NCBI GenBank assembly: GCA_913009825.1
Contig: CAJVYQ010000001.1
Coordinates: forward strand, 1-64,000
Length of the DNA: 64,000 nt
Source: an uncultured Deferribacteres bacterium
GTDB taxonomy: Bacteria > Zhuqueibacterota > JdFR-76 > DREG01
Reading direction: 5' to 3'
Under the pieces are notes generated by a model, which was not told where the DNA came from, searched no databases, and saw only the letters and a list, made by a program, of their open reading frames with translations. Position 1 is the first letter of the stretch, and each line of letters opens with the position of its first letter. A program made the position numbers and the translations under genes. Shown in pieces: positions 1 to 64,000 of this stretch.

Positions 1-121
1 CCGTGAACGACAAGGCTAAGAAATAAAAGGGCGCTAAAGCGTCCTATTTACGATAGCATCCTTCAGGATGCTTTCATGTCTTAGCCTGAGGGGTTCACTC
101 TCAGGCGACCTGAATAGTTAC
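1..121 (+). repeat. GTAAC-ended MITE, copy 1 (left end outside the window)
   Basis: This is the right-hand part of an element also present at 12936-13096 (inverted) and 36353-36512. It ends in ACCTGAATAGTTAC, the inverted partner of the GTAACTATTCAGGT left end seen in the complete copies. Inside are consecutive hairpins (GGGCGCTAAAGCGTCC, GCATCCTTCAGGATGC, CCTGAGGGGTTCACTCTCAGG). It has no coding capacity. The ends match the IS66-family rule (GTAA termini), so it is probably mobilised in trans. Confidence 0.8.
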
Positions 122-381
122 GATTCAGGATATATTCTATCACATACAAAATGGTTTACCAACGTTTCATCTTATCTTGAAACAGCAGATGCTTTTTTAT
201 TTCTCTGGATGGATCCGGTTTGAATCTTTTTCGATTTTCGGGTTCTTCTCCGCTGTTTCAAGTAAGTTAAAACCAATACGGTTATCCTCTCATTATCATC
301 AAGAAATAACCGTTTCAATGTTCTTTTTGGCAACACCCAATTTTGCAAGGAGGAGTATAGGAGGTTGTGCACCATCTTTTA
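122..381. other. Intergenic stretch without a recognisable gene
   Basis: Small open frames exist on both strands (a 67-codon frame at 172-375 minus and a 69-codon frame at 177-386 plus). They overlap each other, lack convincing ribosome binding sites and resemble no family I know. I see no hairpin repeat here apart from the flanking elements. Confidence 0.4.
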
Positions 382-500
382 CCTGAATTGAGCGATTGTA
401 GGGCGATTCGCTGAATCGCCAACAGAGAATTTACACTAAAACCATAAACCCGTTTGGTAACAGTAACAAACTTAAAAACAAAAGAATCGCTCAATTCAGG
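382..500. repeat. CCTGAATTGAG-ended MITE (family B) with 5-bp TSD
   Basis: Perfect 16-bp terminal inverted repeats, CCTGAATTGAGCGATT at 382-397 and its complement at 485-500, are flanked on both sides by the direct repeat TTTTA (377-381 and 501-505), a 5-bp target-site duplication. An internal hairpin GGCGATTCGCTGAATCGCC lies near the left end. The interior closely matches the copy at 63645-63763. There is no ORF, so it is a non-autonomous element. Confidence 0.8.
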
Positions 501-623
501 TTTTATTAAAAACGCACTCTAAATAGAAACATGCCGGACTTCACCAAAGGCCAACGTGCTGCAATTTAATCAGAGTATCGATTCTGCGAATCGCCCTGCA
601 TTTACTTATTTCTTCAACAGACC

Positions 624-1439
624 TTACCCGGAAACATCGATTGTAATGCCGCCGTTGACCGTTTTCAGTATAAGGCGCCCGCCGCCGCCGTTGAGTTCTC
701 CCCGGATACTTCTCCGGTTGAATTTTCCGGAAATCTTCAACGGAAGCTCACTGTTGATACCGCCGTTCACTGTGCTTATTTCAACATCAGCTGCAAAATC
801 GTTCGGAATGGAAAGTTGGATACCACCGTTAACCGTACGGAAACTCATTTCATCAAACTCAACAGATTCGCTTAAAAAAACTTTAATCCCGCCATTGACC
901 GTCGTGCAGGAAACACGCCCCTTGATATTGTACATTTTTATACTGCCATTCGTTGTTCCGGCCTTTATGTCACCCGCCACATCCTCGACCCGCAGTTTTC
1001 CGTTTACCGTGTGCAAATCCAGGTCAACTTCCCGGGGAACTTTTATGGTGAAACGAACAGTGACACCGGGATTTTTTTCACCGAAAAGCCAGGATAAAAA
1101 GTTAGAGTTGTGCCGTCTGGGATAATCCACCTCGATATCCAGGTTGTCCTTGTCATGATCGAATAAAACTTCCACCTTTTTCAGGAAATCTTCGGCTCTG
1201 CGACGATTGCCGTATTTCACTTCGATTTCTGCCGTAACATCCACCGATTCCTTATTCCAGGAAGTAATTTCCACCCCGCCATTAACATTACTCAACGAGA
1301 CCATGCCACCACGATTGAGAGAAAATGTTTTATGCACTGTTTTTGTTACTTTTTTTGCATAACTACTCTGTGGTGCCGATAAAATAAGGGTAAAGAAAGA
1401 AAGCACCAGGACAATTGCAATTGAATTTCTATTTTTCAT
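624..1439 (-). CDS. Exported DUF4097-type beta-repeat protein (NG-repeat)
   Basis: The protein has 271 aa with a signal peptide (hydrophobic residues 6-24, cleavage near SSYA-KK). The mature part carries about eight repeats centred on an Asn-Gly turn (SNVNGGV, TVNGKL, TTNGSI, TTVNGGI, RTVNGGI, STVNGGI, KTVNGGI) every 20-25 residues. This is the pattern of DUF4097 'putative adhesin' right-handed beta-helix proteins. It is the last gene of a six-gene operon, 67 bp after the lipoprotein gene. The family has no defined biochemical role; by analogy it is an extracytoplasmic structural or sensor-associated protein. No catalytic motif is visible. Confidence 0.75.
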   Translation of the reverse strand: MKNRNSIAIVLVLSFFTLILSAPQSSYAKKVTKTVHKTFSLNRGGMVSLSNVNGGVEITSWNKESVDVTAEIEVKYGNRRRAEDFLKKVEVLFDHDKDNLDIEVDYPRRHNSNFLSWLFGEKNPGVTVRFTIKVPREVDLDLHTVNGKLRVEDVAGDIKAGTTNGSIKMYNIKGRVSCTTVNGGIKVFLSESVEFDEMSFRTVNGGIQLSIPNDFAADVEISTVNGGINSELPLKISGKFNRRSIRGELNGGGGRLILKTVNGGITIDVSG

Positions 1440-1506
1440 ACAACCTCCATTTTACTTTTTCTAAAAAAAAACGCCGTTACAAGTACGGTTCGGAAACCGA
1501 AACGGT

Positions 1507-1968
1507 TCAATACAGATCGAATACAAAACTACGAACAAATTCTTTGTCCAAAAATACCGAAACACTCCATTCACCCGGCTTGGCGCTTGAAGTAGTGTTG
1601 AGAAAAAACCAGTTGATAAAACGGGTGTTTTTTGTGGAAATTTGGAACGAATCCCGATGAACTTCATCGCCGCCGGCATCGTACCAATACACCTCGGTTA
1701 GATGGGTGCCGGTGATATTTGCCCAATGCAGCCAAATATATACGCGATCAGCGATGGGAAAATTGTCGGTAATGGCCACCGGTTTCTGCTCATCCGTGAC
1801 ATCCGCACAAAGGACTGCCTCGATCAGGTAAGGTTCGTCGGTGGGGCCCAAACCGCCGCTGCCGCCACCTTCCGTCTGACCGCAGGAGAACAGAAAGAGC
1901 GATGCAAGGAATAGCATCAAAATCCCTTTTATGAAAAAATAGGGTTTTGCCGGAGTGGCTGCTTTCAT
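1507..1968 (-). CDS. Small lipoprotein of unknown function
   Basis: The protein has 153 aa: a basic N-terminus, a hydrophobic stretch and a lipobox LFLFSC (Cys 29), so it is a predicted lipoprotein. A Gly/Ser-rich linker follows, then a compact beta-rich domain with W-Y-D-A-G-G-D-E and a C-terminal PGEWSVSVFLDKEF segment. The latter resembles small immunoglobulin-like DUF2914-type domains, but the assignment is only suggestive. Its ATG overlaps the stop of the upstream gene by 4 bp, implying translational coupling. Function unknown. Confidence 0.7.
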   Translation of the reverse strand: MKAATPAKPYFFIKGILMLFLASLFLFSCGQTEGGGSGGLGPTDEPYLIEAVLCADVTDEQKPVAITDNFPIADRVYIWLHWANITGTHLTEVYWYDAGGDEVHRDSFQISTKNTRFINWFFLNTTSSAKPGEWSVSVFLDKEFVRSFVFDLY

Positions 1969-2615
1969 CCTGCGGTTTTTTCCCTGTACGTCACAAAAAA
2001 CTGGTTAGACCTGTTCTTTAAAATTTCCGCGAGGGTCATTATCCAGATGGCATGATTTTTATCCATCAAAATGGTTGCATTGGTATCCACGATTTCACCG
2101 GGCACAACCCATTGAAATCTGAAGTGAATCTCCTGTAGAATTTCCTTATTGAAGAAAGATTTGATCCCGGTTTTGAAAAAAAGCTTTGTCCGGTCGATTT
2201 TGCTCTCATCTAAATAGAGAAAGCGCTGCAGAGTCACAAGATGGTTCTTCACCGAATAAGAAAATTGTTCGTTTTTAAATCTTGGCGAACTCCCCAGAGC
2301 AGCTAAACTTTTAAAATGATAATCCATGTACACATGGGTTTGATCCTCTTTTTGCAAAACCTCGCTGGCAGTGTTTGTAACACCGTCGACAACATAATTA
2401 TTCTTGATGTTGTATTCGATATCATAAACATCGGTGGGAAAATAAAGCGTCTCAAATTTCATATCCTGCTCGGCCTGATAATGAATGTACAAATTGCCGG
2501 ATCCATCGACATTCATAACAATTTTTTCATCATATTCAAAACAACCCATAAGCAGCAATAAGCCAAGCAATAAAAAGACATGAAAAAGGGAACGAAGATT
2601 TTTTATTGAAATCAT
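1965..2615 (-). CDS. Lipoprotein with LppM-like N-terminal motif
   Basis: The protein has 216 aa. A hydrophobic signal ends in the lipobox LLLMGC (Cys 25). Directly after it comes FEYDEKIVMNVDGSGNLYIHY, a motif class seen in LppM-like lipoproteins, where the mature protein opens with 'x-D-E-x-h-x-h-x-x-D-G-S-G'. The remainder is predicted alpha/beta with no catalytic signature. It overlaps both neighbours by 4 bp (ATGA junctions) inside an operon of exported proteins. It probably sits on a periplasmic membrane face; its role is unknown. Confidence 0.7.
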   Translation of the reverse strand: MISIKNLRSLFHVFLLLGLLLLMGCFEYDEKIVMNVDGSGNLYIHYQAEQDMKFETLYFPTDVYDIEYNIKNNYVVDGVTNTASEVLQKEDQTHVYMDYHFKSLAALGSSPRFKNEQFSYSVKNHLVTLQRFLYLDESKIDRTKLFFKTGIKSFFNKEILQEIHFRFQWVVPGEIVDTNATILMDKNHAIWIMTLAEILKNRSNQFFVTYREKTAG

Positions 2616-3661
2616 GGAGGTTCGCCCTGCCAGATTTTTTCAATTTGAATATCGCCAAAATCTGTGACTATGTCGATTTTTCCCCCGGCCGGGTTCGTCT
2701 TTTTCAAACGGAAATAGTGTGTTGATCCCCGTTTGCGAATGACCCACGAATAGGGCGTCCGAATCCTGCCTAATCCGGTTTCCATGGAGATGGAACAGGG
2801 GAGCGCTTCGGGCATAAAAAAATGAATGTCACCATGTTCGCTCTCGATTCTGAATTGGCAGTTTTTGAAGCCGACCGGGCGGACAAAAATGTCTCCGGTC
2901 TTTGACTGCACATCAAAACCGGACGTCCGGTTGCCGATAAAATAGCCTTCCGCTTCTTTCAAACGGGTAACCAATTTCCCGATATTGCTTTTTTCAATGA
3001 TCAGAATTCCTTTGCCGGCAGAAATACCCATATTCACCATGGAACTGGAATACCCTTGCAGATTTTCTATTCTACTATGCACATTGCCAAGTCTCAGATC
3101 GATTTTATCTGCGTAAAGAGAGTCAAGATTGAGTTCTCCCTCTTTTTGTGCAATTTCCAAATTACCGTGTAGTGCAGAGATGGAAATATTACCGTTTGCC
3201 AAAATAATGACAAGCGCAACTTTCCGCGGAACCTGCAGGGATAAATCGATACGGGAAGAAGGTTTCCTTTTTAGTCCGGTTTTCTTTAAAATGCTCGACA
3301 GAAAATTTTTGGCATTGCGATTTAATTGTCTTATTTCCAACCGGTGGTTGCCACTGACAAACTCAACCTGCAGATTCTGCATTTTTTGAACCAACTGTTT
3401 TTCACTTCCGGCAGAAACCCATTTCCGCATCCGGACGTGAATTTTATTCTGCTGCCAGGTGACAATTTTTACATCCCCTAAATCGATATCTATTTTTAAA
3501 CCGTCGCCCGGTATAAACGCAAATGTTTTTTCTTTGTTGCTAACCTGTTCGTGGGCAGAACTTGCATAAGTGTATAGCAGCAGAAAGAAAACAATCAGAA
3601 TGAGGGCATAAATTCTCCCCCGGTTAGAATTGTTCATGCGAGCGTAAAAAGCAGTATTCAT
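2612..3661 (-). CDS. Exported DUF4097-like protein with N-terminal membrane anchor
   Basis: The protein has 349 aa. Residues 15-36 form one hydrophobic segment (uncleaved anchor or signal peptide). A beta-rich body follows, with repeats resembling DUF4097 (LKIDIDLGDVKIVTW, LANGNISISALHGNLEI, SKTGDIFVRP, SEHGDIHFFMP, TDFGDIQIEKI). A conserved 'V-P-R-K-V' strand precedes the repeat region, as in the two sister proteins of the operon. Met 9 is an alternative start; neither start has a strong ribosome binding site. It overlaps the downstream lipoprotein gene by 4 bp. Function unknown, probably a structural periplasmic beta-solenoid. Confidence 0.65.
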   Translation of the reverse strand: MNTAFYARMNNSNRGRIYALILIVFFLLLYTYASSAHEQVSNKEKTFAFIPGDGLKIDIDLGDVKIVTWQQNKIHVRMRKWVSAGSEKQLVQKMQNLQVEFVSGNHRLEIRQLNRNAKNFLSSILKKTGLKRKPSSRIDLSLQVPRKVALVIILANGNISISALHGNLEIAQKEGELNLDSLYADKIDLRLGNVHSRIENLQGYSSSMVNMGISAGKGILIIEKSNIGKLVTRLKEAEGYFIGNRTSGFDVQSKTGDIFVRPVGFKNCQFRIESEHGDIHFFMPEALPCSISMETGLGRIRTPYSWVIRKRGSTHYFRLKKTNPAGGKIDIVTDFGDIQIEKIWQGEPP

Positions 3662-3676
3662 TTTCTACCAGGCCAT

Positions 3677-4543
3677 TTAACGTAACCGGATATCCAACGT
3701 CCCCAAACCGGGTGACACCGAAATCAGGGTTTTATATTTTGCATCATCGTAGTTTTCGGAATAATAATATTTTCCTTCCCGTTTGTACTCGAAAGGCATA
3801 TCCACATTGGATAGAAATAAAAATTTAGATACCTTAAAACGTACAGCATCATCTTTCGACAAATAAACCCGCGTCTGACCGATATTCAGGCTCATATCGA
3901 TCTCACGGTCTCGCTTCTGCTCAACATCACCCGTCAGATCGATGCTTAATTCACCAATATTCCCATCTATTTGTGCAAATTCAAAATTGGCATTGCCCAG
4001 TTTTTCTGAAACCAATTCACCGATTTTGGTTTCAATGGTTAATTCTTTCATCCGTTCCCGGTTGGGCTTGGAAAAGGCTAAAAAAGTTTCTCCGGCAAGT
4101 ACCCGAAGACTAAATTCTCTGATCCGCAAATCACCTAACTCGATATCTGTTTCACCGGCTTTTGTCTTGCAATTCAGAATGATGGGGACACCATAAGGCA
4201 ATTCCACAAGGAGCCGCGCCGAAGATTTTTCGTCGTGGTCCTCATCTTTAAACCATTTCTTTATATCAAAATAGGCTTCCAACACATTCTCATCTTCATC
4301 GAACTGAACGCTGACTTCATATCGTCTGTCATCAAACCGGAAACTCAGGTGGATATCCCGGTCATCATTCCCGGGTTTGATTTTAACTTCTCCGGCATCT
4401 ACTGCGAGACGAATTTTCAACGGCATTCTTTTATCGGCTGTAAAATCATACTCCTTGTGCCTGACATCCCTGGCGAAAATCATGGATGAAGAGATCAGCA
4501 GTAGTGCCGGGACAAAGCCAAAATTTTTATGCAGATTTTTCAT
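3677..4543 (-). CDS. Exported toast-rack/DUF4097-like protein
   Basis: The start is ATG 4543, preceded by GGAGG with 7-nt spacing and followed by a signal peptide (MKNLHKNFGFVPALLL to MIFA-RD). A longer in-frame reading has no such support. The 288-aa protein is a repeated beta-strand ladder (AGEVKIKPG, AGETDIELGDL, LAGETFLAFS, IGELVSEKLG, IGELSIDLTGD, IGQTRVYLS). This is typical of DUF2154/'toast-rack' and DUF4097 domains, here with GE turns where the last gene of the operon uses NGG turns. It lies 46 bp after the barrel gene. Function unknown. Confidence 0.7.
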   Translation of the reverse strand: MKNLHKNFGFVPALLLISSSMIFARDVRHKEYDFTADKRMPLKIRLAVDAGEVKIKPGNDDRDIHLSFRFDDRRYEVSVQFDEDENVLEAYFDIKKWFKDEDHDEKSSARLLVELPYGVPIILNCKTKAGETDIELGDLRIREFSLRVLAGETFLAFSKPNRERMKELTIETKIGELVSEKLGNANFEFAQIDGNIGELSIDLTGDVEQKRDREIDMSLNIGQTRVYLSKDDAVRFKVSKFLFLSNVDMPFEYKREGKYYYSENYDDAKYKTLISVSPGLGTLDIRLR

Positions 4544-4589
4544 GTTTAACCTCCACCCCGGAATCGGGGGATTGATAAAAAAGCCGGTT

Positions 4590-5846
4590 TTAAAATGGTT
4601 GGGAAAGCCGGAAGGTAACCCTGATGGCGTCAACCGAACGGTCCAGTCTTTTGGCAATATTCAGCCGCATGGAACCGTCGCTCGTGGCAAATGCAATTCC
4701 TGCATCGGAATATAAATCCCGAAACGTTAAATCCTGAAAATCCATATCTTCTCTGAACCAGGCGGCGCCGGCATCGGCAAAAATAATAAAGTTAAATTCA
4801 TCAAGAATTGGGATGCTTGGGCTCCAATTCAGGCGGTCCCAGTTGACATGATATTCTATATTCCCCAAAATCATGCGGTCCCCTGTGAAAGCCTTGTAAT
4901 CAAAAGCACGCAGAGTACTGATACCGCCAAGATCAAAATATTTTTGAATGGGTAAAACTCCGGTGGACTCCCCGGCACGAATTCTGATATTAATATTTTC
5001 CCCGCGGGAAATAGGCTGGAAGCGCCGGACATCTAGAATATACCGTTCAAAATCGACCGTTCCGTTGAATTTGGCGGGAAAATATTCTGCAACCATATTG
5101 ATCAGCCAGCCTTTTCTGGTTGAATGATAGCGGTTCCGGGTATCGATCCGAAACTGGCTTAAAAGACCTCGCAGCGTTGCCTCTTCAATTGCCGGATTCA
5201 TACGAAAACTTTTACGCCCGCCGAATAGCGCCCAATCCGTTTTTCTAAAAAGATTTCGATGATCTTCCTCGTAATAACCGGCTTTTAATCTGGCGTGACG
5301 CGTAAATTGCTGTGAGAAGAAACCACCGTACCCGATACGCCGGTAAAAATCGTGATAATCTTCGTGAATTAGCAACGCAGCAAGAGAATTCTCCATGGTT
5401 GGAATCAGCCATTCATCTTCCGAGTAGGTCAAATCGTAAGCTTCGGCGCCAAAAGATGTTTGCATGTAAGCAGGGAAAAAGCTTCGTTCAAAAGCCACCT
5501 GATACTGAAACCGGTTGCTTTTCAGCCCGATGCCGGCCAGTCCGTAAATCTGGAAAATTCCATGACGACGGTATAATTCACGGGGTTTTTTATATCCCAC
5601 AAACAGCCCGTCAACGCGATTATACTGAAGACAAAAAGAGTCATCAATCTCGTCATCATAACAACCGAACAACCCATCACGGCTCCAACCCGAAGTGTAA
5701 CCGGAAAAGATCCCGGAATGGGCGCCGATTGTCGCATGGTTCAATCGGTGTAAATGGTTTTTTTCAGGCGTACCGGCAAAAATAATTCCGGCAAACAGGA
5801 CACTCAAAGAGACCACACTTAAAGAAAACGGATAAAATCGTTTCAT
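4590..5846 (-). CDS. Outer-membrane beta-barrel protein, Omp85/surface-antigen C-terminal type
   Basis: ATG 5846 has GGGAG upstream and opens a signal peptide ending IIFA-GT. The 418-aa protein consists of alternating amphipathic beta-strands. It contains the Omp85 landmark YFDLGGISTLRAFDY (the GG..LR.F loop motif) and a terminal aromatic residue (LSQPF). Unlike BamA or TamA there are no POTRA domains: barrel only, about 16 strands' worth of sequence. It is the first gene of the operon. I infer an outer-membrane partner or pore for the beta-repeat proteins encoded downstream. Confidence 0.75.
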   Translation of the reverse strand: MKRFYPFSLSVVSLSVLFAGIIFAGTPEKNHLHRLNHATIGAHSGIFSGYTSGWSRDGLFGCYDDEIDDSFCLQYNRVDGLFVGYKKPRELYRRHGIFQIYGLAGIGLKSNRFQYQVAFERSFFPAYMQTSFGAEAYDLTYSEDEWLIPTMENSLAALLIHEDYHDFYRRIGYGGFFSQQFTRHARLKAGYYEEDHRNLFRKTDWALFGGRKSFRMNPAIEEATLRGLLSQFRIDTRNRYHSTRKGWLINMVAEYFPAKFNGTVDFERYILDVRRFQPISRGENINIRIRAGESTGVLPIQKYFDLGGISTLRAFDYKAFTGDRMILGNIEYHVNWDRLNWSPSIPILDEFNFIIFADAGAAWFREDMDFQDLTFRDLYSDAGIAFATSDGSMRLNIAKRLDRSVDAIRVTFRLSQPF

Positions 5847-5952
5847 GGCAAAATCTCCCTTTTCTGATCGAAGATTTTCAGTTAATTTGCTACGAGGAAG
5901 ATACGCTTCGGGTATGGAATTGTTGCACATATTTTTCCCACGGTTATTCTAA

Positions 5953-6103
5953 CCTTAATTGAGCGATTCTGAACTTCAGACTATCACTTATCGAGTGAAA
6001 TGTCATTCAGTATGAATCTTGTTATTTTAATGCTTATAATCAAAAATATTTCTCCCCGCCTGCAACGGGCAGGCTGAATGACAAAAGAATCGCTCGGATT
6101 AGG
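5953..6103. repeat. Family B MITE copy with 5-bp TSD
   Basis: The left end is CCTTAATTGAGCGATTCT and the right end AGAATCGCTCGGATTAGG. They are imperfect inverted repeats flanked by the direct repeat TCTAA (5948-5952 and 6104-6108). The interior carries a second inverted pair (TGTCATTCAG / CTGAATGACA) and the small hairpin CCTGCAACGGGCAGG. It lies between the operon promoter region (5847-5952) and rluD. Confidence 0.75.
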
Positions 6104-6110
6104 TCTAATC

Positions 6111-6153
6111 AAAATTGAGATTGTAAAGTGATTCGCCGAAATCGCCCTACAAT
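6111..6153. repeat. Degenerate family B fragment
   Basis: AAAATTGAGATTGTA, followed by a hairpin around GATTCGCCGAAATCGCC, reproduces the left third of family B elements with substitutions. It sits directly beside the intact copy and reads as an older, decayed insertion. Confidence 0.5.
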
Positions 6154-6185
6154 ATGAAAATAACCTCCCCACCGGCTGCCCCGGT

Positions 6186-7184
6186 TTATCCCCGGCTGCG
6201 GGCAAATTCGAGTAAAGATTGGATATCGTCGGGTACCGGGCTGGTAAAATTCATTTTTTCACCGGTGGCCGGATGGACAAATTCTAATGTTTGTGCGTGA
6301 AGCGCTTGCCGTTGCAGCATTTCCAGATAGCGCGCGGCCAGTTCCCGGTCTTTCACGTTAAGTGATCCCAGCCGGCGATTTCTACCGCCATAAGCATAAT
6401 CTGAAAACACCGGATGACCAATATGGGCCATGTGTACTCGAATCTGGTGTGTTCTCCCGGTGCCTAACTTCAACCTGATCAGGCTCAGAAGGGGCAATTC
6501 TTCCAACACAGCATAAGAAGTGACAGCCCATTTGCCTTCATTCAAGACAGACATCTTTTTCCGGTTGCGGGAACTTCGTCCGTAGAAGGTTTCGATAGTT
6601 GCCGTTTTTGGCGACAGATGTCCCCAAACCAGCGCAATATAATTTCTGGAGACCGTCCTGTCGGAAAATTGTGCCGAAAGCTTGCGATGGGTCACATCAT
6701 TCTTGGCGGCGACCAACAGACCGGAAGTATCTTTGTCGAGACGATGGACAATTCCCGGTCGAATTTCACCGTTGATGCCGGACAGATCAGTACAATGAAA
6801 AAGCAGGGCATTCACCAAGGTACGGTCAGGATTGCCGATTGCGGGATGAACCACCATTCCGGCCGGTTTATTAACGACCAGGAGAAATTCATCTTCATAA
6901 AGAATATTCAACGGAATATTCTGAGGTGCCACTTCCGTTTTTTGCAGACGGGGCAGCGTAACGGCGATCTTTTCACCGGTTAAAACGGTATGGCTGGGTT
7001 TGATAACTTTGCCGTCGACCAGCACCAATTCCAATCCGATAAGCTGCTGCAGACGGGTACGGGAAATGTTGGCGATTTCCCGTATTAAAAATTTATCAAT
7101 TCTTTCCGGAACTTTCTGGGCAGGAACAACAATTTCTATCTGTTGTGATTCCTGAAACAGATCATTTACCTGGGATGAATTCAT
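6186..7184 (-). CDS. rluD: RluA-family 23S rRNA pseudouridine synthase (RluD-like)
   Basis: The protein has 332 aa. An N-terminal S4 RNA-binding domain (about residues 25-85, 'ERIDKFLIREIANISRTRLQQLI') is followed by the catalytic domain with HRLDKDTSGLLV, in which Asp 150 is the nucleophile. Also visible are NKPAGMVVHP and GRTHQIRVHMAHIGHPV. Length and order fit RluD, which modifies helix 69 of 23S rRNA; RluC-like specificity cannot be excluded. It is the last gene of the ileS-traR-lspA-rluD cluster, 47 bp after lspA. No clear ribosome binding site is visible. Confidence 0.9.
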   Translation of the reverse strand: MNSSQVNDLFQESQQIEIVVPAQKVPERIDKFLIREIANISRTRLQQLIGLELVLVDGKVIKPSHTVLTGEKIAVTLPRLQKTEVAPQNIPLNILYEDEFLLVVNKPAGMVVHPAIGNPDRTLVNALLFHCTDLSGINGEIRPGIVHRLDKDTSGLLVAAKNDVTHRKLSAQFSDRTVSRNYIALVWGHLSPKTATIETFYGRSSRNRKKMSVLNEGKWAVTSYAVLEELPLLSLIRLKLGTGRTHQIRVHMAHIGHPVFSDYAYGGRNRRLGSLNVKDRELAARYLEMLQRQALHAQTLEFVHPATGEKMNFTSPVPDDIQSLLEFARSRG

Positions 7185-7231
7185 GGAAAAGGATTAACTA
7201 AAAGTGATCGGAAGGAGATTTAGCGAAAATA

Positions 7232-7723
7232 TCACGGAGCAGATTCCGGCTGACTTACTTCCGGCAATTCCTCTGTGGTTTTCTTTTCGAACAAAATTAC
7301 AGCAATCAAAATAACCATACCGATGGAAACGGCTGAATCGGCCACATTAAAAACCGGCCAGCGCAATGTTCCGATTCCCACATCGATAAAATCCACCACG
7401 GAACTGTAGAGCACCCGGTCGATGAGATTGCCAATCGCGCCGCCAAGAATCAAAGAGAGCGCGGTTCTGACGAATTTTTTATCCCCTTTTGTTTTGATTA
7501 GATAAATGAAGATCCCCACACTTGCCAGGATGGAAAATACGGTAAAAACCGTCTTGTTACCAATCTGAATACCAAAGGCCATACCCGGATTGCGGATATA
7601 AGTGTAACGGACAAAATTACCCAACACTTCCCGGGAATCATAAAGGGTCACAAAATTTTGGGTTAGAATTTTCGTAATCTGATCAAATAAAACGACAAAC
7701 ACTGATAAAAGATAATATCTCAC
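7232..7723 (-). CDS. lspA: Lipoprotein signal peptidase (signal peptidase II)
   Basis: The protein has 163 aa with four membrane helices. The aspartyl protease signatures are GAIGNLIDRVLYSSVVDFID (catalytic Asp 111) and WPVFNVADSAVSIG (catalytic Asp 129). It cleaves lipid-modified prolipoproteins in the inner membrane; several lipoprotein substrates are encoded in this window. The start is GTG with AGGTG 7 nt upstream. It lies in the conserved ileS-lspA neighbourhood. Confidence 0.95.
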   Translation of the reverse strand: MRYYLLSVFVVLFDQITKILTQNFVTLYDSREVLGNFVRYTYIRNPGMAFGIQIGNKTVFTVFSILASVGIFIYLIKTKGDKKFVRTALSLILGGAIGNLIDRVLYSSVVDFIDVGIGTLRWPVFNVADSAVSIGMVILIAVILFEKKTTEELPEVSQPESAP

Positions 7724-7760
7724 AAAACACCTATGGATAAATTGAAGGATTGCACGCTAT

Positions 7761-8138
7761 TCATTCATTCTGCTTCTCTTCATGAGATTTACATTCAATA
7801 CACAAACGGGCATGGGGAACAACTTCCAGACGTTCCTCAGTAATAGGATTGCCACATTCTTGACAGATACTATAAGTTCCCTCTTCTATCCTTTCCAGAG
7901 CCTGATCTATGTGATAGATCAACCGGCCTTCCCGGGAAGCAAATAAAAAAGCTTTCTCCCGCTCCTGGGAATCGGTGCCCTGATCAGCCATGTGAAATGA
8001 ATAAGAAGAATTGTCACCGCTGGAATTTTTCATGGTTTCCTGAAATGAATTTTCCCGGATGATTCCCAACTGGGTATTAAGTTCTGAACGTTTGTTCAGA
8101 AGCAATTTTTTAAAATGATTTAATTTCCTTTTTTCCAT
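7761..8138 (-). CDS. TraR/DksA-family zinc-finger protein
   Basis: The protein is 125 aa from ATG 8138, which has AGGAGT 6 nt upstream; an in-frame ATG at 8165 lies next to the ileS stop and is less likely. An N-terminal coiled-coil (residues 1-80) is followed by a four-cysteine zinc finger CQECGNPITEERLEVVPHAR..CIEC. This is the DksA/TraR C4-type fold that binds RNA polymerase through its secondary channel. The family tunes rRNA and amino-acid promoters together with ppGpp. Its place between ileS and lspA is common in many phyla. Confidence 0.88.
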   Translation of the reverse strand: MEKRKLNHFKKLLLNKRSELNTQLGIIRENSFQETMKNSSGDNSSYSFHMADQGTDSQEREKAFLFASREGRLIYHIDQALERIEEGTYSICQECGNPITEERLEVVPHARLCIECKSHEEKQNE

Positions 8139-8166
8139 TTTATTACTCCTAATGTCCGCACTCATA

Positions 8167-11100
8167 TTATTTTTCTATTTTATCAATAGATATATTCACG
8201 GACAAACCATTAATCACCCATTGCTTTGAATAATGAAGATCACCGTATCGGTCATCAATTTGTTCGGCAAGTGTTTCATTTTTAATGTAATCACTACGAT
8301 TGGAAACTGCAAGCGATAGTTCTGCTTCCGCTTTATAACAGATTTTTATTCTGTCCGTGACTTCAAAACCGGCATCTTTGCGCATATTTTGTACCCGGTT
8401 CACAAATTCACGGGCCAGTCCTTCCCGGCGTAATTCTTCCGAAAGAATCAAATCCAGCCCGATCGCCAGTCCGTCTTCATTTCGAACCACCATATCCGGT
8501 GGATTTTCCGTTTCAATCAACACATCATTTAGATCGATATGAACCTCGTGACCTTCGAAAGTAAAATTGAAATGATTTTTTTCCTTCAAATAAGCCACAT
8601 CTACCGGCGCCATATTTTCAACTATTTCGGCCACTTTCTTAACATGCTTGCCGAATTTAGGCCCTAACGATTTAAAATTCGGCCTGGCCTTTAAAACAAA
8701 CAACAGATCGGGATTATCCAGCACTTCCAGTGATCTGATGTTCACTTCTGCCAAAATAAGTTCCTCTACACCAGCCAATACCGAGCGCCGGCGCTTATCT
8801 TTTGTGGCAACGACAATCCGCTGTAACGGCTGCCTCACTTTGATACCCGCTTCGCTTCTGAGAGCTCTTGCCGCTGTCACCACTTCGCGGGCAATTTCCA
8901 TCCGTTCCAGCAAATCCTCATCGATGTTCTGATATTCCGGTTTCCCCGGATCGGGATATTCGGCCAAATGAACGCTTTCAAACGGTTCAAAGCCGGTTTC
9001 ATTCAAATTACGGTAAATGGCTTCCGAAACAAACGGCGTGTGCGGTGCAATCAATTTGGCAAGCGTCAGCAGAACTTCAAACAGAGTCTGGTAAGCAGAT
9101 AATTTGTTGTGCCCCATTTCACTTTTCCAGAAACGGCGACGGCAACGGCGCACGTACCAGTTGGAAAGATATTCCACAGTAAAATCGGAAATTAGTCGTG
9201 ATGCTTTGGTCACGTCGTATCGCTCAAGATATTCATTCACCTGTTTTACCAGCCTGTCGCGCGCGGAAAGGATCCAGCGGTCGATCTCCGGTCTGTCTGC
9301 CACCGGGATGGACTCCTCTTCATAACTAAAATGATCGATGTTGGCATACATCATGAAGAAAGAATAGGTGTTCAAAATAGTGCCAAAAAATTTACGCTGC
9401 ACTTCGGAAATACCAGCCACATCGAAGCGGGTCGGTACCCAGGGCGGACTGACCGTTAGCAGATACCAACGCAACGGATCTGAGCCGAATTTATCCAAAA
9501 TTTCAAAGGGGTTCACCGCGTTCCCTTTGGTTTTACTCATTTTCTGCCCCTGTTTATCCAGAATCAGTTCCAGAGAAACACAGGTTGTGTAAGCAGGCTT
9601 GTCGAACAGCAGTGTGGAGATGGCCAGCAGAGAGTAGAACCAGCCGCGGGTCTGGTCGATTCCCTCAGAAATAAAATCGGCCGGGAAATTGCGTTCAAAC
9701 ACTTCTCTATTTTCGAAAGGATAATGCCATTGTGCGTACGGCATGGCGCCGGAATCGAACCAGACATCGATTACTTCCGGTACCCGGTTCATAGTGCTGC
9801 CACATTTTTCACAGGTCAGATGAATTTCATCGATATGCGGCTTGTGCAAATCTTTAATTTCGGCAGTACCGGATTTTTCCAACAATTCCTGTTTACTGCT
9901 GATCACTTCTTCATGGCCGCATGAATCGCACACCCAAATATTGAGCGGCGTGCCCCAGAACCGGTCCCGCGATAACGCCCAATCCACATTGTTTTCCAGC
10001 CATTCACCAAAGCGTCCTTTGCCAACTTCTTTTGGGATCCATCGAATCTTCCCGTTGTTGGCCAGTAACCGGTCTTTCTTTTCCGTGGTTCGGATATACC
10101 ATGATTTTTTTGCATAATAAAGCAGCGCAGAATCACAACGCCAGCAAAACGGGTAGCTGTGTTCCATGGTTTCCGCGCGGTAAAGTTCTCCCGTCTCCCT
10201 GAGATGCGCCATGATTTTGGGGTCTGCATCTTTCACAAATTCATGTTTGTAATCGGTTACTTCTGCGATAAAACAACCGCTTTTATCCACAGGCTGCAGA
10301 ACCGGCAAATTGTACTTCTGCCCCACACGGTAATCATCCTCGCCAAATGCCGGGGCCATGTGAACAATGCCGGTGCCGTCTTCTGTGGTCACAAAATCGC
10401 CCGGAATAACATACCAGGCTTTCTGTTTAAGTTGAAAATAATGAAACAGCGGTTCGTACTTTTTGTTCACTAAGTCGCCGCCTTTGTATTCGGTTACTTT
10501 TTGGTAATCTCCTTCCAGAACCGGCAAACGGGCTTCGGCCAAGATTAGATATTGGCCATTATTTTTTACTTTAACATAAGTTACATCGGGAGACACGGCC
10601 AACGCCACATTGGCAATCAAAGTCCAGGGAGTTGTGGTCCAGACCAGGAAAAATGTATTCTCTTCATCTTTCAGTTTCATCTTTACAAAAATCGACGGGT
10701 CGGACACATCTTTGTAACCCAGAGAAACTTCATGACTGGAGAGAGCCGTTTCACAGCGAGGACAATAGGGAATAACTTTATATCCCTGATAAAGGAGATT
10801 TTTTTTCCAGAACTCTTTTAAAATCCACCAGACAGATTCAATATAATCGTCGGTGTAAGTTACATAAGGATCGCTGAGATCAACCCAAAAAGCGATACGG
10901 CGGGTTAACTCGTCCCATTCCTTTTTATACTTAAAAACGTTTTCTTTACATTTTTGATTGAACTTATCGACACCGTATTTGACAATTCCTTCTTTCCCTT
11001 CGATGCCAAGCTCTTTTTCCACTTCGATTTCCACAGGCAGGCCATGGGTATCCCAACCGGCTTTTCGCTCCACCCGGTATCCCTGCATGGTGCGTAAACG

Positions 11101-11307
11101 GCAGACAAAATCTTTGATGGTACGGGAGATTACATGGTGGATCCCCGGTTTGCCGTTGGCCGTAGGCGGCCCCTCGTAAAATACAAACGGTTTCGCCGGA
11201 TCTCGTGACTCGATGCTTTTTTCGAAAATTCTGTTTTCTTGCCAAAAATCAAGAACTTCCTTCTCTAATTCGGGCAGATTGTGCTGACTCTGAAGTTCTT
11301 TAAACAC
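8167..11307 (-). CDS. ileS: Isoleucyl-tRNA synthetase
   Basis: The protein has 1046 aa. The class I HIGH-equivalent motif is GKPGIHHV (residues 53-59), the KMSKS motif is KMSKTKG (589-595), and WDTHGLPVE is present. The CP1 editing domain lies between them and the anticodon-binding domain follows residue ~650. HH in the HIGH position, the overall length and the C-terminal domain fit the eukaryote-like type-2 IleRS common in the Bacteroidota side of the FCB group; that type is usually mupirocin-insensitive (known of the family, not shown here). The start is GTG 10 nt after AAGGAGG. It heads the cluster. Confidence 0.95.
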   Translation of the reverse strand: MFKELQSQHNLPELEKEVLDFWQENRIFEKSIESRDPAKPFVFYEGPPTANGKPGIHHVISRTIKDFVCRLRTMQGYRVERKAGWDTHGLPVEIEVEKELGIEGKEGIVKYGVDKFNQKCKENVFKYKKEWDELTRRIAFWVDLSDPYVTYTDDYIESVWWILKEFWKKNLLYQGYKVIPYCPRCETALSSHEVSLGYKDVSDPSIFVKMKLKDEENTFFLVWTTTPWTLIANVALAVSPDVTYVKVKNNGQYLILAEARLPVLEGDYQKVTEYKGGDLVNKKYEPLFHYFQLKQKAWYVIPGDFVTTEDGTGIVHMAPAFGEDDYRVGQKYNLPVLQPVDKSGCFIAEVTDYKHEFVKDADPKIMAHLRETGELYRAETMEHSYPFCWRCDSALLYYAKKSWYIRTTEKKDRLLANNGKIRWIPKEVGKGRFGEWLENNVDWALSRDRFWGTPLNIWVCDSCGHEEVISSKQELLEKSGTAEIKDLHKPHIDEIHLTCEKCGSTMNRVPEVIDVWFDSGAMPYAQWHYPFENREVFERNFPADFISEGIDQTRGWFYSLLAISTLLFDKPAYTTCVSLELILDKQGQKMSKTKGNAVNPFEILDKFGSDPLRWYLLTVSPPWVPTRFDVAGISEVQRKFFGTILNTYSFFMMYANIDHFSYEEESIPVADRPEIDRWILSARDRLVKQVNEYLERYDVTKASRLISDFTVEYLSNWYVRRCRRRFWKSEMGHNKLSAYQTLFEVLLTLAKLIAPHTPFVSEAIYRNLNETGFEPFESVHLAEYPDPGKPEYQNIDEDLLERMEIAREVVTAARALRSEAGIKVRQPLQRIVVATKDKRRRSVLAGVEELILAEVNIRSLEVLDNPDLLFVLKARPNFKSLGPKFGKHVKKVAEIVENMAPVDVAYLKEKNHFNFTFEGHEVHIDLNDVLIETENPPDMVVRNEDGLAIGLDLILSEELRREGLAREFVNRVQNMRKDAGFEVTDRIKICYKAEAELSLAVSNRSDYIKNETLAEQIDDRYGDLHYSKQWVINGLSVNISIDKIEK

Positions 11308-11488
11308 CGGACCAATTCCTCCTTAATATACTTTTACTTGCTGATTTTGAAAGATGTAGAATATATACAAAGCAAATCCAAAAAGCAATAAAAATGGGGA
11401 AAGACGGAATTTTCAGGGATAAAATACTACAACAGGAAAAAAAGCTCAAATTTTCCCGGTGGAGCGGCATGTCTTAGGTCTTATCTAC

Positions 11489-11887
11489 TCATTTTTCCAG
11501 AAAAGGGACATATTTTCTGTCTTCCTTATTAATATGACCCAACCACCATTCTTTCAAAAATTTCAAAACCAAATCCGAATCCATATTCCGATTGGGATCA
11601 GTAGAAAGTTTTTTGATTTTCTCTATAAATCCCTTATGCAATGCAATGTGTTCTTCGAGGGCGGGATAGTTTGCCTCTGTTAGTAAGGCTTCTTCAGTTT
11701 TAAAATGAACATCTACATACTGTTCTAACATAATTAAAGTGGGTTTTACTATTTCCTGTCCATGTCCGGTTAGAATAAAATAGTGTAATGAATTGATAGT
11801 AGAAATAACTCCTCTGTGCTGCTCATCAATTATTGGGATGCCAAGTTTGTTTATTTCACTCCAGACTATGTATAGAATATTCTTCAT
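11489..11887 (-). CDS. Bacteriohemerythrin
   Basis: The protein has 132 aa and a single hemerythrin domain. The di-iron ligands appear in order: DEQH (His 24), HYFI (His 35), HFKTEE (His/Glu 60-64), HIALH (His pair 75-79) and GHINKED (His/Asp near 117-122). Such proteins bind O2 reversibly and act as oxygen carriers or sensors in microaerophiles. It is monocistronic, with AGGGAAA upstream of the ATG. The 180 bp between it and ileS hold nothing I recognise. Confidence 0.92.
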   Translation of the reverse strand: MKNILYIVWSEINKLGIPIIDEQHRGVISTINSLHYFILTGHGQEIVKPTLIMLEQYVDVHFKTEEALLTEANYPALEEHIALHKGFIEKIKKLSTDPNRNMDSDLVLKFLKEWWLGHINKEDRKYVPFLEK

Positions 11888-11928
11888 ATTTTATTTCCCT
11901 TTTGCTTTTTATCCGGTTATTCCCGGAA

Positions 11929-12846
11929 TTATTTTTCCCCGTAGATATATTGCAGCAGCACACGGCCGACTTTTTCCAGGCTCTCGGGGCTGCATTTATC
12001 CGGCGTGTCTTCAATTGTGTGCCAGTAAGGATAATCGAAATCGATAATGTCTACGGCCGGGATGCCCGTCTTAATTAACGGAATATGATCATCCGTCATG
12101 GCGTAGCGTGTTTTACGAACAAACTCCGGAAAACCCAACCGTTCTGCAATGGACCAGATCCGGTCGACCACATCGGGAGCGAACTTTTTGGAATTTTCTT
12201 CCACATAGAATTGTAGCTCACGGTCGCCAACCATATCCAGGAGGATTGCGGCAGACGGTTTATAAGAATAAGATATATTCTCAGCAAAAAAACGGGAGCC
12301 CTGGAGAAACTCGTTTTCGTGTGCTTCCCGGCCCATATCTTCGGCATCGAACAGGACAATGTCCACCGGTATCGGCGGCGGTGTGGTTTTCAAATACCGG
12401 GCGATTTCCAGCAAAACCGCCACACCGGAAGCGCCGTCATTAGCGGCCGGCATCGGTTTATCCCGGTTCGCCGCCGACGGATCATGGTCAGCTTTGGGCC
12501 GGCTGTCCCAGTGAGCACATAAAATCAGTTCCGTCTTCCCTTCGCCAAAGGAAGCGATAACATTAAATCCCTGCGCCCGCTTATTCTCGAGATAATTGAC
12601 CGCCATAAACGGCTGCGTTTTTACCCGGTTGGTGTATTGCCGCAATTCAGCAACCAAAAAATCCCGCATCTTTTTGTGATTTTCACTGCCGGGATAGCGG
12701 GGACCAAAATTGCACTGTTGCTTAAGATATTTGAAAGCCCGTTCTTTGTTAAATTGCGATAGAACCGGCTGATTTCCCCCAAAAAGGAAAAAAACGGTAA
12801 CAATGGTTATGCACAAAAAGAACCGGCTGATCGTTTTTGATTTCAT
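11929..12846 (-). CDS. Secreted M28-family peptidase / glutaminyl cyclase-like
   Basis: ATG 12846 opens a signal peptide (KTISRFFLCITIVTVFFLF to VLSQ). The mature protein is a single M28 domain with zinc ligands in AHWDSRP, NDGASG, DAEDMG, DDHIP and YWHTIEDTPD. The last block is typical of the glutaminyl-peptide cyclotransferase branch of M28. Glutaminyl cyclases form pyroglutamate at exposed N-terminal Gln, and in T9SS bacteria they often act on secreted proteins. An aminopeptidase role is the alternative. It is flanked upstream by a MITE. Confidence 0.8.
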   Translation of the reverse strand: MKSKTISRFFLCITIVTVFFLFGGNQPVLSQFNKERAFKYLKQQCNFGPRYPGSENHKKMRDFLVAELRQYTNRVKTQPFMAVNYLENKRAQGFNVIASFGEGKTELILCAHWDSRPKADHDPSAANRDKPMPAANDGASGVAVLLEIARYLKTTPPPIPVDIVLFDAEDMGREAHENEFLQGSRFFAENISYSYKPSAAILLDMVGDRELQFYVEENSKKFAPDVVDRIWSIAERLGFPEFVRKTRYAMTDDHIPLIKTGIPAVDIIDFDYPYWHTIEDTPDKCSPESLEKVGRVLLQYIYGEK

Positions 12847-12935
12847 AATAAACCCGTAATTATTTTGCCTGCAAAACATACCAAATATACGATATATTAT
12901 TACAGCATAAAACTTTATTTTTTGAACAAATTTTT

Positions 12936-13096
12936 GTAACTATTCAGGTCGCCTGAGAGTGAACCCCTCAGGCTAAGACATGAAAGCATCCTGAAGGATG
13001 CTATCGTAAATAGGACGCTTTAGCGCCCTTTTATTTCTTAGCCTTGTCGTTCACGGCAAGGCGAAAAAGATTGAAAGAAAACACCTGAATAGTTAC
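12936..13096 (-). repeat. GTAAC-ended MITE, copy 2, with 8-bp TSD
   Basis: A complete element with 14-bp perfect terminal inverted repeats (GTAACTATTCAGGT) is flanked by the direct 8-mer AAATTTTT at 12928-12935 and 13097-13104. The interior holds four hairpins in series, identical in order to 36353-36512 but inverted. GTAA termini and an 8-bp duplication are the hallmarks of IS66-family transposition. Confidence 0.85.
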
Positions 13097-13300
13097 AAAT
13101 TTTTTAAGAGCAGTTTATTCTTTTTTGACGGGATTAACATGATTCACAGGATTTTTATCCCGATAATCCTGTTATCCTGTCTAAAAACCGATCTCCCATA
13201 TTTTGTTTGCGGTTTCACTGTGCTAAGTAATATCGGATTAAACAGTTTTTATTTTTTAGTGTGTTTCGCGGGCAGTCTAAGCAACTTTATAAACTATATT

Positions 13301-16300
13301 TTACCGCCCGGAAATTTGAATGTTCACATTAATGCCAAGCTCAAATATATTGGTTTCACCGTACAATTTATTTTTCGTCCGGCCAAACTCGAGATGCATA
13401 CCGCCACGGACGGTTGAACTGAAAGAATAGGTCAATTTGGGCATAAGCGACCATTTTTCGTTGCGGGTCCATTCCTGGTAATTGCCGCCCTCGCCTCGCT
13501 TTTGCTCACTGACATCCAGGCTTTTGGTAAATGTCATGGAAAAATCGATACTATTTTTTATCTTTTTATTTTTTAAAAACGGAATGGGCAAAGTAAAACC
13601 ACCCGACTTTGAGTAATTAACCGTTGCATTAATATCGGACGTTGTTTTTCGCGTACCGCTGGAACCACTCTTCTTGTTGATGTTTTCCGAAAAAGCCTGG
13701 TTAAATTGCAGCGTACAGTTCATACCATTTTTCAGGGTCAGGCTCAGTCCGATCAACGGCCGGTAGTTCAGGCTGACATTTTCATTAGTAATATTTTCTT
13801 TGTTATTCAGCCATTTAGTCACAACCCTGCCGCTCCGGCCATGATCGATGGAAGCCCGCTGAATAAATTTTTTGATCAACGGTATTTTTTCTATCCCGCT
13901 CCATTTAACTGTCCAGTCAGGGAAAAACAGATTTTTTTCTCCTAAACGCCAGCGGGTTTCCGAGATGCTTCCCGTAGCGATCGTGGTTTTGTTGGAACCA
14001 TTGTCGTAGCTATATTTAAAAGAAACTTTCAACTGTTTCAACAGATTCAAACCGGTGCTGGAATTTATATTATATTTGCGCGTGAAAGCTCCCCGGTTGG
14101 TACCTACATTTTGTTGCACCACCGGCCCCGGGTTGAAGGACTTGCCGATCTGAAAAGAAAAAGGTGGAATGGCCATCAATCCATAACTGTTTGAAGATAT
14201 CTGCTGTGCGTATTGAAAAGAGACCGGTTGAATTCTTTCACCCAAAAGCGCAATCAATTTCAGAGGATTGATTATTTTGAACGATATTTTTTGCCCCTCT
14301 TTTTCTTTGCCTTTCTTATCATCTTTTTTTTCATTTTTCTTTTCATCTTCCTCTTTGGTTTTCTTTTTCCGCGGCATGGTAGTGCGCGGTCTCCGCCGGT
14401 TCGGTTTTTTACGTGTGAATTGCTGAAAAAAAGTCTTTGGCGTAAGAGTAATCCGGGTGCTGTAATTCTGGCTGTTTTGGGCGCTCTTCCCCAATTCCCG
14501 CTGCTGAATATTATTATTATAGCTAAAATTGGTTGTGGCGGAAAGATTGACTTTCAGCCACCTGGACAACTTGGGATTGAACTGTGTTTTAAACGACTGC
14601 CTCAAACTTGTTAACGGGCCATAATTCCCCTTCAATGCGCCGATGGGATCATTGGCCACCAGAGATGCATCGGTTATTTCCCGCAAATCATTTACCCGGG
14701 AATAAGTATAATCTAGGGAAAACCCATGCAGCGGCTGAATGCCCGTACCAAAATTTTGATTCATCACAAAAGTATACCGGGGTGTAATCAAACCGCTCCG
14801 GTTCAGGGTTCTGTCCTGTACCCGGTTGAATGAAAATTTGTAAGTCAGATTTTTGGGCAGATAAAACAGACTCAGCGAACTGAGTGGTTTGACGAGAAAA
14901 CTTTTCCCTAACCAGGAAAACGGCTTAAAACTGGCCTTGGGATTAAATGTGATGTTGTAACCAAGGTTGCCGTTGTAGGTAAAATTATTCGCTTCTTTGA
15001 TGATAGAATTACTGCGGAACGATTCGGCGTAACTGTAATTCACCGACAGCCCGTCCAGTGTGTATTTGATGAACGGATTGTGCGACCTGCCGGTTTTTTT
15101 GATGGAAACGGAAAATGTTTTTCTTTGACTCTTGGTTTTAATGGTTTCCAGCATGCTATCGTTTGCCGTTTTTTTAGAGACGATGATATCACTACCCGGA
15201 AAATATTTAGGACTGGATTCGGAATTTTGATAACCCATGTTAATGGGAATGGAAAGGCCCAAACCCTGCGGTAAAAATTTGTCCATGCGGAAGCTGGCAT
15301 TAATGGTTCCCTGCAGCTTATTGTTTCCTTTTCCGAACCGTTCATTTACCGTGCGAAAATCGTCATCTACACGGCTCATCTCCGCATTCACATTAAGAAT
15401 GTCGGCCAATTTCATATCCAGGCGGGCGCGCATGGCCATGCCTTTATCTTTCTTCACTTCGGTTAACCGAAGTTCGTTGAGCCAAACTTCTCCGGTGAAA
15501 TATTCCGTTTTATTCCGGTTTACCACGCCGGCAGTTAATTGGCGAACATTTGTCAGAGACGGTCTTCCTACAACACGAAGCGTATCCCCATCCCCGGTTA
15601 TTTTATAGAGATAACCGTACTTATCCGTATCACCAATATTTTTAATTCCCGTAAGCTCCGCCAAATCGATGATCATTTCGTTGCGGTTATCCCAATGAGG
15701 AAAAACCCGTTCACGAAATTCATAGTAATTATGGTCATCGGCGCCAAAGCGGAAAAAGAGTTCCACGGTAGAAGAATCATCGCCGATGTGAAGGCCGTAC
15801 GGATCCAGTCCGTAAACAAACATTTTCATCACTTTGTAATCGATGTAACTTTGCGGTTGAAAAAAGGACTTCTGGACAATCCCATTGGCCCCCGGTGGTA
15901 ATTCCGAAATCCGCAGAACCAGCGCCTGCTCCCGGCGAATCACTTTGGTGATCTGATCGGTTTCTCCGGCGACGCCCGGCGGCGGGGTGTAATCCGGATT
16001 ATCGTAGGTATTCACCACGGTCACCCGCACTGTGGTATCATTTTTAGCATTATAACTGGTTGTGTCCAGATCGGCAAACGCCATCCCTCTCTCTTTCCAT
16101 TCACTTCCCACCAGGTTCACCTGAGCAATCTGAGCCCACATAGTGTCCCGCGGAGCGCCATCAACCCAGATACGCACATATTCAATATTAGTCCACTGAG
16201 GATTCCCAATCACCGTATCGGGAGCGGCCAGAGGTAGCCGGTACATCCGCCAGCCATAATCTTTGTCCGGATCCAGCCCCAAACCACCGGCAATTAATTC

Positions 16301-19300
16301 GGCATCCGGACTGGTTTTATCCAGATCGAAACCGAACTCAAAATAGTCGTTGCGTTGATCCAAACTACCGTTCTGGTTCAGATCTTCCGTATCGGGAAAA
16401 CGGCCGCCTTCATCGTTTAAATTTCCTTCCGTACCGTTGATATGCTCATAATTAGAACTTTCCGAGGTGTAACTCCAATTATCATTAGGGTCATCACCGG
16501 GTTGTCCGTTGGGGATACCATCCAAACCGGTGTCTTCCCCGTCATCTAAAAACCCGTTTCGGATGCCGCCTATCGCCTTGTCTTCCGTATTCAAAACATG
16601 GTTGGGAATAGCATCTTCGGAAATCTGGCCAAAATCGATGTGCAGGCGCCCCTGGTCGCCGCGCACCCACACTTCAATGAATTTGCTGTTGGATTGATCC
16701 GCATACCCTGCCGAGAGATAACGCATAATTCCCGCCCATGTGTGCTCGCCGTACAGAGGGTTACGAATCATCCGCATATCCAGAACATGGACCCGCTGAG
16801 GAACATTGGGATTCACATCCCGTTCCGGCCAGATTTCTTTGATCGCCACTTGCTCGTACGGATTATACCAGATCAGGTGACCGCGGCTGTCATTTTTCTG
16901 CTGATCCGAATAGAAATTGTACTCATTCCAACCCGGTATTACTTTGGGCACACTGGAAACCGTCCATTGCCGGCGCCTCACGCCCAACGGCGTTTCCCGC
17001 TTGGCGGCCTCAAAATCGTCCACATAAACCACGCCGTTTTTATCGCCGGTGGCTTTGTTGTTGCGTGAATTGGGATTGGGAATAATCTGCGCCACTTCCG
17101 CTTCAAATTTAACCGTTGATTTTTGTTTGGTCTGCACCAGGGGAAGCGCATTCAATCCTTTGGTGATGAAAAACGGTTCAAAATTCAACGAAGTATTCAA
17201 ATTCCACACAAAGTTCTGCATCGGGCCATCCTGCCCGATACGAATTTTCTGATCCAGCGTACTCTGGTTCAGATAAAGCAGTGTGCCGCCGATGAAGGAA
17301 TTATTGAACAATTCATAGTCCCAGCGCGTACCGAGTATGGTTTTACGGTTGATCTGGAACATTTGATTGCTCTCATAGCTGATATCCAGGGAAGCGTTGG
17401 GATCGGAAGCCCGCTCGTCCAGAATAGTCAAATTACCGGAAAAATAATCGATAATGTAATCCCGTCCACTCTGCAGATTGCGTCCGTCCAGGACAATTTC
17501 CTCACTGCCCTCAATAATATTGAAACCCAGGCTGTAGTTGGTTTGCCGTACTTTTGCGGAAACAGACAGGTAAAAATTACTATTCTTCGTAATGTACTGG
17601 TGGTCGGTTGTATCATAAATAGCATCTACCTGTTTCGCATACAATTTAGGGTCCGAAGTTTTGTACTTCTCCAGACGGAACGGTTCCAGATCAGGGAAAA
17701 TGAGTTCGCCCCGCGACCAGTTGATGATATTGGGATTATCATCCAAAATGTTGTCCGGTTTTGGGTCGCCGTTTTCATTCCGTTTATCCAGGCCGAAAAT
17801 AGTCAGATAAGAAATCGGTGTGCCGTTTTTATCAAACGTTTCCTGAGGATCACCGCTGGGTGGTTTAAAAAACAATTTTAATTCGAAGCCTTCTTTGTTG
17901 ATATCCCGGGTGCCGAGGTAATACACATTCTTCCATTCCAGATCCCAGGTGTAATCGCTGGCAATGGGATTTTTAGTGTAAAGTAATTTAACAATGATGG
18001 CTTTATTCCCTTGCGGGTCGGGCAAATAATCCACGTCGCCCACTTCATTACCGGAAGAATCACGGTAAGCAACGGCCAACACTTCCCCTTTGTGCAAAGG
18101 TTGGTTCATGACAATATAGCCCAGTTCCTTGTCCACATAATAATCGGTGTTCTGTTCCAGCCGTTTAAAATAGCCTTTGTAATGATTCTGATCGACAATG
18201 GAAGTATCCGGAGGATTGGAGGTGACACCGGCCGGATCCGCAATCGCCCAGCCCACAACGGCATCCGCCTGGTTGTAATAGCGGTCTTCCGATTTGTAAA
18301 CTTCTATCCTGGAGATGGTTTTTCTGATATCATCGATCAGGTGTACACCGTCGGCATCGATATTAGTAAATTGTTCACGAAAATATTTGTTGAGAAAAAA
18401 ATAGGTGCCGCGGCGATATTCGTAATCGTCGATTTTGTTTTCTTCGGCTGTGGCGCCGCCGGAGATGGAAAGTTTCTGCTTTTGCCCTTTTTCCTGACTG
18501 GCAATGGTCGTCATTTTCAAATTCCCCAACCGCATATTGGCTTTAATGCCGAACAAACCGGAATTTTTTGCGCTGAAAGTAACAAACCGGGTTGCGGGAA
18601 GAGACAGCGAAACATTACCCGCTTCGATACTCTCCAACACTTCGTCTTCAAAACCTTTGTATTCAAGGCGGATGGCATTATCAAATTCGAAGGGCCGTTC
18701 ACTGTCCTGATCGACGAAAACGTTGACTTTTTCTCCCACATTTCCTTTCACCGTAAAACGCTGGGTTTGCTTCATTTTAAAATTGTAGTTGGAACGACGA
18801 TTGATGGCCGTTTTCACTTCGCTGCGTTTTTCGTGCCGCAATCCGCCGTTGATGGTAACGTTCCCCACTACCTGTAAACCAACCGAATTGCCGCCAAATA
18901 TTTTCTGAAATGCCTGGCTTTTGATGGGAATAGGAATATCGAACCCAATTCCTTTGCCTTTCTGATTCTTTTTCATTTCGGAGAACAGCGTCTGGTTTAC
19001 ATAATTCCGCCAGGTTTTTTTATAACCGATCTGGTAACGCAGCTTGAGGTAATCGTCGAAAGACAATTGTACGGGCGGCCTTAAATCATGATTCAAAAGG
19101 GTTTGTTTAATTAAGACGGAATCTCTGTCATCACTGATTTTGAAAGTTTTTTTAAAGCCGGGAATTTTCAGATTAAAAAAGGGAGTATCCCGGCGCATAC
19201 CAAGGTACTGCGGCGGGAAAATGGATGTAATTATAGGATTACGGGATTGGAACGATGAATTTCGGAAGCCTTGCGCCGAAAGATCCTCGTTGTGAAAGAT

Positions 19301-19390
19301 GATACTGCCAAAAACAATCAAGCCAAAAATCAAAAATCTAACACCTGCTCTGATCCTGGCTCTGAAATTAAAATACGTAAAAAAATCCAA
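13301..19390 (-). CDS. sprA: Cell-surface protein SprA, type IX secretion translocon
   Basis: At 2029 aa this is in the SprA size range (~2000-2500). The start appears to be TTG, followed by a signal peptide (VRFLIFGLIVFGSIIF to LSAQ). Family landmarks are YVDDFEAAKRETPLGVRRRQW, EVWLNELRLTEV and long runs of antiparallel beta-strands across the whole length. SprA forms the very large outer-membrane barrel through which T9SS cargo passes, with PorV-type plugs. A low-complexity Lys/Glu stretch near residue 1690 (EEDEKKNEKKDDKKGKEKEG) is unusual. The subtilisin at 36778-39033 carries a matching sorting tail. Confidence 0.9.
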   Translation of the reverse strand: MDFFTYFNFRARIRAGVRFLIFGLIVFGSIIFHNEDLSAQGFRNSSFQSRNPIITSIFPPQYLGMRRDTPFFNLKIPGFKKTFKISDDRDSVLIKQTLLNHDLRPPVQLSFDDYLKLRYQIGYKKTWRNYVNQTLFSEMKKNQKGKGIGFDIPIPIKSQAFQKIFGGNSVGLQVVGNVTINGGLRHEKRSEVKTAINRRSNYNFKMKQTQRFTVKGNVGEKVNVFVDQDSERPFEFDNAIRLEYKGFEDEVLESIEAGNVSLSLPATRFVTFSAKNSGLFGIKANMRLGNLKMTTIASQEKGQKQKLSISGGATAEENKIDDYEYRRGTYFFLNKYFREQFTNIDADGVHLIDDIRKTISRIEVYKSEDRYYNQADAVVGWAIADPAGVTSNPPDTSIVDQNHYKGYFKRLEQNTDYYVDKELGYIVMNQPLHKGEVLAVAYRDSSGNEVGDVDYLPDPQGNKAIIVKLLYTKNPIASDYTWDLEWKNVYYLGTRDINKEGFELKLFFKPPSGDPQETFDKNGTPISYLTIFGLDKRNENGDPKPDNILDDNPNIINWSRGELIFPDLEPFRLEKYKTSDPKLYAKQVDAIYDTTDHQYITKNSNFYLSVSAKVRQTNYSLGFNIIEGSEEIVLDGRNLQSGRDYIIDYFSGNLTILDERASDPNASLDISYESNQMFQINRKTILGTRWDYELFNNSFIGGTLLYLNQSTLDQKIRIGQDGPMQNFVWNLNTSLNFEPFFITKGLNALPLVQTKQKSTVKFEAEVAQIIPNPNSRNNKATGDKNGVVYVDDFEAAKRETPLGVRRRQWTVSSVPKVIPGWNEYNFYSDQQKNDSRGHLIWYNPYEQVAIKEIWPERDVNPNVPQRVHVLDMRMIRNPLYGEHTWAGIMRYLSAGYADQSNSKFIEVWVRGDQGRLHIDFGQISEDAIPNHVLNTEDKAIGGIRNGFLDDGEDTGLDGIPNGQPGDDPNDNWSYTSESSNYEHINGTEGNLNDEGGRFPDTEDLNQNGSLDQRNDYFEFGFDLDKTSPDAELIAGGLGLDPDKDYGWRMYRLPLAAPDTVIGNPQWTNIEYVRIWVDGAPRDTMWAQIAQVNLVGSEWKERGMAFADLDTTSYNAKNDTTVRVTVVNTYDNPDYTPPPGVAGETDQITKVIRREQALVLRISELPPGANGIVQKSFFQPQSYIDYKVMKMFVYGLDPYGLHIGDDSSTVELFFRFGADDHNYYEFRERVFPHWDNRNEMIIDLAELTGIKNIGDTDKYGYLYKITGDGDTLRVVGRPSLTNVRQLTAGVVNRNKTEYFTGEVWLNELRLTEVKKDKGMAMRARLDMKLADILNVNAEMSRVDDDFRTVNERFGKGNNKLQGTINASFRMDKFLPQGLGLSIPINMGYQNSESSPKYFPGSDIIVSKKTANDSMLETIKTKSQRKTFSVSIKKTGRSHNPFIKYTLDGLSVNYSYAESFRSNSIIKEANNFTYNGNLGYNITFNPKASFKPFSWLGKSFLVKPLSSLSLFYLPKNLTYKFSFNRVQDRTLNRSGLITPRYTFVMNQNFGTGIQPLHGFSLDYTYSRVNDLREITDASLVANDPIGALKGNYGPLTSLRQSFKTQFNPKLSRWLKVNLSATTNFSYNNNIQQRELGKSAQNSQNYSTRITLTPKTFFQQFTRKKPNRRRPRTTMPRKKKTKEEDEKKNEKKDDKKGKEKEGQKISFKIINPLKLIALLGERIQPVSFQYAQQISSNSYGLMAIPPFSFQIGKSFNPGPVVQQNVGTNRGAFTRKYNINSSTGLNLLKQLKVSFKYSYDNGSNKTTIATGSISETRWRLGEKNLFFPDWTVKWSGIEKIPLIKKFIQRASIDHGRSGRVVTKWLNNKENITNENVSLNYRPLIGLSLTLKNGMNCTLQFNQAFSENINKKSGSSGTRKTTSDINATVNYSKSGGFTLPIPFLKNKKIKNSIDFSMTFTKSLDVSEQKRGEGGNYQEWTRNEKWSLMPKLTYSFSSTVRGGMHLEFGRTKNKLYGETNIFELGINVNIQISGR

Positions 19391-19671
19391 ACGCTAACTC
19401 AAAAGGAATCAATAATCCAATTAACTGTTTTCTATATGTTACCGTTATCAATCTTCTATTATTTGATTCCCTCCAACTTTCACATTTTTATTCTCGGGCG
19501 TTCGGTTACATAAAATAATACAATCGGTTTGCAAATTCAAGAAAAAAATTGTTTTAAACAAGTCAGACATTTATATTTGATGTATATTAAATTCTTATTA
19601 ATGATGGGAAGTTCCAATATTTTTATTTTTTTATTGCCAGAGGATTGCTTAAAAACAGGTCGCCAAAAACG

Positions 19672-21054
19672 ATGATTCTTACCCGTTACATTCTGAAGGA
19701 GCACGTTGCACCATTTTTGTTTTCACTGGTAGTGATTATTTTCATTTTTCTGTTGAATATCGTCTTTCGCGATCTTGGCCGGATTTTGAGCCGGGGCATC
19801 GGGATTCTTACCATTTTTGAATTCCTGTTTTTGAACCTGGCATGGATAATCGCCCTTGCCGTGCCCATGGGCGTATTAATTGCCACACTCACTGTTTTCG
19901 GCAGATTGTCCGCAGACAATGAGATCACAGCCATTAAAGCCAGTGGCATCAGTTTTTACCGGTTACTTTTTCCTGTTTTAATTGCCGGTTTCATCTTCAT
20001 GATTGGGTTGATCATTTACAACAATAGGGTGCTGCCCAATTTTAATCATCGCGCCAGCTTATTGATGGGAGATATTTTCCGCAAACGACCCACACTGAAA
20101 TTGGAACCGAATGTGGTTTTTACGGAAATTCCCCACTTGAATCTGCTGACAAAAACAATCATCGAAGAGGGCGATTCTTCTTTGCTTAAACAGATAACCA
20201 TCGACGATCTGAGCGATAAAAAAGTCAGGAGAACTATCTTTGCCAAAACGGGGAAATTGAAATTCGATAAAATTGCAGACCGTCTGTTTCTGGATCTGTA
20301 CAACGGAGAGATCCACGAAATCAATATTGAAGATTATGCCAAATATCAAATATTACGTTTTGAGAGATACCGCATTACCATGGACATCCCGGGATTATCG
20401 CTCAAAAGAAGTAATTCCAGCTACCGCGGCGACCGGGAAAAAAGTGTGGCCATGATGGAAGCGGATATTGCCAACAATCGCGCTTCCATTAAAAACCGTA
20501 AAAAACAGTTGGCATCACTGATTCAACGCTACATGCGGGATGCGTTTGTTGTTAAACTGTTTGATAAAGCCGTTTCATCCGACAGCCCGACCGGCCCGGA
20601 TATGGCATTTAAACCAACACAAGCAGAATACCGGGCGCTGCACAAGCGCATCGAAAATATGCGCAGCCAGATTGAAGTGGAGAAAAGAATTATCAGCGGC
20701 TTCTATAAATCCATCGATAAATTTCGCGTAGAAATCCATAAAAAATATTCAATCCCTGCTGCGTGCATCGTATTTGTTTTAATCGGCGCGCCTCTGGGAA
20801 TGTTCACTAAAAAAGGCAACATGGGCGTGGCTGCAGCTATCGGATTCGTCTTTTTCATGATTTACTGGGTATTTTTGATCGGCGGCGAAGAATTGGCAGA
20901 CCGGCAAATCATCAGCCCGGTTCTGAGTATGTGGGCTCCCAATATTATTGTTGGTATTTTTGGTATTTACCTGGTTCTTTTAACGGTGCGCGAATACCGC
21001 GCCATTCGATGGCAAAAGTTTAACATTTTCAAAAAAAGACGATTTTATGAATAA
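19672..21054 (+). CDS. lptF: LptF/LptG-family LPS export permease (first paralogue)
   Basis: The protein is 460 aa from ATG 19672 (a TTG at 19645 would add 9 residues). Three N-terminal and three C-terminal membrane helices flank a periplasmic beta-jellyroll, the LptF/LptG plan; the N-terminal motif is ILTRYILKEHVAPFLFSL. It is about 90 aa longer than typical LptF because a charged helical segment (about residues 250-350, 'MMEADIANNRASIKNRKKQL ... MRSQIEVEKRII') precedes TM4. It overlaps the next gene by 8 bp. With LptG and LptB it pulls LPS from the inner membrane. Confidence 0.88.
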   Translation: MILTRYILKEHVAPFLFSLVVIIFIFLLNIVFRDLGRILSRGIGILTIFEFLFLNLAWIIALAVPMGVLIATLTVFGRLSADNEITAIKASGISFYRLLFPVLIAGFIFMIGLIIYNNRVLPNFNHRASLLMGDIFRKRPTLKLEPNVVFTEIPHLNLLTKTIIEEGDSSLLKQITIDDLSDKKVRRTIFAKTGKLKFDKIADRLFLDLYNGEIHEINIEDYAKYQILRFERYRITMDIPGLSLKRSNSSYRGDREKSVAMMEADIANNRASIKNRKKQLASLIQRYMRDAFVVKLFDKAVSSDSPTGPDMAFKPTQAEYRALHKRIENMRSQIEVEKRIISGFYKSIDKFRVEIHKKYSIPAACIVFVLIGAPLGMFTKKGNMGVAAAIGFVFFMIYWVFLIGGEELADRQIISPVLSMWAPNIIVGIFGIYLVLLTVREYRAIRWQKFNIFKKRRFYE

Positions 21055-22123
21055 ACTGGATATTTACATTTCAAAAAAATTTCTCTTCACCCTGCTTTTT
21101 GCGCTGATTACTTTTACCGTGTTTTTCATTATCATCGACATGGTTGAATATTTAGACAAATTCATCGATCAGCAGGTGCCCAAAAATATCATCGCCGATT
21201 ATTATCTCTACTACATTCCCTACATGGTAGTTCTGATCATGCCCATTGCTATCTTGTTGGCCAGTTTGTTTTCCGTGGGGCAACTGGCCAGGTACAATGA
21301 GTTGACCGCCATGCAAACATCCGGTATCAGTCTCTATCGCATTGCATTTCCCCTGATTTTAATCGGGTTTATCATCAGTCTTGCCATGTTTTATTTTGGC
21401 GAATATGTGGTCCCGGAGGCTGCCCGGAAAAAATTTGCCATCAAGCGGCAATACCTGGACCGGGTTCCCAGACAAATTACCGGCAAACAAAACAACATCA
21501 GCGTTTTGCAGAGTGAAAACGAAAGAACCAATATCGCTTATTTCGACGTTGAAACAAACATCGCCCACGATGTTACTGAACAAAAATATGCCTCCGGAAG
21601 GCTGCTGACCAGACTGGACGCCAAACGGATGATCTGGCGGGACGGCAAATGGATTCTTCAGGATGGCATTTCCAGAGATTTTAGCAACAATCGGGAGGTT
21701 GTTAAACAATTTTCCGAAAAAGAGCTGACGAACTTTCCGTTTGATCTGGCCGATTTAAAAAAAGCGCAAAAGCAGCCGGATGAAATGAATTCGAAGGAAT
21801 TAAAGAAATTCATCGGTCAGATTATTCATAATGGGGCGGATCCACAAAAATGGCTGGTTGATTTAAATTTGAAGTACGCTTTCCCGTTCACGAATTTCAT
21901 CATCATTCTTTTCGGAATTCCGTTGGCATCGCTGCAAAAACGAAGCGGCGCCGCTTTGGGTTTCGGCATCAGCCTGGCCATCTGCTTTATCTTCTTCGGC
22001 ATGGTAAAAACATTGCAGGCATTTGGCCACAACGGCTTGTTAAACCCGGTTGTCTCTGCCTGGGGCAGCAATTTATTCTTTGGAACAATCGGTATTTTGC
22101 TGATGGTGAAAGCGAAAAAGTGA
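21047..22123 (+). CDS. lptG: LptF/LptG-family LPS export permease (second paralogue)
   Basis: The protein has 358 aa with six predicted helices in 3+3 arrangement around a periplasmic domain. MNKLDIYISKKFLFTLLFAL is the family N-terminus and FPFTNFIIILFGIPLASLQKRSGAALGFG the conserved TM4-TM5 region. It is translationally coupled to lptF by an 8-bp overlap. The two form the heterodimeric permease of the LptB2FG exporter; the ATPase gene lptB is not in the window. Confidence 0.9.
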   Translation: MNKLDIYISKKFLFTLLFALITFTVFFIIIDMVEYLDKFIDQQVPKNIIADYYLYYIPYMVVLIMPIAILLASLFSVGQLARYNELTAMQTSGISLYRIAFPLILIGFIISLAMFYFGEYVVPEAARKKFAIKRQYLDRVPRQITGKQNNISVLQSENERTNIAYFDVETNIAHDVTEQKYASGRLLTRLDAKRMIWRDGKWILQDGISRDFSNNREVVKQFSEKELTNFPFDLADLKKAQKQPDEMNSKELKKFIGQIIHNGADPQKWLVDLNLKYAFPFTNFIIILFGIPLASLQKRSGAALGFGISLAICFIFFGMVKTLQAFGHNGLLNPVVSAWGSNLFFGTIGILLMVKAKK

Positions 22124-22611
22124 GATAGTATCTCGCGTATCTCCGGGGGATTTGTAAATCCTCCCTTGAAGGGGGGTATGAGGAGTGTAAATAGACAAAT
22201 TTACAAATTTTTACAAACCCGGCAATTTCCGATCAGGTCTTTGCATTCTTGTAATTTACAGAGTTCACCTATCACACACCGGAACAGGCATTTTAGGCAA
22301 AACGATTAAAAAAACATAAATCCGGTAACGATTTACACGTATTTGTGCCGTTAACCTCTGAACCATGAACTCCCGAACCCGGAAACACTGTGCATGAGTA
22401 ACTCTGCGAATCTCTGCGTCTCTGCGTTTATTCACCCTTTTCTTTAACGCAAAGGCACAGAGGTCGCAAAGAACGCGGAGATATTTCCTCTGAACCATGA
22501 ACTCCCGAACCCGGAAACAATGCAATATCCCATAATTGATTACCTTCACCAGCTTCGCAGCTAAACATCCCGGCATGAAGCCAAACGAACGGCTCAGAAA
22601 ACATTCACATC
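22124..22611. other. Intergenic region with repeat fragments
   Basis: These 488 bp have no gene. They hold a 33-bp direct repeat (22355-22387 and 22487-22519, the 'tgaaccatgaactcccgaacc' type), a hairpin around TCCTCCCTTGAAGGGGGG at 22160, and 'ctctgcgtctctgcgttt / aacgcaaaggcacagag' inverted sequences at about 22410-22470. The last type recurs near 63550-63620. It may serve as the converging end of lptG and the VPS10 gene; no T-tailed terminator is evident. Confidence 0.6.
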
Positions 22612-25600
22612 CTATTTCCACTCCGGCAGCCTGCCCGGCGTCCACGGGGCTTTTGCCTTTTCCATTTGTTTTTCCAATGCCACTACATCCACTGCCAACA
22701 TTTTTTTAATTTGAGCATACAATGGAGTAAATTCCGCTTTGACAATTTCGTAAGCATCTTTTTCCGTTTGCGTCAATTCTGAGGTTGAGCGGGAGTGCAT
22801 AAACGCCATGGTGCGGAGTCTGCTGGAAATGGAGGTCGGCGGATTTTCACTGTGCTTGCTGATGGTGCGGTCGCCGTTCAGTTTGATGAAAATTGTGTTC
22901 AATTCCGATTCCATCGCCTTGGCTTTTTCGTCCAGTCCGGGAGGAGCCGACGGTGTGTTGAGCAGCGCCTGGCGGATATACTGAATACGCGTCGCAAGTT
23001 CAGAAGCGGCATTATCGGTCCCTTGAACCACGCGATAAAGCTCCGCAGCCTTCTTCTGAAATGCCACTAACTCTTTTCTGTTTGCCGCCGGCAGCGCCGT
23101 ATTCTGCAAAGGCACAACATTAAACTGCTGCGGTGGAACCAATTCGGTTAAAACACCATTTACACTTTGCGACAGGGAAACTGTGTATTTTCCGGGCAAT
23201 ACCAACATACCGCTGCGCCCGGAAGAAAGCGGATTATATTTGTTTTGTTGTAACCGAACCGGTGCTGTGCCTTGGTACTTCAAGTCCCATGTCATCCGGT
23301 TAATTCCTTTTTTGGGAGAAGCAGGAATTTTGCGGACAACATTGCCGAATTCATCGTAAATAGTAAACAGCAGATACGGTTTTTCTTCGTTATCTTCCGC
23401 CCGCAATTCATCCCAGCCCGGATAGGGAATGGGCTGATTATTCTTTATCAATTTCTTTTCTTTTTCTTTTCTCTGTTGTTTCAGAGTCATGGGCGTTTTT
23501 TGCAGATAGTGAGTAAAAGTAGCTGCAACCGGTGGATTTTTGGTCGCAAAATAAGTGGCGCCCTGACCGTATTTACCCCGTTTCGGGACAAACATCAGCG
23601 CATCTTTGATGGGAAAGATGGCAGCGTCTTTTTTCAGCATCTCTTTTTTGAAAAGGCGCAGCGGTGTGTAATCAGCCAAAATGTAAAATCCTCGTCCGAA
23701 AGTGGCTAAAACCAAATCGTTCTCCTTTTTTTGAATGGCAATATCCCGGACAGCAATAGTAGGAATTCCTGATTTCAATTGAACCCATCCCTGCCCGCCG
23801 TCGATGGAGAAGAAAATGCCAAATTCCGTCCCGACAAACAGCAGCCTGGCATTGATAAAATCCTGGGCGATGGTGTGAACCGTTCCGTTCTGCGGCAGAT
23901 TACCGGCAATGGATTTCCAGGTCTTCCCTTTGTCTGCACTTTTGTAAATGTACGGCTTAAAATCATCTCTTTTGCGATTATCAAACGAAGCAAACACAAC
24001 ATTGGCATCATACCCGGATGGGCAAATATCGCTCACATAAGTAAACTCGGGTACGCCGGGGAATTTTGCTGTTTTGCGCCAATTTTTTCCGGCATCTTCG
24101 GTAACCTGAATCAGGCCATCGTCCGTGCCCGCGTAGAGCAGGTCTTCATGAACAGGGGATTCAACCAGGGAAACAATGGTGCCGTACAGAGAAGTAGAAG
24201 CATTTTTCGCCACGGCATCTACACTCCAGACTTTCCCCATCACCGGTAATTTATTGCGATCGATTTGCCGGGTCAGGTCGTCACTGATCACCTGCCAGGA
24301 ATTGCCCCGGTCATCGCTTCTGAACACTTTATTAGCGGCTGTGTAAATCCGCGTGTGGGAATGAGGACTGACGAACAGAGGCGTATTCCAGTTCCAGCGA
24401 TAGGTATATTCCCCTTCCCCCGGCTGCGGTTTGATGCTGATCGATTCGCCGCTTTTCCTGTCGTAACGCACCATGCCGCCGTACTGGGATTCCGCATAGA
24501 CGATATTCGCATCCGCCGGATCCGCAGCGGACCAAAAGCCGTCGCCGCCGTTGGTGACAAACCAATCATCATTGACGATCCCCAGGGCGCTGATGGTTCG
24601 GGAAGGACCGCCCATACTGTTGTTATCCTGCGTGCCGCCGAATACATAATAGAACGGTTCGGCATTGTCCACCGCCACCCGGTAAAATTGTGTGACCGGC
24701 AGATTGCATTTAAACAGCCAGTTGGAACCGTTATCGAATGACTCATAAATACCGCCGTCGCCGCCGATCAAAATATGCCGGGTATCATCCGGATCGATCC
24801 ATAGTGCATGATCGTCCACGTGGCGTTGCTTGTTGCCCAACGCATGGAAAGTTTTGCCGCCGTCTTCCGTTACCATGGCAATGGTATTCATGCTGTAAAC
24901 TTTGTCCGGATTCACCGGATCGCAAAATATTTCATTGTAATATTGCGGACTGGTACTCAACTGACTGCTCATTTTTCGCCACGAAGCGCCGCGATCCGTG
25001 GAGCGAAAGAAACCGCCGCTCTTACCGGCCGCTTCTATGACAGCATAAATATAATCCGGATTAACTGGTGATACCGCAAGGCCGATGGCGCCCATATCAC
25101 CGCCGGGTAAACCGGATTTCAGCTTTCTCCAGTTCTTGCCGCCATCGCTGGTTTTGTAGATTGCGCTCTCCGGTCCGCCGTCAATCTTGGTGAATACATG
25201 CCGCCGTCGCTGGTGGGAAGCAGCGTAAATCACATCGGGATTGCGGGGATCCATAGCCAGATCGGACACACCGGTATTTTCACTTACAGTTAAAACGGCG
25301 TGCCAGGTTTTACCGCCGTCCGTGGTTTTGTAAAGTCCCCGTTCGCCGCCGGGACCCCAAACAGAACCTTCCGCCGCCACGTAAACCACATCGGAATTGC
25401 GCGGATCGATCAGGATTTTGCCGGTCTGGCGGGAAGTTTTCAACCCCATATTTTTCCAGCTTTTGCCGCCGTCCTCTGTTTTGTAAACGCCGTCTCCGTA
25501 CCCAAGTGCACGTTGACTATTATTCTCTCCGGTGCCGGCCCAAACCACATTGGAATTATTCGGATCCATTGCCAAACAGCCGATGGCATAAGCGCCGTAG

Positions 25601-25878
25601 TGGTCAAAAACCGGCTTCCAGGTTGTGCCGTTGTTCACTGTTTTCCAGATATGCCCGGAAGCTGCCGCCACGTAATATTCGCTATGATTGTTGGGATTCA
25701 CAGCAAAATCGGCAATTCGCCCGGAGGCAAAAGCCGGCCCGATACTGCGAAATTTCAGTCCGGAAAATGTTGCGGATGAAAGCCCCTGCTTTTTTGTGTC
25801 GTTTTTCTTCGCCTTCGCTGCAAAGGCAAAAGAGACAAACAGGAACAAAATCAACAATACAGATAACACTTTTCTCAT
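22612..25878 (-). CDS. Secreted VPS10/sortilin-type BNR-repeat beta-propeller protein
   Basis: The protein has 1088 aa with a signal peptide ([14 protein letters not shown]) and a strong GGAGG ribosome binding site. Residues ~30-720 contain many Asp-box/BNR motifs (S-x-D-x-G-x-x-W: [42 protein letters not shown]), typical of VPS10/sortilin ten-bladed propellers. The C-terminal third has a beta-sandwich (VPPQQFNV) and a helical domain. Relatives are often annotated as glycosyl hydrolases, but I see no catalytic residues that prove it. No T9SS tail is present. Confidence 0.8.
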
Positions 25879-25950
25879 TTTTGGGCCTCCTTGTTTAATC
25901 TTTCAATTCACCAAAACAGCGGCAAACACCGACGGCAGTTCGAGTAAATT

Positions 25951-25976
25951 GCAGGTCGATACGCCGAATCGACCTG
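25951..25976. repeat. Isolated family B hairpin remnant
   Basis: GCAGGTCGATACGCCGAATCGACCTG matches the internal hairpin of family B elements, especially the copy at 59473. The terminal repeats are not recognisable. It lies in the 272-bp gap upstream of the VPS10-type gene, which otherwise shows no gene. Confidence 0.45.
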
Positions 25977-26150
25977 TATTATGGTTTTGTTACAACAATG
26001 TAAAAACTGATTGCCGGAAACACAATAAAATTTTTCACCGTTTGCAAATGCGATAAATATTTTACACAACGGTAACCTTGCCTGCTTTTTGTCCATCGAA
26101 CAAAAAATCCGAATGCAGCAATCCGGCGAGTGCAGAGATAAAAATGCTCA

Positions 26151-27167
26151 TCACATATTTACTACAATTTTCCCGTAACTCTGCCGGGATTCCATGAACC
26201 GGTGCGCTGCGGCCATTTCGGTAAAATCAAATTGCCTGCCAATAACCGGGCTAATCTCATGTTCTGCCCCAAATTCAGTTAATTCGCGCCATACCTCCGA
26301 CATAATTTCCGGCTTTTTCAGTAAATAGCCAATATGTGATGACATGACGCCATAAGATCCTTCCGACATTTTGAGCACGCTGGCCCGCGGAATGGCCCGC
26401 CAGGTTTTCCAGATAGAAACGGGATTCCATTTTTTCAAATCCAGACTGGCAAAACCCACCACCACAATCCGGCCAAAGGGCGCTAATAAACGCAAGCTTT
26501 TTTTATACACATCGCCTCCCGCCATTTCAATGACAACATCCACTCCACGGTTTCCGGTGGCCTTTTTCACTTCCGTTTCAAAATCGGTTTTACGATAATT
26601 AACGGCCGCATCAATATTCAATTTGTTCAACAACCGCACTTTTTCATCACTGCCGACAGCACCCAAAACAGCGCAGCCATAATGTTTGGCAATTTGCACG
26701 GCAGCCGTACCAACGCCGCCTCCGGCTACCGTGATGAGCACAATATCCTGCGGCTGTAACCGTGCCATTTTCATCAAGCTGATCCAGGCCGTCATATAAT
26801 TGACGGCAAAAGCCGCATTCTCCGCGGCGGAAAAAATTTCTTTGGCCGGAAGTGCCCGGGTGGAATCGACAACTACATATTCCGCATAACAACCAAATTG
26901 TGTGCCCACAATCACTTTTTTGCCGGCCTCACAATCCGCAACATCTCTGCCTATTGCATCAATTTTGCCGGAAGCTTCCATCCCTAAAATGTACGGCTTT
27001 TTCGGCGCCCAACCGTAAAGACCCTTGCGGGATAAAATTTCCGCATAATTTAAACCGATCGTCTCTATTTTTACCCGAACCTGTCCCGGGCCCGGTTCCG
27101 GCGCAGGAATTTCTTTCATTTTTAGAACCGAAGGCGGGCCGGTACGATTTAAAAGATAGGCTTTCAT
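26151..27167 (-). CDS. Zinc-independent medium-chain dehydrogenase / NADPH:quinone reductase-like
   Basis: The protein has 338 aa of MDR/QOR-family architecture: a GroES-like N-terminal fold (residues 1-120, GPGQVRVKIETIGLNYAEIL, GMEASGKI) and a Rossmann domain with a glycine-rich motif at about 150-160 (VAGGGVGTAAVQIAK). The catalytic zinc cysteines of alcohol dehydrogenases are absent, so a quinone/enone reductase of the synaptic-vesicle VAT-1 type fits best. GAGG precedes the ATG. It is monocistronic and the physiological substrate is unknown. Confidence 0.82.
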   Translation of the reverse strand: MKAYLLNRTGPPSVLKMKEIPAPEPGPGQVRVKIETIGLNYAEILSRKGLYGWAPKKPYILGMEASGKIDAIGRDVADCEAGKKVIVGTQFGCYAEYVVVDSTRALPAKEIFSAAENAAFAVNYMTAWISLMKMARLQPQDIVLITVAGGGVGTAAVQIAKHYGCAVLGAVGSDEKVRLLNKLNIDAAVNYRKTDFETEVKKATGNRGVDVVIEMAGGDVYKKSLRLLAPFGRIVVVGFASLDLKKWNPVSIWKTWRAIPRASVLKMSEGSYGVMSSHIGYLLKKPEIMSEVWRELTEFGAEHEISPVIGRQFDFTEMAAAHRFMESRQSYGKIVVNM

Positions 27168-27200
27168 CTTTGCCTCATTCTGTATAAATTTTTTCAGATT

Positions 27201-27336
27201 CTATTTATAGTCTGTCCGAATTTGTCATTCCCGCATGCTTTTAGCGGAAATCCATTACTGCCTTCAAGCAGATTCCCTGCTTGTGCAGACAGGCCGGAAC
27301 AACACTATCGTGTGTATTTTCGGACAAACTCTATTT
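27201..27336. repeat. Inverted-repeat-bounded intergenic element
   Basis: CTATTTATAGTCTGTCCGAA on the left and TTCGGACAAACTCTATTTAG on the right are inverted partners (about 16 of 20 matching). They enclose 'gtcattcccgcatgc'-type repeat sequence and a Cys-codon-free GC hairpin. No ORF and no clear target duplication are present. It occupies part of the 313-bp gap before the nucleotidyltransferase gene. Confidence 0.5.
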
Positions 27337-27480
27337 AGCAATTCTACATCCAACATGCAAGATTTTTGTGCCATGCTTCTGCAAATTGATTTCAAATTAA
27401 AAAGAATTATTTGATTTTACTTCGAAATCTCTGTAATTTAAAGACCAGTAAAATCATGTAACATTTTTAAGAGATTTTTC

Positions 27481-27945
27481 ATGTCGAACCAATTTGATGA
27501 ATTTATCCGGGTAATAAAAGTCCTTGAAGAGAAAAATGTTGAATACGTTTTAATCGGCGGCGTGGCAATGGTTCTGCACGGATTGGAAAGATTAACTCGG
27601 GATATTGACATTTTTATTAATCCATCAAAAAAAAATATTTCGAATCTCCAAAAAGCTCTTAATTCAATCTTTCATGACAAATCAATAGAAGAAATCACTC
27701 TGGATGAATTTGCAAATTATTCCGTCATACGATATGGAACACCGAATGGATTCAATATCGATCTCGTGTCTCAATTAGGAGAAGCTGTTACTTTTAATGA
27801 TTTGGCCTGGGAATCTATTGACTATCGGGAAATAATAATCAAAATTGCAACACCCGAGACGCTTTACAACTTGAAAAAGAACACATTACGCGACAAAGAT
27901 AAAATGGATATTTTGTTTTTAAAAGAAATCATTCGAAATAGATAG
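27481..27945 (+). CDS. Nucleotidyltransferase of the AbiEii/MNT-like superfamily
   Basis: The protein has 154 aa. The pol-beta-type core motif LIGGVAMVLHGLERLTRDIDIF (residues 23-44) supplies the G-G and D-x-D metal-binding signature, and a third acidic residue follows in NGFNIDLVS. It is small and made of little more than the nucleotidyltransferase domain, like toxins of type IV or MNT/HEPN toxin-antitoxin pairs and DUF6036 proteins. It is followed after 8 bp by a short gene, probably its partner. Toxin function is inferred from architecture, not shown. Confidence 0.75.
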   Translation: MSNQFDEFIRVIKVLEEKNVEYVLIGGVAMVLHGLERLTRDIDIFINPSKKNISNLQKALNSIFHDKSIEEITLDEFANYSVIRYGTPNGFNIDLVSQLGEAVTFNDLAWESIDYREIIIKIATPETLYNLKKNTLRDKDKMDILFLKEIIRNR

Positions 27946-27953
27946 AGTAAAAC

Positions 27954-28211
27954 ATGCCGGTATACAAATATAAGACATTCGAAGAAGCGGAAAAAGCGCT
28001 TTGGCATTTTCATCCGGATAATGCGTATTATAAAAAGATTGCTGAGCTTTGGGATTTTGCTGACCGGTTGTCTCCGATAAAATACCCTCCGGGTATCTAC
28101 AAATTTAAAACCATCGAAGAAGCGAATCGACACAGGGATGAAATTGAAATGAACCATGCGAAAAAAATCCGCGCGCAAAGGTTCGCTTCCCGGAAAGAGC
28201 AGAGAGAATAG
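27954..28211 (+). CDS. Small protein with internal duplication, partner of the nucleotidyltransferase
   Basis: The protein has 85 aa, highly charged, with no signal or membrane segment. It contains a duplicated motif: YKYKTFEEAEKALW near the N-terminus and YKFKTIEEANRHRDE near residue 46, each followed by a helix. The tandem gene order and 8-bp gap suggest it is co-translated with the nucleotidyltransferase. It could be its antitoxin or specificity subunit, but I know no named family for it. Confidence 0.6.
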   Translation: MPVYKYKTFEEAEKALWHFHPDNAYYKKIAELWDFADRLSPIKYPPGIYKFKTIEEANRHRDEIEMNHAKKIRAQRFASRKEQRE

Positions 28212-28225
28212 AAAATTATCGAATA

Positions 28226-28354
28226 TTGTAACTACCCGGGTTTCCGGTTCAGGAGTTCACGGTTCAAAAGTTAACTGTATAAATAGACGTATGAGGCACA
28301 AAAGGTTTATAACCGGAAACCTTGAATGGTGAACTTAACTGCCTGAATTGTTAC
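28226..28354. repeat. GTAAC-ended MITE with near-perfect 8-bp TSD
   Basis: The element begins GTAACTACCCGG and ends CTGAATTGTTAC. The flanking 8-mers CGAATATT (28218-28225) and CAAATATT (28355-28362) differ at one base. Inside, GGTTTCCGGTTCAGGAGTTCAC is roughly mirrored by AACCGGAAACCTTGAATGGTGAAC, giving a long foldback. The interior resembles the 'tgaaccatgaactcc' repeats at 22355-22519. Confidence 0.65.
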
Positions 28355-28442
28355 CAAATATTTATATCTTTCCGTGCGTTTAATGGACAATTTAAACCAC
28401 ACCGGAAGATAAAATCCGACTTTTTGAAACAGGAAAACACAG

Positions 28443-29348
28443 ATGCGGGAAATTGGCACATTAACTAATGAAAAAGATGCCCGGGAACTCAGTGATTACC
28501 TTTATGTGAAAGGAATTGACAACCGGATCAACGAGGAGAATGGGGAATGGACAATCTGGGTTCTTTCCGAGGATAAAATTAAAGAAGCGAATAAATTGCT
28601 GACCCGATTCCAGCAAGACCCCAACCTTATTCAGGATGATGAACTCTCCCGGCAAGCTGCTAAATTACGCGAAAAAGAAAAGCAGGAGAATACCACCTAT
28701 CAAAAAATGATGGCCGTGAGCCGGATAAAATTCCGCACATCCACTACTATCAGCCGGCTGACGCTTATCCTGATCATTATCAGTATTGGCGTTACTTTAA
28801 TAACCGGTTTGGGAGCAAATATAAATATAGTTAAATATTTTTCCATCACCGGTTATGAAATGACCGGCGGGTATATTCGCTGGATGCCCGGTCTGCCGGA
28901 GATTTTACACGGTCAGATTTGGCGCCTGATCACGCCTATTTTCATTCATTTTGGTCTGCTGCACATTTTATTCAACATGCTCTGGCTAAAAGATTTGGGC
29001 ACCATGGTGGAAAACCGCCACGGCATCAAAATGTATGCTGTGCTTGTTTTTTCAATTGCCATTCTTTCTAACTTGGGCCAATACTTTGTTGGCGGACCAA
29101 GTTTTGGCGGCATGTCCGGAGTGGTTTACGGATTATTGGGGTACATCTGGATCCGGGGAAAATATGACCCGCTCTCCGGTTTTTATCTGGAAAACTGGAT
29201 TGTAATTATGATGATCGGCTGGTTTCTGCTGGGTTTTACCGGTATGATCGGCCATATTGCCAATGCAGCCCATGGCGCGGGCTTGGCGGCAGGAATGGCC
29301 TGGGGCTATCTTTTGGCGAAACAGAGGCCTCATTTTCGTAAAAAGTAG
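28443..29348 (+). CDS. glpG: Rhomboid intramembrane serine protease (GlpG-like)
   Basis: The protein has 301 aa. A cytoplasmic N-terminal domain (1-75) resembles the GlpG cyto domain and is followed by six to seven membrane helices. The catalytic dyad is Ser 225 in GGMSGVVYG (GxSG) and His 277 in NAAHGAGLAAG. Conserved HILFNMLWLKDLG (the HxxxN oxyanion loop and helix 2) is present. It cleaves single-pass membrane proteins within the inner membrane. AGGAA precedes the ATG. It converges with the efflux operon, with only 10 bp between stops. Confidence 0.9.
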   Translation: MREIGTLTNEKDARELSDYLYVKGIDNRINEENGEWTIWVLSEDKIKEANKLLTRFQQDPNLIQDDELSRQAAKLREKEKQENTTYQKMMAVSRIKFRTSTTISRLTLILIIISIGVTLITGLGANINIVKYFSITGYEMTGGYIRWMPGLPEILHGQIWRLITPIFIHFGLLHILFNMLWLKDLGTMVENRHGIKMYAVLVFSIAILSNLGQYFVGGPSFGGMSGVVYGLLGYIWIRGKYDPLSGFYLENWIVIMMIGWFLLGFTGMIGHIANAAHGAGLAAGMAWGYLLAKQRPHFRKK

Positions 29349-29358
29349 GTTCCCTGAT

Positions 29359-30585
29359 TTATTCGGAACGCAACGCCTCGATTGGGTTTAGTCTCGCCGC
29401 CTTTGCCGCCGGATACAAACCGAAGAAGATTCCCACACCGGAAGTAAAAAAGAGACCCAACAGCACAGACCACAGGGAAACGGTAGCCGGCAACGGTGTG
29501 GTCATATCGATAATCTTCCCGATTCCGAAACCGGCCAGGATTCCGATAACGCCTCCCACCAGGCAGATTGTAACCGCTTCAACCAGGAACTGAGTCAAAA
29601 CGTCGGCGCGGCGCGCGCCCAACGCCTTGCGAATCCCGATTTCCCGGGTTCGCTCGGTCACGGAAACCAGCATGATATTCATGATGCCGATGCCACCGAC
29701 CAACAAAGAAATGGAGCCGATTCCGACAGTAACAATATACAGCGTAGTGGTTAATTGCTTATAAATTGACGTCAACATATCCTGTTGATTGATAGCGAAA
29801 TCATCTTCCTCCATGGGAGAGAGTTTTCTGGCCCGGCGCATGATGCCCCGGATTTCGTCCTTAGCCTCCTCCAAACGAGTGGGGTCATTCACTTTTATTT
29901 CAATGGTAAGCGACCTCCGGCTGCCAAACAGTTTTCGGAACACACCAAACGGAATGATTGCCACATTATCCATCTGCATGCCGAACATTTCTCCCTGCTT
30001 TTCCAGAATTCCGATCACACGAAAATAGTAGCCGCCAATTTTCACAAGCTTATTGAGAGGATTCACATTTTTAAATAGTTTGTCGGCAACATTCCAACCC
30101 AGCACACAAACAAAACGCCGGTGTTTCACGTCTGATTCAATCAGAAACCTGCCGAACTCGGGGAATACATTAGCAGTTTCCTCGTACTGATTAGTGGTTC
30201 CGGTTATCCGGATATTTTTCAGATTCTCACTGGCATATTTAACATTCCTTTGTGTGCGCACCGTGTAGGTCACCGCTTTTGCACCGGTGATATTTTTTAC
30301 CAGTTCTTCAGCCTGTTGAATCGTGATATTTTTTCGGTTGCGGTACTTGAAAAAATCCATTCCGGCCAACCAGGGCATCTTAGCCACATAAAGCACGTCG
30401 GAGCCCAGGCCGGATATTTCATTGGAAAAAGCCTTGTTGAGTCCGCTGATCACCGAGGAGATAGAAATAATGGTTAACACACCGATGATGATACCGAGAA
30501 GAGTCAGAAATGCTCTCATTTTATGCATGACCAGGGCGCCGAGAGCGATGTGGATATTTTCCCAAAATTCAATAAATAAGCGCAT
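29359..30585 (-). CDS. MacB-type ABC transporter permease
   Basis: The protein has 408 aa: one N-terminal helix, a large periplasmic MacB-PCD domain (about 50-270), then three C-terminal helices with the FtsX-type core (IMNIMLVSVTERTREIGIRKALGARR). Fused ATPase is absent; that function is encoded by the gene 5 bp upstream. It is the terminal gene of a five-gene unit. These mechanotransmission transporters drive substrates or lipoproteins from the periplasm through MacA- and TolC-like partners. Confidence 0.88.
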   Translation of the reverse strand: MRLFIEFWENIHIALGALVMHKMRAFLTLLGIIIGVLTIISISSVISGLNKAFSNEISGLGSDVLYVAKMPWLAGMDFFKYRNRKNITIQQAEELVKNITGAKAVTYTVRTQRNVKYASENLKNIRITGTTNQYEETANVFPEFGRFLIESDVKHRRFVCVLGWNVADKLFKNVNPLNKLVKIGGYYFRVIGILEKQGEMFGMQMDNVAIIPFGVFRKLFGSRRSLTIEIKVNDPTRLEEAKDEIRGIMRRARKLSPMEEDDFAINQQDMLTSIYKQLTTTLYIVTVGIGSISLLVGGIGIMNIMLVSVTERTREIGIRKALGARRADVLTQFLVEAVTICLVGGVIGILAGFGIGKIIDMTTPLPATVSLWSVLLGLFFTSGVGIFFGLYPAAKAARLNPIEALRSE

Positions 30586-30590
30586 AAATG

Positions 30591-31343
30591 CTAAGCCTGT
30601 TTATGATGATTTCCATTGCCATGGCGACTTTCTTCCGGAATCGATTCGTCTATTTCCACCAATCCGTCTCGAAGGCGAACGACTCTCTGGGCATATTCCG
30701 CAATATAGCGTTCATGAGTTACCAAAATAATTGTATTCCCCTGGTCGTGCAGCCCTTCGAGAATTTCCATGATCTCTTCACCGGTGGCTGTATCCAGGTT
30801 CCCGGTAGGTTCATCGGCTAAAATGATAGAGGGATTGTTGACCAGCGCCCGGGCAATAGCAACGCGCTGCCTCTGGCCACCGGAAAGCTCATTGGGTCGG
30901 TGATGAATACGATCACCAAGCCCAACTTTTTCCAGTGCTTCTCTTGCCTTCTGTTTACGATCAGTTGAAGAAACTCCCCGGTATATCAACGGCAGTTCCA
31001 CATTATGAAGTGCATCGGCCCGGGGTAATAAATTGAAGGTCTGGAAGACAAAACCGATCTTCTGATTTCTGATTATAGCTAAATCATCGTCACTCAGATT
31101 GCTTACATCTTCTCCATCCAAAAGATAACTTCCCTCCGAAGGCGTATCCAGGCAGCCGATTAAATTCATGAGAGTGGATTTTCCGGAACCGGATGGTCCC
31201 ATGACGGCTAGATATTCATTATTTCTCACCAGCAGGTCCACGCCGCGCAGCGCCGGAACCGAGACCGTGCCCAGTTGATAAATCTTCTTGATGTTTTCTA
31301 ACCGGATTAAATAATGGTTGTTTTCTACATTGTTTTCGGCCAT
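30591..31343 (-). CDS. MacB/LolD-type ABC transporter ATP-binding protein
   Basis: From ATG 31343 the protein has 250 aa; upstream in-frame ATGs would overlap the adaptor gene. It shows Walker [10 protein letters not shown], the ABC signature [15 protein letters not shown], Walker [12 protein letters not shown] and the H-loop VTHE, the MacB/LolD/FtsE subfamily pattern (TGNLD). It is encoded between the adaptor and the permease and so forms a tripartite exporter with them. Confidence 0.9.
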
Positions 31344-31347
31344 TTTT

Positions 31348-32649
31348 CTACTCACTTTCATTTCGTGATTGAAATTTACGTGATTTTTCAATCTTCACAT
31401 GAGCATTATGTTTCAACTCTTTGGAGAGAACCCTGTAACTGCCGGTGACAATTGTCTCGCCTTCATCGAGTCCACGCAAAACTTCAATATCCGTTTCACC
31501 AATAATGCCGGTTTTTATGCGGCGAATTTTTGCCGCACCGTCTTCTACTACAAAAACAACTTGCTGAAATTCGTCTCTCTTACTTTTCTTTGCCGCGGAA
31601 GCGCTCACATCATTTGAAGAATCAGACATTGCCTTGCCCCGTTTTCTTTTCGGATGCAAAGCATTATCGATCTCTTTATTGGTTCGAACCGTTACCGCCT
31701 GAATGGGGATTTTGAGCACATCATCGAGGACATCCGTGACAATATCCACATTGGCAGACATGCCCGGACGAATATTTTTGATATCCTCCAAAACGGCGAC
31801 TTTCACCTCAAAATTAATAACTTCCTCCTGTGTGCCCAGTCCCTTTGTCTTTGCCGAATGAGCAATTTCGGTAACTTTACCAATGAAAACCGTATCGGGG
31901 AACGCATCAACCCGGATTCGGGCGGAATCTCCGATTGCAACATTGACCACATCGTTTTCATCTACCTCAACAACAGCCTCCATGTCGGACAGATCGGAAA
32001 CAACCATGATCACGTCTTCCTGAAACTCAGAGCCCAGAGCCATCTCGCCTTCTTCTTTGTTCAGTTGGGTAACCACACCGTCAATTGGCGAATGGATCCT
32101 GGTTTTTTCCAGGTCGTCGTCTGCCTGGTCCAGGTAGGCCTGCGATTGAGTTACCTGATCCTGTGACGCTTCGTAGCGCGCCCGGGCAACTTCAGATTTG
32201 GTTTTGGAGTTTTCCAGAACCTCTTGTGACGATAAACCCTGCTCGAATAATTTTTGCGTGCGTTTCTGTTCGGAGAGCGCCTGATCCAGATTGGCTTTTT
32301 GCTGCCGGGCGGTAGCTCTTGCTGAACTTAAACTCGCTTTTGCCTGCACAACCGCTGCTTCGTACCGGGTTCGGTCCAATTCAACCAATAACTTGCCTTT
32401 TTTTACTTTTTCACCTTCGATGGCGTGGAGTTTTATGATTTTTCCCCGCACATGGGCGCTTATCCTCACCGCTACTTCCGGTTGTATTCTACCGGTGCCG
32501 GAAACCAGATGAACCAGTTTTCCCCGGGTAACCTTTTCGGTTTGTACTTTAAAAGTTTTACCGGCGCTCTGCTTTAAATTCACAATTACAAGCGCCGCTA
32601 CCACCAAAATAACCATGATTCCGATGATGATTTTTTTTCGATTAGACAT
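31348..32649 (-). CDS. MacA/HlyD-family periplasmic adaptor protein
   Basis: The protein has 433 aa: an N-terminal membrane anchor ([17 protein letters not shown]), a lipoyl/beta-barrel core ([22 protein letters not shown] ... [18 protein letters not shown]) and an alpha-helical hairpin at about 95-180. An extra Lys/Ser-rich insertion near 330-355 ('[20 protein letters not shown]') interrupts the membrane-proximal domain and is unusual. It connects the MacB-like permease to the TolC-like channel. Confidence 0.88.
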
Positions 32650-32678
32650 AAATATCTCCTCACTTCTCCATGAAACAC

Positions 32679-34073
32679 TTATTTCAGAACAGGTTTCATT
32701 TTTTCCTCTAATATACCAATTCTTGCATAAAGATTGACCAGTTCAATTAAACGGTTGTATTTTGTTGAAATCAATGTGGACTGGGCCCGGGTCAGATTCG
32801 CCTGTGAATCGACTACTTCGAGAATGGTACCGGAGCCAATCCGGTAACGCTCATTATTCAAGCGCAAATCTTCCTGGGCAGCCTCTAAATTGATCTCATT
32901 GATTTTTTCAATCTCCTCATAAGCTTTCATATTTAAGTAAGATTGTTCAATTTCACTTTTTATGGTCAATTTTCTGCTGATGTAATGCTCCTTATCGATA
33001 TAATAATTAATACTGGCTCTCTCTACCTGTGCATGATCGGAGAAGCCGTTGAACAGATTCCAGGAAAGGTTCAGGCTTCCCCTTAAACTATAGTTTTTAT
33101 CGGTCGGATTGTAAAGCAGATCAAAATCGGTTTGCCCGCGGCTGTAACTTGTACTTACGGAGAGACGCGGCAAAAAGCTGGATTTTGAAACTTTAATGCC
33201 ATATTCATCGCTTTTGACATTCTCTTTCAGGCTGCGTAATTCCGAATTTTTTCCCTCCGAAATTTGCCACATTTTATCAAGAGATTCATCGATATTCCCG
33301 ATTTCAAAATTCTCTTCCCTGATCCGGATGGTATGTTTTGGCTCCCATCCCATAGCCAGATTGAGACTGGTCCGGTTCACCTCAACGCTGTTGCGTTGTT
33401 TAATCAGATTAATCTGTTGATCGCCAAGACTGACCTTGGCACGAAACACATCTGCCTGAGCTACTACGCCGACTTCATACATACTTTCCGTTTTCTTCAA
33501 CTGTTCCCGGGCCGATTCGACTGCTTTTTCATAAACTTCCTGCAGCTTGATACCCTTAAGCAAGTTGTAATAACGCTGCGTAACGGCGGCAATGGTCTGC
33601 TGGCGACTCTCTTTGTAACTGCTTTCTGTACTTTTGTATTGTGCATTGGATTGTTTGATTTGGTTCCACCATCTCCCGCCGTCGTAAATATTCTGATCCA
33701 ATGAGACACCGTTGTTAAAAAAGTTACGATAATAACTATCGCGGAAGGTGGTTTGTTGCATAAATCCGGTCACCCTGCCGGTCACCGGATCCAAAACAGG
33801 AACATCCTGCAAGTAGGGACCTTGTGACGCCTGATAAGTTCGGGAACTGGAAAAGTTCAAGCGGATACTCGGCAAAATATTTGCCCTGGCCATGGTAACA
33901 TTGGTAGCGGACAAGCGAATTTGACGCTCGGCATTTTTCAAATCGGGATTATTCTTTAAAGCAATCTGAATACAATCCCGGATAGACAATGTTTGTGGTT
34001 GCGCATTGCCCTGAGAATAAAAGGCGCCAATTATTGTCAATACAGCTGCAAAAACGGATAGTTTACGCCACAT
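32679..34073 (-). CDS. TolC-family outer-membrane efflux channel
   Basis: The protein has 464 aa with a signal peptide (LSVFAAVLTIIGAFYSQGNA). Two OEP repeats, each with long alpha-helical coiled coils and short beta-strand segments, are the TolC trimer design (LSIRDCIQIALKNNPDLKNAERQI at the first repeat; NERYRIGSGTILEVVDSQANLTRAQ at the second). It lies 29 bp upstream of the adaptor gene in the efflux operon. Confidence 0.9.
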   Translation of the reverse strand: MWRKLSVFAAVLTIIGAFYSQGNAQPQTLSIRDCIQIALKNNPDLKNAERQIRLSATNVTMARANILPSIRLNFSSSRTYQASQGPYLQDVPVLDPVTGRVTGFMQQTTFRDSYYRNFFNNGVSLDQNIYDGGRWWNQIKQSNAQYKSTESSYKESRQQTIAAVTQRYYNLLKGIKLQEVYEKAVESAREQLKKTESMYEVGVVAQADVFRAKVSLGDQQINLIKQRNSVEVNRTSLNLAMGWEPKHTIRIREENFEIGNIDESLDKMWQISEGKNSELRSLKENVKSDEYGIKVSKSSFLPRLSVSTSYSRGQTDFDLLYNPTDKNYSLRGSLNLSWNLFNGFSDHAQVERASINYYIDKEHYISRKLTIKSEIEQSYLNMKAYEEIEKINEINLEAAQEDLRLNNERYRIGSGTILEVVDSQANLTRAQSTLISTKYNRLIELVNLYARIGILEEKMKPVLK

Positions 34074-34097
34074 TTGAATTACTCCTCTGCTAATTAA

Positions 34098-34802
34098 CTA
34101 AGCCATACCGGGAATAAGATTCCCTAACAAAATTGAGATGACAATCCAGATTAGCCATAATGCGATGATACCGGACGCGGATTTTCCCTTGGAAAACTTA
34201 TAAATGACGCTAAGTCCGATGATCAACAGTACAATTTCCCAGATGGTAAAAATATCAAACTTGGCAAATAATTTGTATAAAAACCGCCCCTGCATATCCT
34301 GCGGCAAAAATGCGGCTAAACCGGTTTGCACTTTCATGGTTCCTTTTGCCAAAACCAGCGGAACGCGGACAATAGTTCCAACAATGCCCACCGCCAATCC
34401 GGTATAACTGTACACAGACAAAACCTTTTTGTAGCTGCTTTCCCCGCCAAGAAAAAAATTAAACACCAGGTAAAAAATGCCGGATAGAACAAAAGCGGCA
34501 ATGAACACACCGATACCGCCAAAAACCGGGGTGAGATATTTAAATATGGACATTCTGTCCATGGCCTGATAAGCCTGATCCTCGGACATGCCCCGATCCA
34601 TCATCGCCTGAATTTGACTATCGTGCAATACAGGTGCAATGATAAATATAACGGCAATAGAAACAAGAGCAGTAATCAGCAATGGCAACACCCAGTCCGG
34701 TTTCCGCTCAATACTTGCAAATGTCTCCGACGGGGAAAAATAAATCCCGATCCATTTGGCAAGAAAATTTTTCTCTTTTGGTTCTGCTGTTTCCCGGTTC
34801 AT
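34098..34802 (-). CDS. Yip1-domain membrane protein
   Basis: The protein has 234 aa. A short cytosolic N-terminus with FSPSETFASIERKPDWVLPLL is the common start of bacterial Yip1-domain proteins. Five hydrophobic segments follow (about 40-62, 85-110, 118-140, 175-195, 205-228). Function is unknown; Yip1 proteins often precede efflux genes in this kind of operon, and here the gene is 24 bp upstream of the TolC gene, so it is probably co-transcribed. Confidence 0.82.
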   Translation of the reverse strand: MNRETAEPKEKNFLAKWIGIYFSPSETFASIERKPDWVLPLLITALVSIAVIFIIAPVLHDSQIQAMMDRGMSEDQAYQAMDRMSIFKYLTPVFGGIGVFIAAFVLSGIFYLVFNFFLGGESSYKKVLSVYSYTGLAVGIVGTIVRVPLVLAKGTMKVQTGLAAFLPQDMQGRFLYKLFAKFDIFTIWEIVLLIIGLSVIYKFSKGKSASGIIALWLIWIVISILLGNLIPGMA

Positions 34803-34909
34803 TTTTTTTCCCTTTCAATTACAGTTGAAATTACAATTAATTAACAACGGATTTTTCCTTTATTTGTTGCATTGATTTCCACATGATAAACAAAAGAGGG
34901 TAGAAAAAT

Positions 34910-36334
34910 TTACATATTTTTTTTACCTGTGTTTTTTAAATACTCATCTTTGATCTCATAAAGATAGTTCAAAGCCTCATCATATTCATTTTTAATGACC
35001 CCGTCAAGAATTGCTTCCTCGATTGCTTTTTTAATTCTACCAACCTCCGGGCCCGGCTGCAGTTGACAAATTTCCATAATTTCATCACCGCGCACCGGTG
35101 ATTGGAATTTTCGCAGTGCATCTTTTTCCCGAACCTCCTGCACACGCGCCATCACCAGATCAAAATTCTGCAAATGTTTCTGAACCCGTTCCGGATTTCC
35201 CGAAGTGATATCGGCGCGGCAGAGTAAAATTAAGTCATCAAGCTCCTCGCCTGCCTGCACAATCAACCGGCGAACAGCAGAATCGGTCACCCCTTCCCCG
35301 GCAAGAAAAATAGGGCGCAAATGCAAACGGATCAATTTTTGGCTATATTCTTTCAAATGCCGGGACAAGCGCATACGGTTGGCAATTTTTTCCATCATAC
35401 GGGCACCTATCTCATCGTGGCCATGAAACGTCCAGCCGATTTTTTCATCGAACCGTTTTGTGCGCGGTTTTGCCACATCGTGGAACAGGGCAGTCAGGCG
35501 CAGCGGCAATTTTTCAGAGACAGCGGCAACGTTGTCGACAACCTTCAGAGTATGAAAAAAGACATCTTTGTGATGAAAATCGTTCCTTTGCTCCACACCT
35601 TTCATCGGAATCATCTCCGGAATAACAAAAGGCAAAACCTCCAACTCAGATAGGAGCAGAAAGCCGGTGGAAGGTTTTTTCCCCGACAATATCTTCAACA
35701 ATTCGTCGGTGATTCGCTCGGCGGAAACAATTTTTAAACGGGAAGCCATTTTTTTAATGGCTTCTTTCGTGCTCATTTCTATTTCAAAATTCAATGTGGC
35801 GGCAAATCGGACGGCACGTAAAATTCGCAATGGGTCATCGTTAAAAGTCATTTCCGGATCCAATGGAGTGCGAATCATTTTTTTCTCAATATCCCTGATT
35901 CCATTAAACGGATCGTACAATTTTCCGCGATTTTTCTCATTCAATCCCACCGTTAAGGTGTTGATGGTAAAATCCCGGCGCGAAAGGTCGGAAATCAAGT
36001 CTGCTTTTTTCACTTTTGGCTTACGCGAATCTGCGCTGTAACTCTCTTCCCGGGCGGTGACAAATTCCAATTTAAAGCCTTCAACCTCCGTCATAGCCGT
36101 ACCAAACCGTTCATAGACGACAACATTTCGCGCCCCTATTTCACTTTGCAACGATTTGGCAAAAGAAACCGCATCACCGATTACAGAAAAATCGATATCT
36201 TTCTTTTCGCCGGTCTGAAGCAGCAGATCGCGCACGAAACCGCCGACCACATAAAGTTCCACATTCTGTTTATCCGCGATTTTGCCCAATGTGAAGAGAA
36301 TTTCAGGAAATTTTTGTAAGAATTCTTCATTCAT
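34910..36334 (-). CDS. CCA tRNA nucleotidyltransferase / poly(A) polymerase family
   Basis: The protein has 474 aa. The class II nucleotidyltransferase head carries VGGFVRDLLL and DIDFSVIGDA, followed by RRDFTINTLTVG and RILRAVRFAA. A C-terminal HD domain (FHHKDVFFHTLKVV ... FHDVAKPRTKR) is followed by HGHDEIGARM. The head plus HD arrangement fits bacterial CCA-adding or A-adding enzymes; the two cannot be told apart by eye. The tmRNA in this window lacks an encoded CCA, consistent with dependence on such an enzyme. A MITE lies just upstream of the start. Confidence 0.85.
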   Translation of the reverse strand: MNEEFLQKFPEILFTLGKIADKQNVELYVVGGFVRDLLLQTGEKKDIDFSVIGDAVSFAKSLQSEIGARNVVVYERFGTAMTEVEGFKLEFVTAREESYSADSRKPKVKKADLISDLSRRDFTINTLTVGLNEKNRGKLYDPFNGIRDIEKKMIRTPLDPEMTFNDDPLRILRAVRFAATLNFEIEMSTKEAIKKMASRLKIVSAERITDELLKILSGKKPSTGFLLLSELEVLPFVIPEMIPMKGVEQRNDFHHKDVFFHTLKVVDNVAAVSEKLPLRLTALFHDVAKPRTKRFDEKIGWTFHGHDEIGARMMEKIANRMRLSRHLKEYSQKLIRLHLRPIFLAGEGVTDSAVRRLIVQAGEELDDLILLCRADITSGNPERVQKHLQNFDLVMARVQEVREKDALRKFQSPVRGDEIMEICQLQPGPEVGRIKKAIEEAILDGVIKNEYDEALNYLYEIKDEYLKNTGKKNM

Positions 36335-36352
36335 TATTTTTATTACAGTTCT

Positions 36353-36512
36353 GTAACTATTCAGGTGTTTTCTTTCAATCTTTTTCGCCTTGCCGTGAAC
36401 GACAAGGCTAAGAAATGAAAGGGCGCTAAAGCGTCCTATTTACGATAGCATCCTTCAGGATGCTTTCATGTCTTAGCCTGAGGGTTCACTCTCAGGCGAC
36501 CTGAATAGTTAC
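36353..36512 (+). repeat. GTAAC-ended MITE, copy 3, with perfect 8-bp TSD
   Basis: A complete element from GTAACTATTCAGGT to ACCTGAATAGTTAC is flanked by ACAGTTCT on both sides (36345-36352 and 36513-36520). The interior is nearly identical to 12936-13096 in the opposite orientation. It lies within 20 bp of the CCA-adding gene start, so it may supply or disrupt its promoter. Confidence 0.88.
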
Positions 36513-36777
36513 ACAGTTCTGTTTTAAAGCAATAGAATAATATATAATTTTAAGCAGGAAATGCAATATTTTAAAAAATTAAAGTGTTACAAATTTTAGA
36601 ATTTCTATGTGAGAGTATCAAACATCTTCGATAGATTCATATAAAATCTTTTTCAAGGGCATGAAATGTTACAGTAAAAAAAAATTACATCAACAACCCC
36701 ACCCTTTAAAGAAGCGTAAAAAAAATTCCAACACAACCTCCTATCCCCTCTCAATAATTATGCAAACCTGTTTCCTG
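36513..36777. other. Intergenic region with a solitary element end
   Basis: No gene is seen in these 265 bp. AAATTAAAGTGTTAC at about 36578-36592 matches the right terminus of the GTAACACTTTAG-type elements at 48602 and 63359, without a visible left partner. The rest is AT-rich. Confidence 0.45.
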
Positions 36778-39033
36778 TCAGCGAATGACCAGCATTTTTT
36801 TATTGAGTGTAATCGTTGAAGATTTAATTTGATAAAAATAGATCCCCGGAGGGACCGGATTCCCATTGATATTTCTGCCATCCCATAGGATAAAAGCGTT
36901 ATTTTTACCGGCTGCAGACCGGATAACCTGATGAAATATTTTCTTGCCCAGAAGATTAAAAATAAAGAAATCAGCAGAAATAACATTTCCGGGAACAAAG
37001 TACTGAACCATAGTAAACTTCTGATTACCAACACCATCATTCCGAAAGGGATTGGGATAATTTTGTTCCAGCGTCCACTGATTGGGAAGTTGATCCGTTC
37101 GCCGGTTAGAGACTCTTGAAACCGTACCGGCTAAGGCGGCGAAAACATCCAATTTGCCCGCACCCCAATATTCATTGGGTGCAGCGCCGGTAAACTCATC
37201 CTGTCCGGCATGATCCTGCAGGATAGAGAGCAACTCTTCCGGACTCCTGTTCCCTTTTTGCTGCAGCAGTAACGCCACAGCTCCGGTTACATGCGGGGCA
37301 GCCATACTGGTTCCCTGAATGACCCAATGTTGTTGGTCCGGCAAAATTCTGGCAGGAGCAACTTCCGCAATATCTGCATCCTGGGACATGGATGAAGCGA
37401 TCACAAAACCGGGCGCAGAGATATCCGGTTTGATGCGGCCATCCCGCGTGGGGCCGATACTGGAAAAAAATGACCGGTCATCGAGTGTAGCGTTCACCCT
37501 GTAATTATTCCCATCTGCGGCGATCCAGCTTGTTTTAGTCGTATAAGCTCCTACGGTAATCACACGTGTGGCGGTGCCGGGAATAGCTACCGTGGATTTG
37601 CTGTCACCGGCTACATATTGCACGCTGTTCAATTGTCCGGAAAAATCGCTGAAACTGCTGTTTGAATCGAAGAGCCAGCCATCGAAATCTCCGCTGCCTT
37701 TGGTTAGCAAAACCCAGGTGATGGCATTGGCACTCAAATCGTAGGCCCGGTTACTGTTGTCAATTTTGATATAAACATGCCTATCGTGGTTAAAAGCATT
37801 GTTCTGTTCAGAAGCATCGATGGTTACCAAACCGTAAACTTTACCTGTAGCGCCGTTTTTAAATTTAAAATTCGACAACCGGTTGCCGGGACCAATCCAA
37901 CCGGTTTGCGTGATCCAGTTATCTCCCGTATTAAAACCACCGATGGCAAAATTAATGATCCCTTCCTGCGGGTACCAAATATCCAGCCCGATGAACCCTC
38001 CGCTATTATCCGGCGTTGTGAATTTGGTTCCTTTTACTGTATTTACATCAACCTGGTAATGGAGGTGAATATTATCGCTGCCCTCATTGGACGCGGCGGC
38101 AACTACAATTTTACCCGTCCCAACCATTAGATCGATCATCCTTGACGACAGCGAAGTATCGTCGTGCGGACCCTGGTGAGTACCTAAACTCAAATTAACC
38201 ACTGCCGGCCTGCCGTTAGCCCGGTTGTAGACAAACCGGATTCCATCGATGATATGAGCAAAATCGAAATCGGTTTTCACGACAACGATATCTGCGCGCG
38301 GTGCAATGCCGGTGTAATCGGCTGCCGCGAGGCCATCACCGGCAGCAATTCCGGTTACGTGGGTGCCGTGCCCCAGGTTTTCGCCGTTATCTTTTTCGGT
38401 GCACAGGTGTGCATCAATATCGGCCGCAGTCCACTCCGTCCCATAATGAAATTCGGCCGGGGAGTTGCCGTCGACCGTCTGATCCCACAGGTAAAGGATT
38501 CTGCTGCTGCCATCTTCATTTTTAAAATCGGCATGCGCCACATCGATACCGCTGTCCACAATTCCAATCACAACGCTGTCCCCCAGGTAGGCCCGCGTAA
38601 GAGGAACAGCACCAGCATGGGCCAAATCCGCTTTTATTTGAACCGTGCTTTTATCCAACGACATTTTCGCCCGGGGCGCAACATCCATGTAGCCAATTTT
38701 GCTGCTATTAGCCATTTTTTCGATTTGATTCAGCGGCATATAAACCGTGGCGAAAGAATCCAGATCGACGCCGATAAAACCGCCGCAGGCAGCCACTTCC
38801 GATTTGAGAGAGAAAACACCCGTTTTCTTTAAAAGCAAGGAAACCATTACCTGACTTGCCGCATTTTTTTTCAGGCCGTACAAATCGCCACGGTTTATTA
38901 TTTTTCCGGCGTCCGTTTCCGAGATCAGATCAATAAGCGCCGGTGACATTTTTTTTATCCCGGTACTCTGACCGGAATAACCGCTGCCACCCAAAACGGA
39001 CAAAATAAAAACAATGGTTAAAAAACGCCGCAT
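36778..39033 (-). CDS. Subtilisin-like serine protease (S8) with T9SS sorting domain
   Basis: The protein has 751 aa with AGGAAAAG before the ATG and a signal peptide. The S8 catalytic triad is visible: Asp 160 (GIVDSGID), His 222 (GHGTHVTGIAAG) and Ser in GTSMAAPHVTGAVALL. A domain is inserted between His and Ser (about 330-480). The C-terminal ~95 residues (WTLEQNYPNPFRND ... GIYFYQIKSS.. KKMLVIR) form a type A T9SS sorting domain. I infer export through the SprA translocon and attachment to or release from the cell surface. Confidence 0.92.
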   Translation of the reverse strand: MRRFLTIVFILSVLGGSGYSGQSTGIKKMSPALIDLISETDAGKIINRGDLYGLKKNAASQVMVSLLLKKTGVFSLKSEVAACGGFIGVDLDSFATVYMPLNQIEKMANSSKIGYMDVAPRAKMSLDKSTVQIKADLAHAGAVPLTRAYLGDSVVIGIVDSGIDVAHADFKNEDGSSRILYLWDQTVDGNSPAEFHYGTEWTAADIDAHLCTEKDNGENLGHGTHVTGIAAGDGLAAADYTGIAPRADIVVVKTDFDFAHIIDGIRFVYNRANGRPAVVNLSLGTHQGPHDDTSLSSRMIDLMVGTGKIVVAAASNEGSDNIHLHYQVDVNTVKGTKFTTPDNSGGFIGLDIWYPQEGIINFAIGGFNTGDNWITQTGWIGPGNRLSNFKFKNGATGKVYGLVTIDASEQNNAFNHDRHVYIKIDNSNRAYDLSANAITWVLLTKGSGDFDGWLFDSNSSFSDFSGQLNSVQYVAGDSKSTVAIPGTATRVITVGAYTTKTSWIAADGNNYRVNATLDDRSFFSSIGPTRDGRIKPDISAPGFVIASSMSQDADIAEVAPARILPDQQHWVIQGTSMAAPHVTGAVALLLQQKGNRSPEELLSILQDHAGQDEFTGAAPNEYWGAGKLDVFAALAGTVSRVSNRRTDQLPNQWTLEQNYPNPFRNDGVGNQKFTMVQYFVPGNVISADFFIFNLLGKKIFHQVIRSAAGKNNAFILWDGRNINGNPVPPGIYFYQIKSSTITLNKKMLVIR

Positions 39034-39223
39034 CTTTTCCTCAGAATCTGTTTATGGTTTACAAACTTCCGTTTTAACAAAAAGTTCAGGATAACAAACC
39101 GGGTCGACTTATTTCCACAAAATGCTTCAGAAAAAATTCCCGGCATCCCTATTAATTTTCGGCTGATTGTTGGAATTGCTCCACTAATAATATATAATTT
39201 CTTCGGAAGGATTAAATGATGGC

Positions 39224-39268
39224 AAAAAAAACCGCCCCGGTGGATCATTTGAAACGGCCGGGACGGTT
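39224..39268 (-). terminator. Intrinsic terminator of ssrA
   Basis: On the minus strand AACCGTCCCGG pairs with CCGGGGCGGTT (11 bp, one G-U) and is followed directly by eight T. It lies 17 nt after the tmRNA 3' end. Confidence 0.9.
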
Positions 39269-39285
39269 CGCTAAAATTTTATTTG

Positions 39286-39638
39286 TGGAGACGGCGGGAA
39301 TCGAACCCGCGTCCGGAAAAGTGTCCGATGAAGCATCTACATACTTAGTTTTTCGTTTAAATCTCGTCCGTGGAAGTACAAAAAACAGAACTGCCACGAA
39401 CCAGCCTGAAAAACTTAACAACCAACCTCCAGACAAAGTTGGCTGCGCACTCGCAAAATCGGCGCTGTCTGATCTCTATGCGAGTCTCAAAATCAGCAGC
39501 GGGTTGCCTTAATTAGGCAGCCAGTGCGTAATCGTAATCTGCAATTACATTTAGGTTTCGACTTTTTAGCGTGGCTGCCGAAATCCACGGTATGCAGCTT
39601 CATGAACGATCCTTCACCGTCGAACCCAGAGCGTCCCC
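39286..39638 (-). ncRNA. ssrA: Transfer-messenger RNA (tmRNA)
   Basis: The minus-strand 5' end GGGGACGCTCTGGGTTCGACGG pairs with the 3' end GGTTCGATTCCCGCCGTCTCCA to form the Ala acceptor and T arm, including the G-U pair at position 3 of the acceptor. The tag frame reads ADYDYALAA followed by TAA, with A at position -4 of the resume codon GCA as in other tmRNAs. The terminal ALAA is the ClpXP recognition end. The CCA tail is not encoded (discriminator A then CAA). It rescues stalled ribosomes with SmpB. The length is about 353 nt. Confidence 0.92.
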
Positions 39639-39669
39639 AAACGGTGTGAGCAAATCAAAGAACTGAAGG

Positions 39670-39698
39670 AATATAATAAATATTGCGTACAAATTCAA
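39670..39698 (-). promoter_or_regulatory. Promoter of ssrA
   Basis: On the minus strand TTGAAT (-35) and TATATT (-10) are separated by exactly 17 nt, placing transcription start about 25-30 nt before the mature tmRNA 5' end. That leader would be removed by RNase P. Confidence 0.6.
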
Positions 39699-39764
39699 CG
39701 CAAATTTGAAGAGTTGGTTCCGGATACTTTAGCTCACTTGCAACTTTAGCCACTTTCAACCGCG

Positions 39765-41162
39765 CTACTGTTTTCTGATCCATCGCTGCCAATCGTAATC
39801 CTGGAGCTCGTTTCGTGCGGTTGAGTGAACCAGAATATAATCGCCGAATCCACGAATATCAACAAAGATGAAATCGACACCGCCCTGGATATTAAAATAG
39901 TGCCAGATTTCGTAAGGGTTGGTATCGGAACTATTGGGGATTCTTTCTATTTCATCTGATTTTCCGTAGATCAGCAGCACCCGGCCCCGGTCCGACTTCC
40001 AGCCCGGTTTGCCGGAGCCGAAATGTTCATTGGCAAATTTCAACCGGTTTAAATATTGAGCCATGAACTTATTCTGAATAGTCGACAGATTGTCGTCTCT
40101 TTTTAGCCAAAACCGCTTTATAAAATTTCTTTTACCTGTCAAATCCAAACTTTTGAATATCTTACGTTCATTGGCAGCGGCAATGTAACGAGCACCGGAA
40201 AATTCGGACTGCAAGTCTTTTTCATCCATCGTATCATAAGTTTGATATTGGGGTGAGTTCAGATAATCCTCCGGGGAAAACTTTGTTGTGTTGCTAACCG
40301 TTTTATTCCGGTAATCATCCGGACGATAAACAAAAAATTTCTTTATGGCGGTGATTTTTTCGTCAGAATCCACATCCTGAACTTCGACACGCAAATAATA
40401 AATGCCGGAATGCAGACTGATGATATTAAATCCGGCGATTTCCACCGACGAGCTACCCGGTTTGTCTTTTAACTTATCCTGCAGAGCGCGGATTTCGTTG
40501 CCATTTCCATCCAGTAACAAATACTTGCTGCGGTATTGATTTTTGTCGCCATTCGGTTTCAAATTGTAAATTTCCGAATAGAAATACAGAACCGGCGCTC
40601 CGGTTCCGTAGATGCTGTTCGGATTGGGAATCACCCGGTAGTTGTTTTTAACAAATTTAGTTTTCCCTTTGAACGGTTCGATTAAAGAGGCCAATTGGAT
40701 ATCGGACATGGCCAGTTGATCTGCCACGATGGGCAAAATTTGTAAATCTGTTTCGATGAGACCGGATTTTTTTGTGTGTATATCCGTAATGACCACCTGC
40801 AAATGATACTCTCCCGGACGAATAATAATTCCGGAAAGATCCGCTAAACGCTGTGACGATGTAACCTGCGACAGGCTATCCACAATGGTGACATTATGCA
40901 GAGTATCCCGCACCACAAGGGAATCTTTCAGAAATATACGGCTATCGATCCGGAAATCCGCCCGGAATCGATCTCCATCCGGGACAAATTGCAACTGATC
41001 CCGATAAATGGAGTAGTAGATCTCCAGGTAGACAAAATCGGACGAAGTACGAAAGCGGGCATAATCCAGATCGAACCGGAGTTGTTTTTGATCTGCGCCC
41101 GCTCCTGCGGATAACAACAGGAGAAAAGTGAAAAACAGAAGTAAAGAGTGAACTCTTTTCAT
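39765..41162 (-). CDS. GWxTD domain-containing exported protein
   Basis: The protein has 465 aa with a signal peptide (SLLLFFTFLLLLSAGAGA). The N-terminal half is beta-sandwich-like. The C-terminal half is the GWxTD domain: YIAAANERKIFKSL, RFWLKRDDNLSTIQNKF, FGSGKPGWKSDRGRVLLIYG. The name-giving motif is GWKSD here, with Ser in place of Thr. The family is typical of Calditrichota, Ignavibacteria and relatives, and its function is unknown. The gene stands alone between ssrA and smc. Confidence 0.88.
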   Translation of the reverse strand: MKRVHSLLLFFTFLLLLSAGAGADQKQLRFDLDYARFRTSSDFVYLEIYYSIYRDQLQFVPDGDRFRADFRIDSRIFLKDSLVVRDTLHNVTIVDSLSQVTSSQRLADLSGIIIRPGEYHLQVVITDIHTKKSGLIETDLQILPIVADQLAMSDIQLASLIEPFKGKTKFVKNNYRVIPNPNSIYGTGAPVLYFYSEIYNLKPNGDKNQYRSKYLLLDGNGNEIRALQDKLKDKPGSSSVEIAGFNIISLHSGIYYLRVEVQDVDSDEKITAIKKFFVYRPDDYRNKTVSNTTKFSPEDYLNSPQYQTYDTMDEKDLQSEFSGARYIAAANERKIFKSLDLTGKRNFIKRFWLKRDDNLSTIQNKFMAQYLNRLKFANEHFGSGKPGWKSDRGRVLLIYGKSDEIERIPNSSDTNPYEIWHYFNIQGGVDFIFVDIRGFGDYILVHSTARNELQDYDWQRWIRKQ

Positions 41163-41204
41163 ATTTTATCTCTATTTTTTATGTGATACCTTTCAGGCGG
41201 CCGG

Positions 41205-41237
41205 AAACCTTCCGGGTTTTAAAAACCTGGAAGGTTT
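41205..41237. repeat. Hairpin repeat 'aaaccttccgggtttt'
   Basis: AAACCTTCCGGGTTTT pairs with AAAACCTGGAAGGTTT over 16 bp with a single G-U. It sits between the smc stop and the GWxTD gene. A relative occurs at 54081-54133. It could terminate smc transcription but lacks a T tract. Confidence 0.6.
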
Positions 41238-41261
41238 ATTTAGATTGGAAGGTTTAATTTA

Positions 41262-44200
41262 TTACGAATTAATAAACTCGTCCGTTTTTTGTAATTCCAC
41301 GGATACAATTTTCGAAATTCCTTCCTGTGCCATGGTAACACCATAAATATAATCGGCGGCTTCCATGGTAATTTTATTGTGCGACACAATAATAAATTGC
41401 GTATGCTCGGAAAATGAATCCAAAATCCGTAAAAAACGGCGTACGTTGATATCATCCAGGGGAGCATCCACCTCATCCAAAATACAGAAAGGACTGGGTT
41501 TAACCTGATAAATGGAGAACAACAGGGTTATCGCCGTCAGCGCTTTTTCGCCGGCGGAGAGCAGTTCCAGCGCGCCCAATTGTTTGCCGCGCGGTCTGGC
41601 TAAAATGATGATATCCGCGGTCAGAGGATCGTCAGAATCGAAGTGAATGCGCAGATCCCCTTCTCCACCTTCAAAAAATTGCTCAAAATTACGCCGAAAA
41701 TTGTCACGAATCCGGTTGAACACTTCTTCGAACTGCTCGTGTGCAGACCGGTTAATCACCCGGATTGTCTCTAATAATGTCTCCCGGGCTTCAACAAGAT
41801 CATTCTTTTGCCGGTACAAAAACTCCAATCGTTCCGATTCTTTTTTGTATTCGTCCAAAGCCAACAGATTGACGGCGCCAAAAGTTCGTAATCTTTCCCT
41901 GAATTTTTCCAATTTCAGGTTGATATTTTCCAACTCATCCGGCATACCGGCCCGGATGGGGGTGATATCGATGGTGTACTTTTCCCGGATATTTTTTTGC
42001 AGATTTTGAATTTTCATCTCAGTTTCGGAAACCTCGATCCTGAGATTTTGCAGAAGATCGACCGAACTTTCTCCTTCTTTGCGCGCCTGTTTCAGCACCG
42101 CTTCTTTTCTTTTGATCCGCTCCTGCAACTGCCGGTGTTCCTGTTTTTTCTCATTGTAACCGGATAGCAGGGTATCTTTTTTATGGCGTAACTGTTCCAG
42201 TTCAGTCCGGACGGATTCGATTTCCTGTTTGAAGGTCGCAGTATCCTGATGCGCCTCTTTTAATTCTTCTTCACGCTGAACGATGGTGTTTTCATAATCC
42301 TGCCGCGTTCTGCGCATTCTTTTCAAATCCGCTTCCAGCGTATTTTTTTCTCCGGTGGACTGCACTAAATTCACATTCAAATGATGGGCTTCCTCCGCCA
42401 ACTGATTTCTTTGAATCTCTAATTCTTCCAGTTTTCCCTGCAGAATCTCGGTTTCGTCTTCATAGCGGCGGCGTTTGCGGACGAGAGAATCCAATTCCGG
42501 TTTCATCAGTTGCAGACGCTCCCGGGTCTGTAAAATCAATCGTTCAATCTTTTCAAGCTCATTCCGGGAATTAACCAAATTATCGGTTAAATTTGCCAGC
42601 GTGGCTTTCTGCTGCGCCGCCTGTATCCTAACCTGTTGAAAATCTTCCCCGGCCTTTTTCACGTTTACTATTAAATTAGCGGTTTCATTTTCCGCATTTT
42701 TCCGTTCCATCAAAATCTTCTGCATGGTTTTTTCAGACACATTCGCCTCCCGGCTGATCTTTTTTATCCCAGTCAAAATTTCAGCAAGCTGTGCCGAGCG
42801 GGAAACGGCGCTCACCTTTTCTCCGGATTCATAGCGCCCGGAGCGAAGCAAGCCGTCGGCTGCCAATACCTCTCCGGTGAGAGAAGCCGCATGCCATTCC
42901 CCTGATTTCGACAAGGTTTTAAAGACCGCTGCATCATCCACAAAAAGATAGGAATGAAATAAGGTCTGGATCACCGGTCGTAGTTGGGGGGCAGTTTGAA
43001 TTACATCGGCGGCCCGGGACAAAACGCCGGCAACATCTAACAGTTCCCGCTCCGGCCGGGGAGGTGCAGCACCAATCCGGTTCAAAATTAAAAAGGTGAC
43101 CTGCCCTAATTTTTTCTGTTTCAACTGTTCGATCAAACCGAAGGCATCGGCCTCTGATTTCACCACCACATAAAACGCTTTTTCTCCCAAAATCGCTTCC
43201 ACGGCCATGCGGTATTTTTTCGGCACCGTAATCAGGTCAGCCAACAGGCCGAATACACCGGGTTGGGTTTTACTCACTTTCAAAACAAACTGAACTCCAT
43301 CCGGGTAACCTTCATTCAACTCGATGAGATTTTCAAAAAATGATTTTTGCTGTTGCAGGGTCGCCAGTTTATTCTTTAAAACGGCAAATTTTTCCCGGCT
43401 TTCCTCCGTCCCGCTCTGCAGATCACGAACACGTTCCTGCTGTTTTTGTAACTGTTCTTCCGCCTGCAAATAGAGTTTTTCCAGTTTTTTTTCATCTAGA
43501 GCTAACTGATCTTCTTTCCGGGATTTCTCCTGCTGCGTCTCGAGCAACCGGCTGATCTCTTTTTTTAACTGATCGATACGACCTTCCTGGTGGATCAACT
43601 GGGATTCCAACAGGTTTCTTTCTTTCTCCTTCTCGTTGATTGTTTCCAACAATTGGATCAATTGGGTTTGCGCTTCGTTGGCGTCCAGGCGTCTTCTTGC
43701 CAGCGCTTTTTCAAACTCGGCCAATTCCTGTTCTTTAAGGCGGTATCTCATGCGCAGGGCATCTACTTTTTCTCCCAGCATGCCCAAATTGGGTTCATTT
43801 TCTTTGATGCGCTGCCGCAGAATTTCAACTCTTTTTTTCAACTGTTCCCGCTCGGCGGCATATCTTTGAATTTTTTCTTCTGTGGCTTTGAACCGTTCCT
43901 GTGTCACGATGATAATATTTTCATTCCGATGGATCGCTTCCGTTTGCCGGGACAAATTTCTTTGAAATTTCGCCAGGGAGTCTTCCATGGTCATCAGCAA
44001 GACCCGGTTCTTTTCCAAATCCGCTTCATCCCGGGATAAAACCGAGCGGTTCTGTTGATAATTTCGTTCCAGATTGGTCAAATCATTTTTCAGCGGTTTA
44101 AGTTTTTTCTGCAAAACAAAATATTTCAGAGAAGCTGCCCGGATTTCCAGTTCTTCAACTTCATGATTCAGTGCCTGGTAACGCTCCGCATGGCTAACCT

Positions 44201-44822
44201 GTCGTTTCAGAGAATTCACATTCCGTTCCACTTCGGAGAGGATGTCGACAACCCGGTTCAAATCACCGTTCGTCGCCTCCAGTTTACGAAACGCGGCGTT
44301 ACGGCGCTGTTTGTATTTATTAATCCCGGCCGCTTCTTCAAACAGGCCCAATCTTTCATCCGACTTGCTGCTGAGGATCGATTCTACCATTTTTAATTCG
44401 ATCACCGAATAGGTGTCCGGTCCCACGCCGGTGTCGATAAACAAGTCACGGATATCTTTCAAACGGCAGTGTGTTTTGTTCAACAAATATTCACTTTCTC
44501 CGGAACGGTACAGTCTTCGGGTAATCATCACTTCGCTGTATTCGATGGGTAAAACATTGCGGTTATTCTGGATGGTCATGGAAACTTCCGCCATGCCCAG
44601 CGGTTTCGCAGTTTTAGAGCCGGAGAAGATCACATTTTCCATCTTCTCGCTGCGGAGAATACCGGCTCTTTGCTCGCCCAACACCCAGCGAACGGCATCG
44701 ACAATATTGGATTTTCCACAGCCATTGGGGCCAACAATACAGGTCAACCCGCCGTTAAAATCAAGCAGTGTTTTATGTGCAAACGATTTAAATCCGTGAA
44801 TTTTTAAATTTGATAAATACAT
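41262..44822 (-). CDS. smc: Chromosome segregation SMC ATPase
   Basis: The protein has 1186 aa, the normal SMC length. It has an N-terminal head with Walker A GPNGCGKSNIVDAV, two long coiled coils (about 170-500 and 670-1010), a hinge near 510-660 with the GLLADLI..AVEAILG segment, and a C-terminal head with the signature LLSAGEKALTAITLLFSIY and Walker B FCILDEVDAPLDD. It compacts and segregates chromosomes with ScpAB (not in the window). It starts 12 bp after the glycosidase-like gene, so the two probably share a transcript. Confidence 0.95.
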   Translation of the reverse strand: MYLSNLKIHGFKSFAHKTLLDFNGGLTCIVGPNGCGKSNIVDAVRWVLGEQRAGILRSEKMENVIFSGSKTAKPLGMAEVSMTIQNNRNVLPIEYSEVMITRRLYRSGESEYLLNKTHCRLKDIRDLFIDTGVGPDTYSVIELKMVESILSSKSDERLGLFEEAAGINKYKQRRNAAFRKLEATNGDLNRVVDILSEVERNVNSLKRQVSHAERYQALNHEVEELEIRAASLKYFVLQKKLKPLKNDLTNLERNYQQNRSVLSRDEADLEKNRVLLMTMEDSLAKFQRNLSRQTEAIHRNENIIIVTQERFKATEEKIQRYAAEREQLKKRVEILRQRIKENEPNLGMLGEKVDALRMRYRLKEQELAEFEKALARRRLDANEAQTQLIQLLETINEKEKERNLLESQLIHQEGRIDQLKKEISRLLETQQEKSRKEDQLALDEKKLEKLYLQAEEQLQKQQERVRDLQSGTEESREKFAVLKNKLATLQQQKSFFENLIELNEGYPDGVQFVLKVSKTQPGVFGLLADLITVPKKYRMAVEAILGEKAFYVVVKSEADAFGLIEQLKQKKLGQVTFLILNRIGAAPPRPERELLDVAGVLSRAADVIQTAPQLRPVIQTLFHSYLFVDDAAVFKTLSKSGEWHAASLTGEVLAADGLLRSGRYESGEKVSAVSRSAQLAEILTGIKKISREANVSEKTMQKILMERKNAENETANLIVNVKKAGEDFQQVRIQAAQQKATLANLTDNLVNSRNELEKIERLILQTRERLQLMKPELDSLVRKRRRYEDETEILQGKLEELEIQRNQLAEEAHHLNVNLVQSTGEKNTLEADLKRMRRTRQDYENTIVQREEELKEAHQDTATFKQEIESVRTELEQLRHKKDTLLSGYNEKKQEHRQLQERIKRKEAVLKQARKEGESSVDLLQNLRIEVSETEMKIQNLQKNIREKYTIDITPIRAGMPDELENINLKLEKFRERLRTFGAVNLLALDEYKKESERLEFLYRQKNDLVEARETLLETIRVINRSAHEQFEEVFNRIRDNFRRNFEQFFEGGEGDLRIHFDSDDPLTADIIILARPRGKQLGALELLSAGEKALTAITLLFSIYQVKPSPFCILDEVDAPLDDINVRRFLRILDSFSEHTQFIIVSHNKITMEAADYIYGVTMAQEGISKIVSVELQKTDEFINS

Positions 44823-44834
44823 AGAAACCTAATA

Positions 44835-47387
44835 TTAAAATCCGGATTGCCAAACATGGAATAAATATTCCGAATGCGCATATAAAGAACGGCTATGATC
44901 CATAAGTAAAAAAACAATCAGCAGGAGAATAAAAGGAACAAGGTACACATACAAAAAAGCCTGCCATCCCGGCAGCGTAAAAATGGTGATCACGCCGATA
45001 AATAGCCGGTAGAAATACCACAAACTAAACAGAAAGAGCAGCAAAAGCAGGGGGATCAATAAAATTTTGAAAAAGAGCAAGCGGTAAAAAACCAGCGCCG
45101 GCGGTAGTAAAAAAATAAAAATGGAACCTTCCCAGGTTAAAAATGTGAACACATTCCGCATCGAAAGGCCGGCGCCGGAAATAATTGATAAACCCTGAAC
45201 ATAGCCGACCAAAAGAAAAGTAATGATACCGAACAACAGTGAAAAACCCAACAGGCCAAAAATCGGCTGCCAAGCCATGTAAATGAGTAGAAGATGAATT
45301 TTCTCTAAAGGGATAATTTCTGCCAGCCAAAAATCAAACAGCGGATGCTTCCGGAAAAAATAAAAGAAGGAAACAAAAATCAGCGCCCAAGCCATAATTT
45401 CCGTGATCAAAACGACTACAGAAATCCCCAAGGGGACTTTCCTTCCCTCTTTCAATTCCAGATGAAAACCTGCCGGACGGGAGAAAACACGAATCAAATT
45501 CCCTCTTAATCTGTGATCCTTGCGAAAAAAATAGAGGAAAAACAGGATGATTACAAAACCGGAGAAAATGAAAACCGTCGACTGTGAAACCGGCAGATCC
45601 GGTTTTTGGAAAGAAAATTGGTCTTGTTTGCCGGAATTTAAATTTTGGATCATATTCCAGGCCATGCGCGGTGTGCCTTCAACGGAAGCGATGCCGAAGG
45701 GGAAAAGACCTTTTTGCGGCGCCCGTGGTGAGAACAATGTCAGATAGGTTCCCCGCCAGTCATACATACTTCCCAGAGAATACCCCAAAGCCGGCTGTTT
45801 TAAAATGCGTTGAATCGTTTGTTTAAGCCTGAACGCCTGATTTACTTCAAAAATGGAAACGCTTTCACTGTCGGTTACATCAGGAATAAACGCAAAAGAA
45901 ACTTCATCGATCAACACCGGCAGGCCGGGATGTTCCACAACCCATTTTTCCAACCAGGTGTCAAGCCGGTTTGGGTAACGCCCGGTGAGATCGATGGTGA
46001 TAAAATCCAGCGGCAGCGTTGACGACAGGTAATTAAAATTGCGAAACCCTGCCGTAATTAAAAATGCGGATGAAGAAGGAACCGTGTCACCCAGTTTATT
46101 AAGATACTCAAAAGAGCGTGTTTCCCGGAAGTCGTAACCATTCCCCAGTGAAAAAGCGAAAACCGAAGGATGACCGGAGATCAAAGCCAACAGTTTTTGC
46201 GTCATTGCTAAACTCATCTCGGTTTTTCCGCTGTTTTCAAGCAAACCTGCCGGAGAATTCCAAACGGGCAAACAAACCACCGACAACAAACCGAGAGAAT
46301 CGGCTTTTGCCAAAACGGATGCCGGCGGCGGGAAAAACCAGGAAACCGTATTCAGTCCCAAAGATTTTATGGACTGCAGCAACTCCGCAGCATAAGCGGA
46401 GGAAAGATAATGCTGCCGGGTTTCGATAAATTGGATGCCGCGTATTACAAACATTTCATCATTCAGTAAAAGTTTGCTTTTTTGCAGTACTATTTTGCGT
46501 AATCCCAGATAAGTGATAAAACGATCGACCGTTCCGGAACCGGATTCTAAAATCGCTTCCACGGAATACAGGCAGGGATGAGCCGGACTCCACAATTTCG
46601 GCTGTTGTATCTGAACGGGAATATTTACACTTTCCGTTTCCAGCTCTGTCCGGCTGATGATATGAACCGCAGAAAATACGATTTTCTGTGTGTCACCCGG
46701 TGCGTACACAATGAGCCGCAGGCGCAGATCGGACAGATTCTTTTGCAAAGACGGCATAATGTCCGGATCGGTTTGTAAACGAAAATTGCAGCTTACCGAA
46801 GCGGATTGATACCCCGTTGAAAATGTGATTTGATTTTTCAGTTTGATAATGGCAACCGACGGTAAAATTTGCAGTGAAACATCACGGAATATCCCGCGCA
46901 ACGGTTCCGGTTGAAAAAGGGATTGCCGTAACGGAATAGTATTTTGGGACAGCTTCGTGTCAACTTCAACTTCAATTGTATTATTTCCGGCGAACCGGAG
47001 CAAATGGCCGGCCACTATAATGCGCAGCGCCGTGAAGCCGTGATTTTGTGTAGCCAGGTACTGACCGTTCACTTTTACCCGGCAAGAAAAGTTGATCCCC
47101 TGAAACATCAAAACAAATTGTGCATCCCGGTAAAGCAACGGCAGTTTAAACGACCGTTTGAAAAAGAAAGAACCGCTTTCCCTGATATTTGCCGGAATAA
47201 CAATTTTCCGCCAGTTATTTTCTCCCTTTTTCTTGAACTCCCATTCTCCGTTCAAATCGATAGTTTTGCGTTGAAAGTGAACAGGAGCGGCATCCTGTCC
47301 GGCAACCGCCGGAACGGAAAGATAAAGAAGAATGAGAGCAACCATAAAAAACCGAAATGCCGGGATATATTTTGTTTTCAAAATCAA
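44835..47387 (-). CDS. Membrane-anchored glycoside hydrolase family 2-like protein
   Basis: The protein has 850 aa with a signal peptide (FFMVALILLYLSVPAVAG). Residues 40-170 form a GH2 sugar-binding sandwich (IDLNGEWEFKKKGENNWR, IEVEVDTKLSQNTIPLRQSLFQPEPLRGIFRDVSL). An immunoglobulin-like domain and a TIM-barrel region (320-560) follow. An acid/base Glu is plausible in VLIDEVSFAF. The C-terminal 240 residues hold about six membrane helices, unusual for GH2 enzymes. The start is TTG; a second TTG two codons later has better spacing from AAGGA. Substrate unknown; catalytic activity uncertain. Confidence 0.7.
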   Translation of the reverse strand: MILKTKYIPAFRFFMVALILLYLSVPAVAGQDAAPVHFQRKTIDLNGEWEFKKKGENNWRKIVIPANIRESGSFFFKRSFKLPLLYRDAQFVLMFQGINFSCRVKVNGQYLATQNHGFTALRIIVAGHLLRFAGNNTIEVEVDTKLSQNTIPLRQSLFQPEPLRGIFRDVSLQILPSVAIIKLKNQITFSTGYQSASVSCNFRLQTDPDIMPSLQKNLSDLRLRLIVYAPGDTQKIVFSAVHIISRTELETESVNIPVQIQQPKLWSPAHPCLYSVEAILESGSGTVDRFITYLGLRKIVLQKSKLLLNDEMFVIRGIQFIETRQHYLSSAYAAELLQSIKSLGLNTVSWFFPPPASVLAKADSLGLLSVVCLPVWNSPAGLLENSGKTEMSLAMTQKLLALISGHPSVFAFSLGNGYDFRETRSFEYLNKLGDTVPSSSAFLITAGFRNFNYLSSTLPLDFITIDLTGRYPNRLDTWLEKWVVEHPGLPVLIDEVSFAFIPDVTDSESVSIFEVNQAFRLKQTIQRILKQPALGYSLGSMYDWRGTYLTLFSPRAPQKGLFPFGIASVEGTPRMAWNMIQNLNSGKQDQFSFQKPDLPVSQSTVFIFSGFVIILFFLYFFRKDHRLRGNLIRVFSRPAGFHLELKEGRKVPLGISVVVLITEIMAWALIFVSFFYFFRKHPLFDFWLAEIIPLEKIHLLLIYMAWQPIFGLLGFSLLFGIITFLLVGYVQGLSIISGAGLSMRNVFTFLTWEGSIFIFLLPPALVFYRLLFFKILLIPLLLLLFLFSLWYFYRLFIGVITIFTLPGWQAFLYVYLVPFILLLIVFLLMDHSRSLYAHSEYLFHVWQSGF

Positions 47388-48601
47388 TCCTTAACCATAC
47401 AGTCAATTCATTCGTATTTGAGATTCAACCGGACAATTTTCAAATGGGTTGTCACGTAATCAGCCCTATGAAATGTAATAAAACAGCGGCGCAATTACAA
47501 CTCAATTTTTACTAAATTTGTATATTTGGAGTGGACGTTGCTTGTTAACAGGACAATGTTGTTGACTTGAGGAGCGCACTTTTTGTTTGAGTAGTGTCTT
47601 AATGAAAAGCGGCAAAACTTGTCATTCCGAGCGAAGTCCCGATGGGTTTTACCGGGACGAAGTCGAGGAATCTCTATGTTTATGTATATAATCAATTTAT
47701 TCAAATTTCCCTCCGTCCTTTGGCGGATCTAAATTAAAAAGAAAGACGTCTTCAGTCAGACACTAATTACTAACATATCTCATTTCATAAATCATTGTAA
47801 TGATATTGTTTATGGATAATTATTGAATATTACACGTTAACCCTATTATTAAAAAATGACAACATAACATGTCGTCCCTACGGGACTTGTAAAATATAAG
47901 TGCTTTTTCAATTCTATAAACATTTCGTCTCTTCGAGACCGATTTGACGAAACGAATTTAAGTCCCGATAGAGACAAAATGTTTATAGCTGGAAATGATA
48001 TGGTGCTTTCATCGTCGCGTAGCGACGACATGTGAACAAATGCAAAAAAATAATTGTATTTTTACCCAAAGAAACATATAAAATTTGTTAGAGAATGCCT
48101 CTGTTGGAATAAAAGAACATAAATATAAAAAATCAAGCTCGTCTGATGGTGAACCATCAGGCTAAGATTAGCAAGCATCATAAATGATGCTCAGAGCACA
48201 GGAAAGTGTATGCTTACGGCGAGTCCATTTTATTATTAGCCCCTTGCTGAACATGAACTAATAATGCAAGGAAGGTAAATGATCACAGGTGTAAGCACAG
48301 TTTATTCTTTACATCCCCCTCTATCCTCCTTCAAAGGGGGATTGTAAATCCCCTCTTGAGAGGGGATAGGGATGTGTGAAAGAAAGTTTACAATTGACAG
48401 AGGATTTATTTTTCAGCTTTTGGTGGTTACCCGTGATTGGTTACGAAAAAACGCTAAACCGCCCTGCTAAGGGAGCGTCATTTATGACGCTTGCAATTCT
48501 TAGCCCCGTGATTTATCGCAGGGCGGACAGCGGAATTCTCTTAAGTCAACAACATTGTGTTGCCGGAAAGGTTAAGTGAAGAAATGAAAATTTGAAATTA
48601 G
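47388..48601. other. Repeat-rich gene desert, left part
   Basis: No gene is supported here. Visible items are a 'gtcattccgagcgaagtcccgat'-type repeat at 47620-47680 and the nested palindrome at 47867-48033. At 48137-48240 a chain of hairpins runs CTGATGGTGAACCATCAG, GGCTAAGA, AGCATCATAAATGATGCT, and at 48440-48530 a related chain in reverse contains GCGTCATTTATGACGC and TCTTAGCC. A 'cccctcttgagaggggat' hairpin lies at about 48340. The hairpin-GGCTAAGA-hairpin order is the same as inside the GTAAC MITEs. Confidence 0.6.
47867..48033. repeat. Nested palindromic element
   Basis: The perfect 10-bp inverted ends ACATGTCGTC and GACGACATGT enclose a second inverted pair (CTATAAACATTT / AAATGTTTATAG) and three tight hairpins: GTCCCTACGGGAC, GTCTCTTCGAGAC and CGTCGCGTAGCGACG. 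The whole can fold as one cruciform-like structure. There is no ORF. Confidence 0.7.
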
Positions 48602-49043
48602 GTAACACTTTAGTTCTTTAAAAAAAATTACCTTGTAATAAAAAGGGTGATCCCGTTTACTGCATACAGCTATTGCTTTAACGATCTATTTCGTCCTTTT
48701 AGGGCTAAAAATATGTTTTTGCTTCGAATCCCGGCGCTTCGCTCCGGATTGGACTATTTTGCTCTTTCAGAGCGTATTCGTACAAGTTTTTGTCACCCAT
48801 AATGAGTGAAATAATACAGTCCTCCCAGAGTATATTTATGCAAGTTTACATCACACTGAAAGGGTGAAATAATAAAGCCCGGGGCAACGCCCCGGGGCAG
48901 GTCAAATCACATTTCAAGAAGCCCTGAAAGGGCGCAATAATTATTCCCCATATTCCGCCTTTGGACAAGGTCTGTCCTGAATTTTCCGAAGAAGAAGATT
49001 AAAAGCTAGCGAATCCTGTGTTTTCAAAGAACCAAAATGATAC
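48602..49043. repeat. Large GTAAC-ended MITE with perfect 8-bp TSD
   Basis: The left end GTAACACTTTAGTTCTTT and the right end (reverse complement GTATCATTTTGGTTCTTT) match at about 18 of 23 positions. They are flanked by GAAATTAG at 48594-48601 and 49044-49051. The interior carries repeated protein-free hairpins (GCCCGGGGCAACGCCCCGGG at about 48876, CACTGAAAGGGTG, GCCCTGAAAGGGC). It is 442 bp, with no transposase. Confidence 0.75.
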
Positions 49044-49058
49044 GAAATTAGAAACTGG

Positions 49059-49196
49059 GTTACACTTTAGTATTTAAAAAACTACAATTATCCGGCAAAC
49101 GGTCATTTCCGAATGCTCTTACCGGTCTGCCTGCTGCAGACAGGGAGTTGAAAGCGTGATTACAGCTAATTCATGGAGCATACCTGGGTAGTTACC
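49059..49196. repeat. Element fragment related to 63359-63645
   Basis: The segment starting GTTACACTTTAGTATTTAAA and continuing through 'caattatccggcaa' matches the left 40 bp of the element at 63359. The right side ends GGGTAGTTACCC. No target duplication is seen. It fills the gap before nhaC. Confidence 0.5.
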
Positions 49197-49210
49197 CAAT
49201 AAAGCCAATT

Positions 49211-50638
49211 TTACAGTTTCTCTTCCGGAGTATCGGAAGATACAACCGGATCAGCTTTGTCCATGGTAATACCGGTAAAGCCGTAAAAAATGGAAATCAT
49301 CGGGTTGATGAGGTTCAAAAAGGCAAAAGGAAGATAGACGAGAGGAGAGACACCCAGCGTTGCGTGCATAAATGCGCCGCAGGTATTCCAGGGAACCAGA
49401 GGCGAACTTAAGGTGCCGGAATCTTCCAGCGCCCGTGACAGATTTTTGGGATGCAGACCCCTTTTATCGTAAGCATCTTTGTACATGCGTCCCGGCACCA
49501 CAATAGACAAATATTGATCAGGTGCGATGATATTCATGCTGATACAGGTGATGATGGTGGCGGTAACCAGCGCGCCGGTACTGCGGGCGGTTTTTAAAAT
49601 GGCGTTGGCAATTCTTTCCAACATGCGTGTTTTTTCCATCACACCGCCAAAGGATAGCGCACACATGATAAGTGACACGGTATACAACATACTTTCCATA
49701 CCGCCGCGGGTTAACAATTCATCGACCATGGGAAAACCGGAATGGGAGACAAATCCGCTGTACGATACATTTACTATCGTACCAACGGATGTTCCCTGAA
49801 AAATCATGGCAAAGATCCCGCCTAAAATGGTTCCACCAACCAGGGCAGGTAAAGCGGGAATTTTCTTCACCACCATCAAAATTACCAAGGTTGGCGGTAA
49901 CAACAATAACCAGTGCAGATTAAAATTGGCCTGCAGCGTGGAGACAATCTGATTAACATTTTCCGTTTGCATTTTTATCCCGGAATATCGTAATCCCAAA
50001 ATGGCATAAATAATCAATGAAATGATCATACTTGGCCCGGTAGTGTAAACCATGTGGCGAATGTGGGTAAATAGATCCGTTCCCGCCATGGCCGGGGCCA
50101 AATTGGTAGTATCGGATAACGGCGACATTTTATCGCCAAAATAAGAACCGGAAATAATGGCGCCGGCCACCATGGGCAGCGGCACACCCAATCCCTTGCC
50201 AACCCCGATCAGGGCAACACCAACCGTTCCGGCAGTGGACCAGGAACTACCTGTCGCCAGAGAAACCAGAGAACAGATCAGAGCCGTGGCTAACAAAAAA
50301 ATGGAGGGAGACAGGACTTTCAACCCCCAATAAATCATGGTGGGGACAATGCCGCTTAAAATCCAGGTGCCAATCAATGTGCCGATGATCAGTAAAATCA
50401 AACAGGCTTTCAACGCCAGCGTGATGCCGAAGATCAGGCCATCCTCCAACTCCTGCCAGGAATATCCCAAACGAATCCCCATCACCGAGGCGATAATCGT
50501 CCCGCCTATTAATGGGATATGCGGACTGGCGCCAAACTTTAAAATTGAATAGCCCAGAAAAAACATCATCAAAACCACAGGGATTAATGCTTCTATGAGC
50601 GTCGGCATTCTTGGCGACTTTTCTTTGGATTCTGCCAT
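49211..50638 (-). CDS. nhaC: NhaC-family Na+/H+ antiporter
   Basis: The protein has 475 aa with about 11-12 membrane helices. NhaC-type motifs are ALIPVVLMMFFLGYSIL at the N-terminus, SSWSTAGTVGVALIGVG, GAIISGSYFGDKMSPLSDTTNLAPAMAG and SGTLSSPLVPWNTCGAFMHATLGV. It exports Na+ for H+ in the inner membrane. GGAAGGA lies 9 nt before the ATG. It is monocistronic; the 160-bp upstream region shows no riboswitch-like hairpin. Confidence 0.92.
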   Translation of the reverse strand: MAESKEKSPRMPTLIEALIPVVLMMFFLGYSILKFGASPHIPLIGGTIIASVMGIRLGYSWQELEDGLIFGITLALKACLILLIIGTLIGTWILSGIVPTMIYWGLKVLSPSIFLLATALICSLVSLATGSSWSTAGTVGVALIGVGKGLGVPLPMVAGAIISGSYFGDKMSPLSDTTNLAPAMAGTDLFTHIRHMVYTTGPSMIISLIIYAILGLRYSGIKMQTENVNQIVSTLQANFNLHWLLLLPPTLVILMVVKKIPALPALVGGTILGGIFAMIFQGTSVGTIVNVSYSGFVSHSGFPMVDELLTRGGMESMLYTVSLIMCALSFGGVMEKTRMLERIANAILKTARSTGALVTATIITCISMNIIAPDQYLSIVVPGRMYKDAYDKRGLHPKNLSRALEDSGTLSSPLVPWNTCGAFMHATLGVSPLVYLPFAFLNLINPMISIFYGFTGITMDKADPVVSSDTPEEKL

Positions 50639-50798
50639 CTACGTGTCCTTCCGGTGCCGGTTCGCGGTCATTTCAATTCGGGAGTGTAAAAGAATAACCC
50701 TATTCACTAAAAAAGTAAAGTGAAATATAAAATTTTTTGCTTTGTCATCGATTTGCAGAACAAATTTCCCATTGTTCTCATTCATTGCGGAGTTCAGG

Positions 50799-53700
50799 CT
50801 AAAAAGCCCGGCCAAAACCGACCATCCAGCGAAATTGCACCTGCTCTTCCCCGCCGCCGGGATCGGAAACAAAAACCGGAAAATCGATACGCAGTGACGG
50901 GTTACCCAAAATCTTACCGTAACGCCGCGGCAGGTACGGCTGCCAGAGAACGCCCGCGCCGGCATCCAGAGCGCTTTCTCCCAAGGCAAGCATCTTATCC
51001 GCGGCCATAAAATTGGCGCTGCCCAGATCGGTGAAGCCGTACAGATCGAAATGCAGCAGGTCACCGATGAACGGAATGTTCTGCAGCAAGGACGAGACAG
51101 GATTCCATAAACCGATTTCCAGATTTACAGCGGCCAGACGATTGTCGTGATGCGAAAAGGACCGGGATGCCGGATCAAAAAGTCTCGCATTGTAGCCGCG
51201 CAGATTTCCACCACCGGCGGGATGCAGATGTCCGTTATGTCCCCACGAAACCGGCAGCGTGCCCCGGGCAGCAAACCGGGAATCTGTAATCCAGTCTTCC
51301 GGACTGGCCATATTGATGTAGAATGCAGCCTGCGGGGGAACGCCGGCGGTGGCGTAGCCGAAAACACCGCGCAGCCGAATATTTATCCGGGAAATACTGA
51401 ATTTATGCACGGTTTGTAAAACCAATTTGCTGAACGGTTCCGGTGTGCCCGCCAGCGCCGTGGTTAGTTTCACACTAAAATTACTGACGTTACGCCCGTA
51501 AGAGCCGTAGCGGTACCGCCGGAGGTAATTGAGTCGCAGCGTATTTAACGGACGGTCGCGCCACAAAGAAGGCGTCCATAAATAATTTTTATCAAACAGG
51601 CGCGAGAAATAGATACCGACGGTCAGGTTATTTATTGATCCTCTGCCCGGATTTCCACTCATATCGTACGACAGCGAAAAACCGTGATTGCCATAACCGT
51701 CCTGCATCCTGCTTGACATGGTGAAGAATATCGGCTGCGGCAGTCCGCTTAAAGGTTCCCGCCACCGGAATGTGTAACTGAGAGGATGACGCGGGAAATT
51801 GGCCCCGACAGCCGGGGAGAATTGCACCTGATGATTTCCAAACCCGTTAAAATTCATGGTTGAACCGTTAAAATTCAGGCCCAATCGCAAGCCATCCACA
51901 TCGTTGAACCATAATTTGGGCAGCCATTTAATCTGATATTTATCAAAGGGATAATCCGGCCGTTTCCAGTCCGGAATAAATTCCACCCGGGGAAATCCGG
52001 AGTAATTATCCAACTGGTAACAATCGGCCAGACGCCCGGTTGGATCGATTTCTACGGAAACCGGTTTGGCCGGAAGCGGCACGGACGTTTCATAATCCGG
52101 GTTAAAATTACCCCAGCCGTACCATTTTGGCAAAACAATAGGGCCGCCTTCCTTTTTTACCTGGTCGCTAACCGGCACAACTGCAAGTACAGTGGAACCG
52201 TTGGACAATTTAAAAACCAGATCCAGCGGCATAATTGCCCGGCCTTTGCGGCGGAGTTTCACTTTTGCCTGCCAGCCGGAAGTTGTTGTTTCCGCTTTGA
52301 ATTTGTCCACAGCGTAATCCACTTCGTACGTTTTATCCAGCCATTCATCAAAAAACCAATTCAAATCCCAATCGGTGTATTCGATGACCGCCCGGCGAAA
52401 AGCTTCCTCATAAGGATGGCAAAATTTCCATTTATTAAAATAATATGCGAGAGCATTTTGAAACAGGTGATCTCCCAACACATACTGCAGCGCATAAAGC
52501 ATAACAACCGTTTTGTAATACACTTCGCTATAGAGAAAGGCGCCGCCCCGGGTTAAATTGAACAGATCTGAATGCGTGGTTAACGGCGCATCGGCATTGT
52601 TTTTTACATTGCCGAAATAAGAATAATAATTCCTCCATCGTTCGTTGCTGCTATTTTCATATTTGAAATTTTCCTTCCCCGGTTTTCCTTTGCGGTGAAC
52701 CAGCTTTTCCATAGACCAGGCGGTGAGAAATTGAGTGAACCCTTCATCCAAAAACGCACGGTAGGTTTCGTTGTTGCCCACCATACCGAAAAACCAATTG
52801 TGGCCAATCTCATGGGCAAACAAGCCATAGTATCCGGGACTGGTACCGCCGTCCATGGTGATCATGGGATATTCCATGCCGTCGTCGGCATCGGCAACAA
52901 TCATTTTATGATAACCAAAACGGCCGATGTCGGTGGAATAGGTGCGGATCACATCGGCGGCAAACTGCGCAGCGTCCTGCCATTTGGCCGCTTTCCATTC
53001 CCGGGCAAAAGCGTAACATTTAATGCCGTCCCATTCCGCCATACCGATGCGATAAGACGGATCTGCCGTCCAGGCGAAATCGTGCACATTCACCGCTTTG
53101 TAGCGCCAGGTTTTGGGATGTTCCGGGTCCCTCTTGATAATGACCGACGGCTTTTCTCCCATCGGTTTATTTTTGAAATTGCGAATAGCCAGTTTCTTCA
53201 TCAGCGCGGCGGGCAGTACCTCTTTCCGGTTTATCAGGTAACCGGTGGCCGCTACCACAAAATCGTTGGGCAGGGTCAAATCGACTTCATACGTGCCGAA
53301 GTCGCCGTAAAATTCATGTCCCAAATGTTGATCCGTGGTCCAGCCGAACTTCATATCGTAAACGGAGATACGCGGATACCATTGAGTGCCGGTAAATTGG
53401 TCGAAACCGTGACTGGGATTGTATTTCATGCGGCGGCGGATAAAGCCGAAATACGTTTTAAAATCAATGCGGAAAACAACCGAAGCGCCGGGCAGCAGCG
53501 GTTCATTGAGAAACACTTTCATGATGGTGTTATCCATTTCTATTTTCAACGGATTATTGCTGCCGTCCGTAATTTTATCAATATTGGTACCGCCCCGCGA
53601 TTCTTTGCCCAGTTTGGCTAAAGAATTATCACCCCTGGAACGCCGCAACCGGTCGTTGTAGCTGCCCGGCTGAAAGGCGTTTTGGTAAAGGTGAAAATAG

Positions 53701-53975
53701 ACAAAAAGCAGCGTGTCCGGTGAATTGTTGCTATAAATCAACGTCTGCTTGCCGGTAATGATGCGTGACTTTACATCCAGTTCCGCTTTGATTTTGTAAT
53801 GAACATCCTGCTGCCAGTAACCGGCAAAAGGCGGCCGGTTTTTCCAGTAGTAAGGGTTTATCTGACTCTGGTAATCGACACCGAGGGATTGTCCGGGATT
53901 GAAGGGAATATCCTGCCCGGCAGCCAATTGGCTAAACAAAAACATGCTGAACAGAACAGAGAGGAAAATTTTCAT
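50799..53975 (-). CDS. M1-family metallopeptidase fused to an Omp85-like beta-barrel
   Basis: The protein has 1058 aa with a GGAGA ribosome binding site and a signal peptide (FLSVLFSMFLFSQLAAG). Residues ~45-620 are a gluzincin: HEIGH (His 388, Glu 389, His 392) followed by Glu 411 in LDEGF at the M1 spacing, plus the M1 N-terminal sandwich (YKIKAELDVKSRIITGKQTL). The GAMEN-type exopeptidase motif is replaced by DGMEYPMI, so endo- or unusual exopeptidase activity is possible. Residues ~690-1058 are beta-barrel strands with the Omp85 loop motif GGGNLRGY near 920 and a terminal Phe. I infer a protease displayed on the outer membrane. Confidence 0.82.
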   Translation of the reverse strand: MKIFLSVLFSMFLFSQLAAGQDIPFNPGQSLGVDYQSQINPYYWKNRPPFAGYWQQDVHYKIKAELDVKSRIITGKQTLIYSNNSPDTLLFVYFHLYQNAFQPGSYNDRLRRSRGDNSLAKLGKESRGGTNIDKITDGSNNPLKIEMDNTIMKVFLNEPLLPGASVVFRIDFKTYFGFIRRRMKYNPSHGFDQFTGTQWYPRISVYDMKFGWTTDQHLGHEFYGDFGTYEVDLTLPNDFVVAATGYLINRKEVLPAALMKKLAIRNFKNKPMGEKPSVIIKRDPEHPKTWRYKAVNVHDFAWTADPSYRIGMAEWDGIKCYAFAREWKAAKWQDAAQFAADVIRTYSTDIGRFGYHKMIVADADDGMEYPMITMDGGTSPGYYGLFAHEIGHNWFFGMVGNNETYRAFLDEGFTQFLTAWSMEKLVHRKGKPGKENFKYENSSNERWRNYYSYFGNVKNNADAPLTTHSDLFNLTRGGAFLYSEVYYKTVVMLYALQYVLGDHLFQNALAYYFNKWKFCHPYEEAFRRAVIEYTDWDLNWFFDEWLDKTYEVDYAVDKFKAETTTSGWQAKVKLRRKGRAIMPLDLVFKLSNGSTVLAVVPVSDQVKKEGGPIVLPKWYGWGNFNPDYETSVPLPAKPVSVEIDPTGRLADCYQLDNYSGFPRVEFIPDWKRPDYPFDKYQIKWLPKLWFNDVDGLRLGLNFNGSTMNFNGFGNHQVQFSPAVGANFPRHPLSYTFRWREPLSGLPQPIFFTMSSRMQDGYGNHGFSLSYDMSGNPGRGSINNLTVGIYFSRLFDKNYLWTPSLWRDRPLNTLRLNYLRRYRYGSYGRNVSNFSVKLTTALAGTPEPFSKLVLQTVHKFSISRINIRLRGVFGYATAGVPPQAAFYINMASPEDWITDSRFAARGTLPVSWGHNGHLHPAGGGNLRGYNARLFDPASRSFSHHDNRLAAVNLEIGLWNPVSSLLQNIPFIGDLLHFDLYGFTDLGSANFMAADKMLALGESALDAGAGVLWQPYLPRRYGKILGNPSLRIDFPVFVSDPGGGEEQVQFRWMVGFGRAF

Positions 53976-54080
53976 GGCATTTCTCCGAATTTTTTTCTGA
54001 AGGATTGTTCCTTTCCAATATAGGGATACGGTTAATTTATTTCAACAATTTTCTGTATGAAAAGCAATTTTCCAAATGGT

Positions 54081-54133
54081 AAACCTTCCGGGTTTAAAAA
54101 AGCCGGAATGTTTTTAATCTTCCCGGAAGGTTT
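54081..54133. repeat. Hairpin repeat 'aaaccttccggg'
   Basis: AAACCTTCCGGG and CCCGGAAGGTTT form a 12-bp stem enclosing 29 nt. It is a relative of 41205-41237 and lies upstream of the methionine operon promoter. Confidence 0.55.
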
Positions 54134-54191
54134 AATCCTGAATTTCTTATCTTCCCCAAACAAAAGATTCTTCCGTTACCGAAAAAAAATC

Positions 54192-54220
54192 TTGACATTA
54201 CCGAATTAATACTTTACCTT
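54192..54220 (+). promoter_or_regulatory. Predicted promoter of the methionine operon
   Basis: TTGACA (54192-54197), a 17-nt spacer, then TACCTT (54215-54220) fit a sigma70-type promoter. Transcription would begin near 54227, giving a leader RNA of about 190 nt before the terminator and about 210 nt before metY. Confidence 0.65.
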
Positions 54221-54293
54221 TTTAGCCAATTTACCGAAAAAGTAAGAAAAGGAAACTCGTAAAATCATGAATTTTTCTTTCACCGACATGATG

Positions 54294-56895
<2,602 letters not shown>

Positions 56896-56896
56896 C

Positions 56897-58318
56897 ATGA
56901 AAGTGTTGAAATTCGGCGGAACGTCCATCGGCAGCGTTAGCGCAATTCGCAAGGTGATTCAAATCATTCAAAAGAGCCGGCAGGAAAAGATCGTGCTGGT
57001 GTTTTCCGCTTTCGGCAAAACAACCGATCGATTGATTGAAATGGCGGAATCCGCAGTATCGGGCCAGGCGGAGGAGAGTTATGCTATTTTACGCAAAACA
57101 CAGGAATATCATCTCGATCTCATGCAGGCTTTTTTACCCCCCGGTGAAGACAGGAACAAACTTGCGGCGCAGGTTTCCGGTTATTTTGCCAACCTGAAAC
57201 AGATGTTGACCGGATTGGCGGCTTTGCGGGATTTTTCACCGCCGGTCCGGGATGAATTTTTAGCTCACGGCGAATTGTTATCAACCACAATTTTAAGCAC
57301 CGTTTTTCGATGGATCAGTTTACCCGCCGTTTGGCTGGATGCCAGGAAGATTGTGGCAACAGATTCCCGGTTCAACGCAGCCGAACCCAAAATTGATAGG
57401 ATCGGGCAACAGGTAGAACAGCTTCTGCTGCCGGAATTGAACAGAGAAGCAATCCCGGTTTTGGCGGGATTTATCGGCAGCAACCGTAAAGGCCGTACCA
57501 CAACATTGGGACGCGGCGGCTCCGATTATACGGCGGCGCTTTTGGGCGCCATTCTGCAGGCGCAGGAAGTGCAAATCTGGACCGATGTGGATGGAATTAT
57601 GACGGCCGATCCCAGTCTGGTTGCTGATGCCCGGTCAATCCCGGTTTTGTCATTCAGGGAAGCGGCCGAATTGGCCTATTTCGGCGCCCGGGTGCTGCAC
57701 CCCAAAACTCTTATCCCGGCTATGGAGCAACAGATTCCGGTACGGGTTTTGAATACCCACCGCCCGGATGGCAAAGGTACCCTGATTCTACCGGAATTGC
57801 CGCCAAACGGTCAGCCGGTTCGCAGCATTGCTTACAAAGAAGGGATGACTCTGATCACCATCGTTTCTTCCAAAATGTTCAAATCGTACGGTTTCCTGAA
57901 AAAAATTACCGAAGTATTCGAGCGTTACCAAATTGCCATCGATCTGATTGCGTCCTCTATTGTTTCCGTGGCGATTGCACTGCATGAAAATGTCCATATA
58001 AAACAGGTAATCAGGGAGCTGCAATCGTTCGGATCGGTCGGTGTTGTGGAGAAACAGGCGGTTGTCTGCGTGGTTGGCGAACAGATACGGCAGAAATCTG
58101 GCATTGCCGAACAGATATTTGCTGCGGTTCACGATGTTCCTGTTTCCATGATTTCGCAGGGCGGATCGGAAATCAGCATCAGTTTTATTTGTGATGAAAA
58201 ACACCTTCCCCGCGTGGTGCCGGAATTACACCGCACTTTTTTCTCCGCCTCTAAATCAGACAGGATGCAATCCCATTTAACCTATCCAGAAAGCGTCATC
58301 GCCGGCATGCAGCCGTAA
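56897..58318 (+). CDS. lysC: Aspartate kinase
   Basis: The protein has 473 aa. The catalytic N-terminal domain carries KFGGTSIGS, GRGGSDYTA, WTDVDGIMTADP and FGARVLHPKTL. Two C-terminal ACT domains (about 315-465) are the usual site of allosteric amino-acid inhibition. It is monofunctional: no homoserine dehydrogenase is fused. It begins 1 bp after the metX stop, with AAGGAAG upstream. It phosphorylates aspartate, the first step toward homoserine, Thr, Lys and Met. Its place in a met operon suggests a methionine-dedicated isoenzyme. Confidence 0.93.
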   Translation: MKVLKFGGTSIGSVSAIRKVIQIIQKSRQEKIVLVFSAFGKTTDRLIEMAESAVSGQAEESYAILRKTQEYHLDLMQAFLPPGEDRNKLAAQVSGYFANLKQMLTGLAALRDFSPPVRDEFLAHGELLSTTILSTVFRWISLPAVWLDARKIVATDSRFNAAEPKIDRIGQQVEQLLLPELNREAIPVLAGFIGSNRKGRTTTLGRGGSDYTAALLGAILQAQEVQIWTDVDGIMTADPSLVADARSIPVLSFREAAELAYFGARVLHPKTLIPAMEQQIPVRVLNTHRPDGKGTLILPELPPNGQPVRSIAYKEGMTLITIVSSKMFKSYGFLKKITEVFERYQIAIDLIASSIVSVAIALHENVHIKQVIRELQSFGSVGVVEKQAVVCVVGEQIRQKSGIAEQIFAAVHDVPVSMISQGGSEISISFICDEKHLPRVVPELHRTFFSASKSDRMQSHLTYPESVIAGMQP

Positions 58319-58407
58319 AAACCGGTTTTGAATGTGGCGTTGAAAGTTGTCTTACAGAAAAAAATAACAACCGTTTCAAAACAAAACATATTTGAAAGAA
58401 GAGAAAA

Positions 58408-59475
58408 ATGGAAAAATTAAGAGTTGGTGTTTTGGGCGCCACCGGCGCAGTAGGACAGCAATTTATTGCCCTGTTAAAAAATCATCCCTGGTTCCGGGTA
58501 ACCGCCCTGGCCGCATCGGAACGGTCGGCGGGGAAAACTTACCGGGAAGCAGCCAATTGGATTTTGCAAACTCCTATCCCTGAGAATATTGTCAACATGA
58601 AAGTGCTTCCGCCACAACCGGAATTCAATTGCGATTTTGTTTTTTCCGGCCTGGATTCATCCGTGGCAAGAGAAATCGAATGGAAGTTTGCGGTCGCCGG
58701 TATTCCGGTAATCTCCAACGCAAAAAACCACCGGCTGGATCCTCTCATCCCCCTTCTCATTCCGGAAGTGAATCCCGGCCATATCAGCCTGATTCAGTTG
58801 CAGCGGGAAAAATACGGCTTCGGCAGCGGCTTTATTGTTACCAATCCCAATTGCACCACCGTGGGATTGGCGATGGGAGTCTTACCGGTTTTTCAGCAAT
58901 TCGGTATCAGAAAAATGCTAGTAACCACACTGCAGGCCATTTCCGGAGCCGGTTACCCCGGCGTGGCATCTTTGGATATTTTAGGCAATGTGATCCCCAA
59001 TATTTCCGGCGAGGCGGAAAAAATCCGCAGCGAACCGTTAAAAATTTTCGGGAAATTGCGGGAAAACAAAATTTTTCCTGCTGAAATAAGTATCAGCGCT
59101 CAGTGTAACCGGGTTCCGGTGCGCAACGGACATCTGATTTCAGTTTCATTGGCGACAGACCGCGCTGCAGACTTGGAAGCGGTTTTCTCGGCCTATTCCG
59201 ATTTTGTCTCTCCGTTGACGAAATGGAAATTACCGGGGGCACCACAGCATCCGATTCGCCTGACAGACCAATCCTTTGATCCGCAGCCTTTTGCCCAGGT
59301 TGACCGGGACAACGGAATGACCGTATCGGTTGGCCAGGTGCAATCCTGCCCGGTTTTGGATTTCCGCTTAGTGGCGCTGGTGCACAACACCATCCGCGGC
59401 GCCGCCGGCGGCGCTATTTTGAATGCGGAATGGCTGAAGGCGAACGGATTTTTGGGGGGAGTAGATAATCGTTAA
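58408..59475 (+). CDS. asd: Aspartate-semialdehyde dehydrogenase (archaeal/fungal type)
   Basis: The protein has 355 aa. An NADP-binding GVLGATGAVGQQFI N-terminus is followed by catalytic Cys 149 in VTNPNCTTVGLA and the downstream block AQCNRVPVRNGH. The 'NPNCTT' form, the ISGAGYPG loop and the length place it in the archaeal/fungal ASADH branch rather than the proteobacterial Asd. It lies 89 bp after lysC on the same strand. Its TAA stop lies inside the terminal repeat of a MITE. Homoserine dehydrogenase, the next enzyme, is not encoded here. Confidence 0.92.
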   Translation: MEKLRVGVLGATGAVGQQFIALLKNHPWFRVTALAASERSAGKTYREAANWILQTPIPENIVNMKVLPPQPEFNCDFVFSGLDSSVAREIEWKFAVAGIPVISNAKNHRLDPLIPLLIPEVNPGHISLIQLQREKYGFGSGFIVTNPNCTTVGLAMGVLPVFQQFGIRKMLVTTLQAISGAGYPGVASLDILGNVIPNISGEAEKIRSEPLKIFGKLRENKIFPAEISISAQCNRVPVRNGHLISVSLATDRAADLEAVFSAYSDFVSPLTKWKLPGAPQHPIRLTDQSFDPQPFAQVDRDNGMTVSVGQVQSCPVLDFRLVALVHNTIRGAAGGAILNAEWLKANGFLGGVDNR

Positions 59476-59598
59476 AATGAGCGATTGCAGGTCGATTCGC
59501 CGAATCGACATACTGATTTATTTGGATTTACGACAATAATTCTGATAATTGTTTTGGTATTATAACCAAGTATATAAAATGCAAAATCGCTCAATTTA
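59473..59598. repeat. Family B MITE at the asd stop codon
   Basis: TAAAATGAGCGATT (59473-59486) and AATCGCTCAATTTA (59585-59598) are inverted with one mismatch. The internal hairpin GGTCGATTCGCCGAATCGAC follows the left end. The first three bases are the asd stop codon. The right end lies 25 bp from the truncated toxin gene. No target duplication remains. Confidence 0.65.
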
Positions 59599-59622
59599 GG
59601 ATCAAGAAATATATAATCAAGA

Positions 59623-59853
59623 TTAATGTGCGATGGCTTCCGATTCTCCATCACCAATTTGAATATTTAGAGAAGTAACAACAGAAATATTTTGGACTTC
59701 ATTCACTGTTAACCAATCTATTCTTTTCCCAAATTCTCTTTCTACTGCACGCGGAATTATAACCTTTTCAAAAGATTCATTCAATATTTTGAGTTTGTTT
59801 ATTCTCTCAAGTGCGATCAGACATGAACTGTTGCCGACAATTTCCTCAATCAT
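59623..59853 (-). pseudogene. Truncated DUF3368/PIN-like toxin
   Basis: The protein is only 76 aa: VGNSSCLIALERINKLKIL, VIIPRAVEREFG and a C-terminal GDGESEAIAH. These are the N-terminal half of DUF3368 PIN-domain proteins, normally about 150 aa. The usual LGxGEAEAIALA block is reached and then the frame stops. The second half with the remaining acidic residues is missing, and a family B MITE starts about 25 bp downstream. It overlaps the antitoxin gene by 8 bp. It is probably inactive as a nuclease. Confidence 0.72.
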
Positions 59854-60067
59854 AGTTTAACTCTTGTTCCAAATCCTGGGCAGGATAATCTAATCCAGGA
59901 ACACCATATTTACCTAATAATTCTATGAAAGTTCGCTTTGAATATCCTGAAAATTTTGCGGCTTGTTCCAGGGACAGTTTTCCTGTTTCAAATAACTTTA
60001 TCATTAATAATAATTTTGCGTCTTCTTGTGAAACGCCGGGAGGAAGATTTATCTTTAAAGCATTCAT
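59846..60067 (-). CDS. UPF0175-family antitoxin
   Basis: The protein has 73 aa. The LFETGKLSLEQAAKFSGYSKRTFIELLGKYGVP block is the UPF0175 helix-turn-helix signature, followed by the acidic tail DYPAQDLEQELNYD that typically contacts the toxin. It is encoded upstream of, and overlapping, a DUF3368 toxin remnant, the canonical order for this toxin-antitoxin type. It probably represses its own promoter. Confidence 0.82.
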   Translation of the reverse strand: MNALKINLPPGVSQEDAKLLLMIKLFETGKLSLEQAAKFSGYSKRTFIELLGKYGVPGLDYPAQDLEQELNYD

Positions 60068-60180
60068 TAGGAAATCATATTTGTGAATTAATGTCTCAAG
60101 TTTCGCAGTTAGTTAACCGGTAAAAAAATAAGGGAAACCGGCATAAAAAAAGGAGCATACAACCTCACAACTTATTAAAT

Positions 60181-60381
60181 TCAGACCTCGTTAAATCAGG
60201 TGTTTTATTGTTCATTAAATTTTTGTTTACTAGTCAATTGTGAGAAAATCCATGAATAATTGAACACTGCATGTTTGACTTTAAACTAAAAAACAAGTAC
60301 TTACGCAATATATAGTGCAAATTCATTATGATTTTTGTCCGGTTATTCAACCTAATATTTATCAAATTTAACGAGGTCTGA
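60181..60381. repeat. Inverted-repeat element with TCAGACCTCGTTAAAT ends
   Basis: Perfect 16-bp terminal inverted repeats (TCAGACCTCGTTAAAT at 60181-60196 and its complement at 60366-60381) enclose 169 bp of AT-rich DNA without an ORF. No target duplication is obvious and no second copy is in the window. Confidence 0.65.
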
Positions 60382-60412
60382 AATTATAGTACGTTAATAC
60401 ATAATTCCAAAA

Positions 60413-60518
60413 CGGAGGTTATATACTGTATATTAAAGATATTACAAAATTGTACGAATTGAAAGGATTGTTTACCCAACCTGAAAAAGCCGGTGATACT
60501 CTTTCAAAGGTTGTTTAA
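60413..60518 (+). other. Possible 30-codon ORF with strong SD but no ATG
   Basis: GGAGG at 60414-60418 is followed 7 nt later by CTG, then a frame open to TAA at 60516-60518 (begins YIKDITKLYELKGLF, ends AGDTLSKVV). The composition looks protein-like. The start would have to be CTG or ATA, so it may be the remnant of a gene. The rest of the 850-bp gap to ilvE holds only repeats. Confidence 0.25.
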
Positions 60519-60765
60519 ACAGAGCTTTTGCAAATTAACAAATGACAATTTAAAATGTTAAAAATCCTAATATTCTTAGTCAAATACACTAATTGGTGAA
60601 AATATTTTTATAAATATTAGCCCCAACTAATGGAAACTATTGGAAAACACCTTCTGATTTATGACCACGTAACCTATTAATTATTAACTAATAAGGTTGT
60701 TTTGTTTAAGCACCCTTTTTCAGATATTAGTGAGACATTCATAGCAATTAAAAGACATTTTCAGC

Positions 60766-60848
60766 CACCCCAACGGGGTGAAATACAATAGCCCGGGGCA
60801 ACGCCCCGGGGGGGAAAGAGGAAAAAGAATAACAAGCCCTGAAAGGGC
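60766..60848. repeat. Cluster of GC-rich hairpin repeats
   Basis: CACCCCAACGGGGTG (60766-60780), CCCGGGGCAACGCCCCGGG (60792-60810) and GCCCTGAAAGGGC (60836-60848) lie in a row. The same order and sequences occur inside the element at 48602-49043. Confidence 0.75.
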
Positions 60849-60920
60849 GGAATATTTACCTGTGCCGGTACAATCTGTTCATACACAAATCATGATACAG
60901 TCAATTTGCAGATTTGTGGT

Positions 60921-61949
60921 TTAGTCCAGCGGAATTTCTCTCACCCAGCCGTATTTGTCCTCAGCCAGACCCAGTTGAATTGCCGTCAGTTTTTCGTACA
61001 ACTCTTTGCAGACAGGACCAATCTCATCCCTTTCACTATAGGTGACGGTTTTATCCCGGCAGGTAATGCTCTTCACCGGTGTGATTACCGCGGCGGTGCC
61101 GCAGCAACCGGCTTCTTTCAGATTAAAAATCTCTTCCACGCGCATGGGACGCTTTTCCACTTTTAAACCCATCTCTTCCGCCAAAACCCGCAGACTCATG
61201 TTGGTAATGCTGGGTAAAATAGAATTGGAATCCGGTGTAACATATTTACCGTCTTTGGTGATGCCGAAAAAATTGGCGGGACCGGATTCATCGATATATT
61301 TTTTCTCTTTGGCATCCAGGTACAACACTTCGTTGTATCCCAGGTCTTTGGCTTTATGCGTTGCTCGCAATCCTGCAGCGTAATTGCCGCCTACTTTCAC
61401 GTCGCCAACGCCGCCGGGAGCTGCCCTGTCAATGGATTCCTCAACCAGCAGTTTAATCGGTTTCAGTCCGGTTGGAAAATAGGGACCGACCGGCGTACTG
61501 AACACAAGATACAAATATTCCGTGGAAGGTTTCACACCTATGATGGGTGAAATTCCCAATAACAACGGTCTGATGTACAAACTGGCGCCGCTTCCGTGGG
61601 GCGGAATGAACCGTCTGTTCAATTTTACCAGTTTATAAATCGAATCGATGAACATTTTTTCCGGGACTTCTTCCATCAATATTTTCCTGGCTGATCCGGC
61701 CAACCGTTTGGCGTTTTCATCGATGCGAAAAACCAGCGCCTGTCTGTCTTTTCCTTCAAATACTTTAAGCCCTTCAAAACATTCCTGGCCGTAATGCAGG
61801 CAGGTGGCAGCTATATTCAGGGAGATGGTGTCATCTTTCACCACAACGCCTTCATCCCATTTACCATCGCTGAATCGATACTCCAAATGACCATCGGTTT
61901 TTTTATAACTAAACGGAATCTTTTCCCAATCCAAATTTGCTTTTTCCAT
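60921..61949 (-). CDS. ilvE: Branched-chain amino-acid aminotransferase
   Basis: The protein is 342 aa from ATG 61949 (AGGTG 6 nt upstream; a GTG two codons earlier is less likely). It is a class IV PLP fold with the Lys of GGVGDVKVGGNYAAGLRA as the likely Schiff base, YLDAKEKKYIDESGPANFFGI and CCGTAAVITPV. It interconverts Ile, Leu and Val with their 2-oxoacids. It is the longer BCAT form related to the mitochondrial type. It is monocistronic. Confidence 0.93.
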   Translation of the reverse strand: MEKANLDWEKIPFSYKKTDGHLEYRFSDGKWDEGVVVKDDTISLNIAATCLHYGQECFEGLKVFEGKDRQALVFRIDENAKRLAGSARKILMEEVPEKMFIDSIYKLVKLNRRFIPPHGSGASLYIRPLLLGISPIIGVKPSTEYLYLVFSTPVGPYFPTGLKPIKLLVEESIDRAAPGGVGDVKVGGNYAAGLRATHKAKDLGYNEVLYLDAKEKKYIDESGPANFFGITKDGKYVTPDSNSILPSITNMSLRVLAEEMGLKVEKRPMRVEEIFNLKEAGCCGTAAVITPVKSITCRDKTVTYSERDEIGPVCKELYEKLTAIQLGLAEDKYGWVREIPLD

Positions 61950-62064
61950 ATACACACCTCACAATCTGATTAATTCTGTTCTGTTGTTACAGCCACTTCG
62001 AATTTAGTGAAATCACGATTTTCATAATTTTGCACGAATGATTTTTTTGTGTTGTCAACGCAAC

Positions 62065-63207
62065 TTACCGGCCTCGAATAGTTAGCATATAAATTGCAAA
62101 AGAAGCCAGCCAATGTTCCCCTTCGTAATTGCCGCTGGTAATAAAAGGCAAGGTAGCCTCGGCATGCTTCTCTGCAGAACGGAGCAGAATCGGCCTTGCC
62201 GGGTCATTTTCCGGCAGAGAAGAAGCGATGCCGTACATACACCAGGCACGACTTAAATTCAATCCGTCAAGATGGACAATTTTGGGATCGCTGCGGTCAC
62301 TGACATTTGCCGGTTGTAACAGCGTTTGGGGTTCGCCGTTGACAAGGTTGGGCAAAAATTGATGAAACCATCCGGCAAAATCTTTCCCCGTTAAAATGCG
62401 GCGCATCAAGTCGGCCTCGATCAAACTGGGGGATAAAAAGTCATCGCCGTCGGGTTCCAGTTTGGCAGGATAATCGGTATCCTTAAAATAGTAGGCGGTG
62501 GCACGGTCGGTGAGCAGCTTTTCTAGCTTGGCATTGTCCGTTGTGCGTGCATAATCCAGTGCAAACGAGATACCGAAAGCTGTGTTGGGATGCACGCCGC
62601 GCCGGATGGGGTACGTCTGTTTGGGTAAAAATTCCAAATAACGTACCACAACGGCGTCCGCAAGAGGCTGCAAATTTTTTGACCATCTTTTCCCGTCGGG
62701 GTCGTTCCAGGTGTAAAGTTCATCAGCCAATTTGAGCAGCCATGACCAGCCGTACGTCCGCTCAAAAGATTTCCGGTTACGCTGGTGCAGGTACTCCACT
62801 TCAATCAGAATATTTTGGGCGGTTAAATTTCCATCGATCGCTTTCCGGATTTCCCGCGCCTGCGGCAGATCGGGAAACATTTTCAACAGCCGCACCAGCA
62901 TCCAATGACCGTGTACGCAAGAGTGCCAGTCGAAACAGCCATAAAACGCCGGATGCAATTCGTGGGGGCTTTTCACCTCCGTTTCGTCATTCATCACGTG
63001 ACCTAATTTGTTGGGATATTCTTTTTTGATACAGCGTAGAGCCGGTTCAGCAAAATGGGAGGCGGATTCCCGGTCAAAACGAAAAGTTGTTTGCTGTTTC
63101 TTATTCAGTGATGTTTGCGCCTGAGAAGATTGTTTTTTATCGGAACAGGAAATAAACAAAACGGCAGAGAAAAAAAGGCCGGCGGCGATTTTAACATTTT
63201 TATACAT
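62065..63207 (-). CDS. DUF2891 lipoprotein
   Basis: ATG 63207 has AGGGA upstream and opens a lipoprotein signal with lipobox VLFISC; longer in-frame readings lack this. The 380-aa protein contains the DUF2891 hallmarks HPAFYGCFDWHSCVHGHWMLVRL, ERTYGWSWLLKLADEL, GVHPNTAFG and ESxYLLARVM-equivalent LEPDGDDFLSPSLIEADLMRRI. An (alpha/alpha) toroid fold is likely. Function is unestablished; sugar-processing activity has been guessed for similar folds. Confidence 0.85.
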   Translation of the reverse strand: MYKNVKIAAGLFFSAVLFISCSDKKQSSQAQTSLNKKQQTTFRFDRESASHFAEPALRCIKKEYPNKLGHVMNDETEVKSPHELHPAFYGCFDWHSCVHGHWMLVRLLKMFPDLPQAREIRKAIDGNLTAQNILIEVEYLHQRNRKSFERTYGWSWLLKLADELYTWNDPDGKRWSKNLQPLADAVVVRYLEFLPKQTYPIRRGVHPNTAFGISFALDYARTTDNAKLEKLLTDRATAYYFKDTDYPAKLEPDGDDFLSPSLIEADLMRRILTGKDFAGWFHQFLPNLVNGEPQTLLQPANVSDRSDPKIVHLDGLNLSRAWCMYGIASSLPENDPARPILLRSAEKHAEATLPFITSGNYEGEHWLASFAIYMLTIRGR

Positions 63208-63358
63208 TCTTTTCCCTTTCTGATCCCAATAAAAACCACTGAAAAATGTTAATGCATTCCGCTTCAAAAAGCAAGAATAATTTATAGCCAAAATAAAAAC
63301 CGAAAAAATACTCAGTCGCTTCCGGGCGGTTTTTTGTAACGAATAACATATCAAAAAA

Positions 63359-63645
63359 GTAATACTTTAGTTTTTAAAAACGGCAATTATCCGGCAACCT
63401 GTTATTCCCGAATGTTTTTATCGGGAATAACAGGTTGCCGGGTTGATGTGGATTTCCGCTTAAATCATGCGAAAACAATAAAATAGCGGAGTTCCCGGTC
63501 AGGCACTAAAAAGTTATCAACAATTTTTATTCCCCAATTTTAGCCAATTTCTCTGCGTCCTCTGCGTTAAAAAACGGGCGTTTTCAAATGCAGAGACGCG
63601 GAGAGCGCATAGGACGCAGATTTTATCAAAAAACTAAAGTGTTAC
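63359..63645. repeat. GTAAC-type element with ACTTTAGTTTTT ends
   Basis: GTAATACTTTAGTTTTT at the left and AAAAAACTAAAGTGTTAC at the right are inverted with one or two differences. The interior has a strong hairpin CCTGTTATTCCCGA..TCGGGAATAACAGG and 'ctctgcgtcctctgcgtt' repeats. The ends match those of 48602-49043, but no 8-bp target duplication is found. Confidence 0.6.
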
Positions 63646-63763
63646 CTTAATTGAGCGATTATAGGGCGATTCGTTGAATCGCCAACCGGGTTTACACAAA
63701 AAAATGAAAACTCGCTTGGCAACAGTAACAAGCTCAAAACAATATAGAATCGCTCAATTTAAG
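63645..63763. repeat. Family B MITE abutting the previous element
   Basis: It runs from CCTTAATTGAGCGATT to AATCGCTCAATTTAAG, with the internal hairpin GGCGATTCGTTGAATCGCC and 'gcaacagtaacaag' shared with the copy at 382-500. It begins at the last base of the GTTAC end of the neighbouring element. The 161 bp that follow, up to the next gene, show no further repeat. Confidence 0.75.
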
Positions 63764-63924
63764 TTTGACTAAAATCACATCGCCAATTTTACGATATAAA
63801 AACGGTAACGGTTTTTTTAGCAATGGAATCGGTTTTTTGTCAAATCAGAATTTTTCGGAACATGGGTTACCGCTTTGCGTAAGAGATGTTACATTTTTAA
63901 TTGTTCAAATTTTCGGGATCCGCA

Positions 63925-64000
63925 ATGAGAAAACCGATTTTCTTTTTGATACTTCTTTTCATATTCTGCACAATACCGGCATCGGTTTATCCGCAGCCCC
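63925..64000 (+). CDS. Start of an exported protein (cut by the window end)
   Basis: ATG 63925 begins a frame open to the window edge. Its first 25 residues are a classical signal peptide: RKP, a hydrophobic core IFFLILLFIFCTIPASV, then a likely cleavage before YPQP. Nothing can be said of function. The sequence before the ATG (GGGATCCGCA) gives only a weak ribosome binding site. Confidence 0.6.
   Translation, partial: MRKPIFFLILLFIFCTIPASVYPQP

Follow-up and report, generated by a model that had tools for sequence, protein, structure and literature searches.

The window analysed here is a stretch of 64,000 nucleotides from the genome of an uncultured Deferribacteres bacterium (GenBank assembly GCA_913009825.1, contig CAJVYQ010000001.1, positions 1 to 64,000), and six intact open reading frames on its minus strand form a compact operon (Table 1) whose successive intergenic gaps are 46, 15, -4, -4, and 67 bp, exactly as given in a preliminary description of this DNA. 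In gene order, the products are an Omp85 barrel, the Toastrack proteins ToastA and ToastB, the lipoproteins Lipo3 and Lipo2, and a third Toastrack protein, ToastC. Signal sequences were read by eye in the barrel and the three Toastracks and lipoboxes in Lipo3 (LLMGC) and Lipo2 (LFSC), and the AF2 models of the barrel and Lipo3 carry an N-terminal helix; the earlier claim that every product is exported therefore agrees with a by-eye export signal in all six. Comparison by eye of the regions upstream of the barrel gene in six genomes, and of those upstream of sigma genes, gave nothing clear as a shared ECF promoter, and scans for consensus terminators showed no excess (7 found, 7.2 expected).

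Table 1. Features of the operon, in window coordinates.
Feature	Position	Strand	Evidence and remarks
Omp85 barrel of 16 strands, 418 aa, without POTRA	4590..5846	-	Pfam, AF2, Foldseek, phylum-wide orthologues
Short N-terminal stretch of the barrel (residues 25-66), predicted disordered	5649..5774	-	pLDDT mostly <50; bactofilin-like or DUF4252 domain here in relatives
Barrel loop 5-6, conserved helix (W146, E152, N153, D163, D166)	5349..5420	-	Five positions identical in 60/60 sequences
Barrel L6-like motif GGISTLRAFD (LRGY in relatives)	4899..4928	-	Between strands 11 and 12, like the Omp85 L6 motif
toastA, predicted exported LiaF-like_C/DUF2154-type Toastrack	3677..4543	-	PF09922 in 24/25 orthologues, DUF4097 in 11/25; in 66/82 genomes
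toastB, predicted exported DUF4097 Toastrack	2612..3661	-	PF13349 3.2e-9; adjoins toastA in 24/24 genomes with both
lipo3, lipoprotein, predicted LppM-like fold, LIC11874-like	1965..2615	-	AF2 pLDDT 82; Foldseek LppM 2nc8 E 1e-8; NCBIfam LIC11874 6/6
lipo2, lipoprotein limited to close relatives	1507..1968	-	Lipobox; in one relative genome only (L102/L013)
toastC, predicted exported DUF4097 Toastrack, T-NGG turns	624..1439	-	PF13349 5.3e-9; orthologues in ~45 genomes

The first gene encodes a genuine Omp85 barrel. It matches the Pfam Omp85 profile at 5.5e-9, and its AF2 model, built from 60 orthologues (pLDDT 85.7, pTM 0.81), places 16 strands within residues 70-413 and leaves residues 1-66 disordered. 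Foldseek comparison of the model with BamA gave an E-value of 4e-14, and BamA and TamA were the top matches both of the model and of a profile of the 60 orthologues searched against the PDB, where a plain phmmer search with the single sequence had found no match. The protein combines a 16-stranded C-terminal barrel with the Omp85 profile, and it adds a variant, GGxxxLR(A/G)(F/Y), of the (V/I)RGF-type L6 motif and a C-terminal phenylalanine; a match of its N-terminal half to DUF5686 (26.6 bits) lies below the cut-off of 39.2. Loops 5-6, 7-8, and 11-12, which Omp85 topology would turn outward, are among the best-conserved parts of the protein, and conservation at sites expected outside suggests that these loops close over the lumen or reach down inside it. 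Pfam gave no match to POTRA (PF07244) in any of 42 barrel homologues. As the preliminary description had proposed, this is an Omp85 barrel without POTRA, compatible with the "noNterm" class.

Most barrels of relatives carry approximately 90-440 additional N-terminal residues. Among the 42 homologues searched with Pfam at E 0.01, 23 matched Bactofilin, some of them under the curated cut-off, and four matched DUF4252. Mapped onto a 77-barrel tree, the labels "none", "solenoid" and "DUF4252" take 7 changes as compared to 23.6 when shuffled, the solenoid labels being those of a permissive jackhmmer search that Pfam Bactofilin backs in 23 of the 42 barrels tested. The DUF4252 barrels form a single supported clade, and the window barrel falls within a supported clade of six members, all without an N-terminal domain. 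Since the tree leaves its root and deep branching open, loss of the domain in the window lineage is likely rather than proven.

The preliminary description had also recognized three related beta-ladder proteins with differing turn motifs, and both observations hold: hhalign gave mutual profile matches of 95-100%, while the turns are GE in ToastA, GN/GD in the window ToastB (DEGD in its homologues), and NGG in ToastC. Judged by sequence profiles, all three belong to the Toastrack superfamily, one being of the LiaF-like/DUF2154 type and two of the DUF4097 type. ToastB and ToastC score above the PF13349 cut-off, whereas ToastA itself scores 28.8 against PF09922, just under the cut-off of 29; ToastC additionally matches a LiaX-like profile at 2.9e-9, which is below cut-off, and its profile matched no chain in the PDB. 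What did not survive is the idea that the family had expanded inside one operon. Separate orthologues of each Toastrack type are spread over the phylum, which rules out an origin by expansion here, and the three are old paralogues that were gathered together.

Of the two lipoproteins, Lipo3 has a predicted fold resembling that of Mycobacterium tuberculosis LppM, with TM-scores of 0.47/0.57 and 12% identity between the Lipo3 model and LppM (2nc8). Its only sequence-family matches are to LIC11874 and, weakly, to Pfam LppM (E 0.036), the latter in two of six Lipo3 members and not in the window protein. Lipo2 of the window belongs to no family, and its homologue has a weak match to DUF3859.

A neighborhood survey of 82 phylum genomes showed that the genes are kept together in relatives, and neither outcome that the preliminary description had named as refuting it, loss of gene linkage or unrelated folds, was seen. 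An orthologue of the barrel is present in 66 genomes (76 with a second paralogue included), and 59 genomes have both the barrel and toastA. In 36 genomes from 18 families toastA lies immediately downstream of the barrel gene, and nine more have it on the contig and strand of the barrel, within approximately 3 kb downstream in eight and approximately 10 kb upstream in one. Further along, lipo3 follows toastB in 12 of 13 genomes, toastC comes after toastA at a distance of at most 5 kb in 25 of 28, and the order toastA-toastB-lipo3-toastC is kept; in one family (f23) this block is intact also in genomes whose barrel gene lies elsewhere (G079, G080, and G081). Such recurrence across 18 families puts the arrangement far beyond chance, and the barrel, the three Toastrack types and the LppM-like lipoprotein constitute a conserved phylum-wide cluster. 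Seven barrel genomes without a detected toastA and seven toastA genomes without a barrel orthologue indicate that neither gene strictly requires the other, though nearly all of the genomes are MAGs, in which absences and some taxon names are unreliable (e.g., "Actinomycetota" for L120). Service of the Toastracks by their own barrel, as proposed in the preliminary description, would mean export or assembly through it; some genomes carry Toastracks with no barrel next to them. The named records are from candidate division KSB1, Calditrichota, Marinimicrobia, Gemmatimonadota, Latescibacterota, and Zixibacteria.

No sigma or anti-sigma gene is found among the six genes of the window operon. In several lineages, however, genes for an ECF sigma factor and a zinc-finger/HEAT anti-sigma factor belong to the same operon as the cluster. 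The compact operon of a Zixibacteria genome (L155) runs ECF sigma, anti-sigma, a DUF4097-like Toastrack of 458 aa, a solenoid barrel, and toastA; the same plan occurs in an LCP-89 genome (L168), whose proteins are homologous to those of L155, and in a KSB1 genome (L148). In a Calditrichaeota genome (L161) the contig begins with a fragment of the anti-sigma gene, and the plan can be followed from there. The anti-sigma proteins have zf-HC2, then a hydrophobic segment (by eye) and HEAT repeats. Barrels with DUF4252, from Gemmatimonadota and Latescibacterota, follow sigma/anti-sigma genes at one locus (L162) and sigma genes at two others (L165 and L166). The genome from which the window comes has, at an unlinked locus on contig C39, an ECF sigma factor, a zf-HC2/HEAT anti-sigma factor, and two predicted exported Toastracks (toast423 and toast344). 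L148 has homologues of all four C39 genes (42, 27, 37, and 66% identity, the last two being toast423 and toast344) as well as of the window barrel (39%), ToastA (26%), and ToastC (38%), and the C39-type and window-type homologues stand in one seven-gene run. This joining of both gene sets is the strongest reason for tying the window operon to an ECF-sigma envelope response.

Toastracks have been proposed as scaffolds of stress-signaling complexes (PMC11237479), and LiaX (PF13349) binds daptomycin while its C-terminal domain restrains LiaFSR (PMC10269926). Elsewhere, then, Toastracks act in the sensing of envelope stress. We read the window operon as the outer-membrane and periplasmic arm of an ECF-sigma-linked module that responds to envelope stress, that is, to the integrity of the outer membrane. 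The linkage is observed in relatives; for the reading as a whole, including its mechanism, we consider the case about evenly balanced. In such a module the exported Toastracks would dock onto the periplasmic side of the barrel, at the site of the beta-solenoid that takes the POTRA position in relatives, and may also dock to one or both lipoproteins, holding or sensing the outer membrane's state. Through its periplasmic HEAT domain, the anti-sigma factor might then read the state of the Toastrack scaffold, so that damage would release the sigma factor and more of the module would be produced; in this genome, the C39 sigma factor would regulate the window operon. The closest analogies would be LiaF/LiaX with LiaSR, or RseA/sigma-E, with the Toastrack scaffold placed at the outer membrane. 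More tentatively, and with rather more doubt than belief, we propose a new class of outer-membrane stress machine in which an Omp85 barrel, with a bactofilin-like beta-solenoid or separate Toastracks at the POTRA position, would be linked to an ECF sigma factor by way of a periplasmic HEAT anti-sigma factor. Such a class would be widespread in Calditrichota/KSB1, Zixibacteria, and LCP-89, and its DUF4252-bearing form would be widespread in Latescibacterota and Gemmatimonadota.

Right-handed beta-helix TpsA proteins are exported by way of FhaC-type barrels, and the pairing of an Omp85-superfamily barrel with an exported beta-helical protein, adjacent in 36 genomes, together with weak ShlB/FhaC profile matches in 9 of the 42 barrels, raises the possibility of a two-partner-like secretion system in which the barrel delivers at least one Toastrack to the cell surface and a beta-solenoid, or nothing, replaces POTRA. 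Membership of two-partner secretion proper is rejected, because POTRA is absent from all 42 homologues and Pfam gave no TPS or hemagglutination match in the window Toastracks. The looser version is unlikely as well: the would-be cargo is small (270-350 aa), in contrast to typical TpsA, some Toastracks have no barrel close by and some barrels no toastA, and secretion would leave the two lipoproteins unexplained. In these respects, and in its sigma linkage, the window system departs from FhaC/FHA.

An accessory BAM-like factor, with the barrel inserting a subset of outer-membrane proteins and the Toastracks and lipoproteins acting as counterparts of BamB-E, would accord with BamA as the top profile and fold match, with the accessory lipoproteins that BAM also has, and with the proposal that noNterm proteins are accessory assembly factors (PMC4104836). 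Such a factor would have no POTRA for substrate recruitment, Toastracks have no known chaperone role, and the sigma/anti-sigma linkage would go unexplained unless the module were a sigma-E-like response to OMP folding, which makes this alternative quite improbable.

Less probable by far is that the Toastracks are surface adhesins anchored by the barrel, on the model of the DUF2807 "head GIN" proteins of Bacteroidales; DUF2807 does belong to the Toastrack superfamily (PMC11237479), and a DUF2807 protein of Porphyromonas gingivalis is reported to influence both biofilm and attachment to host cells (PMC10949514), but the relatives are mostly environmental MAGs, ToastA is conserved and mostly single-copy throughout the phylum, unlike fast-evolving adhesins, and neither the sigma/anti-sigma linkage nor that to an LppM-like lipoprotein would be accounted for. 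That the operon simply brings together unrelated envelope genes that share no function, as partial dispersal in some families might suggest, is hardly credible and largely refuted by the synteny survey, in which order is kept over at least 18 families and several phyla.

Returning to the envelope-stress reading, the components are all of known kinds; their combination is, as far as could be told, new. In the openly licensed literature searched, we found no described system with this gene set, in line with the preliminary description, and no paper treating Omp85 alongside bactofilin, or Toastrack in connection with both periplasm and outer membrane, although a gap in that literature says little about whether such work exists. 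In the portion of the Omp85 survey consulted (Heinz and Lithgow, 2014; PMC4104836), ten subfamilies are distinguished, including noNterm, whose members resemble the window barrel in having no POTRA or other N-terminal domain; solenoid or DUF4252 types were not seen among the ten. As far as that portion goes, barrels with a bactofilin-like solenoid or DUF4252 at the POTRA position would be further architectures, and the window barrel differs from the noNterm set, known here by description rather than sequence, in its tie to Toastracks and in closest orthologues that carry such domains. The genome also encodes a DUF5686 barrel of the Bacteroidota type (L018:377-2869), which the window barrel resembles in its sub-threshold DUF5686 match and which differs in having a carboxypeptidase-regulatory-like domain and no surrounding Toastrack operon. 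Lipo3 resembles LppM (Rv2171) and LIC11874 in predicted fold and profile, respectively, though its identity to LppM is low and the Pfam LppM match weak. Lipid binding has been reported for LppM, its ligands being phosphatidylinositol mannosides.

Toastracks such as LiaF, LiaX and their relatives are known as envelope-stress parts at the inner membrane, mainly of Gram-positive bacteria. The Lia/Psp systems (LiaF, LiaG, LiaX, and VraT; Ravi et al., 2024; PMC11237479) share with the window operon the superfamily (PF13349 and PF09922) and, if our reading is right, envelope stress and transcriptional control. They work at the inner membrane, in partnership with two-component systems, PspA/PspC or LiaI-LiaF-TM, none of which is encoded by the six operon genes, and Ravi et al. 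consider Toastrack generally intracellular, whereas the window Toastracks bear signal sequences, on the by-eye reading on which their export rests, and accompany an outer-membrane barrel, to which relatives add ECF sigma and anti-sigma factors. Such barrel-Toastrack clusters, with their ECF sigma switch in relatives, would give the outer membrane a Toastrack scaffold and make the module a candidate stress pathway for phyla that have no described one.

Elsewhere in the window's own genome, on contig C39, an ECF sigma factor, a zf-HC2/HEAT anti-sigma factor and two exported Toastrack proteins, one with many TSGG(D/N) repeats, form one operon. It is not linked to the window operon and is probably its regulatory counterpart. 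At L017, a POTRA-bearing Omp85 protein has as its neighbour another paralogue of the barrel, also POTRA-less (about 30% identity); this paralogue is found repeatedly throughout the phylum.

A secreted family of about 500–600 aa with no confident Pfam match adjoins barrel/Toastrack genes at 16 loci, and a membrane protein of roughly 210 aa, with a weak, below cut-off match to GPDPase_memb, adjoins or sits near toastA in many relatives. In a Latescibacterota locus, where the barrel is fused to DUF4252 and preceded by a sigma factor, the two flanking proteins resemble caspase-type peptidases when inspected by eye (YYSGHAD motif). In one relative (locus L014; G001, contig C17), the genes for lipo3 (the LppM-like lipoprotein) and toastC are both either split or interrupted by an in-frame stop, reflecting either decay or an assembly error.

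The window operon is flanked on both sides by copies of an 18-nt motif, GAATCGCTCAATTMAGGT. With up to 1 mismatch allowed, the 5.1 Mb genome contains 316 copies of it (161 vs 155 by strand) and, as a control, 0 copies of the reversed motif. Inverted pairs spaced about 95–130 bp apart are frequent, and the repeat resembles abundant elements of the REP or MITE type.

Coordinates of the features discussed
Feature	Coordinates	Further loci
Sigma/anti-sigma/Toastrack operon	L019:6791-11204	
Second POTRA-less barrel	L017:7914-9137	
POTRA-bearing Omp85 protein	L017:6574-7917	
Secreted family	L147:14421-16127; L112:11081-12829	14
Membrane protein near toastA	L128:4859-5491	10
DUF4252-barrel locus	L165:7784-12783	
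GAATCGCTCAATTMAGGT copies	window 381-501; 5952-6104
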